Below are positions 1 to 64,000 of a stretch of 64,000 bases of DNA, one piece after another. Both the position numbers and the translations under genes were made by a program. The DNA lies in NCBI GenBank assembly GCA_037974665.1, contig CM075766.1:50352569-50416568 (forward strand). The letters are read 5' to 3'. Below the pieces are notes generated by a model. It worked only from the letters and a program-made list of their open reading frames with translations. It had not been told where the DNA came from and searched no databases. The stretch comes from Ehretia macrophylla (Eukaryota; Streptophyta; Magnoliopsida; Boraginales; Ehretiaceae). Numbering within the stretch: position 1 is the first letter of the stretch; each line of letters begins with the position of its first letter.

Positions 1-3773
<3,773 letters not shown>

Positions 3774-4253
3774 GAATTAAATTTGTACAGTTTTGTTTTT
3801 CTCTCTATATATCTATTTATGTACAGTTCTGTTTTTCTGTTGGTATTTGAGTTGAGTGAAGGTTTTAACTTAAAATGGCGCGTATTATAGGCGAAGAACC
3901 GGCCTAGTTTTGAGGTGTAACCGCTTACCGTATGTCCGAGGTTAATAACATACACGTGTATATGAAGCCATGGGCGGATTTATTTGGGGTCTAACCGATG
4001 TTGTATTTTTCACTAGTCTCAAAAGTTGAATTTATATATTTTTAACTAAAAAATTAATTAGGCCTTCACCGAAAAATATTATACATATATAAATGTTTAA
4101 TTGTATGTTTTTAGCTCTTATTAAGATAAAATTCTGAATCCGCTCTTGATTGAAGCTTCTTGAGTTTGTTCTTTTTTCTTTTTCTTTTATCTGGTTATTT
4201 AGCTTAGTCAAGTCATTACTAAAAGAGAAAAAAAAATATTAATACCACATATA

Positions 4254-4350
4254 GCTAAACCGAGTAGAATCAGAAGGAAATGGGTAGGGGCTCTATTAGC
4301 ACTCTTTTTTCACCGAATTAATGCTAAATCGAGTAGAATCAGAAGGAAAT
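4254..4350. repeat. 28-bp direct repeat, two copies
   Basis: The block beginning GCTAAAYCGAGTAGAATCAG occurs at 4254-4281 and again at 4323-4350 with one substitution, separated by about 40 bp. Seen directly; no mobile-element ends recognised. Confidence 0.7.
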
Positions 4351-7300
4351 TATTCTTTCCTGTGTGCAAAGTTGGAGGTAACAATTAGGCCACTGTTTGT
4401 TTTTCCAATTAATTAGTAATTTAAATGAATAATATATGTGAGACTGCTAATTTCAACACGAAGTAATATCCCTAACAATATATTTGGATATATGTTTTTG
4501 AGAAAAAAGGAAGGAAGAGGAGAGATTCAGGAAGGATTTAATCCATTCACTCGTTTAAATTCAATTTTTTTTTATTATTTTTTTTTATGACGGAGAAAGA
4601 AATTAAGGGATATTGGAGAATCACATTTCTTAAACTAATACTCAATTTGTCAAGAAATTTAATTATAACTCTCTTGTTGGGTTTTATTTCACATATTCAT
4701 TGATACAATAACCTCGTTGACAAGACATATCTACAGAAAATGTTTTACTATATGTTATTTTGGCTTTCAAGATCTTTTTTCCTGTTTAATTTCTATAAGA
4801 TTTCATAGCCATATAGAGAAACAAAAGATGAAGAGAATCATAATATAGAATATATACTTAGGTTTTCGCTACCAAACTCGTTGTGTAGAGGTAATATGGT
4901 CAAAGTGTGTTTTGTCATTGATGGACATAGTATGCCAAAATGATTAATTAATATCAAAGAGTCATTATTCTCAGATTTTATAAACTTTGTAGGCCAAATG
5001 GGTAACAATTTCTACATAATATATAAGTGGACAAGGAAGATTTTTTTTTTCAAATTCTCAAAAATAAAAAGTCATATATCATTTTAACTTAATTTACAAG
5101 AGTTTTACTTAATCACTAGTAGTGTGTCATGGAGAAAAAAATTATTTAATGATTTGTGTTTTAAAGTAGTCTAATTAGCGTACGTATTATCTCCAAAGTT
5201 ATGGATATTGTCTAACACTAGAACATAATTTTAGGCTAATACACTGCCTTTCAATGTTGTCAATTCTTGTAGTTTTGCTTTGCTCTTTGGTTAACTAAAT
5301 TTTCTGTCTTTACATTTGTGATTGTTTTTCAAATTAAACAATTGCACTTGCCTATAGAATATTGCATAAATTCTCCATACTGTTTTAATCATAGTAGACA
5401 TGTAAAGATTACAGCAGATTTGGCTGAGAGCATAAAAAAAGTTATTTTTTTGGGTCAATTGGAAGCTACATTAATTACAGAAAAAAAAAAAATGCTACAC
5501 CAGGAAGTAAAAAGGTAAAGAGTACGATTGAGCTTAACTTGCACAGGAATATTAGGTATCCAATCAATTAGAAGTCGATTCTTCAGAATTTGTTTGGCTA
5601 ACTAATCTGCCACGTTATTGCCTTGCAATTAGTTTGCAATTCAGTTTGACAAGATCTATTTGAACATAAATGTAGATAATGAGATACTTGTACATGGCAT
5701 TTTTCTTAGGCAATTACATGGAGTAATTATGTGTTTCATGTGAATAAGAACTCCATGTGTAGATCTTATCATTGAAATAAGAAACGAGACCTGGAAAATC
5801 ACGAAGATGAGAGAAATTCTTCAATTAGATCGTCTGACCATTTAAACAGGTGGTTCTCATTACATGTAGAATCCATTCATCCGATCTAATAGAAGAATAA
5901 CTTAAAATGATTAAGATTGCACTGGGGGCAGTCCAACAGGTACAGCATGATATTTGGCAACTACGCACAAATATATCCCGAAGCAGACCAAACATCATAG
6001 ACCTGTGGTTGATTTTGCAAACACGTTATGCATCCATGAATTTAATGGGATGGTGATGTTTAGCGACCTTACTGCTAAGCTTTAATTAGACTTGCCTACT
6101 TTACTTGACTCCTTGCTGCATTAATATGACTAGCTCTGCCAACTCCCCAGTAAGGACGTTCAAATTGGAGAGAGAGGGAGATGCATGTGTTATTCAATAA
6201 AATAATACTATCTGGATTAAACAACTGCACGTATTTTTAAAATGACAAAGGTTACAATATTAAATGGAAAATCAATGACACGTGATAGTATCTTGATAGT
6301 TGCCGTAAAAAATAAGACTATATAGTTCTGTAACTACGAGCATTCTTATAAAAGGTGTTGGGCCTCTAAAGAACTCTTTATCTTTTTTCTGATAGTATCT
6401 TTTTCAATGAAAAATTTCAGAGCTTTTTTTGGCAGAGTTCGTCAGCAATTTCATGATGTTAATCTGGTTATGAAGAAGACCAGCACTATAAAAAGCAAGT
6501 TGGTACCATGGCACGAATGCAAAGCTTGTAATGAAATTAATATCTCGTGTAATGCGTGTTGTGTTATTAACTAATAATACCAAACTCACAAGCAAGTTTA
6601 ATGCCAAGAACCTATAACTTATTTTCTTGCATTTCAAATTCTAAAATAATTAGCTCGAGTTATTAGTTAAATCCATGACACATGCTTATAAATCGCTTTT
6701 TTATCATATCATTCACCGGTATTGATCATTACTACTACGCACTTTATGTTTATCTCATTGTTAAGTAGTTTTGAGGATTGTATGCTCCAAATCAATTGCT
6801 TAATAATGATATAATTAAATGATAGGCGTCTAACTCACAATATAGAGAACGGAAATTATTCCTTTTTGACTACTACTAACACTACTCGAACGTTTTATCT
6901 TTTCCTCTTTCTACTATTTCAATTAGTCAATTTTTAATAATGTCGCAGGTTACATGTGACTTGTGAGTGACATGAAAAAGACTTAAAAACTGGGGAAATA
7001 GCATAAAGTCAGATATGGAATTATTGAATGAAAATGAAGTAAGTTGGTGATTTATCATAGGGAAGTTGGACCCTGGGGACCCAATGAGAGAGAGATGTTA
7101 GGAATCTTGGTAAATTTTTATTTCGGATCGTACATAAATAAGTAAATATATACATGATATATATTTGACATGATTTGATTCTCAATAAAAAATTATCTAT
7201 GCTTCCCGAGTTTTTCTTTCTCTTACTCAAAGGATTACAACATAGCTTTTAAAGGAAAAATCATAAAATTCTCTTAGACTCACCCCCTAACTCTTTGATG

Positions 7301-8417
7301 TGTGACAATTGAACATAAACTAAAAAGTCAATTTATAAGAGACTATAGCATTCGTATATTCCTATCTTCAATAGTATTTACTCACACTAAATTTTTACTT
7401 GTTTACGGTACTTGATTGAGTTTGAAATTCGAGCTAAAATCCACAATAGTTTGCTCAAATTCAGAGGACAATTTCACTTATAGCTATTGATTTACAATAT
7501 GGAAACTATGATATTCTTTTCTTTCTGGATAGTAAAACAAGTTGCTTAATTCTTTGTTTCTTTGTTTCTGTGTTTGAATCTCTTGCATGCTTATTAACTG
7601 ATGATCTTAATCAAACAATGAATTTCCATATAACATAAGTCGACGACTGTTGATGTCTGGACAATGATTTAACTCATAATTCGCATTTCATAATATTAAT
7701 AGAGCAGAATTGTGGATCAAATTCAGCCCAAGTTTAATGTTGGCATTACAACATTTGGGCTTCGAGTCTTTCCGAACACATAGGCCCAGTAGCTTTCCAG
7801 CAGTCGAGTGAGCCAACCTTTTATTATATCTTATTTTCTTTCATTTTCTTCTGTTTTCTTTCCCGGGCAACCATTTTTTTTGCTAAGGGCTTTTAGCGAA
7901 CTAGAGTGTGAATGATCAACGATTTTTTTTTAAATCAACTACTTTTGTGTGTGTGTGTGTGTTTTTTTTTTAACTACTTTTGTGTTAAATCAAGTCACAA
8001 TTTGACCCAAAATTTAAAATGGTGTTTTGATTATAAGTTGTGTTTTGAAAAGAAAAAATACTTTGAAGAATTAACTTCAATTTACACAATCTAATTCATA
8101 GTTCTACCTTTAATTAATATCACTAAGAGAAAAGTAAAGCAACATCTCATAAAATCTAGGACTATTTCACGCAACATTAATTTGCAATGAAAATCGGTTG
8201 CCATCAAATATAGTTAATTAAAAAATTGTATTTACTTCAAAACTTTAGTATTTTCTTGCAAGTTTATACAATTTTGGCCTATTGGGAACTTTTATTATTG
8301 TGAATTTTTCTCAAAAGAAGGAAAAGAAAAAGGAAAAGAAAAGTTTATTATAATTACCAAATCTTCCCTAGATTTTATCTTTATTACCAATTTGTCCAGA
8401 CTAAGGGAGACAACTAT

Positions 8418-8533
8418 AGAGAGAGAGAGAGAGAGAGAGAATATTTGATTGTAACGGCTAGTTACAGACAGGTCAGGTGTTTAAAAATCACACTCTACCC
8501 CTTTACCTTTGTCTCCTCCTCCAAAGCAACGCG

Positions 8534-8574
<41 letters not shown>

Positions 8575-8660
8575 GTAGAACCTTTCCTCTCGACGCTCCA
8601 CACCTACCTACCCTCAACGTCCTCCTCCCTCCTCACACCCTCACACACACACACACACAC
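8418..8660. repeat. Cluster of dinucleotide microsatellites in the 5' leader region
   Basis: (GA)n at 8418-8440, (TC)n running into (AC)n at 8533-8575, and (CA)n at 8642-8660, immediately before the ATG at 8677. CT-rich leaders are common in plant 5'UTRs. These repeats are probably transcribed and length-polymorphic. Confidence 0.85.
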
Positions 8661-8676
8661 TGCATATACACAGAAA

Positions 8677-11600
8677 ATGGCAGAGGAAGAGCAAACAATC
8701 ATCAACATGGACGTAGATACTAATGAAGGAGGAGGAGAAGAAGAAGAGGAATTTTATGAGAACATCGAAGCCCCAAAGTTCGTTGACTTCACCACCCCAG
8801 ACCACTACCACCCCGACGACCGCTATTGGTTCTGCTTGCGTGTAGGTATGTCACTGTATGCTTTCTTTCTTGCTACTTTTCTTTCCATATAAATCCGCTA
8901 ATGCTACATTATATTTTCACAGGATATATTTTCACGACTCAAACTAGTAAACTAGTGACCATAGGGCACGACAATTTTACCGTTTTACCAGGGGCTCCCC
9001 TTATTTATTTGTTACTGCATATTTTCCAAGGGTATGCTTAGTCCAATGTTTCCCTGTCATTCCAATTGTTCAATTCTTTCAATTTTCCCGTTTCAGGATG
9101 TGACCAAAAGCATGAGGAAGAACTAGATTCTGAGGCAATTTACAAGAATTTCGTTCTTCGGGTTAGTCCTTATAGATAATTTCTTCTTTCATATGCACAT
9201 AACGGAAAGTTTCATGCGCGGGGCTTTCCTTTTTACTTTATATTCTTGACACCACTAAGTTTAAACAGGTGATGGCAGCTAGAAGTCCTAATGTAAGACT
9301 TCAAAAGGCTCTAAATAGAACTGCTTCAAGGTATGCGTATGTCCTCACAGCACTTGATTAATCAATTTTTTACACTTCACTTGGATTAATTTAGTATACA
9401 GAATTTCTTTTAGTTTGACATAATTTTGTTTTTTCCAGTAAATATATGAAATGCCCCGGTTCAGCCCCACCAAAATCTTCCAAGCCTAGACTATCAAGAT
9501 TAGCTGTTATTTCATCAATTTCTGGGAAGTTGGTTGACAATAGAGGAAAAATTAGACCTCTGCCAAAGCTTACTACTTCTACACCTAAGGCAAAGACAAA
9601 GCAAGTTGCTGCTAAGTATCTCACAACTCCAAGGAACAAGAAGTGTCTTCCGAATCCAAACTCTTTTCGAAGTGTTCAGAATCCAAAACCAACAACTCTT
9701 GCAGTTCCTAAGAATCGAATAGTTGCGAAAGCTTTGGTTTTTCATTCACCAAAGAAAGGCATTGCAGTAAAGACCTCGGTGGAACTGCGTACGCCTTTAT
9801 CAAAGTTATGTGAGGGAATGAAGAGGCTTGAGTTAACAAGCCAAAGGAAACGGGTATTGGGTACTTGTCACAAGCCATCAAAGGACCCTGGACTTGGTTC
9901 TAACAAGTCATTGCCTGTGAATTCTTCAAGAAAACAGAGGGTCACCTTTAAGGATCAAAGCAGTGAGAAAAACCGATTACAGTCTCAAACTCGTAGTGCC
10001 AGGGAAGCCGAATCATCGAGATCTATGAAGAGTAAGATGACAGGGAACTTAACAAAGCAATGCCACTCCAAGGAGATCACTGCAAATGGCTCCTCTACTG
10101 CTATGAACACTGGTTCAAAATTAAGAGAGGATAATGAAGAGCATCCTAGTGCCAAGAAAATTTTAGGGCAATGCAGCTCTATAGATCAACAATTAGAAGA
10201 AGTTGAAGGGAATGATGTCCGAAGAGCTGAAGTTCCCAACAAAAAGGAGGATGATTGTGGTGAAGGAGATGCACAAGATAATGCAAAAGCAGATTTAGAG
10301 AGTCCAGTAAACTGTGAGGATCAGTCAGCTGAGAATCAGGCTTTAGAAAGAGCAGGACATGAAAGCCAAGTAATGGATAGTGATGACAAGGAGAACGCTT
10401 CAGCGTTTGATGAGAATAGGTCTGTCAGAGTTAATCTTGCATGTTATGTTCCTTCAAGAATGTTGTTTATCTTCTAATGGAGACTCATTTTTGCCAAATT
10501 GTTTACAGAGGTCTTAATCATAATATCAGTGAGATTAGAAAGAAAGATATGCAGCAGGAGGCTGGAAACACCAAAAAGGTATATACTTTTTACCTTTGGT
10601 ATAGGAGTTGATTTGATGCCCTTCTATCTTCCCCAGTGACTAGTAGAGTTGTATTCTAATGGAGAGATTATGTAGGCTGCCCAAGCATTGGAGAAGAGTT
10701 TGAAAGAGGGTACTCTTGGGATGAAGTTTAGGAAACCAAAGCCTACAAACCCAAAACCTTTCAGGTTCAGAACTGATGTAAGTAATTTTCTACTCCATTT
10801 AGTGCCCAAGCAACAATATAATTCTTTGAGGTTTCAATAAAATTTTCTGGTGTTCAGGAAAGGGGAATCCTTAAGGAAGCTAACCTGGAGAAAAAGGTCC
10901 ATCTTCTAGCTCGTACGAAAGATTGTGCCAAAGCTTCAAGATTCGTAGATGGAAACCCACATAGAAAGCATGACAAAAACATCCATGTAATGTCTTTTCT
11001 TCAATGACTTTCACCTGAGAACATTTTCTTCTGTTTAGGAGTATTGGGCAGAATTTCATCTAACATATATTTTCAATGTCAGGGAAAGGAGAAGCCTTCT
11101 GAACTTCAAGATAAATGCAATGATGAGATGCCTGAGAACAGTCAAAGAGAGTCACAGAGAACAATTCTTAGTGATTTAACAGTAAGTTGTGATCTCAAAG
11201 CATTGAAAGTTTGAAGAAAAAAATTTCTGGAAATATTTACCACTTTCTATGGTTTCCAGAAAGGTAGTAGGATGAACATAGACACTCCAGAAGGGCAAGA
11301 AGCATCGGAATCTGCCAAGATTGCCTCACCACTTAACAGGAATTGCAGTCGACATATGGAAACTTGTTCAAGGAAGATGAGATCCCCTCTGAAGACAGAT
11401 CTAGTTCAGCCTCAAAGGTGAGTTAACATGTGAAGTAAAACGTATCTCATTGATGAACAATAGTTTTAAGGACTATCCTGTGTTGGCCTTGCTTTTTTCC
11501 AGGCTTGCTTCATCAAGGAAAGGAGAAACTTCTTGCTTGACACCTGGTCAAAAACTAAGTGTGATAAAGGAAACTTCACCATTAGTTTCAAAATCCAAAA

Positions 11601-11755
11601 GAAAAGGAGAGAGAGATGAGAATACAGCCTCTACTACATATGGCAGTGCTACAGGTTCAGAGCCTTCTCGAAGAAGGCGGCCAGTAACTATTCCAAAGGA
11701 GCCAAACTTTCATAGCTCCCACAGACCAAAGAGTTGCACAAAGCAAATAGCATAA
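8677..11755 (+). CDS. Plant-specific 'microtubule-associated futsch-like' protein
   Basis: Ten exons: 8677-8845, 9097-9161, 9269-9330, 9439-10419, 10509-10578, 10676-10777, 10858-10986, 11083-11181, 11260-11417, 11503-11755; all phases agree, giving 695 residues. Acidic N-terminus (poly-Glu, residues about 16-25), then a compact domain including DDRYWFCLRVG and MAARSPNVRLQKAL (about residues 48-96). The rest is a long Lys/Ser-rich, low-order region. A segment NPKPFRFRTDERGILKEA (encoded by exons 6-7) resembles the basic FRxRTDERG motif of TPX2-type microtubule proteins. The C-terminus is basic (PSRRRRPVTIPKEPNFHSS). I believe it matches Arabidopsis proteins labelled futsch-like (At5g62550 type), but that is from memory and the function is unproven. 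Microtubule or chromosome association is inferred from basicity and the TPX2-like motif only. Confidence 0.82.
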
Positions 11756-12421
11756 GCAACAGTCACCATAACCTTCCAGTTGGGTGTATATTGTATTGTT
11801 TTTGTCAAATTATTCAGTGAATGACATTTGCTCATTGCAATTTGTTGAAGCAACAGCCTTTTCTCCTCTTGCCATCTTCCTGCATGGTTTCCTTGTCATA
11901 ACAAGTTGTATTCAATGGTTTCCATTTGTTGGTAATAATAGAATGATTTTTACAAGTAGCTGCTTCCTTGGCAATGCTGGAATGATTCTCTGCCCACCCA
12001 TGGTAGTATTACTGGGGGAAATTTTCACCGTAGCTATGAATATATCATGCATCAGGGGTCTCTAGTCTATATAGTCCACCCAAAGGCAAGATGATTTCCA
12101 CGTAGCAAACATCAAGTAGCCCACATTCAATTTTGTTACAACAAAGCAGAATTTGAGTTTGGGAATACATGAGTTCAACACACTCAACATACAGCAACAG
12201 CTTACTCCTGAGAAATTACATCAGCTTACTCCTGAGAAATTACATTGAATCCACTTTGTCAAGGGGAGCAATTTGCATAATTGGGAAACAGCCTTTTGCT
12301 TGCACAAAGAAAAGAGGGTAAAGAAAAAAGACAAAAGAGCATTTTTCAAATGGTTACAATCGGAGCCAGGACCCCAGGTTGCCACATAAATTCTCTGGCA
12401 GGTGGTGGCAAATAAGTCTGT
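11756..12421. other. Convergent 3' intergenic region
   Basis: Contains the 3'UTRs of the futsch-like gene (plus) and the proline iminopeptidase gene (minus). A 24-bp unit (CAGCTTACTCCTGAGAAATT followed by ACAT) is perfectly duplicated in tandem at 12198-12245. Nothing else recognised. Confidence 0.6.
12198..12245. repeat. Perfect 2 x 24-bp tandem repeat
   Basis: Two identical 24-bp units lie end to end at 12198-12221 and 12222-12245, between two converging genes. Confidence 0.9.
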
Positions 12422-18789
<6,368 letters not shown>

Positions 18790-19519
18790 TTTAACGCTGA
18801 TGTATCAGTGAATTTTGATTATTATGCTTTTAAAATTTGTATTATTGTACTCATTTAACTTTGTGGTGCTTTATTGATATTGAGGAGGCTTTTTTATTTT
18901 TTTTTTTCAGTCAAGTTTTCTCTTTATTTCATTGTGCGTACAAAGATTTTAGAAAAGTTAAATTAATAATTTGAATTACAATGTAGTCTCTAATAGTAAT
19001 TACGATAATAATGATTCTATACTTGTACAAATATTTTTCAAATATTAAAATTCATGTAAATATGAAATTGTAAACTTATGATAACGAATTTTTAGATAAA
19101 TAAATAAATGAAACACATAGTTGTCCTATGCAAGAAAAGGTATAATTTTTAAGGTACCACCAATGAGTATTTTACCTTAACCATTTTTGTTCATCTATGT
19201 CATAGCTTATATCATATAATACGATGAGTGGACAAATTTTATTCATCTGTGTCATAGCTTACATCATATAATACAATGAGTAGTTTCTCTTTGTAAAAAC
19301 TTATTGTGAATTGCTAATTTACTTGAAAACTTTGAAAAAAGAGTGATTACAATCTAAGATTCAGCATCAAACTTTTGTCTTTTCACCAGCTACTTCTAGA
19401 TTCTTAGGACTTTTTTTTATATATATATTAATTGAAAGGGAAGCCTAAGCTAATTTTACATCAATTTTAACAGATATTATATACTCTGAAAATCCATCTT
19501 AAAACTCTCTAGCATATCA
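18790..19519. other. Intergenic region between proline iminopeptidase promoter and receptor kinase 3' end
   Basis: AT-rich. Holds the start-proximal promoter of the proline iminopeptidase gene and the 3'UTR of the receptor kinase. Contains one imperfect ~40-bp direct repeat (19190-19281). No gene seen. Confidence 0.6.
19190..19281. repeat. Imperfect ~40-bp direct repeat, 52-bp period
   Basis: The block TTCATCTATGTCATAGCTTA... at 19190-19229 recurs at 19242-19281 with three substitutions. Confidence 0.8.
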
Positions 19520-22500
19520 TTAGACCAAATGGTCAGTGGCAATTATGCTGTTGAGTTTGCAAGGCTCAGCCTCTTCCAACATCTGCACAACCATTCTCAT
19601 GGAGGGTCTTAATACTGGGACTCTTGTTGTGCAGTGAAGTGCTATCCTCAACACCTTGACAGCATCTTCTTTCATAGCCTCAGAAATGCTCGAGTCAATC
19701 AAGTCTATCATCCTGCTGTCAGTTCTCATACTGATGCATACCCATTGCACTATATCTTTGTTCTCCCCGAACTCTGGCTCCACGGGCCTCTTTCCGGTGA
19801 CTAATTCCATTAGAACCACCCCGAAACTGTATACATCGCTCTTTTCGTTCACTTTGCAGCTGTATGCATACTCTGCAATGGAATAACAAGAAAACGAAAG
19901 TTTGATCAGTGTGACGCATACAGAACGGAAATGAATAACAAATTAAAGCAAATTTGGAGAGCAAAATGTTCAATGCATAGAAGTGTTAGGTGTGGTAATG
20001 AAATTCTATACCTTGCAAAATTTCAGCAATGTTTGCAGCAAAATGCCTAATTTGCATTTGAAATAAAGGAGATTTAAATGAAGAGACTAGCATAAGAGTT
20101 CCGGTAAAGCCATATTCAAAATGAAACTTACCGGGCGCAATGTAGCCGTATGTTCCTGCTATAATCTGTGTAGAGTCCCTAACACCATTAGCCTGCAATA
20201 TTTTGGCTAGTCCAAAGTCTGCAATTCTTGGCTTCATATTCTCATCCAGTAAAATGTTGCTAGACTTCACATCACGGTGTATTATCGGTCTATCACATCC
20301 GTGATGGAGGTATTCCAGACCCCTAGCAGCCCCCACTGCGATCTCATATCTGATCATCCAATCCATCTTAATTTTCTCACTGGAGTGCAATTTGTCCCAC
20401 AAGCTTCCATTAGCCAAGTATTCATAAACCAGCAGATTTGAGTCCTCGCTTGTTATGCTACAGTATAACTTGACCACATTCACATGCCTCACTGAGCTAA
20501 GTGTGACCACCTCTGCATCAAACTCCGCCAACCAGCCCTTTCTCTTTGCGAGCAACGCTGAGCTGCCCCGGCAAGTCCTCCTGTCGCCAAAATCCAACTT
20601 CCTAATGTGTTTCACAGCTAATTGTTTTCCATTATCTAGGACTAATTTGTACACATCTCCAAAGCCACCTTGCCCGATTAAGTTCTCATGTTTGAGAGCC
20701 TGCAGTACTTGCTCTTCACTAAAATGCAATACATGAAAGTGTTTCATGTCCCAAGAGTCGAATCTCTTCACTGAAGTATCCTGATTATTGAACGTGAATT
20801 TCAAATACATGAAACATGCAAGAGAGACTAACAAAACCACTGCACCAGCTGTGAAGCAAATTATAATGGTTTTATGCCCTTTAGACTTGCTAGAATCTCT
20901 AGAACAAGGCCTGACTTGTACACTATTCTGGCTGCAAAGGCCTGGATTACCACCAAAACTGTCCTTATATGCACGTATTGATAAAGAATCCGGTATGCGG
21001 CCAACCAAGTTGTTGTTTGACAAATCGAGAACGCTTAGTCTTAATGATGAAAGACTCCCTGGAATGTCACCTGAAAGTTTGTTGTTGGATAGGTTTAGGG
21101 AGTTCAAGCTTGGTAAAGAACAGAGACTCGCTGGTATTTCCCCAGATAATGAATTTCTTGCCAGATTAATATCATCAAGAGAAACACATGAGCCTAATGA
21201 TTCTGGTATGGCACCAGAGAATAGGTTACAATCTAGATACAAAGTACCCAGTTTCTTCAATTTTCCAACTGTGCCTGGAAGATTGCCAGAGAACTGATTT
21301 GAGCTCAGGTTGATTGCCACCAATGAAGCAGCATCTGAGATTCTCTCAGGTAATATACCTGAGAACTGATTATTAGCCAGGTACAACTGAGCTAAAGACT
21401 TTGCTTCACCAATATTCGGTGCCACGGGGCCTTCAAAGTTGTTTGAAGTGAGATCTAGGATAATTAAGTTAGGTAAACTCCAAATTCCCCTTGGAACTGT
21501 ACCTGAAAGTGAATTGTCGTTTACCCTCAGACGAATCAACGGCATACAATTAACATAATTTGCAGGTAGACCACCAGTGAAGTTGTTCTGCAGCATTAAC
21601 AGGTGAGTCAGTTGGCCTTTCTTGCACATATCAGGTGGTATAGGACCAGTGAAGAAATTCTCAGTAACATCGATATATTGGAAGTCTGCCCACGATCCAA
21701 TCTTTTCGGGTAGATGACCTGTGAACCTGTTGGTGTAAAGTGAAAGTTCCTGCAGGAACTTGAACTCTCCAAATTCTTCTGGAATTTCACCTGAAAATTG
21801 GTTTTCGAAGAGTTGCAAGGATTCAAGTTGGGTTAAGGATTTGAGCTCCGAGATACCACCTTCAAGGTTGTTGGTTGAACAATCAAATTTGGCGAGACTA
21901 GTGAGATTCCCAAACCCCTCTGGCAACTCGCCTGTGAGTGAATTCTCGTACAGTTCGAGCTGACGAAGCTTGGTAAGTTTGGTGATCCCATCTGGAATTT
22001 TTCCGAATAAGCCATTGTATGAAAGCTCAAGATTCTCAAGCAGTGTGAGATTTCCAATATTTTCTGGAATTTGGCCTTCAATGGTACAATTTGAAAGATA
22101 AAGCCAATATAACTTGTCAAGCTTTAATATTTCCAAAGGAAATGGACTTGCATCGAAAATGTTGTCCCCTAAGCCTAAAAACGTTAGACTAGTAAGATTT
22201 TCGAGCGATTTCCAGGGAAATGAACCAGAAAATCCGCTGGTACTCAAATTCAAGAACTGCAATTTGATCAGGGAAGACAAGTCTGGTACTTCTCCAGAAA
22301 ACGAATTCCCCCCCAAACCCAAGTATTTCAAGCTGGAACAATTTGAAATGTTTTTACTGATACTACCATATAAGAAATTTGATTCAAGTGAGAGCTTTTC
22401 AAGTGATTCAAGAGAGCATAGAGAATCAAATGAAACAGTTCCAGACAACTTTTGTTCAGCAAGATTGATTTCTAGTACCTTTTGATTGTTGTCACAGACT

Positions 22501-22712
22501 ATTCCAGTGAAGTTGCATACAGTGTTCGATGGTGTCCATGAATCAAAAACAAGTGAACTTGATTTCTGCAGAGTGGATTTGAATTGCATAAGGACTTGAA
22601 GCTCATCGGACCGCGACGGAAAAACCAGGGAGAAGAAGCAGAGGAGACCGAGCAGCCCTGGAAAAGGCTGCTTCCGGGAAATGGATGTCATCGGCATGTG
22701 GCCTAACGGCAA
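19520..22712 (-). CDS. LRR receptor-like kinase, subfamily XI, RLK7/HAIKU2 type
   Basis: Two exons, 22712-20132 and 19872-19520, split by an intron inside the codon for Glu of GTYGYIAPEY, the position typical of subfamily XI; total 977 residues. Signal peptide about 1-35, LRRNT cap with the Cys pair CNFTGIVC, about 20 extracellular LRRs (SGEIPxxL type), second Cys pair around GLCSQ, transmembrane helix 615-637. Kinase domain from ~676: Gly loop GQGGFGDVY (680-688), Lys701 in LAVKHIR, HRDVKSSN (Asp814), DFG (Asp832), activation-segment GTYGYIAPEY. All catalytic residues are present, so an active kinase is expected at the plasma membrane. Arabidopsis relatives are RLK7 (PIP1 peptide receptor) and IKU2 (seed size); sequence alone does not choose between them. 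Alternative starts at Met6 and Met8 would also leave a signal peptide. Confidence 0.93.
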
Positions 22713-25700
22713 GAACTTCTGTTGATTATTATTATTACTTTACGAGACGAAAGAAACTGTTTGACATATAGCACAAGGGTGGTGCCAGTGAGCAAGTGTA
22801 GCCTTATTAATTACTCACATGGAAATATTCACATTTGAAGAAATTTTTCCTACTTCTTTCAATCGAAATGTCAACAACGTCAAATCAGGCTAGTTTTCAG
22901 TAAAATTTAGTCTGTGTATCATGTGGATGTTTCTGAAGAAGCTTCAGGCTTTTTTCTTCGCTGCATGCGAATTTTAACAAAAATTGTATAGCCTGATGTT
23001 ACAGGTCAAGTAGTTACATCAGGTATCATAGTGGAGGATATAGCGTTGGAAGCCGAACTCTTACACCTCTCCTATCTTTTTGTTTACATTTATGGATTTG
23101 GAGACATTTCTCCATTTTATCAAATCTCTATTTTAATTTTATCCCAATAATTTTTCAATTTTAGAGATTTTAGTCATTTGACAATGGGAACGAGATAGAA
23201 AATGGATAGAGGAGTTGAATATTAATACGAGGATCCCATATATTTTCACAGGAGTTGTTAGAACTGTTTAGACTAACCGTTTCCTTACATTTAAAATATT
23301 TGTACTTTTAGTAAAGTTGTTATAGTTGGCTTAAAAATTATAGTCTCCGATTAAGTATACAATGCTTTAAAATATATCTGAAATAATTAGTCTCTAAAAT
23401 CACTTAAGCTCCACTAATTTTTTTTACATATAGTCATTAAAATTACTAAATCTCATAAAATATTCTAAATTCACACCTACGAGTGTTCATTTTCTTTGAA
23501 CAATAATTAAGAAATGTGGACGACAATCATTCAACGAAAAATTCTTGAGCAATTCCATTACTGACTAAGAAAGAAGGAAAATTACATGATACGGACTAAC
23601 TGGAAAAATGTTAGCACAAAATTTCATGTCTTGGACGGCAGTGGCCGTCTACGTTGACTGAACAACCTCCAAATTGGCGAGCTGGAAAATGAGTCGGCGA
23701 TGACATACAATGTGTATCTTTTTTCAAGTTGCGAACGGACACGGCTCTTGCTCTAGACAAACTGATCCTACTAATTGATTTGGTCGGAAGGTAAATGTAC
23801 CTACCTCACAGGTGGAAGAAAGCTCTCCCGTCCGATTCATTAACACGTGATATTCTCTTCTTGTGAAACAGATTTACACATATTATATGTGCGTTGATCG
23901 GTTTGTAAATTTTGAACTGACTTATCACTTTAAAAGTTGACTCTTTTATCGTCTACTAAATATGTTGATGAAGCTGCTTGAGAGGGACAAGAAGGGTGTT
24001 TCAACCCTTAGGTCTATCTTGCAATTGTAATAAGTTTTTGCTTATGGTAACTTTCATGATTATATAAAGTACAAAATAAATTGTGATGAGCAAAGTCGTA
24101 AACCAATATATAATCTCCTACATAATAAAATATTTAGGGGAATTATGAAAGGACAAGAGGAATATGAAGAATCCATGTATCCAGTCATATATTGAATTCA
24201 TGTTCTTGAAAGATTCATGTAATCACATAAATTATAATCTTACACATTAACGTGTACTTAGCAAGGTTAGTAGTTCATTATAATCCACATTATGGTGTAT
24301 TTATTGAGGTTATTCATCCCCTTGAGATTTTAAAAAAAAGTTGGTAGTGGGGTTAGCCTGGGGTTAGTAAGTTTATGAAGGGCTATTTCTAATTAAGTCC
24401 ATGATGGGTGAAATTAATTGGAAGATTACTATATAAAAGATTTTTAGTCACTCTCTCAACTCACCATCTCTAATGTTTGTTATTTTCATCAATTGGCAAA
24501 CATAGAAGTGTATAAAGTAATGGGAAAAAATATCAAATTAGTCGTAAGGTGTATGTAATGCATGTTATACACCACTAAAAATTATCTATATTAAGTTTAT
24601 ATACTATTATGTATATCTAAGTGATTCAAGAATATCGGGGTATGTTTTGGTTACTTAATTATGTTATGATGTTATAAGGCATGAGTTAAAGATCTGATTT
24701 TTTTCTTACAACAATAACACGACTTTAAACTTCCTTGATTAACAAAAAAAGAAAAAAAGAAAAAATTGATGTAACAATTTTTTATTTTTTTATTAGACAA
24801 GCAAGATTATATATTATTGAGTAAATGTATAATTTAGTCCATTATCTTTGATGTAATTTTCACTTTCATCCATTATCTTTCAAAATGAACCTTTTAGTCA
24901 ATTATTTTTAGTATAAATGACACTTTCATCCATTACTTTTCGAAATGAACATTTTAGTCCAATATGTTTCACATTAGTAACGCTGTTAGTCCAATTTCAA
25001 AACATATTAGAAGAAACATATTAGACTAGCGGCGTCACTAATGTGAAACATGTTGGATTAAAAGGTTCATTTTGAAATACAATTGATGAAAGTGTCATTT
25101 ACACCAAGAATAATTGACTAAAAGATTCATTTTGAAAAATAATGAATAAAAATAAAAATTACATAAAAAATAATGAATTAAATTATATATTTTCTTTATA
25201 TTATTCACCAAAAATGTATAATGTAACAAGTCTAAACTATCCGCATATTGGTTTCTGACAAAAGCCTCCATGCTAGGATCTCAAAGTCGAACTCTAAGTT
25301 CCAAGCTGATTTACAAATATTTCTATTAGACTCCCCTAATTAACTGACTTAATGATGAAATCATTGAAAAATGAATCTAAATAATCTCGGTCAAATTTCA
25401 AAGAAAGCGACATGCTTATCAAGAAACACTATTTTCAACCCAAGAATATTAAATTAACTGAGCTGTCTTAGTGTCTAAAATAATAAATAAAAGCCGAAAT
25501 GCAGCTCGGTTGCTCTCTTATTGTGTTATATAATAAAAAGGGAGGTTTTCTATATGAAGTTTTGAATTAAGTCTCAATTTTCCATTTAGCAAAAAAAACA
25601 AAAAAAGTATCAATTTTCCATCTGAACCTGGCGTGTTAAAAAAATTTCTTCTGATTTTCAACAGTTTATTTGAATTTGTCATCTACATCAAAATTCTTCG

Positions 25701-27020
25701 TTTCTGTAACAAATAATTTAATTTATTCACAGTCAATACATATAAGAAAATCAAGTAAATCTAGATATAGGAAAATTCGACAAAATATTAAGTATAGGAT
25801 GACTAATGGACTTTAAGTTTTCTTGGATGGCAAAGTTAAAATTTCATTAATCGAAAAAATGATTATTTTCAATTTGTCGCAATTAATTTTTTATTTCTCA
25901 CTTTTTCATATGGTCAATGAACGCAAAATTATTATAAATGGAGTACAAAGCCAACCGCATCTTGAATTCTTTCAAAATTAATGTGGGATGAAGTGTCTTA
26001 TACCAACTGTATCTTGGATTCTTTGGGCTAAGAAGAAAATATAAAGCCCAATTATGTTCTTATACATCCAACTGATTATAACAAACAGAAGGGTTGATGT
26101 TTTGCATATTTCAGCCTGCTTCAAAAGGCCCAAAACCACGCCATTGGCAATGGGTTCATCAGTTTTTATCCTTTTACTTCTCTTTCTTAGTGATACTTCT
26201 TGTTGAGGCTTTTACGGAAAAAAAAAAAAAAAAAAAACATTACCTTAAACATAATCCTTGATTGATTTCTTTAAACGTAATTACAAGCCAAATCACACTA
26301 AATCGAGCCTTTTTATCCTGTTAAGTTTCTTTATGTCAAACCAAACTAAATCAAAATTTTATTACACTAGGTGAGGTCGGTTTTTTTATGATTTACCCTA
26401 ATTTGTTCAAACCTATACTACCTACTACAAACTTTTGATGCATGTTGAGAGTTCAGTTTCATCAAATGTTGAGAAGAGTTAAAAGCTCATATCACTTCCA
26501 AAGCCATGGGAGTCTCAAAATAAATATGTAAAGACCATGTCATTGTGAAAAAATAAGTACCTTTTTGTTTAGTACTTTATTAGTTTGAAGTATGCGTTGG
26601 GTCATACCGCTATACAATAGAATTTACAATATTGAATTAAATCCAATATGATTATATATATTAAAGTAAGTTTCTCGTCATAAAAAAAAAAAAATACACG
26701 TTTCATTCACGTTCAACCAGGTGGAAGATGGGTAGGACTAAGTACTAACCAAAGCCACAAAGTATAGATGCAGTGGATAAACTTTCTAAAAATCTTGTTC
26801 CACAAAAAATAAACGTAACGGAAAATGAACAGAAGCCAAGAAAAATATTGTCCATGTCAACAGACTCCTTATAGCTCTTCGTGTATGCACCTCATAATAG
26901 TCCACATTTATCCATACATTGTTTTTTCCTCTTTATAATCTTAATCTACTCAACAATACCATAAGTTACTAAAACTTGCACGAAGAGACATTCGTCTAAC
27001 AAAATTACATCTAACAAAGT
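22713..27020. other. Intergenic region between receptor kinase and malate dehydrogenase
   Basis: AT-rich spacer holding the promoters of two divergent genes. Several TTGAC/GTCAA cores (for example near 22870-22885 and 23654) lie upstream of the receptor kinase, compatible with WRKY sites but common by chance. One foldback MITE at 24819-25196 and a poly(A) run near 26220 are the only clear structures. Confidence 0.55.
24819..25196. mobile_element. Foldback MITE, MULE type, 378 bp
   Basis: Almost the entire element is one long imperfect inverted repeat: the left arm from GTAAATGTATAATTTAGTCC mirrors the right arm ending GAATTAAATTATATATTTTC, with the centre near 25005. It is bounded on both sides by TATATTATT (24810-24818 and 25197-25205), a 9-bp target duplication as made by Mutator-like transposases. 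No coding capacity. Confidence 0.8.
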
Positions 27021-29536
27021 ATGCAGTCAAGAACAGAAGCTAACCAGCGCATAGCAAGAATTGCAGCTCATCTCCATCCTTTGAATCCCCAGGTGCATAT
27101 TATAATATAACCTTGAAGGGAATCATATTCAGTTTTTCAGTATGTCTTACATGCTCCTTTTTTTTATATGAATTTGAGATTTCATGATATTACCGTCGCG
27201 AGAGAGTTTTCCAGTGTGTCTGCATGCTGTCACTAAAAGATAGTGCTGATGGCTGTAGTTTATTGCTATTATCATGGACTGATGTGTAATATTTGTTTGA
27301 CAATGTAATGAAGATGGAGGAGAGTTCCATGTTGGGACGAGCCAATTGCAGAGCAAAAGGTGGTGCACCTGGATTCAAAGTTGCTATATTGGGTGCTGCT
27401 GGTGGGATTGGCCAACCACTTGCTTTGTTAATGAAGATGAATCCACTAGTCTCGGTTCTTCATCTCTATGATGTTGTCAACACTCCTGGTGTTACCGCTG
27501 ATATTAGCCACATGGACACTGGTGCAGTGGTAAGTACCTTTCTGATCATTATCCATAACTTCCGTCATTTCACATTCGTTTGTAAAAGATACGTGTCCAG
27601 TTTATGTATGTATTGCTGGATTTCAGGTACGCGGTTTTTTGGGACAACCACAACTGGAGAGTGCTCTAACAGGAATGGACCTTGTTATTATACCGGCTGG
27701 TGTGCCTAGAAAGCCAGGAATGACTAGAGATGACCTATTCAATATCAATGCCGGAATTGTTAGGACCCTTTGTGAAGGAATTGCTAAGTGCTGTCCTAAT
27801 GCAATTGTTAACTTAATCAGTAATCCAGTGAATTCTACAGTTCCAATTGCTGCAGAAGTTTTCAAGAAAGCAGGGACTTATGATCCAAAGAAGCTACTTG
27901 GAGTGACCATGCTTGATGTTGTGAGAGCCAACACTTTTGTGGTATGTATAAATGTTACAAGTGCTTATAACAAAATTATCTCCTGAAAGCTTTCTGTTCA
28001 AGCTCTACTCACCGATTACATCTTGAGTCCTGCGAGTCTACTAACGGGAACATTGTTGGTTATTCATGTTAACCTAATGAATTCTCTGCTTCATTGCCAT
28101 TTAATGGTTCCTTGAGCTTGACATCAGCTTTCTTGATCCAAACATATCATATATTTGAAAACTATGATGAGGCAGGCGTTTCAATTACTCGAGATACCAT
28201 ATTTCTTTAAGAAAAATTCGATGGAGAAATCGAAATTATAAGTTCTTTTCCTTTTCTGACGTTGATAATCTTAAGTTTCCTCTTTGTAGGCAGAAGTTTT
28301 AGGACTTGACCCTAGGGAAGTTGACGTTCCTGTTGTTGGAGGTCATGCTGGAGTAACAATTTTGCCTCTTCTTTCACAGGTACTAGAACACTCTTTCACT
28401 AAGCATTCAATTTACTTGCCTCAGGCATCGGTTGACTTGGTGCTTAGAGGACGAAACAGCTTACTTGCTTTCACTCTCAACAGGTTAAGCCTCCTTGCTC
28501 CTTCACTCCAGAGGAAACTGAATACCTTACAAAGCGCATTCAAGACGGTGGAACAGAAGTTGTCCAGGTAAGGTCAATCATCTTTTAGCGCATGCATACA
28601 GTACATATACTTGGAGATTAGCTCATTCATCAAGGAGTGGAAATTGATCGATGTTTAGTGAATATATATCAACATTAAAAATGATAAGGAATTTACAAAC
28701 ATCTTATACACTAGGATACTTTCAATTGTTTGTAACACTAACATGGAATTCGAGCTTGAGTATAATCCTAACGATGTGTACTCAGTTCTGCCCCATAAAG
28801 AATGCTTCTACCTCAGAAAACATAAGTTGTTCCTGTACATCACTATGACTTCTGCTAAAAATCCTTTCATCATACTGAAACTAAAGTGAATTGCCTATGA
28901 CATTAATCAGGAGAGGTTTTCCTAATCTTTGCAGGCAAAAGCTGGAGCTGGTTCTGCAACACTATCAATGGTTAGTTGTGATCTTTCTCAATTTTCTGCA
29001 TTTACGGCAGAATACTTTCGAAATTTTGTAAGAATAATGAGCAGCTGACAGTAGCAAATCTGTTGTTGGTTAGGCATATGCAGCAGTTAAATTTGCAGAT
29101 GCATGCCTCCGAGGATTAAGAGGAGATGCGGGTGTAGTCGAATGCTCTTTTGTATCGTCTCAGGTACTCTACGCAAGCTTCAGTTCTACTTGGAAATCCT
29201 TCCAACCTTTTTTGTAAGATTGCCTAACAAATATAAGAGTGATATGTGTCAGGTCACAGAACTTCCTTTCTTTGCCTCTAAGGTGCGACTTGGTCGTGGT
29301 GGAGCCGAAGAAGTCTACCAGCTCGGTCCCCTGAATGAGTACGAGAGGTATGATATAATCCCTTGATAGTGATGGCATTCACAAAACGGGCAACAACACA
29401 AGTTTTCTTAGTTGTTTTCTGCATAATGTAGTTTCGTCTTGCTCACTTGATGAATTTTTACAGGGTGGGTTTGGAGAAAGCAAAGCAAGAATTAGCAGTC
29501 AGCATCCAGAAGGGCATTTCGTTCATCAGAAAATAA
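27021..29536 (+). CDS. gMDH: Glyoxysomal/peroxisomal NAD-malate dehydrogenase with PTS2
   Basis: Interconverts malate and oxaloacetate with NAD, serving the glyoxylate cycle, beta-oxidation and photorespiration in peroxisomes. Nine exons: 27021-27092, 27314-27529, 27627-27941, 28290-28379, 28484-28567, 28935-28970, 29074-29163, 29253-29347, 29464-29536; 356 residues, the usual family length. Exon 1 encodes a PTS2 signal matching R-[IL]-x5-[HQ]-[10 protein letters not shown] (10-18). Cys36 in RANCRAKGG is the expected presequence cleavage point for the family. NAD-binding loop GAAGGIG (51-57), substrate-binding [21 protein letters not shown], and the catalytic [11 protein letters not shown] are all intact. 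One variation: [13 protein letters not shown] where relatives I recall have LGRCGIEEVYPLG. Convergent with the TIN1-like gene. Confidence 0.97.
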
Positions 29537-30152
29537 ACTTTTTAGAAGCTTTGTGTTATTCTCCACATATCACATGCACACTGAGATGTTTAATATCAAG
29601 CTTGTATCCGATGATAATAAGACTTAACTGGTTATCAAAGAGACTTGAACAATCATTTGGCATCCACGAATGCCTAGACTCGTCCCTTCAATATATACTA
29701 TATGCAGCTTACCAGCTCGGGAGGGGTCCGTTTAATACACATGTAGACCCCATCATCATGTGAGGCCCACTTATGCGAACAAGCTGAAACATTTTTCATT
29801 TAAGATAGCCAACACATCCTATTAAAAATGGGGTAAGTCGCAGACCTTATATAGCTGAGAGAGAATCTTATTCTTTCTAACTAAGAGAGAATCTTATTCT
29901 TTCTAAGAAAACTACACAAGTTAAAAAGAGTATAATTTGTATCAGCACACAGCATGAAAATGAGGTGCTCTAAATAGTCTATGATAGCTTCTTTCACAAA
30001 TTTCTACAGTATCAGATGCTGTCAGCTATCTGACGTATAAGATTAGTATACAACTTATGGAGGAAAACCAAAAGAAAAGAAAGAAAAAGAAAAAGAAAGA
30101 AAGTTGCTTCTTTACATTTTTCTCAACTTCCAAACTATCACCCTCCATGAGT
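29537..30152. other. Convergent 3' region of malate dehydrogenase and TIN1-like genes
   Basis: 3'UTR territory. Contains a 24-bp tandem duplication around 29859-29907 (GAGAGAATCTTATTCTTTCT core, twice) and a purine-rich A/G tract at 30066-30104. No gene seen. Confidence 0.6.
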
Positions 30153-32582
30153 TCATAAGGTGAATGGATTTGGAGGTGGATGAACAATTGGAGCGCTTGA
30201 CATGGTCACATTGCCCAGAAGTACGTTTGGCGCCACAGTGTCCTCTACAAGAACAGGATCAACCTGCATCACTCTCTCAGGAACAACCTTGTCCCCATCT
30301 ACCTTTGCCAACACTTCAAAATGCATCTTTACAGTCTCGGGCTTCGTCCTCCACTCAGGAAAACCCTCCGAACTGAACACGTCTCCTTCTTTTAGTTTCT
30401 TCTCGACTCCAAAACCTATTTTCACGAAAGTCTGGGCTGATACATCCACCTTCAACAACTTAAAAGAACCCTCCTTGTTCGCTTTTGGGCCCAATACAGA
30501 AGAAAGAAGTGCCTCAAAACCAAGCAGGTTAGAATTTGAGCCATTAATGGATGCAAGAGGCCATAATGTAGTGAAGCGACGAGGAGTTAGAAGTGCTGTC
30601 GCTTCTCCTTGGAGATCAATTGTGGAGATGGCTTCCGTGGCTTTCATCTTTGACACCGAAGAGAGCTCCACAAGGCCAGGTGCGAGGCGCTTAAGCTTAA
30701 GTTTGTTACTGGAAGATGCCGATGATGAGGTAGGGGATGCGAGAGATGTTGGACCAACAATGCGAAGGGACAGAAGAGCACCGCCTTGGGTACGGGAAAC
30801 ATGACGAAGTCGCTCTGCCAAAGTCAAGAGACCAGAGGCAAAACCATTATTTGTTAAATTCAAGGGGAGTGGAAGCTCGATAGGGTGTTGCAGGCTGACT
30901 GATCTGGCACCCTTAACAGTCACCACAGCGCCATCGGCCAAGATCACCTTTTTAAGCACACCAGCATCCACATCATGCTGCAGGCATCAAAAGAATGGAA
31001 ATGAAAACATTAATAAACAAATAAAAATACAAAGAAAACATAAATAAAAAGGGACTCTTTACCAAGTCTACATAATCTGTGATGCAACAAAGACATGCTA
31101 ACTAATTTAATGAAATAAGCTTTCTAAAAAAGATTTCAGGCCATCTGATGAATTATTTCTCAAACTCCACTTTAGCCTATTCAATTGACCAGACGCATCA
31201 CTGAAGACCAACCACAACCCGTACAATTTTACACCTCCCAAGGCCACCCTAAATCCACACATAATCTTCATGGAAATCCAGATGCATTAAATCATATAAA
31301 GCAGGAGTAGGTAATAGCTTCAAATCACAAGCCACTACATTTATAAAGCATAATTATATCATCCAAGTAGCTATAAGAACATCATTTCCAACTCTACACA
31401 TTCCAAAAGTCAAACAAGCTACAATTGAACAATTAACTCTACAAGGCAATAAACTTACCGGCAACGAAATCCTCATGTCCTTGGCATCCTGAATCCAGAG
31501 CTCCATTGGACCTGCCAACTGAAACGGAGCCAAAACAGGGATCTGATCTTCAATCTTTCGCCTCTCCACCAATCCATTTTCATTTCCAGGCCTCACCTGA
31601 TCCTCCACGCGGAAAATAGGCAGATCAACATACTCCCACCTATTCACATCCTCCAAAAGCTTCAAGGGAAGAACTTTATTGTCTATCTCCACATCAAATT
31701 CATATGCCACGGATCTTCCCACTAATGCGTCCCTCAAATCAAACCCGGATATCTTAAAGTCCTCACCTTTGAAGCCTAATCCCTTCACAATCGCTTCCTT
31801 CAAATCCTATAACCACAAAATAAAAATAAAATAATAAGATTACGATTCTACAATCAAGACCTCTACATACTAAAGACATAAATACGAAAATCGGTGATAG
31901 CTCTTGAAACAATTAAATCTATTCTCACAATCAACAATGTTGCATCATTATAAATTAAAGAAATATCCAAGGAGCCCTTCACTTATTTGCTCATAAAAAA
32001 TAAAAATAAAAATGAAACGGCATTTTCTTCTTCAACACACCCCCTCTCTCAAACCATGTAAATTTTATCAGCTCATCTAACAGCTTAAGCTATCAAAGAG
32101 GCACTCGTTTTATTTATTTACTATCTTCAACAATTACAATCAAAACAAACCATCAATATAATTTGAAAATACCCTCAAGAAGCCCTCTATGTATTCGCTA
32201 ATAAACATCATTTTAACTTGAAAATAACCAAACTAACACAGCACATTGCGTCTAATCAACCAACCTACGATACCAAAATCATTATAAACCAATAACAAAT
32301 CTAATACACAACGAATCGTGGGACAAGGCATCACAATATTTGCACAAACAAATTTATCAATCATCCAAAAAAGAAAACTTTGCTGTAAATTAACTCTTTT
32401 TTTTTATCAATTAAACATAAACCAAAACGAAAGGCAAAAAAAGATTAATTATTTAACAAAAATATACTTACAGAAATGGCTTTAGCATCTGGAGGATTAG
32501 CGATCAGAGCCGATATTAATGATGCTTCAATTGTTAACAAAGCCAAAGCAATGACAACAAAATTGAACAATCGCACAGCCAT
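30153..32582 (-). CDS. TIN1: TIN1-like (tunicamycin-induced) secretory-pathway protein
   Basis: Three minus-strand exons, 32582-32472, 31806-31459 and 30977-30153, all phase 0, give 427 residues. N-terminal signal peptide (hydrophobic 4-26, then ANPPDAKAIS). No catalytic motif is recognisable. Characteristic blocks: GFDLRDALVGRSVAYEF, LLEDVNRWEYVDLPIF, PFQLAGPMELWIQDA, DGAVVTVKGARSVSLQHP, and a Ser-rich stretch (SPTSSSASSSN). I recognise these from the family around Arabidopsis TUNICAMYCIN INDUCED 1, an ER-localised plant-specific protein induced by ER stress with a role in pollen; biochemical function is unknown. The promoter carries a motif resembling a split plant UPR element (32775-32799), which fits that assignment. 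Naming is from memory of the family. Confidence 0.82.
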
Positions 32583-32774
32583 CTTCTTACAAACGTTGAA
32601 TTGAGGGGTGTTTGGGTTGAAGTTTTGGGAGGTGTTATTCGATTTTTTTTTTTTTTTTTTTTAAGAACTTGGATTGGATGAAAATTTGTGAGGGAATAAT
32701 GGGGATTTAACTGTTTGTGGAGAAATAGAAGGTGAGAGATATTTCTGGAATTTGTGGTGGAGATTTGGAGAGGT

Positions 32775-32874
32775 GATGACGTGGAGGGAATGGACCAATG
32801 GGAGTGGAGAGAATGATGCTAGAGATGTGTTTGATTGGTCAAGGTTAACGAATTGGTATGTGCATTTGACGTGT
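32775..32874 (-). promoter_or_regulatory. UPR-type (bZIP60/bZIP28-like) promoter motifs of the TIN1-like gene
   Basis: About 190-220 bp upstream of the ATG, read on the gene's strand, are ATTGGTCC and ACGTCATC, the two halves of the plant P-UPRE ATTGGTCCACGTCATC, separated by 9 bp (32775-32799). The embedded CCACGTCATC is a bZIP-type ACGT core. A second core, ACACGTCA, lies at 32867-32874, and a CCAAT box (read on the same strand) at 32834-32838. The motifs are seen directly; function is inferred from published UPR elements. Confidence 0.6.
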
Positions 32875-33025
32875 AAAAAATTTAGATTTGTTTTTTGTTT
32901 CTGTTTTTCCTGGCGTAGTGGGGCCCAGTTCGTCCGCGTTTGTCTCTGTTGTCTGAAGTTGGACTTACGACGTCGTTTCTGTAACTTTGCAAGACTTGTG
33001 GCGAAAACGATGTAGAAAGTTGTTG

Positions 33026-33060
33026 GCTGACTCGAACCGGAGACTTTCAGTATCTTAGAC
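33026..33060 (-). pseudogene. Inverted tRNA-Val half-copy (anticodon and T arms)
   Basis: Read on the minus strand, this stretch matches the intact tRNA-Val next door from the anticodon loop through the T arm (CTCCGGTTCGAGTC identical), with a few substitutions including CTAAGAT instead of CTAACAC in the loop. The 5' half toward 33088 shows only weak similarity. It lacks a proper acceptor stem, so it should not be functional. Confidence 0.75.
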
Positions 33061-33082
33061 ATTCGTACAGGAGTTACATCAA

Positions 33083-33156
33083 GGTGTCGTGGTGTAGTTG
33101 GTTATCACGTCAGTCTAACACACTGAAGGTCTCCGGTTCGAGTCCGGGCGACGCCA
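33083..33156 (+). tRNA. trnV-AAC: tRNA-Val (AAC)
   Basis: 74 nt, intronless. Acceptor GGTGTCG pairs with CGACGCC (one G-T wobble) and the discriminator is A. D arm contains box A TGGTGTAGTTGG; anticodon stem TCAGT/ACTGA with loop CTAACAC gives anticodon AAC (33117-33119). T arm CCGGTTCGAGTCCGG is box B. A T-run downstream (33163-33171) is a Pol III terminator. Confidence 0.96.
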
Positions 33157-34519
33157 CTTGTTTTTTTTTTACCCTTTTGCTTAATCAGATTTTCTTTTTT
33201 CTTTTTCACATCCATTAGTGATAAAAAAAATTAAAAAAAATGAAGTAAACCCCCAAATGGAAAGGGAAGAAAAGCTGAAATTTTGTGGTATATTATAAAG
33301 AGGAAAGATCTTGGCTATTATTATATTATAATATGAGAAACAACAATGATTACTCACATCATAAATTGAAGTGGATAATTACTCTGTTAGAAGACCTGTT
33401 TTTTTTGTTTACTGCATTCATAATTACTATCTACAAATATTTACATTGATTACCATTTTTTTGGGATAATAGATAGTTAACGGATAATTACTCTGTTAGA
33501 GTTGGGTTGTTGGACTATTTTGTTATATATGCAGCCTTATTGTGAATGAACATGTTCTCTGGGTTGAGTTTATCATAATGGCATAGCCCACAAGTGTGGC
33601 AAAAACGTAAAAAAAGAACTCTGTAGTAGTTGAGTTGGGTCGAAACCCACACAAGCATGCGGGTTAGGTTTAAGTTTAAAAATCTTAACTTGATAAGAAT
33701 TTAGTCTACTTTGATTCGGTAACTCATCTCACTTCAACTCAACAACCTCTTTTGTGAAAAAAAAAATGAAAATTTTGTTGTTTATACATTTTCCCTCAAA
33801 ACATGTTAAATATTAGTTGTTTTGGGGAAAACGTAAAAAAGATTGTCACAACAGAGAAGTAGATTGGCAGGTAGGGAAATTGGAAGTAGTTGTGTGCATG
33901 AAGGACTAAATTGACACTGAAAGACGCACGCAAAGAATATCAGAGATGGAAGACAATTCTAAAGAAAATATATTTTTAAGGGGTCCAACTCGCTTAGTGA
34001 AGATCTCGAAGATCATTTATACAAAGAACAATATTAGTTGCATTGAAGAAATGAAGAAATTAAAACAATCCCTTATAATAGTTTTTATTTTGTCTCACAA
34101 CTAAAAATAATTATTTGGATTTGACTTTTCTTGTTTTGATATTTTTACTATTTCTTATTTCAATTTATGTAAGGTAAATTTGTTAAATTAATAAAACTTT
34201 TGAGATACTTTTAACAACCCTAGTATATAGAAGTTCATTTATATATATTTTTTGTTTTATTTTGTTTAATAAAAAAAAGGGGTCGGCACAAACCTGGCTC
34301 AATTAATCTATTTCATTTGCGTAGGAATAATTAATCGTACTAGAGTTCATTATTTGTGAATCTCAGTCTACCCCATCCTAACTCGGATAATAACGATGGG
34401 GCTACTGCAGTTTATCAAAATTTCAAAATTTGGAGCCATTTATTGAGAAGAAGTTTCAAATTTTATTTTCAAAGTCAAGATTCAATTATGGCATTCAAAA
34501 TTACTGATGATTACTTTAT
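33157..34519. other. Intergenic region without recognisable gene
   Basis: AT-rich spacer between the tRNA and the nested transposon. It holds a short direct repeat (GGATAATTACTCTGTTAGA at about 33373 and 33482). The segment at 34462-34487 is shared with 46166-46191 on the other side of the transposon. Confidence 0.55.
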
Positions 34520-34917
34520 GGGTAAATGGCACGGGATCCCTATATGATTTTATTCATGTACAAGTTTGCCCCCTTGTGTTTTGTAAAGTGCACGTTTGTG
34601 TCTTATGGTTTATGAAAAGGTGCACGTGTCCCTTCCCCCTCCCCCCATGTCCTGTTAGAAAAACCGTCAAACTTAACAACGAGTGTAGCACATGCACGAA
34701 TTTTGAAATGCTGCGAGTTTTTTTTGGGTAAATACACAGGCCCTCCTGTGGTTTTATTCATGTGCACGTTTGCCCCTGTATTTTGTAAAGTGCACAAGAC
34801 CCCCACGTAGTCGATGAAACGGTGCAGACGCCCTTAATGCTAATATTTGTTAATTTTTTAACAACACTGTTTAAAATAATGTATATGCCATTTTAAATAA
34901 ACATAATAATAAAAAAA

Positions 34918-35190
34918 AAACCAGCCCCACCATTCACCAATACCCGCTACCCCTCACTCTTACTCCCTACCACCCACCTCTACCCCCCACCTCCACTCCC
35001 ACCCCCACCCCCACTAGCACCATCCCTACAAACCTTCACCAACACCATATCAGTACTCCCAAACCCGCCGCCAGCATCCCTCACCCCCACCAGCCCCTAA
35101 CTCGCCACAAATATCACAAAAGTACCCCTCCCTACCAACACAACGTGACCATGCACAGCAGCACCTCAAAATTATTATTTACAATTGTGA
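34918..35190. repeat. C-rich low-complexity stretch inside the outer element
   Basis: Dominated by CCCCAC/CCACC-type runs, densest at 34983-35013; the minus strand has several G-runs of 3-6 and could form a G-quadruplex. Contrasts sharply with the AT-rich surroundings. No coding features. Confidence 0.6.
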
Positions 35191-35214
35191 ATTCACTACA
35201 AAAAAAAGGCTGAG

Positions 35215-35690
35215 GCAATGGCCAAAATTCGTAGCCTAGCAGTAGCCAAATTGGGACGGACGACCGCTAGGTTACGGAATCCCGTCTAAAAAAGCTTGTC
35301 GCCAAATTGATATTCAATAGCCCATCCGTAGCCAATTTCGGAAATTAATTTGTATTTATTTTTTATAACTTCCGTAGCAAAATAGTCGTAACTCGTCCGT
35401 AGCCAACTAAAACTTTGATATTTTTAATTAATTATTAACGTCCGTAGCAAATCCGTAGCCATTTCGATTGTAAATTATCCGTAGCCCATGACTACGGAAT
35501 AGTGTCCGTAGAATATCAGTAGCCTTTTTTCCGTAGCCAATCCGTAGCCCATTCGTAGCTAACTAAAATTTTGATTTTATTATTATTTATTAACATCCGT
35601 AGCAAAGCGTTAGCTACTTCGGTCGTAAATCAGTCGTCGCCCATGACTACCGATTGTTATGGTAGCCAATCTATAGCCTATTGAATTAAA
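35215..35690. repeat. Left subterminal repeat zone of the CACTA element
   Basis: More than a dozen variants of CCGTAGCC/CCGTAGCAAA and their inverse lie within 480 bp, then an (AT)n run at 35706-35742. Family knowledge: such motifs near CACTA ends bind the TNPA-type protein. Confidence 0.75.
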
Positions 35691-35691
35691 T

Positions 35692-35705
<14 letters not shown>

Positions 35706-35739
<34 letters not shown>

Positions 35740-38700
35740 TATTAACAAAAAAAAATTAAAAATACAAATTAATATTTACAATACGTTTATAATATTTACA
35801 AAAAAAAAAACTAATACAAAAATAATATTAATTTACAAAAAAAGCTAAAATGATCTATTATTGTCTTCTAATCATCTCGCTCATATGGTTTTAATGTCTA
35901 CAAAGCTTTTCTTTTCTCTTTCTGTACTTTCTCATACTCTTTCAAAGTCATCTCCTATTACACCTCAAATAAATATGCATAAATAATACACAAATATTAC
36001 TTTAAGATATTTAGAACAGTTTAATTTATTAAATTCCTCATCTACATATATATTGTCAAATTTATTCTCCCGACACAATTTAACTAATGAAATAGTATTA
36101 AAAAGACACCAAGACCTCATAAGTTAGAAGAGAAATGTAATTAAATCTCCCAAGTAATATTTTGCATATAGAAGTGTCGTTTGTATGAAATTATATTATT
36201 ATCTACCTTTCTAATATATATATTATTCTTCATATCACCAATGTCATTTGCATAAAAGGGGATACAAGTTGGAGAAAATTGATGCATTCATATAGAAAAG
36301 AGAAATCGTATCACAGTTTGAACCATTGTAAGCCAGATATGCACAATCCTTAACAGGAATAGTTCAATCGTCAAACATATATGAAAAATATTCAGTCACG
36401 TTCCCTCCACCGAGTATGCATTTAGATACATTTGCAAATCATAGCAAAACTATATTCAACGCCAATGAATTCATCCAAAAATCTGTTAATTACTAAACAA
36501 AAAGCCTAAAAATTAATCTCATCAAGGTTGGTGTTATCTTATGCAAAGTGAAGCATGACTCATAACCTACCTCCTACAAATCATTGCTAATATATCTCAT
36601 GATCCATACATGATATGTACATATGCCTAGTGACTAAATCACAGGAATAATATGAATCACTTACAAATCCATAAAACAAGCCTAGATTTTTCTTCAACAC
36701 GTGTGTCTAAGAAAGATAAACCATGATTAGGAAAACCTAAAGAAAATGTGCAACTAAAGAAAAGTTTGAAAACACAGGGACATAAATACTTACAATACCA
36801 TAACACTCAACTCCATATGAAGAAGGATTATCTTCTTCAACATCATCCTCTTTTTTTAAATCTCAACAAAGCCAATCCTAAATCACTTAACAAAACGTGA
36901 TTCCATTATTTCAATTCTAAATTAGCATGACTCTATTATTTCAATTCTGAATTAGAACGACTCTATTATTTCAACTCTAAATTAGCACATGACTTCATTA
37001 TTTTCACATATAACAAAAGAATAGCACCACTAACCAAATAACATTTCATATTCGCTACATTGGCATTAACATATACATATTGAACTATAAACGTAGTACA
37101 TATTTAACTCTAAACTATTTACCTATAGATAGAGATAGGAATATGGTGGTGGTGCTCTTGGTGGTGGTGATAGTGCCATTGGTGGTGTTGATGATGCCCT
37201 TGATAGTGGTGATGGGGGCGGTACTCTTGGTGATGTCTTTGGTAGTGCCCTTAGTAGTGATGATAAATAAAAATTAAATAAATAAATGAAAAAAACCAAT
37301 ATTTTACAAATAAAATATAGATTATATATATATATATACATACACACACAAATATAAACTAGTATATTACACTACTTTTGATGGTGTTGGTGATGCCCTT
37401 GGTAGTGGTTGTTAGTGGTGGTCGTGTCCTTGGTGTTGATGGTGTCACGTTCCGACCCAACCCATTCATAGAAGTCAAGTCTGAACGCGACAATAATCGA
37501 ACAGAGTCTCCCCTTAATTACGGACATTCCAACACCTGTACAGTTATACTCAATGTCAACAACAAATACACAAAAACACCTTCTTGAACCTTTGCTTATG
37601 CATAACATGCTAAACATAATATTTTTTCATAATAGGTCTATGTAAGCTTAGCAACATTTACAAGTCCAAGTAATTTAAAGTTCATGTATAGAAAGCTTTG
37701 AAGTCTCACAGTATTAGCTAGACTTGTCTTTAGTCACAAGTTCTCAAGATAAATTACAATCCATAAAGCAAAGACTTTTTAAGTTAAAAAATAAGCTAAG
37801 TATGCTTTAGTTACATTTCTAAAGTGATTCATAAACTTGCAACTAAACTCTTTGATTTCCATAAGTCAAAAGCTATGATCTAACATGTGTATAATGGAAC
37901 TTTGTTGCAAAATGAACTATACAACTTGCAAAACATCATAATCTGATCGTTTAATTCAATATAACTCATAATACATTCACAACCAATAATTCAATCGTTT
38001 CACATATCTAGTGATAGCAAAATAGGCTACCACCTATAGCATTCACACATATTTTACCCATTTTTCGTTAGCAATTAACTTGCACAAGAGCACCATTAAG
38101 TTCACATGATAATAATTTTTAGCAATCTAACTAACTAACAACATAAACAAGTCACATTTCCACTTGAAATCCAAGGAAATTTACAGATTCCAACTTTAGG
38201 CCTTATTTTGCAAGCATGAATCATGTATATATATTGTATGCAATGTATGTAGGCCAAAAATACTCATTCAAGCATTTTATCAAACATATAATCAACATAC
38301 TATACAACTATATCAAACAACAACACCTACATAAAGTCTCTAACTTTCAACAATATTATATACATGTACATCACATTTACTTCATAATAAACAACTTAAC
38401 ATGTGAATTCATAGCCCAATTTAACACTAAAGACCCAAAATATTTAAGTAGTATATTGCACTACCAAATAACATTTCATATTGCACAACCAAATATGACT
38501 ACAATACAACATTTGTAATTCACACAATATTTATGCCAAATATAATACCAAATATTTATGTCAAATATTACTAAATAAAATTCGAAATAAACATAAAATT
38601 AAGTACAAAAACTATAGATTGGGCAAATAAAAATCTAAAATTCTCACACATATACATATATGCATATATATACACACACATATATATACATATGTGTATA

Positions 38701-39024
38701 GTAGACAAAAAAGAGGAAAAATATAAACCCTAAACTATTTACCTATAGAAAAGAAAGAAGGAGATGGTGGTAATGGTGATGGTACCCTTGATGGTGGTGG
38801 TGGTGGTGGTGGTTCTCTTGTGGTGTTGGTGGTATTAATGGTACCCTTGGTGGTGGTTGGTGGTGGTAGTGGTACCTTTAGAAGTAGTGGTTGTGTCCTT
38901 GTTAGTGATGGTGCCTTTGGTAGTGGTGATGGTGGCCATGGTGGTGGTGGTGGTTGGTGGTAGTGCCTTAGAGAGAGAGAGAAAAGAAAGAAAATTTCGT
39001 AGAGAAGGAAAAAAAGTAGACGTA
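35706..39024. other. AT-rich CACTA interior with GGT/TGG microsatellites
   Basis: Starts with an (AT)n tract (35706-35742). Contains three (TGGTGG)-type tracts at about 37144-37262, 37380-37445 and 38764-38970, the last followed by (GA)n. A repeated sequence (ACCCTAAACTATTTACCTATAGA-like) precedes two of the TGG tracts (about 37107 and 38726), so the tract region is itself a diverged duplication. No gene features; open frames here translate to Val or Thr runs. Confidence 0.6.
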
Positions 39025-39025
39025 A

Positions 39026-39330
39026 ATGAAAAAAACTTAAATAAATTTTCGTAATTGTAGTTCAAAAAATAAACGCGGGCGAATGGCAGGCTACGGCCAT
39101 TCCATAGCCAAACAATGCGGGCGATGGAATGGTCGTAGCCATTCCGTCACCCCCGCCGGAAGGAGGTACCTGCCGGCCGGCGTCAACATCCGGTGAGAGC
39201 CGAGGCCAAGTCCGGCGGGCGGCCATTCCGTCACCCGAGTTGTTTGGCTACAGAATGGCCGTAGCCTGGCAGTTGCCCACGTTTATTTTTTGAACTACAA
39301 CTAGAACTTTATTCAAGTTTTTTCATTTCC
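39026..39330. repeat. Large GC-rich hairpin (inverted repeat, ~110-bp arms)
   Basis: The left arm (about 39026-39140) and right arm (about 39215-39330) are inverted copies: TTGTAGTTCAAAAAATAAAC at 39055-39074 mirrors 39280-39299, and similarity continues outward to the GAAATGAAAAAA block and inward through the CTACGGCCATTC motif. The 75-bp centre is strongly GC-rich (CCGCCGG, GCCGGCCGGCG). It lies at the left border of the palindromic array. Confidence 0.8.
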
Positions 39331-42300
39331 CACTACTTTTTTTGACTCCTAGATTGAACGTTTACTAACATTAACGCAATGTTAAGTGAAAACATGATAA
39401 GTTCGATTTAAACGACAATTTATTTCTCTATAAAAGTACGCACGTCAATGAAATACGGACCAAATTTATTTTTATTTGAAAATTTTGCAACTCAAGTGAA
39501 GTTTACTACGTTATAGTGCAATCAAAATTCTATAATTCAAATTAGAAATGATAAAACTTAATTTTTTGTTGAAGTCCGTAGCCCAACAGTAGCCAAATCA
39601 GGAGCCAATTGACTACTGCTGGGCTACGAAAAAGTTGAAGTTCGTAGCCTAGCAGTAGTCAATATATTATATATTTTAACTTGTTAATAGGTATGACAAC
39701 GTATTAAAACGTGTTAATATCTTCATATTTTTCTTATTTATGAAGTTTAGACATAATGTGAGAGTTTTTGGACGACTAGATTAAAAGTTAATTAACGTTA
39801 ACGCAATGTTAAGTGAGGACATGATAAGTTCGATTTAAACGACAATTGATTTTCTATGAGATTTCTCTATAAAAGTATGCACGTTAATGAAATACAGATC
39901 AAGTTTATTTTTTTTTGAAAAATTTGCAACTCAAATAAAGTTTACTACATTGTAGGTTCAATCAAAATTCTATAATTCAAATTAAAAACGATAAAATAAA
40001 GTTTTTTGTTGAAATCCATAGCCCAGCAGTAGCCAATTGGCTACTGCTGGGCTACGAAAAAGTTGAAGTCCGTAGCCTAGCAATAGCCAATTGGTTACTG
40101 CTGGGTTACGGAATACTTATATTATATATTTTAATTTATTAATAGGTAGAAACAACGTATTAAAATGTGTTAATATCTTTATATTTTTCTTATTTATGAA
40201 GTTTAGATATAATGTGAGAGTTTTTGGACGACTAGATTAAAAGGCAATTAATGTTAACGCAATGTTAAGTGAGTACATGATAAGTTCGATTTAAATGATA
40301 ATTGATTTTCGATGAGATTTCTCTATAAAAATATGTACGTTAATGAAATACAGATTAAGTTTATTTTTTTCTGAAAAATTTGCAACTCAAGTGAAGTTTA
40401 CTACGTTGTAGATTCAATAAAAATTCCATAATTCAAATTAAAAATGATAAAATAAAGTTTTTTATTGAAATCCGTAGCCCAATAGTAGACAATTGGCTAT
40501 TGTTGGGCTACGGAAAAGTTGAAGTCCGTAGCCTAGCAGTAGCCAATTAGCTACTACTAGGCTACAGAATACTTATATTATATATTCTAATTTGTTAATA
40601 GGTAGGAACAACGTATTAAAACGTGTTAATATATTCATGTTTTTTTTATTTATGAAGTTTAGACATAATGTGAGAGTTTTTAGACCACTAGATTGAACGT
40701 TAATTAACGTTAACGCAATGTTAAGTGAGCACATAATAAGTTCGTTTAAACGACCATTGATTTTCTACGACATTTCTCTATAACAGTACGGACGTTAGTG
40801 AAATACGGATCAAGTTTATTTTTTTTTTGAAAAATTTGCAACTCAAGTGAAGTTTACTACGTTGTAGGTTTAATCAAGATTCCTTAATTAAAATTAAAAA
40901 TGATAAAACAAAGTTTTTTGTTGAAGTCCGCAGCCCAGCAGTAACCAATTGGCTACTACTGGGCTACAGAATACTCATATTATATATTCTAACTTGTTAA
41001 TAGGTAAGAATAATGTATTAAAGCGTGTTAATATCCTCATATTTTTCTTATTTATGAAGTTTAGACATAATGTGAGAGTTTTTGGACCACTAGATTGAAC
41101 GTTAATCAACGTTAACACAATGTTAACTGAGCACATGATAAGTTCGATTTAAACGACTATTGATTTTCTATGAGATTTCTCTATAAACGTACGCACGTTA
41201 ATAAAATATGGACCAAGTTTTTTTTTTTTAAACATTTGCAACTCATGTGAATTTTACTACGTTGTAGGTTCAATCAAAATTCTATAATTCAAATTAAAAA
41301 CGGTAAAACTCAATTTTTTGTTGAAATTCGTAGCCTAGCAGTAGTCAATTGACTACTGCTGGGCTACGGAAGAGTTGAAGTCCGTTGCCCAGCAGTAGCC
41401 AATTGGCTACTGCTGGGCTACGAAAAAGTTGAAGACAATAGCCTAGAAGTAGCCACTGCTAGGCTACGGAATACTTATATTATATATTCTAACTTATTAA
41501 TAACTAGGAACAACATATTAAAAAGTGTTAATATATTCATTTTTATGAACTTTAGACATAGTGTGAGAGTTTTTGGACGACTAGATTGAACGTTAATTAA
41601 CATTAACGCAATGTTAACGGAGGACATGATAAGTTCTATTTAAACAACTATTGATTTTCTATGAGATTTCTCTATAAAAGTACGCACGTTAATGAAATAT
41701 AGACCAAGTTTTTTTTTTTGAAAAAAATTGTAACTCAAGTGAAGTTTACTACGTTGTAGGTTCAATCAAAATTCTATAATTCAAATTAAAAACGATAAAA
41801 TAAAGTTTTTTGTTGAAATCTGTAGCCCATCAGTAGCCAATTGGCTACTGCTGGGCTACGGAAAAGTTGAAGTCCGTAGCCTAGCAGTAGCTAATTAGCT
41901 ACTGTTAGGCTACGAAATACTTATATTATATATTCTAATTTGCTAATAAGTAGGAACAACATATTAAAACGTGTTAATATATTCATATTTTTCTTATTTT
42001 TTGAAGTTTAGACATAATGTGAGAGTTTTTTGACCACTAGATTCAACGTTAATTAATGTTAACACAATGTTAAGTGAGCACATGATAAGTTCGTTTAAAC
42101 GACTATTGATTTTCTATGACATTTCTCTATAAAAGTACGCACGTTAATGAAATACGGATCAAGTTTTTTTTTTTTTTTTTGAAAAAATTGCTACTCAAGT
42201 GAAGTTTACTACGTTGTAGGTTCAATCAAAATTCCATAATTCAACAAAAAACGTTGGCTATTGCTGGGCTACGGAATACTTATATTATATATTCTAACTT

Positions 42301-44990
42301 GTTAATAGGTAGGAATAACGTATTAAAACATGTTAATATCTTCATATTTTTTATATTTATGAAGTTTAGACAAAATGTGAGAGTTTTTGGACTACTAGAT
42401 TGAACGTTAATCAACGTTAACACAATGTTAAGTGAGCACATGATAAGTTCGATTTAAACGACTATTGATTTTTTATAAGATTTCTCTATAAACATACGCA
42501 CGTTAATAAAATACGGACCAAGTTTATTTTTTTATTTTTGAAAAATTTACAACTCAAGTGAAGTTTACTACGTTGTAGATTCAATCAAAATTCTGTAATT
42601 CAAATTAAAAAACATAAAACAAAATTTTTTGTTGAAGTCCGTAGCCTAGCAGTAGCCAATTAGCTATGGAATTCAACTCTTCCGTAGCCCAACAGTAGCC
42701 AATTGGGCTACGGAATAATTGAAGTCCGTAGCCTAGTAGCAGCCAATTGGCTACTGGTGGGCTACGAAATACTTATATTATATATTCTAACTTGTTAATA
42801 GGTAGGAATAACGTATTAAAACGTGTTAATATCTTAATATTTTTCTTATTTATGAAGTTTGGACATAATGTGAGAGTTTTTGGACGACTAGATTAGAAGT
42901 TAATTAACGTTAACGCAATGTTAAGTGAGCACATGATAAGTTCGATTTAAACGACTATTAATTTTTTATGAGATTTCTCTATAAACAGACGCACGTTAAT
43001 GAAATACGGACCAAGTTTATTTTTTTTTTGAAACATTTGCTACTCAAGTGGAGTTTACTACGTTGTACGTTCGATTAAAATTTCATATTTCAAATTAAAA
43101 ACGGTAAAACTCAATTTTTTGTTGAAATTTGTAGCCTTGCAGTAGCCAATTGGCTACTGCTGGGTTACGGAATAGTTGAAGTCCGTAACCCAGCAGTAGC
43201 CAGGACTACGGAAAAGTTGAAGTCCGTAGCCTAGCAGTAGCTAATTGGCTACTGCTGGGCTACAGAATACTTATATTGTATATTCTAACTTGTTAATAGG
43301 TAGAAATAACGTATTAAAATGTGTTAATATCTTCATATTTTTCTTATTTATAAAGTTGAGACATAATGTGAGAGTTTTTGGACTACTAGATGAAACGTTA
43401 ATTAATGTTAACGCAATTTTAAGTGAGTACATGATAAGTTCGATTTAAACGACTATTGATTTTCTATGAGATTTCTCTATAAACGTACGCACGTTAATGA
43501 AATACAGACCAAGTTTTTTTTTTTTGTTAAACATTTACAACTCAAGTGAAGTTTACTACGTTGTTGGTTCAATCAAAATTCCATAATTCAAATTAAAAAC
43601 GGTAAAGCTCAATTGTTTGTTGAATCTGTAGCCTAGTTACAACTAGGGTACAGAGGAGTTGAAGTCCGTAGCTGGCTACTGCTGGGTTATGGAAAAGTTG
43701 AAGTTCGTAGCCTAGCAGTAGCCATAAGTATTCCGTAGCCTAGCAGTAGCCAATTGGCTACTGCTAGGCTACGAAATACTTATGTTATATATTCTAACTT
43801 GTTAATAGGTTGGAACAACGTATTAAAAATTGTTAATATCTTCTTATTTTTCTTATTTATGAAGTTTAGACATAATGTGAGAGTTTTTGGACGACTAGAT
43901 TGAACGTTAATTAACATTAACGCAATGTTAAGTGAGGACATGATAAGTTTGATTTAAACAATTATTGATTTTTTATGAGATTTATCTATAAAAGTACGCA
44001 CGTTAATAAAATACGGATCAAGTTTATTTTTTTTAAAAAATTTGTAACTCAAGTGAAATTTACTACGTTGTAAGTTCAATCAAAATTCTATAATTCAAAT
44101 TAAAAATGATAAAGCTTTATTTTTTATTGAACTTTGTAGCCCAGCAGTAGCCAATTGGCTACTGCTGGGCTACGGAAGAGTTGAAGTCCGTAACCCAGCA
44201 GTACCCAATGGAATACTTATATTATATATTCTAACTTGTTAATAAGTAGGAACAACATATTAAAAAATGTTAATATCTTCATATTTTTCTTATTTATGAA
44301 GTTTAGACATAATGTGAGAGTTTTTGGACGACTAGATTGAACGTTAACACAATGTTAAGTGGGACATGATAAGTTCGATTTAAACAACTATTGATTTTTT
44401 ATGAGATTTCTCTATAAAAGTACTCACATTAATGAAATACGGATCAAGTTTATTTTTTTTTTGAAAAATTTGTAACTCAATTGAAGTTTATTACGTTGTA
44501 GGTTCAACCAAAATTCCATAATTCAAATTAAAAATGATAACGCTCAATTTTTTTGTTGAAGTTCGTAGCCCAACAGTAGCCAATTAGCTACAGAATACTT
44601 ATATTATATATTCTAACTTATTAATAGGTATGAACAACGTTTTAAAACTTGTTAATATCTTCATATTATTCTTATTTATGAAGTTTAGACATAATGTGAG
44701 AGTTTTTAGACCACTAGATTGAACGTTAATTAACGTTAATATAATATTAAGTGAAGACATGATAAGTTCAATTTAAACTACTATTGATTTCTCTATAAAA
44801 GTACGCACGTTAATGAAATACAGACCAAGTTTATTTTTTGTTGAAAAATTTGCCACTCAATGAAGTTTATTACGTTGTAGGTTCAATCAAAATTTCATAA
44901 TTCAAATTAAAATGATAAACGTCAGTTTTTGTTGAAGTCCGTAGCCTAGAAGTAGCCACTTGGCTGTTGTTGGGCTACGAAAGAGTCGAA
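39331..44990. repeat. Satellite-like tandem array with palindromic motifs
   Basis: About 12 full units plus a partial first one. The marker GTGAGAGTTTTTGGACGACT (and variants) recurs near 39757, 40213, 40669, 41069, 41561, 42018, 42375, 42860, 43367, 43877, 44315 and 44696, so spacing runs from about 357 to 510 bp. Each unit has a conserved AT-rich body and a variable block made of one to several palindromes of the form GTAGCCCAGCAGTAGCCAA plus its reverse complement. Unit length varies mainly with the number and completeness of these palindromes. The motif is the CCGTAGC repeat of the element's ends, so the array probably grew out of the CACTA element itself. Confidence 0.9.
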
Positions 44991-45605
44991 TTCCGTAGCC
45001 CATCCGTAACTAGAGACTACGGATGGGCTCCGAACTTTGTTATTTTATTTTTTCCTATTTAATTAAAATATTCGTATTTAATTTATTAAAATATTTTTTG
45101 AATAATATATATAGTCCGTAGTCAATCCGTAGCTATTAGTCACTGCATAGCTACGAAACTTTTTATTAATTTTTTTTGTCGAATTAATTAGCTAATACGT
45201 AGTAAATTTACCACGAATAGGCTATGGAATATTATTTTTTTAATTTTTTTATTAATTAAAATTATTATCCGTAGTCAATCTGTGGCTATTTGGCCATTGC
45301 ATGGCTACGGGCTTTTTTATAAATTTTTTTTACTGAATTAATTAAATAATCTGTAGCTAGTCCGTAGCAAATTTGTCACGGCTAGGTTATGGAATATTAT
45401 TTTTTATTTTTTTTATTAATTAAAATTATGGTCCGTAACCAATCCGTAGCCAAGTTTTGTCGTCATTTCAACTGTGCCTAAGTTGGCTACAGATGGGCTA
45501 TGGAATTTATTGCCTGTAGCAAATCCGTAGCTTGGCAGTAGCCAATTTGCTACGGAATAAATCCGTCACCAAATTCCGTCGCTCGAGTGCTATTTTCTTG
45601 TAGTG
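44991..45605. repeat. Right subterminal repeat zone of the CACTA element
   Basis: Many CCGTAGC/GCTACGG variants in both orientations, diverged, up to the terminal TTTTCTTGTAGTG at 45593-45605. Counterpart of the left subterminal zone. Confidence 0.75.
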
Positions 45606-46051
45606 ATTTAAGGTAAAAGTAATTTTGTCCATAAAATTCTTATTTTAAGATGACAAAAAAAAAACTCTTAGCATCTCAAAATCTGCATGTGTGCTACACT
45701 CGCTGTTAATTTGGACATTTTTCTAACAGGGGATGTGAGCACCTTTTCATAAACCATAGAGGACAAACGTACACTTTATAAAACATAATGGGCAAACGTG
45801 CACATGAAAAAAATTGCAGAGAGTCCCGTGCCAATTTACCCTTTTTTTATTAGTCTTTTTTTTTATTTAAAAGGGCATATATATCATTTTAAATAGTGCT
45901 GATAAAATATTAACAGATATTAACATTAAGGCGGGGTCTAAACCGTTTTATAAATAACAGAAGAATTTTGTGTACTTTAAAAAACATAAAAAACAAACGT
46001 ATATATAAATAAAATCATAAAGGGATTCTGTGCTGTTTACCTTTACCTTAT

Positions 46052-46310
46052 CAATTAGTCTATGTTCTGCCATGATCAGCAATAGAAAAATTGTTGGGCA
46101 CGGATTGAAAAAGCTACGACATGCTTGACAGTACCAAATAAACACCATGCTTTTCTTCTCAAAATTTATTTTCAAAGTCAAGATTCAATTAGTCTATGTT
46201 CTGCCACGGTCAGCAATAGAAAAATTGTTGGGTACGGATTGAAAAAGCTACAAAATGCTTGACAGGACGGTTCAACACCAAATAAACACCATGCTTTTTC
46301 ATAATGTCAA
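46052..46310. repeat. Tandem duplication flanking the outer element
   Basis: The block CAATTAGTCTATGTTCTGCC... occurs at 46052 and again from 46186, with about 134-bp period and about 90% identity over most of its length. The unit's end (TTATTTTCAAAGTCAAGATT) also appears left of the transposon at 34462-34487, showing which side the insertion split. Confidence 0.75.
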
Positions 46311-46898
46311 TTGACATTTTAAGTGCTGGAAATCAATACCAGTTCCAACCTTTTTAACTCATTCATAAAGTAAACCTAGCAACAATGCCACCGACCTGTG
46401 AATCACGATTATCACCAGTAACCTTTCTTATAACATTCTTTTTTTTTTTCTTGTTTACTTTTTGAATTGAAAATTAAACACATGCAAATTAAAGGAAATT
46501 AAATACTCCTGTGATTACCAAAGCACCAAATGACCAAATGATTTTATATTTCTCAAAAGTTTTCCACACGGGTCCAATTTTAGCAGCTGTACACGTCGTG
46601 TCTTCATAATTCTTTGAGGTTGAAAATGATTAACAGTTGATAATAATTAATAAATATCTCAAGTGACCAATAATTTTCAATGGTGATCAGTATCAGAAAC
46701 ATCTTTGAGCATCTGAAAGTGAATAATAATGTTTATGCACGAGCTAGCCGCAACATAATGGTCAAAAGCCCACAAGGTGTTTTTTTTTTTTTTTTTCTCA
46801 ATAATAAAGGGACTTTTCATTTCAACAACTTAAAATGCAAATGAGTATATTCGTCAATATTTCATGCTTTGCATATACTAATATTAGTATCTGTACGT
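46311..46898. other. Intergenic region, no gene seen
   Basis: AT-rich spacer between the outer element's flank and the LINE remnant. The block near 46545-46620 (CTCAAAAGTTTTCCACACGG and CAGCTGTACACG) recurs in inverted orientation near 60525-60575. No coding features. Confidence 0.5.
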
Positions 46899-47720
46899 TT
46901 AACTTAGTTTTACCATACAACCTTCCACTGATATCATCTTTGATTCTGTTAATGATTTGGTCCTCATTTCTTGCATTGTTGTTGTGGAATCGTTGATTCC
47001 TCTCTTGCCAAAGATAGTGGATGAGAGCGCAGAAAGAAGCCTTGATAATCCATGCCTGGAGTCTTTTTTTCTTGCAGAAATTGATAATCCACTTGATACA
47101 TCTATTCCATTTGTAGATTTTGATAGTAACGATTGGGCAAGATTAAGCAAACTCCACCAAGTCCTTTTAGAAAATCCACACCCAAAGAAGAAATGCTCCT
47201 GAGTTTCAGTATACATATTGCAAAGAACACAATACGGATTAACTTGATACCCCCACGAAATCAGTTTGTACCTTGTAGTGAGTTCGTTCTTCATAGCGAG
47301 CCAACTGCAGAAAGCATTGTCGCGGAATCACAAGTCTCGACCAAATAATGTCAGCGCGGGCCCAATGTTGCTTCTTTTCTCTGATTAATTCCCAGGTAGC
47401 ATCAGCGGTGAAATATCTAATACCAAGCTGCAGTACCTCATCTCTTTGATTTGGGATAGGAAACAATGTACCCAGGTTGGCTTTAATGAAATTCACAGTT
47501 TGATATCTGGAGTTGAAAGCCCATTGACCATTTGAGATAAAGTCAGAAACTCTAGCTAACATTCTTGTACCTGGGTTTGCCAAGGCTTCGACATCATAGA
47601 GGTTCCTTAAGGGGAAGCCAGGAGTCGAGCCAAAAATGTGTGTCCTTGCCGTCACCGATGCAGTGAGAAATCATTTTCCTTGCCAATGGTCTGATACTGA
47701 TACTAAGTATTTTCCTCAAT
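46899..47720 (-). pseudogene. LINE (non-LTR retrotransposon) 3' remnant with zf-RVT domain
   Basis: Reads IGDGKDTHFWLDSW-type residues (about 47650-47690), then ADATWELIREKKQHWARADIIWS, then a frameshifted zf-RVT segment with the Cys/His pattern of NPYCVLCN...TQEHFFFGC (about 47160-47245). At least two frame changes (near 47640 and 47290) separate the pieces. Known family: the zinc-binding segment follows the reverse transcriptase in plant L1-type LINEs. The reverse transcriptase and endonuclease are missing. Inactive. Confidence 0.75.
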
Positions 47721-48251
47721 GCCAGGAGGCAAGCCCACAAGGTTATACACGTAGAAGAAAGAATGCCATGCCATGCAATGCAATCGTCAAAAGCCCATGC
47801 ACTAGGTTATACATGGTTCTAGGCTTTCACCTTACAATTCATTTTTTTTTTTATTAGTTTTTTTTTTATGGACACTAACAATTAGCTGCGTCCAAAAAGG
47901 ATAGGTCTTCGGCCAATGAAGGTTCTTGGGGTGACCGTTTGGTTGTATAGGGATCTCGAATGTCGATGACTTGCTTTTGGAGAGAGCTGAACCCTTTTTA
48001 TCTTTATAAAGTCAGTGTTGACTTTAAAAAAAATTAATTCTCTCCCCCATATCTGGGGATTTGCTGGCCGGGTTTCCTCCTTGCAAGTTGCGGCTTAGAG
48101 GTACTCATAGCACATGCTATGGAGGCTGGACCGAAACTCAGGACCTGGACTGTTCCTCACAATAGGCCGATCACTAGACATAGACATGTCAAAGAAAGCC
48201 ATAAAAGACCAAAAAACCTTCACAAAAGACACGTTTCATCAATATCGCTCT
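47721..48251. other. Unassigned sequence left of the Copia element
   Basis: No gene features. The G/C-richer stretch 47880-48200 differs in composition from its AT-rich neighbours and may be another transposon remnant; I do not recognise it. Confidence 0.4.
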
Positions 48252-48256
48252 ATTCT

Positions 48257-48494
48257 TGTTAAGGAAGAGTCCTGCACGACTCAAACCTCACATACGTGAA
48301 TTCAAATATCACACAACACATCTTTTAGATTAGGCTAAGATTTGTTTGTTGTTTCAGTCCTATAATCCAAGGGATGCTCTTGTTGTATTTCGAATTCCTT
48401 TAGACTGTAACCTTATCACAATTGTATTATTTATATCTGTGAAATACAAGCAGTGAATGAATGTGTTCACCTTCCTAAACTTCCTGGCGTTATA
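48257..48494 (+). repeat. 5' LTR of the Copia element
   Basis: Starts TGTTAAGGAAGAGTCC and ends GGCGTTATA. The 3' end is TA rather than the usual CA; boundaries are fixed by the ATTCT target duplication and by the matching 3' LTR. Confidence 0.93.
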
Positions 48495-48553
48495 TGGTAT
48501 CAGAAGTTTTCTAAACACTCTAACGAGTTTTCTTTCGATCCTCTTGTTCTCTT

Positions 48554-49787
48554 CATGGCTGGCACAACTTCTTCTTCCTCCCAAACAGCTGCGTCTGTCT
48601 CTATATCTCCCTCTCAGCCAACTATCACTCTTCCCACAACTGGCTCTCCCACCCTTATTACGATAAATGCCGCAAGCCAGCTCCCTCTGAAACTCACTCC
48701 CACTAATTATTATTCGTGGAAATCTCAATTTGATGCTTTGCTTTATGGCTATGACTTGCTTGGGTATATCGATGGTACTACCCCTTGTCCGCCTGCAACC
48801 ATTATCACAGACGGACAGTCCACTCCTAATCCTGCGTATACATTTTGGATGCGACAGGACAAACTTCTTCTCCTTGGAATAATTGGATCTCTCAGTCACA
48901 ATGTTGTCTCTCTCGTTCGTGCTTGTTCCACCTCCTCCGAAGCTTGGAAAAAGTTAGCAAAAAACTATGCTAACCCATCCTCTTCTCGGATCATGGGGCT
49001 AGCTAAACAACTTACACTTATTTCTCGCGGAAATCAACCAGTTGCTGCATACCTTGCCCAAGTTCGGGACATTGCTGATGAACTTGCTCTCGTTGGCGTT
49101 CCAGTTCCCTCCCAGTATCTGATTACTAACACGCTAAATGGTGTGGGTCCTGCCTTCAAGGAACTCGTTGCTGTAGTCCGGGCTCGCGATACTGTTATTT
49201 CATTTGATGAATTGCATGATAAACTCGTGGAGTACGAGTCATTTTTGAAAAGAGAGGAGCTTCGTGGCACTGGTGCTCTTGGTGTGCCTGTTCCTGTGAC
49301 TATCAATGCTGCTCGCATGACTAATTCCAATTGTTCAAATGCTAGCAAGAAGAATAATTATTACAATAAAGGTGGCTCTAATAATCGAGGTTTTCAATCT
49401 AATGCCAATCACAACCGTTCCTCTCAAGAGCAATTCATAGCTTCTGGCAGTTTGAATAAACCTCCTATCATCTGTCAATTTTGCGAGAAAAAGGGGCATA
49501 CAGCCCGCCAATGCTTTACTGCGAAGCGTCTTTTCTTTCCACCTTCAAATCCCACGAAAAATGCTGTGACCGCCTCACCGCAAGAATCTTGGCTTTTAGA
49601 CACTGGTGCTTCGCACCATGTCACTGCTGATGCTAACAATTTGGTCTCACACTACCCCTACAATGGTCCGGATGATGTCATTATTGGTGACGGGACAGGT
49701 TTGAGCATTTCCCATACTGGGCAATCAATCCTCCTTCTTCTTCTCGTTCATTCCAATTGTCAAATGTCCTTTGTGTTCCTGATATGA
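48554..49787 (+). pseudogene. Copia gag-protease region
   Basis: Starts at ATG 48554 (MAGTTSSSSQ). Gag of the UBN2/retrotran-gag type contains LTPTNYYSWKSQFDALL and later a CCHC zinc knuckle CQFCEKKGHTARQC, followed by the aspartic protease motif LLDTGASHHVTAD. The frame runs off after about 49730, where a one-base shift in a CTT/TCT-rich stretch leads to a stop at 49785. The gag part itself appears open. Confidence 0.88.
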
Positions 49788-51472
49788 AAAAAAATCTTAT
49801 CTCTGTTAATCAATTTTGTCACACCAATAATGTTTCTATAGAGTTCTCACCTAACTCTTTTTCTGTCAAGGATCTCTCCACAGGGACAACTCTTGCAATG
49901 GGACGGAGCAAGAACCACATTTATGAATGGCCTGCTGTTTGTTCGCCTCAGCCGCCAAAGCAAGTCTCAGTTGGCATAAAAACTTCGTTCCATGCTTGGC
50001 ATGATCGTCTTGGGCACCCTTCCTAAAAAATCCTTCAGCAAATTGTTCGCGAAAATAATGTTCCCACTTCAGAATCGCTTTCTAAAGTTTTGCATTGTAC
50101 TTCTTGCTCAGTTAATAAAAGTCACAAGTTACCATTTGGTGTTTCTACGCTCAGTAGTTCCCGCCCTTTAGAACTAATTTTTACTGACGTTTGGGGACCA
50201 TCCCCTATTCGTTCCATTGATGGGTACTCTTATTATATTCTCTTCGTGGACCATTTTACTAAATTTTCCTGGCTTTTTCCATTAACATTAAAATCTGATG
50301 TTTTTGACTTATTTCTGAAATTTAAATTAATGGTGGAAAAATAGTTTCAAACATCTATTGCTACTATTTATTCTGATGGGGGAACAGAATATAAAGGACT
50401 TCAAACAATTTTCGCTTACCATGGTATTCAACATTTAATTAGTCCACCATACACTCCTGAGCACATTGCTCCTGCAGAGCATCGCCATAGACACATAGTT
50501 GAAACTGGTTTGACATTGCTTCATCGTGCATCCCTCCCTCTTAACTTTTGGACATTTGCTTTTCAAACAGGCACATACCTTATTAATAGACTTCCCACTT
50601 CCATTCTTCAGGGCAATACTCCCTTTCAATCATTATTTAAAACTCAGCCAAATTATAGTAAACTACGTATTTTTGGGTGTCTCTGCTATCCTTGGTTGCG
50701 TCCCTGCTCTAGTCACAAGCTAGAACCACGCTCCAGACCATGTATTTTTCTAGGCTATTCTAACACGCATGACTCTTACATTTGTTTTGGGCCTGTGGCT
50801 CACAAATATTTTTTCTCTCATCACGTCCGCTTTACTGAAACAGTGTTTCCTTCAGTTTCTTTTGGTACTCTTGTGAACTCTCTCTCATCTGCCGATATTA
50901 CTCAATGGTACCCATCTTTCTCTCCCCTCAATGAATCATCTACGACATATCCATGTGCCTCTAGTCTTCCATCTCTAACAGACCCAATGGCTACTACTGT
51001 TCCTTTTCACACCAAAACACTCAATGGCTCTCCACCCACCCCGTCACCCTCAAACACCATTTCACTTCCATCCCAATCCACTTCTCACGAGTCCCTCGAC
51101 TCACCTTCGTCTTCCGCTGGTGCCCACGAACGACTTGAGATGTCAACTATAGACCACCAAGAACACCCATGTGCATCGTCCCATAGCGTGGTGGCCCTTA
51201 TCCATCCGCCACAATCTCAACCAGTTAATCCAATGCAGACTCGCTCAAAGAGTAATATTTTCTGTCCTAAAAAAATATTGTCTCTTACTGTTTCTAAACA
51301 TTCCCTTCCTCCGGCATCTGAACCTACTACAGTAAGGCAAGCTCTTAACAATGAACACTGGAAGATGGCAATGTTAGAAGAATTAGGTGCCTTACAAAAA
51401 ATTCCACATGGGAACTTGTACCAAAAGAGGATCACCATATTGTTGTGGGTTGTAAATGGGTGTTCCACATAA
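49750..51472 (+). pseudogene. Copia integrase region, disrupted
   Basis: Continues in another frame with the GAG-pre-integrase segment (VLCVPDMKKNLISV and WHDRLGHPS), a stop at about 50024, the integrase core (FTDVWGPSP, VDHFTKFSW), a second stop at about 50342, then YSDGGTEYKG and the Copia C-terminal integrase block. Both stops look like Gln codons changed by C to T. The region ends in a one-base frameshift in an A-run near 51397. Confidence 0.85.
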
Positions 51473-52905
51473 AACGGAACCCTGATAGGAGTGTGGCTAG
51501 ATATAAGGCACGGCTTGTTACTAAGGGGTTTCACCAAAGACCGGGCATTGACTTTCAGGAAACTTTTAGTCCTGTTGTGAAGCCATCCACGATTCGTGTA
51601 GTGTTAGCCATTGCTATATCGAAAGGCTGGCTCATAAATCAACTTGATGTAAATAATGCTTTCTTGCATGGTCATCTCACGGAAGCAGTATATATGTCCC
51701 AGCCTCCTGGATTTATAGATGCTTCTTACCCTAATCATGTTTGCCGCCTGTTTAAATCTCTATATGGTCTTAAACAAGCTCCTCGTGCGTGGTTCACAGA
51801 ACTTAAAAATTATATACTCTCCTTAGGATTTGTTGGCACAAGGTCTGATCCTTCATTATTTGTCTTTGCTAACAATTAAGTTATTGGGTATATCTTGGTA
51901 TATGTGGATGATTTATTAGTTACAGGAAGTTCTCCAACGTTTGTTCGAAACACCATTGCAGCCCTTTCAAATAAGTTCTCTATCAAGGATCTTGGCACGA
52001 TTGAGTATTTTTTAGGGGTTGAAGCTATTTCCTGCTCTGATGGCTTGTTTTTATCCCAACAAAAATACTTGCGTGATCTATTATCCAAGTTTCACATGGA
52101 TGGTGCAAAAGATGCAACAACCCCAATTAGTACCATGTCTCGGCTATCAGTGAATGAAGGCACTCCATTCGTTGATGTCACAAAATATCGCAGCCTCATT
52201 GGGGGGCTTCAGTACCTGTCAATTACCCGTCCTGATGTTGCATACACAATTAACAAGTTGGCCCAGTTTATGCATTGTCCGAAAGATTGTCATTGGGTTG
52301 CCGCCAAAAGACTTTTGAGGTATCTCAAGCACACTTTAATGTATGGTTTGCTGATTAAGAATTCTTGTGCACTCTCTCTCATGGCCTATTCTGATGCTGA
52401 TTGGGCTGGTAATCGTGACGATTACACATCTATATCTGTTTACATTATTTTTTTGGGTGGTACACCCGTGTCATGGTGCTCCAAAAAGCAACGCACAATA
52501 GCCCGCTCATCTACTGAGGCAAAGTACAGGTCTGTTGCATCCACAACTGCTGAAATATGTTGGCTTATGAACCTGCTACATGAGCTGCATTTTACTCCAC
52601 CTATTTCTCCTCGTCTGTTATGTGATAATATTGGGGCCACTTACTTATGTGCCAATCCAGTCTTTCACTCCAGAATGAAACACCTCGCTTTGGATTATCA
52701 CTTTGTGCGTGATAAAGTCGCAGATGGCTCCCTCACTGTTGCTCATGTCTCCACGTATAATCAGCTAGCTGACATCCTAACGAAGCCTTTGCAAAAGCCA
52801 CGTTTCAGTATGCTGCGGTCCAAGATAGGTGTTTCCGATGGCTCCACCTTCTTGCGGGGGCATGTTAAGGAAGAGTCCTGCACGACTCAAACCTTACATA
52901 CGTGA
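51400..52905 (+). pseudogene. Copia reverse transcriptase and RNase H region, disrupted
   Basis: RT begins with KWVFHIKRNPDRSVARYKAR and contains LDVNNAFLHG, the catalytic LVYVDDLLVTG (about 51895-51927), and SLYGLKQAPRAW. A stop at about 51877 breaks the frame just before YVDD. The downstream part is open through the RNase H block (AYSDADWAGNRDD, SSTEAKYRSVA) to the 3' LTR. Confidence 0.88.
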
Positions 52906-53100
52906 ATTCAAATATCACACAACACATCTTTTAGATTAGGCTAAGATTTGTTTGTTGTTTCAGTCCCATAATCCAAGGGATGCTCTTGTTGTATTTCGAA
53001 TTCCTTTAGACTGTAACCTTATCACAATTGTATTATTTATATCTGTGAAATACAAGCAGTGAATGAATGTGTTCACCTTCCTAAACTTCCTGGCGTTATA
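52863..53100 (+). repeat. 3' LTR of the Copia element
   Basis: 238 bp, identical to the 5' LTR apart from C/T differences at two positions (in ACCTTACATAC and CAGTCCCATAATCC). Confidence 0.93.
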
Positions 53101-53105
53101 ATTCT

Positions 53106-53525
53106 CTATACAGGTTTTGGTAACAACATGATTTTTTCTCTGTTTGATGCGAATGTTAAACCTCATCTTTTCCACAATATATTCTTCCGTTCTTGCTCCA
53201 TTGCCGTGGATTCTTATGATTGTTTGCTGCCATAATTAGCAGTAGATGGTAGGAAATTTGGTTATTTACCGTGTACGATCGAATCTAGCTTCCATGATAA
53301 ATTCTCCCGCTAGTGCCTAATAAAGGCTAAGCCTAGTGCTCTGGGAGTAGGCATCAAGGACCGTAAGGTGTGCAATACAGATTACCAAGAATTGAAATTA
53401 ACTCGACAAAGGGACTAGAATATTATTTCATTAACCATGACCAAAAATCTGCATTGACAATATTCGACATAATTAAGCTGTTAAGTAGCTGTATTTGACA
53501 GTGTACGAGTGTGCAAATGTCGTTT
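53106..53525. other. Unassigned sequence right of the Copia element
   Basis: No gene features recognised. Includes a G/C-richer segment around 53258-53380. Confidence 0.4.
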
Positions 53526-53565
53526 CACTAAGCACTAAGCACTAAGCACTAAGCACTAAGCACTA
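53526..53565. repeat. (CACTAAG)n minisatellite
   Basis: Perfect 7-bp unit, 5.7 copies. Confidence 0.95.
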
Positions 53566-53578
53566 TGTTTTGTGTGTA

Positions 53579-54123
53579 GGGAAAATGTCACATTTATTCC
53601 TTATTGTTTCTTTTTAGTTTCAGTTTAGTCTCTATTATTTACAATGTCTTAATTTTGTTCTTATTATTTCTAAAAAAATATCAATTTCATTCCTATTATT
53701 TTTAGAAAATCTCAATTTTGTCTTTATTGTTTTTCTAAAGTGTTAAAATCCATCTCTATTGTTTAAAATGTCTTCATTTAATCTCTATTATTTCTAAAAA
53801 AAACAAATTTGTCCCTATTATTTCTCAAAAAAATTTAATTTAATCCTTGAATAGTAAGGACGAATTTAAAATTTTAAGAAAACAATAAGAATGAAATTGA
53901 AACTATATGAAAATAATAGGGCAAAATTAAAACTTTTTTAAAATAATAAGGACGAAATTAAAGCTTTTGAGAAATAATAAGGATGAAATTAATAAATTTT
54001 AAATAATAGGGATGAAATTGAAACTTTTAAAAAAATAATAAAGACAAAATTGAGATATTTTAAATAATAAGGACCAAATTAAAACTAAAATAAAACAATA
54101 GGAATTAAATGTGAAATTTTCCC
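53579..54123. mobile_element. Foldback MITE, MULE type, with 10-bp target duplication
   Basis: 545 bp starting GGGAAAATGTCACATTTATT and ending with the inverse AATGTGAAATTTTCCC. TTTGTGTGTA flanks both sides exactly (53569-53578 and 54124-54133). The two arms are largely inverted copies built from ~40-bp sub-repeats (ATTTCRTTCCTATTATTTxx). A 9-10-bp duplication points to a Mutator-like transposase. No coding capacity. Confidence 0.88.
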
Positions 54124-54133
54124 TTTGTGTGTA

Positions 54134-55384
54134 TCACAATAATTAGTTGACTACCACAATCATCAGTTTCAAAGCAGATTCCAGAATTCGTAGAACACTA
54201 ATAATTCTTTGTAAAGTAATCTTTTTCCTTCCGTGAAAATCAATTCATAGTTCTTATATATAGTTCATACCATGACCGCAAGGTTGGGGGTTGGGGCTGC
54301 AGACGAAAACGTGTAATGTTCCATATCTAAAACTCTAAATTCACACTAATATTATAAATACAAAATAATTGATTTGATCAATACTTACTAAGTACAAAAT
54401 AATGAACTCAAATTCTTACTTAAACGCACAAGTATTAATATATAAATCACTCCAATCACATCATGTCTAATTAGATCAATGTAGGATGTCATGTTACAAT
54501 AAATTTTTTAAAAACGTCTCATGTTTTTAGACGTTTTCAAATATTTCAAACCCAAACTAACGCGTGTCGGAGTGGATAGGTTTGAAGTGAGACCGCTGTA
54601 AAATATGTCACCACCATTATGGCTTGTAATCATGCAAATTTGTAAACGCATCCATTTAAATACTTTTTCCTGTTCCATAACAATTGAATTTGCGTCATTT
54701 ATCACTTCTTTATACGCCAAATACATGTATAATATACCATGAGACTTCTAATACTATATATTTAGGTAGATATAAACATATGCGTACTTTTTTTTTTATG
54801 ACGAATAAGTTATTTTAAATAGGATCGCATTAGATTAATAGTACAATGAACTGTCTTAACGCATATAGAAAATATCCGACGTAAAGGTATAAATTTGAAC
54901 TAAGAATATCATATTATTATAATGAAACAATATTTGACCATTTTACTCAACTCTAATTGAAATGTGTATTTTTGTTTAGCAAAATAAATGGGTAAGGGGT
55001 ACACATATATCATATAAGATTGGGCATACATGCGCTGAATTAGCTAAGTTACAGAGTTAGCAAGAGATCGCTATCAAATTCCGTGAAGCATAGAGAAGTA
55101 GAGATTGTGATGTTGACAGTGTAGGGTGACATCATGGTTGTTCTTAATGGCGGCGCCACCAAGAATAATTAAGAAACATGTTTGGTTTTACATTTGCAGG
55201 CTTGAAATACAACGGCTTTGAGAAGACTAATAATATTCATAAAAGGACAAAAAAAGAGAAGAATAAAATATATTAATTATTTAGTGCCGAAAAATCAATG
55301 AATCAATTATAATATTTCAATAGCCAGTTCACGTCACCATCCCATTAAAGAAATAGATCGAAAAGAGACAAAATTGTGTTGAGC
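54134..55384. other. Intergenic region and distal promoter of the bHLH gene
   Basis: AT-rich. No gene or mobile element recognised. Confidence 0.5.
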
Positions 55385-55396
55385 TATAAATATATA
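55385..55396 (+). promoter_or_regulatory. TATA box of the bHLH gene
   Basis: TATAAATATATA lies about 120 bp before the first ATG, a normal distance given a leader of ~90 bp. Confidence 0.6.
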
Positions 55397-55504
55397 GTTT
55401 GCCTAAACGTGGAAGAAAAAGATCATAAGCTTAATATTTTTCAATCGTTTAGCTCCACCATCTCTTCTCCCTTCTTTTTTCAGAACTTTGCAAGTGCATA
55501 TTTA

Positions 55505-56859
55505 ATGGAGATATCCAGCAACAGAAGCTTAGCAGACATGGTAAGACTATTTTACAGATTGTAACCACTGTTTGAACTTTATATTCCTATTGTTTGATAT
55601 CCTGTATTTTCAAGACGAATAATACTTTATTTCGCTCATTCACCTTTTTATGTACCCCGTTCTTCCAATTCTGAAAATATGTAATTACATTTGCAGGGAA
55701 TGGAAGATTCTGGTAATTTCTTTCATTATCACTGGCCCATGAATTCCATTGATGAGCTGATCAGCACCATGCCCATGGACTCTGCTTTTGATGAGGTGCT
55801 ATATGATAACTCTCTTTCTCAAACAGTGCTAGATTTCAAAAGGCCTTCTGAATCGCCTCAAACAGGTGATGATGATCGGCCATTGAAACAGCCGAGATCC
55901 AACAGTTGGAGTTCTTGCAAAGCTGATGATGATAATCAGATATCAACCCAACAAACTGCTGCTTCTGATCTCAATCATCATATGGTCGTCAATTCAAATT
56001 ACACTATCCAATCTGGAGTGGTGAAGCCTAAAGAGGAGACATTATCTCCTAGTACCATGACTTTCTCACATGATACATTAATGCCTTCTCAAAATTATGC
56101 GTTCAAGGCTTGTCAAGCAGCTCAAGATCACAACATAGCTGAGAGGAAACGACGAGAAAAACTTAACCAAAGATTCATAGCTCTTTCTGCTTTAGTCCCA
56201 GGCCTAAAAAAGGTACATATATACAAGTCTATCATGTCTTGGTATATACAATCATTATTTTGTCAAGAATATTGTTCTCTTTATACACTTATGATTCTAA
56301 CATATAAATTCTCAACTTGGTAACTAATTACAGATGGACAAGGCTTCGGTTCTTGGAGATGCTGTCAAGTACTTGAAACAACTGCAAGAGAAAGTGAAGA
56401 CACTTGAGGAGCAAGCAAGGAGAAAATCCAAAGAATCAGTGGTGTTTGTGAGGAGACATGAGCTATATGCCGATGGAGATAACTCTTCTTGTGATGAGAA
56501 CTCGGCTAATGGTGGTTCCTTTCCAGAAATTGAAGCTAGATTCTCCGACAAAGATGTTCTTGTTAGAATTCATTGCAAAAAATACAAAGGGGTTGTTTTA
56601 AAAACAGTTTCTGAGATTGAGAAGCTTCATCTATCAGTTGTAGGTAGCAGTGTCGTCACCTTCGGAAGTTCTGCACTTGACATAACTATAACAGCTCAGG
56701 TATGTTCAACCACATGTATAAATATGTAACATATTTGAGCTTTTCATTAAAAAACTCATTGAAGTTTGTTTCATTTTCCTGTAGATGAACGAGGAGTTTG
56801 CCATGACAGTGAAGGATTTCATGAAGAATCTACGCATGGCTCTCAAAATGGTCATGTGA
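55505..56859 (+). CDS. bHLH transcription factor, subgroup IVa (bHLH18/19/20/25, NAI1 type)
   Basis: Four exons, 55505-55540, 55697-56212, 56334-56699, 56785-56859, all phase 0; 330 residues. The basic region HNIAERKRREKLNQRF has the His157, Glu161, Arg165 set that reads E-box/G-box DNA; helix 1 ends at LVPGLKK and helix 2 starts in the next exon at MDKASVLGDAVKYLKQL, the intron position typical of the family. Coiled region EKVKTLEEQARRKSKES follows, then a C-terminal ACT-like domain (VLVRIHCKKYKGVVLKTVSEIEKLHLSVV). The N-terminal third is acidic and Ser-rich, likely the activation region. In Arabidopsis this subgroup includes NAI1 (ER bodies) and jasmonate/iron regulators; the specific role here cannot be told. 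A truncated tandem copy follows 1.1 kb downstream. Confidence 0.93.
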
Positions 56860-57029
56860 AAGAAAACGAAGCTCCTCGACGAAATTGAAATAATCATCTC
56901 TATTTACTATTTAGTCTATGTATATCCTTGTTTTTTCCAGTTTATGTAAACTTAACCCATGCCTGTCAGCTCTCCACCACATTTCAACCGTCTGCTTTGA
57001 AGCTTATTTGCGATGAGGTTCATTTTTGA

Positions 57030-57098
57030 AGGAGGGTTTTTTAGCTATCGTTTTTTCATGGCTGATGTGTATAATTTAGCCATGTTAGTCACCCTCCT
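57030..57098 (+). promoter_or_regulatory. Two-part hairpin in the bHLH 3'UTR
   Basis: Outer stem AGGAGGGT (57030-57037) with ACCCTCCT (57091-57098); inner stem CATGGCTG (57057-57064) with TTAGCCATG (57076-57084). The same structure recurs behind the truncated copy (58581-58649) with paired base changes. Role unknown; it may be an RNA element or an old MITE. Confidence 0.55.
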
Positions 57099-57249
57099 GT
57101 TGTAAAGAGAGGGTCTCGTGGCTTATGTTAGCTTTTCGTGGAGGAGTCATTAGATGTTTAATTTTAGAGTCCTTTCCAAAGTTTTTTTAGGCCTCTTTTC
57201 TTTGTACTTCAATTTGGCTTGTAATGAAAAGACTCGTGATAATTATACA

Positions 57250-57950
57250 ATACACTTTTTGTTTATCGTTATTAAATGAGCATTTTATTTAAATTTTTAT
57301 TAAATAATTATTTCATTTAAAAATTTAAATTAATAAAAAAAGACTTATATATTTTATTCATTTGTTATATGCATGTGAGAGACTCAAATAATTTATGTAA
57401 TCTTGATGTCTTAATTAAAAATAATGCTAGATGTTACTCTTATTTTATTATCTTTTTATCATCTCATAAGTGACGTTCTTAGTTGGACAAATCTTTTCTT
57501 TGTCTTTCTTCATTAATTATTTTTCTATCTCTTCCTTTTTCTTTTCTTTTTTTCTCTCTTACTAATTAATGTTTTCTTTCTCCTTTTCTCTTTCTTTTTC
57601 AGCTCTATCTATATTTCTTCACTTATCAATACTTCCTTTGTCACTCACCCGATTGTGATTTCTTCATTCTCCTCCCACATATTAATCATGAAAAATAATT
57701 TAATCCTTATTTATTTATTTTTCTTTTCGGTGGATGATTGGTAGCAAATAAGTAGATCATATTGATATAAATCCTTGACCCTAGACTTGTGTTTGCCATG
57801 GGAAGCTAAAATCAATTTTCTTCTTTAAAGACAATGTACAAAGATTGTTGACACATGGACAAAGGGAAGAAGATGTGTACACAATATGGTCTTTAGTTGT
57901 TTGTTTGGTTCATTGAAGCACTACATATGTACAATTAATATAGTGATGCC
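57250..57950. other. Spacer between the bHLH gene and its truncated copy
   Basis: AT-rich, with a pyrimidine-rich tract (57490-57610). No gene seen. Confidence 0.5.
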
Positions 57951-58407
57951 AGTGGTTTTTGTGAGGAGACATGAGCTATATGCCGATGGAGATAACTCTT
58001 CTTGTGATGAGAACTCGGCTAATGGTGGTTCCTTTCCAGAAATTGAAGCTAGATTCTCCGGCAAAGATGTTCTTGTTAGAATTCATTGCGAAGAAAACAA
58101 AGGGGCTGTTTTAAAAACAGTTTCTGAGATTGAGAAGCTTCATCTATCAGTTACGTTGTAGGTAGCAGTGTCGTCACCTTCGGAAGTTCTGCACTTTTTT
58201 TTTTGGTCAAGAAGTTCTGCACTTGACATAACTATATCAGCTCAGGTATGTTCAACCACATGTATAAATATGCAACATATTTGAACTTTTCATTAAAAAA
58301 ACTCATTGAAGTTTGTTTCATATTTTCCTATAGATGAATGAGGAGTTTGCCATGACAGTGAAGGATTTCATGAAGAATCTACGATCGGCTTTCAAAATGT
58401 TCAGGTG
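57951..58407 (+). pseudogene. Truncated tandem copy of the bHLH gene (exons 3 part and 4)
   Basis: Duplicates the gene from VVFVRRHELYADGDNS in exon 3 through the final exon (58335-58407) and on into the 3'UTR to about 58870, but has no promoter, basic region or helix-loop-helix. A 5-bp insertion (after CATCTATCAGTT, near 58153) shifts the frame and gives a stop at 58159. A 15-bp insertion with a 13-bp duplication sits at 58196. The splice signals around intron 3 are retained. It could at most encode an ACT-domain fragment. High similarity to the parent suggests a fairly recent duplication. Confidence 0.9.
58183..58223. mobile_element. 15-bp retroposon-like micro-insertion with 13-bp target duplication
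   Basis: GAAGTTCTGCACT occurs twice (58183-58195 and 58211-58223) around TTTTTTTTTGGTCAA. The parent gene at 56665-56677 has a single copy, i.e. the empty site. Read on the other strand the insert is TTGACC followed by an A-tail, as from a severely 5'-truncated SINE or LINE. Confidence 0.8.
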
Positions 58408-58580
58408 AAAGAAAGTGCAGGCCTCTTTAACCCTTGTTGATGGTTCCAGATATTGAAATAATCATAGCAATTTCGTCTATCTATAACTTTGTTTTTTCCA
58501 GTTTCATGTAAACCAAGGCCTCTCCACCACCTTTGAATGATCTGCCGTTGAAGCTTGTTTACTATGCGATTCATTTCTGA

Positions 58581-58649
58581 AGGAGGGTTTTTTTGCTATC
58601 GTTTTTTCACGGCTGATGTGTATAATTCAGCCGTGTTAATCACCCTCCT
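58581..58649 (+). promoter_or_regulatory. Second copy of the two-part 3'UTR hairpin
   Basis: Outer stem AGGAGGGT/ACCCTCCT unchanged; inner stem CACGGCTG (58608-58615) pairs with CAGCCGTG (58628-58635). Compared with the parent, one T-A pair has become C-G and one G-T has become G-C. Confidence 0.55.
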
Positions 58650-58870
58650 GTTGTAAAGAGATGGTCTCATGGCTTAGGTTTTATTGGGGTTCAAATTTAT
58701 CGACCAAGTACAAGACGAAACAGATGGCTATAGGCCATTAGAGTGTTAAGGTAAGGAGTTATATTCAGTGTTTCAGAGGCCTCCTGAAATTTTTCATGGG
58801 CCTCTTTTCTTTGTACTTTAATTTGCATTTGTAATGAAAGATCAGTGTTAATTCTATAATACACTTGGTT

Positions 58871-59123
58871 GTTGGCTTGATCTAATCAATGTGCATTATT
58901 TCTCTCTAAAAAAAATGGTGCATGCAACACCAAGAATTGGGTTATAATTAAAAATTTTGAATTCACATCATGATTTTAGCCTCCATTAATTATATTAAAA
59001 AAAAAATGGTGCATGCATTGACGAGCAAAAAAGAAATAAATAAAACAAGAAGCGATCGAAGATAACTATGCGAGAAAAACCGATGGTATACATGTAACCT
59101 TGATGCCTTAACTACTCTAATAC
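58871..59123. other. Short spacer with a direct repeat
   Basis: AAAAAATGGTGCATGCA occurs near 58909-58926 and again near 58999-59017. No gene seen. Confidence 0.55.
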
Positions 59124-59915
59124 AGTAATGCTATATACTACTTTAATTTTCACACTTTTATACCACTTCTTAATTGACATATTGACATAACATGCCAAGT
59201 TGGCAAACTTAATTTTTTTTTTCTCTCTTATTAACGTTTCTTACTATTGTTTTCTCTCTCTTACAAACGTTTTCTTCTTACTAACCCTAACCAAAACTCC
59301 CCAAATCAATGACAACAAATGTAACACGAATAACAAAGACTAGATCTTGCGAGGATACAAACTAGGAAGTGTAAGTTCCAAAGGATTTTTCATGGTGTTT
59401 GGACATATATATGTTTATTCTTGTTAAATTGCAACAATATATTTTGTAAAGTGTTTCAATTGATGAAAGAACGTACATATATATATTTATATGTGTGTGT
59501 GTGTGTATGCGTGTATGTGTATGTGTGTGTGCGTGTGTGTAACAGTAGAGGCATTTAATAGAAGAATATGTTGATGTACTAATACCAATAATCTTATTCA
59601 TCTTTTACAACATCAATTCATCAAAAAGAGGGGAATAAATCTGAGAGGATGTAACAGTGAACAATAGAAGAGAATAATAAACTTCTTTTTGCTGAATTGA
59701 TTTGGGGATTTTTTGTTAGGGTTAGTAAGATGAAAACATTTGTAAGAGAGAGAAAACCATCTTAAGAAATGTTAATAAGAGAGAGAGAAAAAAAATAAAT
59801 AAATAAAACAAAGGAGAGAAAAAAAATTAAATTTCCCAACTTAGCATGCCATGTCAACATGTCAACTAAGAAGTAGTATAAAAGTGTAAAAATTAAAGTG
59901 GTATAAAGCATTACT
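59124..59915. mobile_element. MITE-like element with ~150-bp terminal inverted repeats
   Basis: Left AGTAATGCTATATACTACTT and right end, read inversely, AGTAATGCTTTATACCACTT; similarity continues inward through the CACTTTTATAC, CTAAGTTGG and TTGTTAGGGTTAGTAAG-type segments. No clear target duplication, so it is probably older. The interior holds a (TG)n tract (59490-59540). Confidence 0.75.
59475..59540. repeat. (TA)n-(TG)n microsatellite
   Basis: Alternating purine-pyrimidine tract, slightly interrupted, inside the MITE-like element. Confidence 0.9.
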
Positions 59916-61240
59916 CATTTCTTAAATATTACTTTGTTATCAATACTATTAAAGACATTTTTCTCAATATAAGTAACCGAACATCGTTCATAAACTAATC
60001 ACCCATTCGATTGTGTAAACCATTTTTTTCTATGTTCATTTGTATTGTAGTAGTAGTATTGAATATTTGTATTATAGTAGTGTCGACTAGTATGATATAT
60101 ATATATATATATATATCAGAGAGAAAATACAAACTTTTGTTGGATTTTTAGGTTTCCGTGTTTTCATAAAATAATCTAGAACAACTAGGAAAACTAGTTT
60201 TTTTTTTGGTTTTTTGCTAAGGAAACCAGTTTTGTTCTGGATAAGAATATGAGACACAAAAATATATGTTGCAGGGTCGGAGAATATTAGCAAAAAGAAA
60301 ATATGTTAATTTTAAGTTTATTTTATTTTATTTTATTTACTGCTGATGGAGTCATAGCAAAACCTATAACTGCACCAAAATCTTTCCACTCTTACGTGTA
60401 TAACGTTGTTGTCTTTTGACCATTGCGGCTGACCTTAACCTTTTTTTTGGGTCAACGGCTGACCTTAACTCATCATGCGTACTTGTACATCATCCGTTCA
60501 CTTTCACAAGTTAAGAGACGTGTACAGCTGCTAAAATTGGAACCGTGTGGAAAGTTTTGGAGAAATGAAATCATTTGGTGCTAATTTGGTAATAACAGAA
60601 TTATCTAATTTCCTATGCATGTCTGACGGAGAATATTGCTGCTATCTTATTGGCGAGGAATCCGTGTTAAACTAAATCGTTAAATTTATTTCAATATTAT
60701 AAATTTTATAATACAGATTTAATACGTATTTTAAATTAATGAACAACAACAAATAATAGAAATTTTGACACGTGAAAAAAGTCACGATACTTGGTCTTAC
60801 TACTCCGTCCAATTTCAGAGTGGCAACGTGACATCTATTTTCTTTATGCTATTATATAGGTAGGAATATATATAGCTTTCCAACCTGATGACCTCTTAAG
60901 TTTTGTCGACAAGGAATGATCTGAACTGTGAAGAAAAGTATCCCCGTAGACTTTGTGCAATAGTTTTCTATCACTATTTCTTCTTAAAAATATCTGAATT
61001 TTAAATAGGGACAGTGTAACGATCTGATTTTTACGAGTTTGAGAAAAAAGAAATATAATAAAATTTTAGTTTAAATAGGATTTTGATGTTTTAATAAAAT
61101 AAATATGAGTTTTAATTTTATAAGATTTTATGGGTTAAGATAAGATAATTGATCTGAAAAATAAGATATAATTTTAATTAGTTTTGAATTATGAGTGTCT
61201 ATCAGATTATGATTAAACTCTATATGTCATAAGATATTAG
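59916..61240. other. Intergenic region, no gene seen
   Basis: AT-rich; (AT)n at 60095-60117 and a micro-insertion at 60426-60469. The segment 60480-60600 resembles, in inverted orientation, 46545-46620 (shared CCGTGTGGAAA and GTGTACAGCTGCTAAAATTGG). Confidence 0.5.
60426..60469. mobile_element. 16-bp retroposon-like micro-insertion with 14-bp target duplication
   Basis: CGGCTGACCTTAAC occurs at 60426-60439 and 60456-60469 around CTTTTTTTTGGGTCAA. Same orientation and nearly the same sequence as the insert at 58196-58210. Confidence 0.75.
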
Positions 61241-61243
61241 AAT

Positions 61244-61560
61244 CACTACAAAAAACATGGGTATAGGCGGCGGTTCTGTACGGTAGTTAGTACAACCGCC
61301 GCAAAATGACCAACCTTGCTCAAGCTTTGACGACGTTTTGTAAATCCATCGTCATATACATGTCTTAGAAGGTAGTTTTATAAAATCGTCGTAATATAAA
61401 TGTTTTAGACGGCAGTTTTTTAAAACCGTCGTATTATATATGTTTTAAACTGCGGTTTTAAGAATCGTTGTTAAAAATTATGTGACGGTTTTAATAAACC
61501 GTCGTAAAAGAAAGTATTTTGCGGCAGTTATTAAGAACCGCCGTAAAAATTCTCTTTAAC
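61244..61560 (+). mobile_element. Left terminus of a second CACTA-type element
   Basis: Starts CACTACAAAAAACATGGG and is followed by at least six small palindromes of the type GACGGTTTT...AAAACCGTCGT, i.e. subterminal repeats different in sequence from the first CACTA element but similar in layout. I do not see a matching TTGTAGTG end before 64000, so the element is longer than the window, truncated, or solo. Confidence 0.65.
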
Positions 61561-63034
61561 AAAATTAAAAACGAAAAAATGCCCTTTCTCTCACTCTATA
61601 ACTGCTGGGTTCTAACAAAACGCAAACAAAGCTGCTAATTGATATAGGTGGAATTAGTGGTGATTGAGCTGAAATTAATTGATATTGAATGCTAGAATTT
61701 GCAGCTGTAAATGGGGGATTGAGTTGCAGAAAGAGTGGAAGAAGTAGAATTTTCATGTGCGAAGAAGATCGAACAGGTGGTGTGCAATGGTATGACATAG
61801 CCCTGGTTTTGAAGTTTATCTCTTCTTACGACAACAGTCATTATTCTTCAGTGATTGATTCTTCATTTTGAGAATTACTTTTCCTTGCTTGCATACCATT
61901 ACATGTATGCCTCAATGAGTAACAATGGGTATAGATTTGCAGAGTCTTGGTGGCTATGAGATTTTTGTCTGCATTTGTTGTTTTTTCAAGTGAAATGGTT
62001 TTCATTTTTCATCTTTAATAATTTCAATTTTTTCTTGGTATGAATGGTCGCAGAACTTCCGGGACCTCGACACCATCTTCCCTCTGGTAATTCTCTAGAA
62101 TACAACACATATCATTCTCTAGAGTATGATATTAAAAAAAGCTATAAAGACATGTCAATTGCATATTAAAAAAAAAAAAAAATCATGTCGAATTAAACTA
62201 GAAAGCTATTCGGCAGAATTTTATCACATTAAAAATTATATAGGTATGAAGACAAGTTTATAGAGTCTCCCTATAAATTATCGAACCTTACATTCTAGAA
62301 CCTTCACCTCTTATTTTGCTCACTCTCTCACCTCACCTCACTCCCCAAACGTTTTCTCCCTCTTCAGATCGAGATCTGACACCTCCGATTGTCATCGTTG
62401 ACACCTCCGATTATCATTATCGACTTCCGATTATCATCATCGACACTCCCTCTTTTTGCTTATATATATATATATACACTCTGAATGTGTGTGTGTGTAT
62501 ATATAGTCCATTAATATATATGATTTATGCAAATCGTAGGGTTTCACAGAGAGCGCAACTTCTTTCTTCCTTCTCGGATCAAGTAGTGAAGGTATCATGT
62601 TTGTGTGTGTGTGTTTTGTATACTTAAGGCTATACTACACATGCTAGAGAATATACGCATATGTATCTATACATACAGTGTGTGTGTTTTGTATATCGCT
62701 TTGTGTTTTTTTATTTTTAATCTGGTGTGTTGAAAGCTTATGCTCGCTAGAGGAAGCAAATCTCACGCTGATTGACTCCATAGCTGTAATTAAACTTCTT
62801 CAAGGAGTTTATAATGTCAAGCATCTATCTTTAGGTTGTGATATCCTTTGAGGTAAACTGCTAATTTTCAACCTTACATTCTTGTTATTCAAGTGAGTTT
62901 GAAGATTTCTTGAATCTTTTACCAATACTGATATGCTCTGTTAGTGTTTTTACTCATTCTTTTGTATCTGAGATATGAGCCTCCTTGTGATATGTTAGGC
63001 AGTTTAACAGGAAATTTACATGAAACTTATGTAA
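61561..63034. other. Unassigned region, possibly interior of the second CACTA element
   Basis: Mostly short open frames without family features. A minisatellite of ~22-23 bp (GACACCTCCGATTATCATCA type, about 3.5 copies) lies at 62376-62450, then (TA)n and (TG)n tracts at 62459-62496. A small exon-like stretch at 62048-62085 ends at a GT, but I cannot assign it. Confidence 0.4.
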
Positions 63035-63925
63035 GACTAACTCCAACAGTTTTTTTATTTTTTTCTTTACATGTAAGGGGTTTAGGTTTGTTTCTTTAAC
63101 TTTAGAGACTCCTTATTCTAGTTTTACTCCAGCAGTCTCCCTATTTTTAATCTATCCTTATTTCAGGGACTCTCTATTTCAATTTTACTCCAACAGTTTT
63201 CTTATTTTAAGGACTCTTTATTTTTTTTACTTTAATATATCTTTATCTTAGATCAATCACTTTATTTTAATTTTTTTATTTTCATTTTTTTTTAATGATG
63301 ATATACTATTTAATTATTAATAATTATTTTCTATTATAGTTTATAATAAATATTTTTTTCTTTTCATTGTCCATATTATTTTTTTTATTTTTATTAAAAA
63401 AAAATTTAGAGATATATTAAAGTAAAAAAACTAAAATATTCATATTTTAGAGGCTTTCTATTTTATTTTAATATAATATATCTCTACTTTGATTATACAC
63501 ATTTTTTGTTTTTTTTATTTTTATTTTTTATTTTTTATTTGTTAATGATGACATTCTATTTTAATTTTTATTATCTTATTATATTTTCAATTAATATTAT
63601 ATTTTTATTTTATTTTTATCTAAATCAAAAAAGTCTGTATCGATTTGACTAAAAAATTGTCATTAAAATTTAAAATTTTGTAAATATGATAATAAGTTAG
63701 AAATAAAATTAATTTGATTTCACAACTATAAAAAATGATTGTTTAAATTTTGCAGAAATAGAGAGCCACTTTTGGCTCTCTACATGTAAAGAGCCAAGCA
63801 AAAAAAAAAAGGGCTCCCAATTTTAGGAAGTCTCTCATAGGAGGCTGTTAAAGCATAATTTGAGCATTTACCTCCCTAAAATGGCTAAGGAGCTATTTTA
63901 GAGAGGCTGTTGGAGCCAACCTAAA
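63035..63925. mobile_element. Probable MITE with CTCCAACAG terminal repeats
   Basis: The left end contains ACTCCAACAGT (63040-63050) and the right end the inverse CTGTTGGAGCC (63907-63917). CTCCARCAGT recurs at 63127 and 63189, and a short hairpin (TTGGCTCTC...GAGCCAA) lies at 63773-63797. The interior is very AT-rich and non-coding. No target duplication established. Confidence 0.4.
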
Positions 63926-64000
63926 ACTATACATGTTATATCACTTTTGTAAAATTATAAAAGGAAGGATAATAACAAGATCTTGTAAAATTGTATATGA

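Follow-up and report, generated by a model that had tools for sequence, protein, structure and literature searches.

The window, the whole stretch of 64,000 nucleotides of Ehretia macrophylla DNA analysed here, contains a CACTA (En/Spm) element that is non-autonomous and belongs to a large family, and it is on balance probable that the 5′, promoter-side subterminal region of this family has been expanded to a tandem array forming a TNPA-like platform. The array in the window is most likely such an expanded 5′ subterminal region, with putative sites for a TNPA-like protein, and in relatives seen to carry both, it is situated on the 5′ side of the transposase gene. The element consists of the following parts:

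35194..45605, + strand: whole non-autonomous CACTA element of 10,412 bp, with target-site duplication ATT at 35191-35193 and 45606-45608
35194..35700, + strand: left terminal and subterminal region with 14 CCGTAGCC-like motifs
35701..39008, + strand: non-coding middle, without Pfam match and without CCGTAGCC-like motif
39009..39343, no strand: fold-back before the array, an inverted repeat with core arms of 84 nt, containing a CCGTAGCC-like motif
39338..39657, + strand: partial first unit of 320 bp, from the unit alignment
39658..45002, + strand: 12 tandem units of 359-509 bp, from Tandem Repeats Finder, self-BLAST and the unit alignment
45005..45605, + strand: right subterminal and terminal region; it has 14 CCGTAGCC-like motifs and a separate set of repeats, each about 164 bp long

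The left terminus, CACTACAAAAAAA at 35194, and the right terminus, which reads CACTACAAGAAAA on the other strand and ends at 45605, are alike in 12 of 13 bases, start with CACTA as is typical of the superfamily, and are flanked by ATT on both sides. By the coding sense of the transposase-bearing relatives the left region is the 3′ end and the right region the 5′ end. The earlier note had placed the array inside a CACTA element with ends and target duplication, which is borne out here; its coordinates, 39331..44990, left both completing ends outside. No Pfam domain was found in the six frames of the middle; the array, scanned in all three forward frames and, over its first 3 kb, in the three reverse frames as well, likewise gave none, and no Rfam family matched within 34500-46100. 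The window copy thus has no transposase domain in the frames scanned. The middle is common, entirely or in part, to four relatives (L039, L040, L041 and L043, 81-92% identity), the fold-back is matched in several relatives, and the truncation point of the partial first unit, at body position 106, recurs in L039 and L018.

The array, detected by both Tandem Repeats Finder and self-BLAST, has unit lengths up to position 45002 of 458, 456, 402, 500, 446, 359, 493, 498, 509, 437, 382 and 405 bp in order, and together with the partial unit this agrees with the 12-13 units of 357-510 bp counted earlier. Each unit has an AT-rich body of about 347 bp, followed in most units by one to three palindromic inverted dimers; the bodies have a mean pairwise identity of 0.888 in the unit alignment and no self-BLAST match elsewhere in the element. 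Each palindrome is an inverted dimer of the outermost subterminal repeat of the element itself. The motif shared with the termini, already proposed before, was recovered: with at most one mismatch, CCGTAGCC occurs 14 times in the left end, 66 times in the array and 14 times in the right end (shuffle means 0.27, 0.70 and 0.20) and is absent from the middle. The element thereby carries subterminal motif repeats at both ends (14 and 14), as CACTA elements do, and in the array one motif is repeated in tandem within non-coding sequence, as in VANC-type targets. The terminal-repeat 21-mer, at up to four mismatches, was found 49 times in the element and not at all in 200 dinucleotide shuffles or in the rest of the window. 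All four palindromic blocks tested were predicted to form much more stable structures than their shuffles (z −9.4 to −13.3), in line with the suggestion that transcripts could form serial hairpins, and the two body stretches tested folded no better than shuffles (z 0.29 and 0.47).

Genome-wide, 376 left and 481 right family ends were found at up to three mismatches (controls 0 and 0), as well as 2,982 units (control 2). Right-end sequence adjoins 20 of the 22 distinct arrays chosen by unit matches, one of these having only the first 106 bp of the right end, while the letters of the other two arrays stop short. Inversely, the four copies chosen by their ends alone, blind to units (L042, L043, L044 and L075), all carry units. 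The array is therefore a family feature adjoining the right end, and the supposed growth inside the window copy is not supported; its presence in many family members makes an assembly artefact an unlikely source. Target-site duplications match in four of five two-ended copies (ATT in the window, AAT in L039, AAA in L041, ACA in L042) and differ by one base in L075, a copy of 2.2 kb composed of the left end, three bodies of which one is whole, and the right end, without a middle. Among the elements read, the number of body-length units ranges from 1 to 12. No transposase domain was found in L042:2650-7600 or in L040:1-2700, and L042 may hold a captured host-gene fragment.

The earlier statement that there is no transposase is valid for the window copy and fails for the family, in which Transposase_21 (tnp2) transposase was identified through one relative, L044, and through Transpos_assoc exons. 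Beside its array L044 encodes Transpos_assoc, Transposase_21, DUF4218 and DUF4216, with the gene start toward the array side. Among the matches listed, 53 of 150 Transpos_assoc exons have a family end with the gene start toward the array side (32 with a right end, 34 with a left end, 13 with both) and a single one shows the reversed arrangement; the distance from exon to left end clusters near 6.2 kb. Among the matches listed there are 13 cases of units near such an exon, and in all 13 the units are on the 5′ side of the gene; they were found between exon and right end in at least 10 of the 32 exon-right-end pairs and never between exon and left end in the 34 cases with a left end. Eight of the 13 cases belong to a cluster on C17 and are probably segmental copies of one insertion, which leaves about six independent cases. 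The lists of ends were compiled by hand, omitting nine left and two right ends, all of them more than 20 kb from any exon in the lists, and the unit positions were 119 hand-picked cluster representatives among the matches listed. L044 may be unusual within the family, since its left end was not recovered and the other matches to its transposase, at least 108 with 78-90% identity, all lie more than 20 kb from any right end in the lists. Two further candidates were rejected. C1:28243634, the only same-strand pair within 20 kb upstream when 150 listed PF02992 matches were set against 119 array coordinates (0.11 expected by chance), is 11.6 kb from its array in the other orientation and was not accepted as the family transposase. 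A transposase leader kept in the middle of the window element was likewise dismissed, the weak similarity to L044 (E 3e-8) being close to that of the best reversed or shuffled control (4e-8).

The array would have originated when a subterminal segment was duplicated in tandem in an ancestral element equipped with transposase, and would have been inherited as a block during transposition, with units gained and lost through unequal exchange or slippage. Unit order across element pairs was at chance level overall (5 of 120 at p ≤ 0.05); the pair relied on is L033/L027, on different chromosomes, with three collinear units (permutation p 0.01), and L040/L031, 170 kb apart on C18, is used with caution. 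If the palindromes bind a TNPA-like protein that the element encodes, the array could serve as a larger platform for regulation and for the transpososome, through promoter autoregulation or anti-silencing, and non-coding copies such as the window element would retain it as a cis component. A more specific and less probable version is that the family multiplied dimerised sites for its TNPA-like protein upstream of the transposase gene, as a landing platform of its own making, on which the protein would resist promoter silencing copy by copy.

A reading of the array as an intermediate between transposon and satellite, proposed in the earlier note, or as a captured satellite, in which the unit either entered a CACTA element or is leaving one, is very improbable. 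The units are tandem and of satellite-like length, and capture has a precedent in PMC8978399. Body identity is however 0.906 within and 0.898 between elements (98 bodies, 19 loci), and bodies as different within as between elements argue against satellite-like homogenisation and concerted evolution. The palindromes match the element's own ends, the arrays read are short (at most 12 whole units), and no long transposon-independent array was seen within the roughly 299 kb read. The unit was not mostly placed as an independent satellite by the genome-wide search: of 43 unit clusters at least 24 have a right end of the family no more than 8 kb away, properly placed as to side and strand, and among the matches listed one has it in the wrong place and 19, which would fit a satellite and may include arrays outside elements, are without one. 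Among the 100 places listed the occurrences form scattered short clusters, and for an exact unit 20-mer with 534 matches the densest of these, with only 8, is the window itself. Given that the array is upstream of the transposase gene in relatives that keep one, an enlarged control region is likelier than a nascent satellite. Unit order across element pairs was at chance level overall (5 of 120 at p ≤ 0.05); the pair relied on is L033/L027, on different chromosomes, with three collinear units (permutation p 0.01), and L040/L031, 170 kb apart on C18, is used with caution.

Of greater weight, and a credible contender, is that the array is a passive by-product: slippage or unequal crossing-over would have produced it a single time in a subterminal region rich in palindromes, and transposition would then have spread it as a neutral hitch-hiker. 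This would account for the variable unit number and for bodies equally different within and between elements, and no sign of constraint was seen on the palindromic blocks, which in one collinear pair were 93.7% identical against 95.9% for the bodies and hence not better conserved; conservation after insertion in dead copies tells little, however, of function in the source element. Less readily explained as a by-product are the same promoter-side place of the array in many copies and its retention even in the 2.2-kb copy without a middle. It is rather unlikely that the array is a silencing target or sink, with palindrome transcripts feeding small RNAs and methylation or the sites titrating a binding protein. 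The strong predicted hairpins would suit such a role, as would the excess of C-to-T type changes in the unit bodies (CG 0.126, CHH 0.091, far above A/T transitions at 0.008), but the bias is also present in the left end, right end and middle. Since it is thus not special to the array, a methylation footprint specific to it was rejected.

Maize En/Spm has short motifs in small subterminal regions and is not known to have an array of long units, and VANDALs are not classed as CACTA elements. Arrays of this kind have precedents in soybean, morning glory, Chenopodium and VANDAL. Maize TNPA binds subterminal motif repeats, the feature shared with the window family; transposition depends on it, and when it activates Spm this correlates with demethylation (PMC2613891, PMC10398659). 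Soybean Tgmt*, whose right border holds 12 palindromes within 732 bp and whose left border holds 2, and Tgm1 likewise have asymmetric subterminal regions in which one motif gives many stem-loops, although the motif is another and the stem-loops are compact, unlike the 359-509-bp units with a long AT-rich body (PMC2613891). Tpn1 of Ipomoea nil is a CACTA family with host-gene capture whose several hundred copies are mostly non-autonomous. Its tandem repeats, of 122 and 104 bp, are shorter and occur in both subterminal regions, and a palindrome-plus-body unit is not described in the portion available (PMC5105172). Transposase-bearing CACTA-like elements of Chenopodium contain a several-kb array of a 171-bp satDNA near one end, close to the 3′ end, whereas the units here are 5′ of the gene; its authors see no indication that the element generated the array and propose capture, while the window units carry the element's own terminal motif (PMC8978399). 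The VANC targets of VANDAL21 and VANDAL6 in Arabidopsis are also short motifs, bound by protein and repeated in tandem, that lie in non-coding parts, among them the region ahead of a transposon gene, and differ in number among copies, with the distinction that binding and demethylation were shown there and are putative here, and that VANC repeats are reported to evolve together while the present units do not (PMC5735166, PMC10398659).

The account of a transposon turning into a satellite is replaced by a more testable one, in which the copies of a dispersed CACTA family carry an array of dimerised terminal motifs, variable in unit number, on the side where the promoter of the transposase gene lies. 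If the array is a landing platform for the family's own protein, it would be the CACTA counterpart of the VANDAL anti-silencing repeats, independently reached, and kept also by non-coding copies such as the window element. The hundreds of family ends, with differing unit numbers in the copies read, constitute a natural dose series bearing on whether such arrays shield transposons from silencing or aid their movement.

The genome of Ehretia macrophylla (1.58 Gb, 20 contigs) is rich in tnp2 transposases (1,891 candidates), and the window (contig C3:50352569-50416568) holds one non-autonomous CACTA element, the parts of which are listed here in window coordinates.

Parts of the CACTA element
35194-45605: CACTA element with terminal inverted repeats (TIRs) and target site duplication (TSD)
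35194-35700: left subterminal region
Between left subterminal region and fold-back: middle, 3.3 kb, without Pfam match
39009-39343: fold-back
39338-45002: array, comprising one partial unit and 12 further units (359-509 bp)
45005-45605: right subterminal region

The left end of the element reads CACTACAAAAAAA and the right end, on the other strand, CACTACAAGAAAA, with ATT on both flanks; no transposase was found in this copy. The AT-rich bodies of its units have a mean identity of 0.888, neighbours (0.898) being barely closer than far-apart units. Just beyond both element ends, inverted repeats with arms of 63-89 nt and 79-82% complementarity lie at 34570-34920 and 45657-45931, so placed that an older inverted-repeat element may have been the insertion site of the CACTA element. 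Minisatellites of ~30 bp occur in the element's middle (3.5 copies at 36898-37003) and as a 31-bp-based array at 53850-54120, and the Lactate/malate dehydrogenase domains at 27000-30000 (PF00056, PF02866) probably represent exons of a host gene.

Each palindrome of a unit consists of the subterminal sequence followed by its own reverse complement. An example of this sequence at a right end is CCGTAGCCTGGCAGTAGCCAATT, and copies of the family such as L041 have CCGTAGCCTAGCAGTAGCCAA directly inside the left TIR. Sixteen such dimers were counted in the window array and 10, 16, 8, 4, 4, 7 and 2 in seven relatives. The 21-mer core, with up to 4 mismatches, occurred 49 times in the element, 0 times in 200 shuffles and 0 times in the remaining window. 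Folding z-scores were -9.4 to -13.3 for four palindromic stretches and 0.29 and 0.47 for two body stretches. At another locus, L039 (C16:36.30 Mb, TSD AAT), both termini read CATTACAAG in place of CACTACAAG, the change being identical at each.

The array is a feature of a dispersed CACTA family. Searching with the unit yielded 1,163 candidate places, and the best 40, which were scored, contain 443 matches. An exact body 20-mer occurred 534 times genome-wide (control 0), and when up to 3 mismatches were allowed a body 24-mer had 2,982 occurrences (control 2). End queries gave 829 right and 771 left candidates, 40 of each being scored, and end patterns with up to 3 mismatches occurred 481 times for the right and 376 times for the left (controls 0). 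The 30 loci fetched by unit matches were grouped by place into 22 distinct arrays, and right-end sequence adjoins the array in 20 of these, with only its first 106 bp at L022/L031; at L016 and L018 the sequence read stops before any right end could appear. Four copies (L042, L043, L044 and L075) were picked from right-end matches or an end pair, blind to units, and all four contain units. They are the weightier test because the other loci were chosen for having units, and as most arrays read were picked in that way, support for an array in every family member is weaker. Thirteen distinct right flanks were found among 18 right termini compared, so more than one insertion must underlie the arrays.

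Many array-bearing copies lie at C17:36.2-37.4 Mb and C1:26.7-28.3 Mb, spaced roughly 70-240 kb apart. At L027 (C8:22147420-22151114) minus-oriented units are followed by plus-oriented units before one right end, forming an inverted array. The interior of L042 (2650-7600; C1:119.07 Mb, both ends, TSD ACA) has a weak ATP-synt match (PF00231), below the family cut-off, which is possibly a captured gene fragment.

The earlier note had proposed that the array grew inside the window copy, as an intermediate between DNA transposon and satellite. Among 98 bodies from 19 loci, identity within elements (0.906, 272 pairs) was hardly above that between elements (0.898, 4,481 pairs). Recent local amplification or homogenisation should each raise within-element identity clearly, and neither is therefore supported; growth in this copy was not borne out, and the supposed intermediate is without satellite-style homogenisation. 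L039 and L018 share with the window copy the body position at which the partial first unit starts, and this junction is thus probably inherited. Three units are in matching order in L033 (C16) and L027, and seven in L040 and L031, 170 kb apart on C18, which may be segmental copies. Across all pairs unit order was at chance level (5/120 at p <= 0.05), so either unit order decays fast or arrays rearrange.

From C1 to C4:7.3 Mb, where the listing of the exact right-end 16-mer is complete, there are 43 clusters of the exact 20-mer. The 16-mer lay within 8 kb, on the correct side and strand, in 19/43; as it is found exactly in 11 of 16 right ends compared (repeats left out), about 30/43 is the maximum expected from it alone. 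Adding ends from other listings, a right end was correctly placed in 24/43 clusters, and a wrongly placed end was seen in 1/43. Three of the 19 clusters unmatched by a right end (C1:64395814, C1:64757237 and C2:63132909) have a left end within 6 kb on the correct side by coordinates; the remaining 16 had no family end correctly placed among the ends listed.

Transposase genes were found beside the array in relatives. L044 (C19), read without its left end, has Transpos_assoc, Transposase_21, DUF4218 and DUF4216; these lie on the other strand from the array, with the gene start facing it. In L038 (C17) a Transpos_assoc exon adjoins the array in the same arrangement, and the 161 bp between them are 78% identical to L044. 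When the genome was searched with this exon, the best 150 of 1,465 candidates were scored; among the ends listed, 53 had a family end within 20 kb in the expected arrangement (right 32, left 34, both 13) and one showed the reverse. The exon-to-left-end distance clusters near 6.2 kb, and the exon-to-right-end distance varies from a minimum of 3.2 kb, which a variable array on the right-end side would predict. Among the units listed, 13 exons had units within 12 kb, on the 5' side and expected strand in 13/13; units lay between exon and right end in 10/32 pairs and between exon and left end in 0/34. The C17 cluster accounts for eight of the 13, and the three right flanks read there are all identical, suggesting segmental multiplication of one insertion, so there are about six independent cases, plus L044. 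From this arrangement, the right end is 5' when the element is read in the direction of the transposase gene of its relatives. The L044 transposase has at least 108 other matches at 78-90% identity, many with long open frames; among the matches and ends listed, L044 alone (C19:1049969) is within 20 kb of a right end. L044 may therefore be unusual, and its transposase group is perhaps a sister CACTA family. At C1:28243634 another transposase was found in opposite orientation, 11.6 kb away from an array.

Arrays of this type have precedents in other CACTA elements: at one border of soybean Tgmt*, the subterminal motif of the element forms 12 palindromes (PMC2613891); subterminal tandem repeats of 122 and 104 bp are present in Tpn1 (PMC5105172); and close to the 3' end of a Chenopodium CACTA, 171-bp units make up a 5.5-kb array, which the authors attribute to capture (PMC8978399). 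A tnp2 fragment has been described as a source of satellite monomers (PMC7320549). No published description of the unit or motif was recognised in the literature searched (titles and abstract starts, with most subscription journals outside the scope).

A serious rival explanation is that the array is a neutral hitch-hiker, and in the one collinear pair measured the palindromic blocks were no better conserved than the bodies (93.7% versus 95.9%), which speaks for it. The C-to-T type bias (CG 0.126 and CHH 0.091 versus 0.008 for A/T transitions) fits a methylated, silenced element; it is not informative on the array specifically, because the left end, right end and middle share it. The simplest reading, which we favour by a modest degree, is that the array is an enlarged 5' subterminal region with putative sites for a TNPA-like protein. 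TNPA of En/Spm binds to subterminal repeats and is needed for transposition (PMC2613891), and demethylation is correlated with the activation of Spm by TNPA (PMC10398659). In the present family the terminal motif has built up, in dimer form, into tandem repeats on the side of the promoter. These offer more candidate binding sites, which would serve autoregulation, anti-silencing or transposition.
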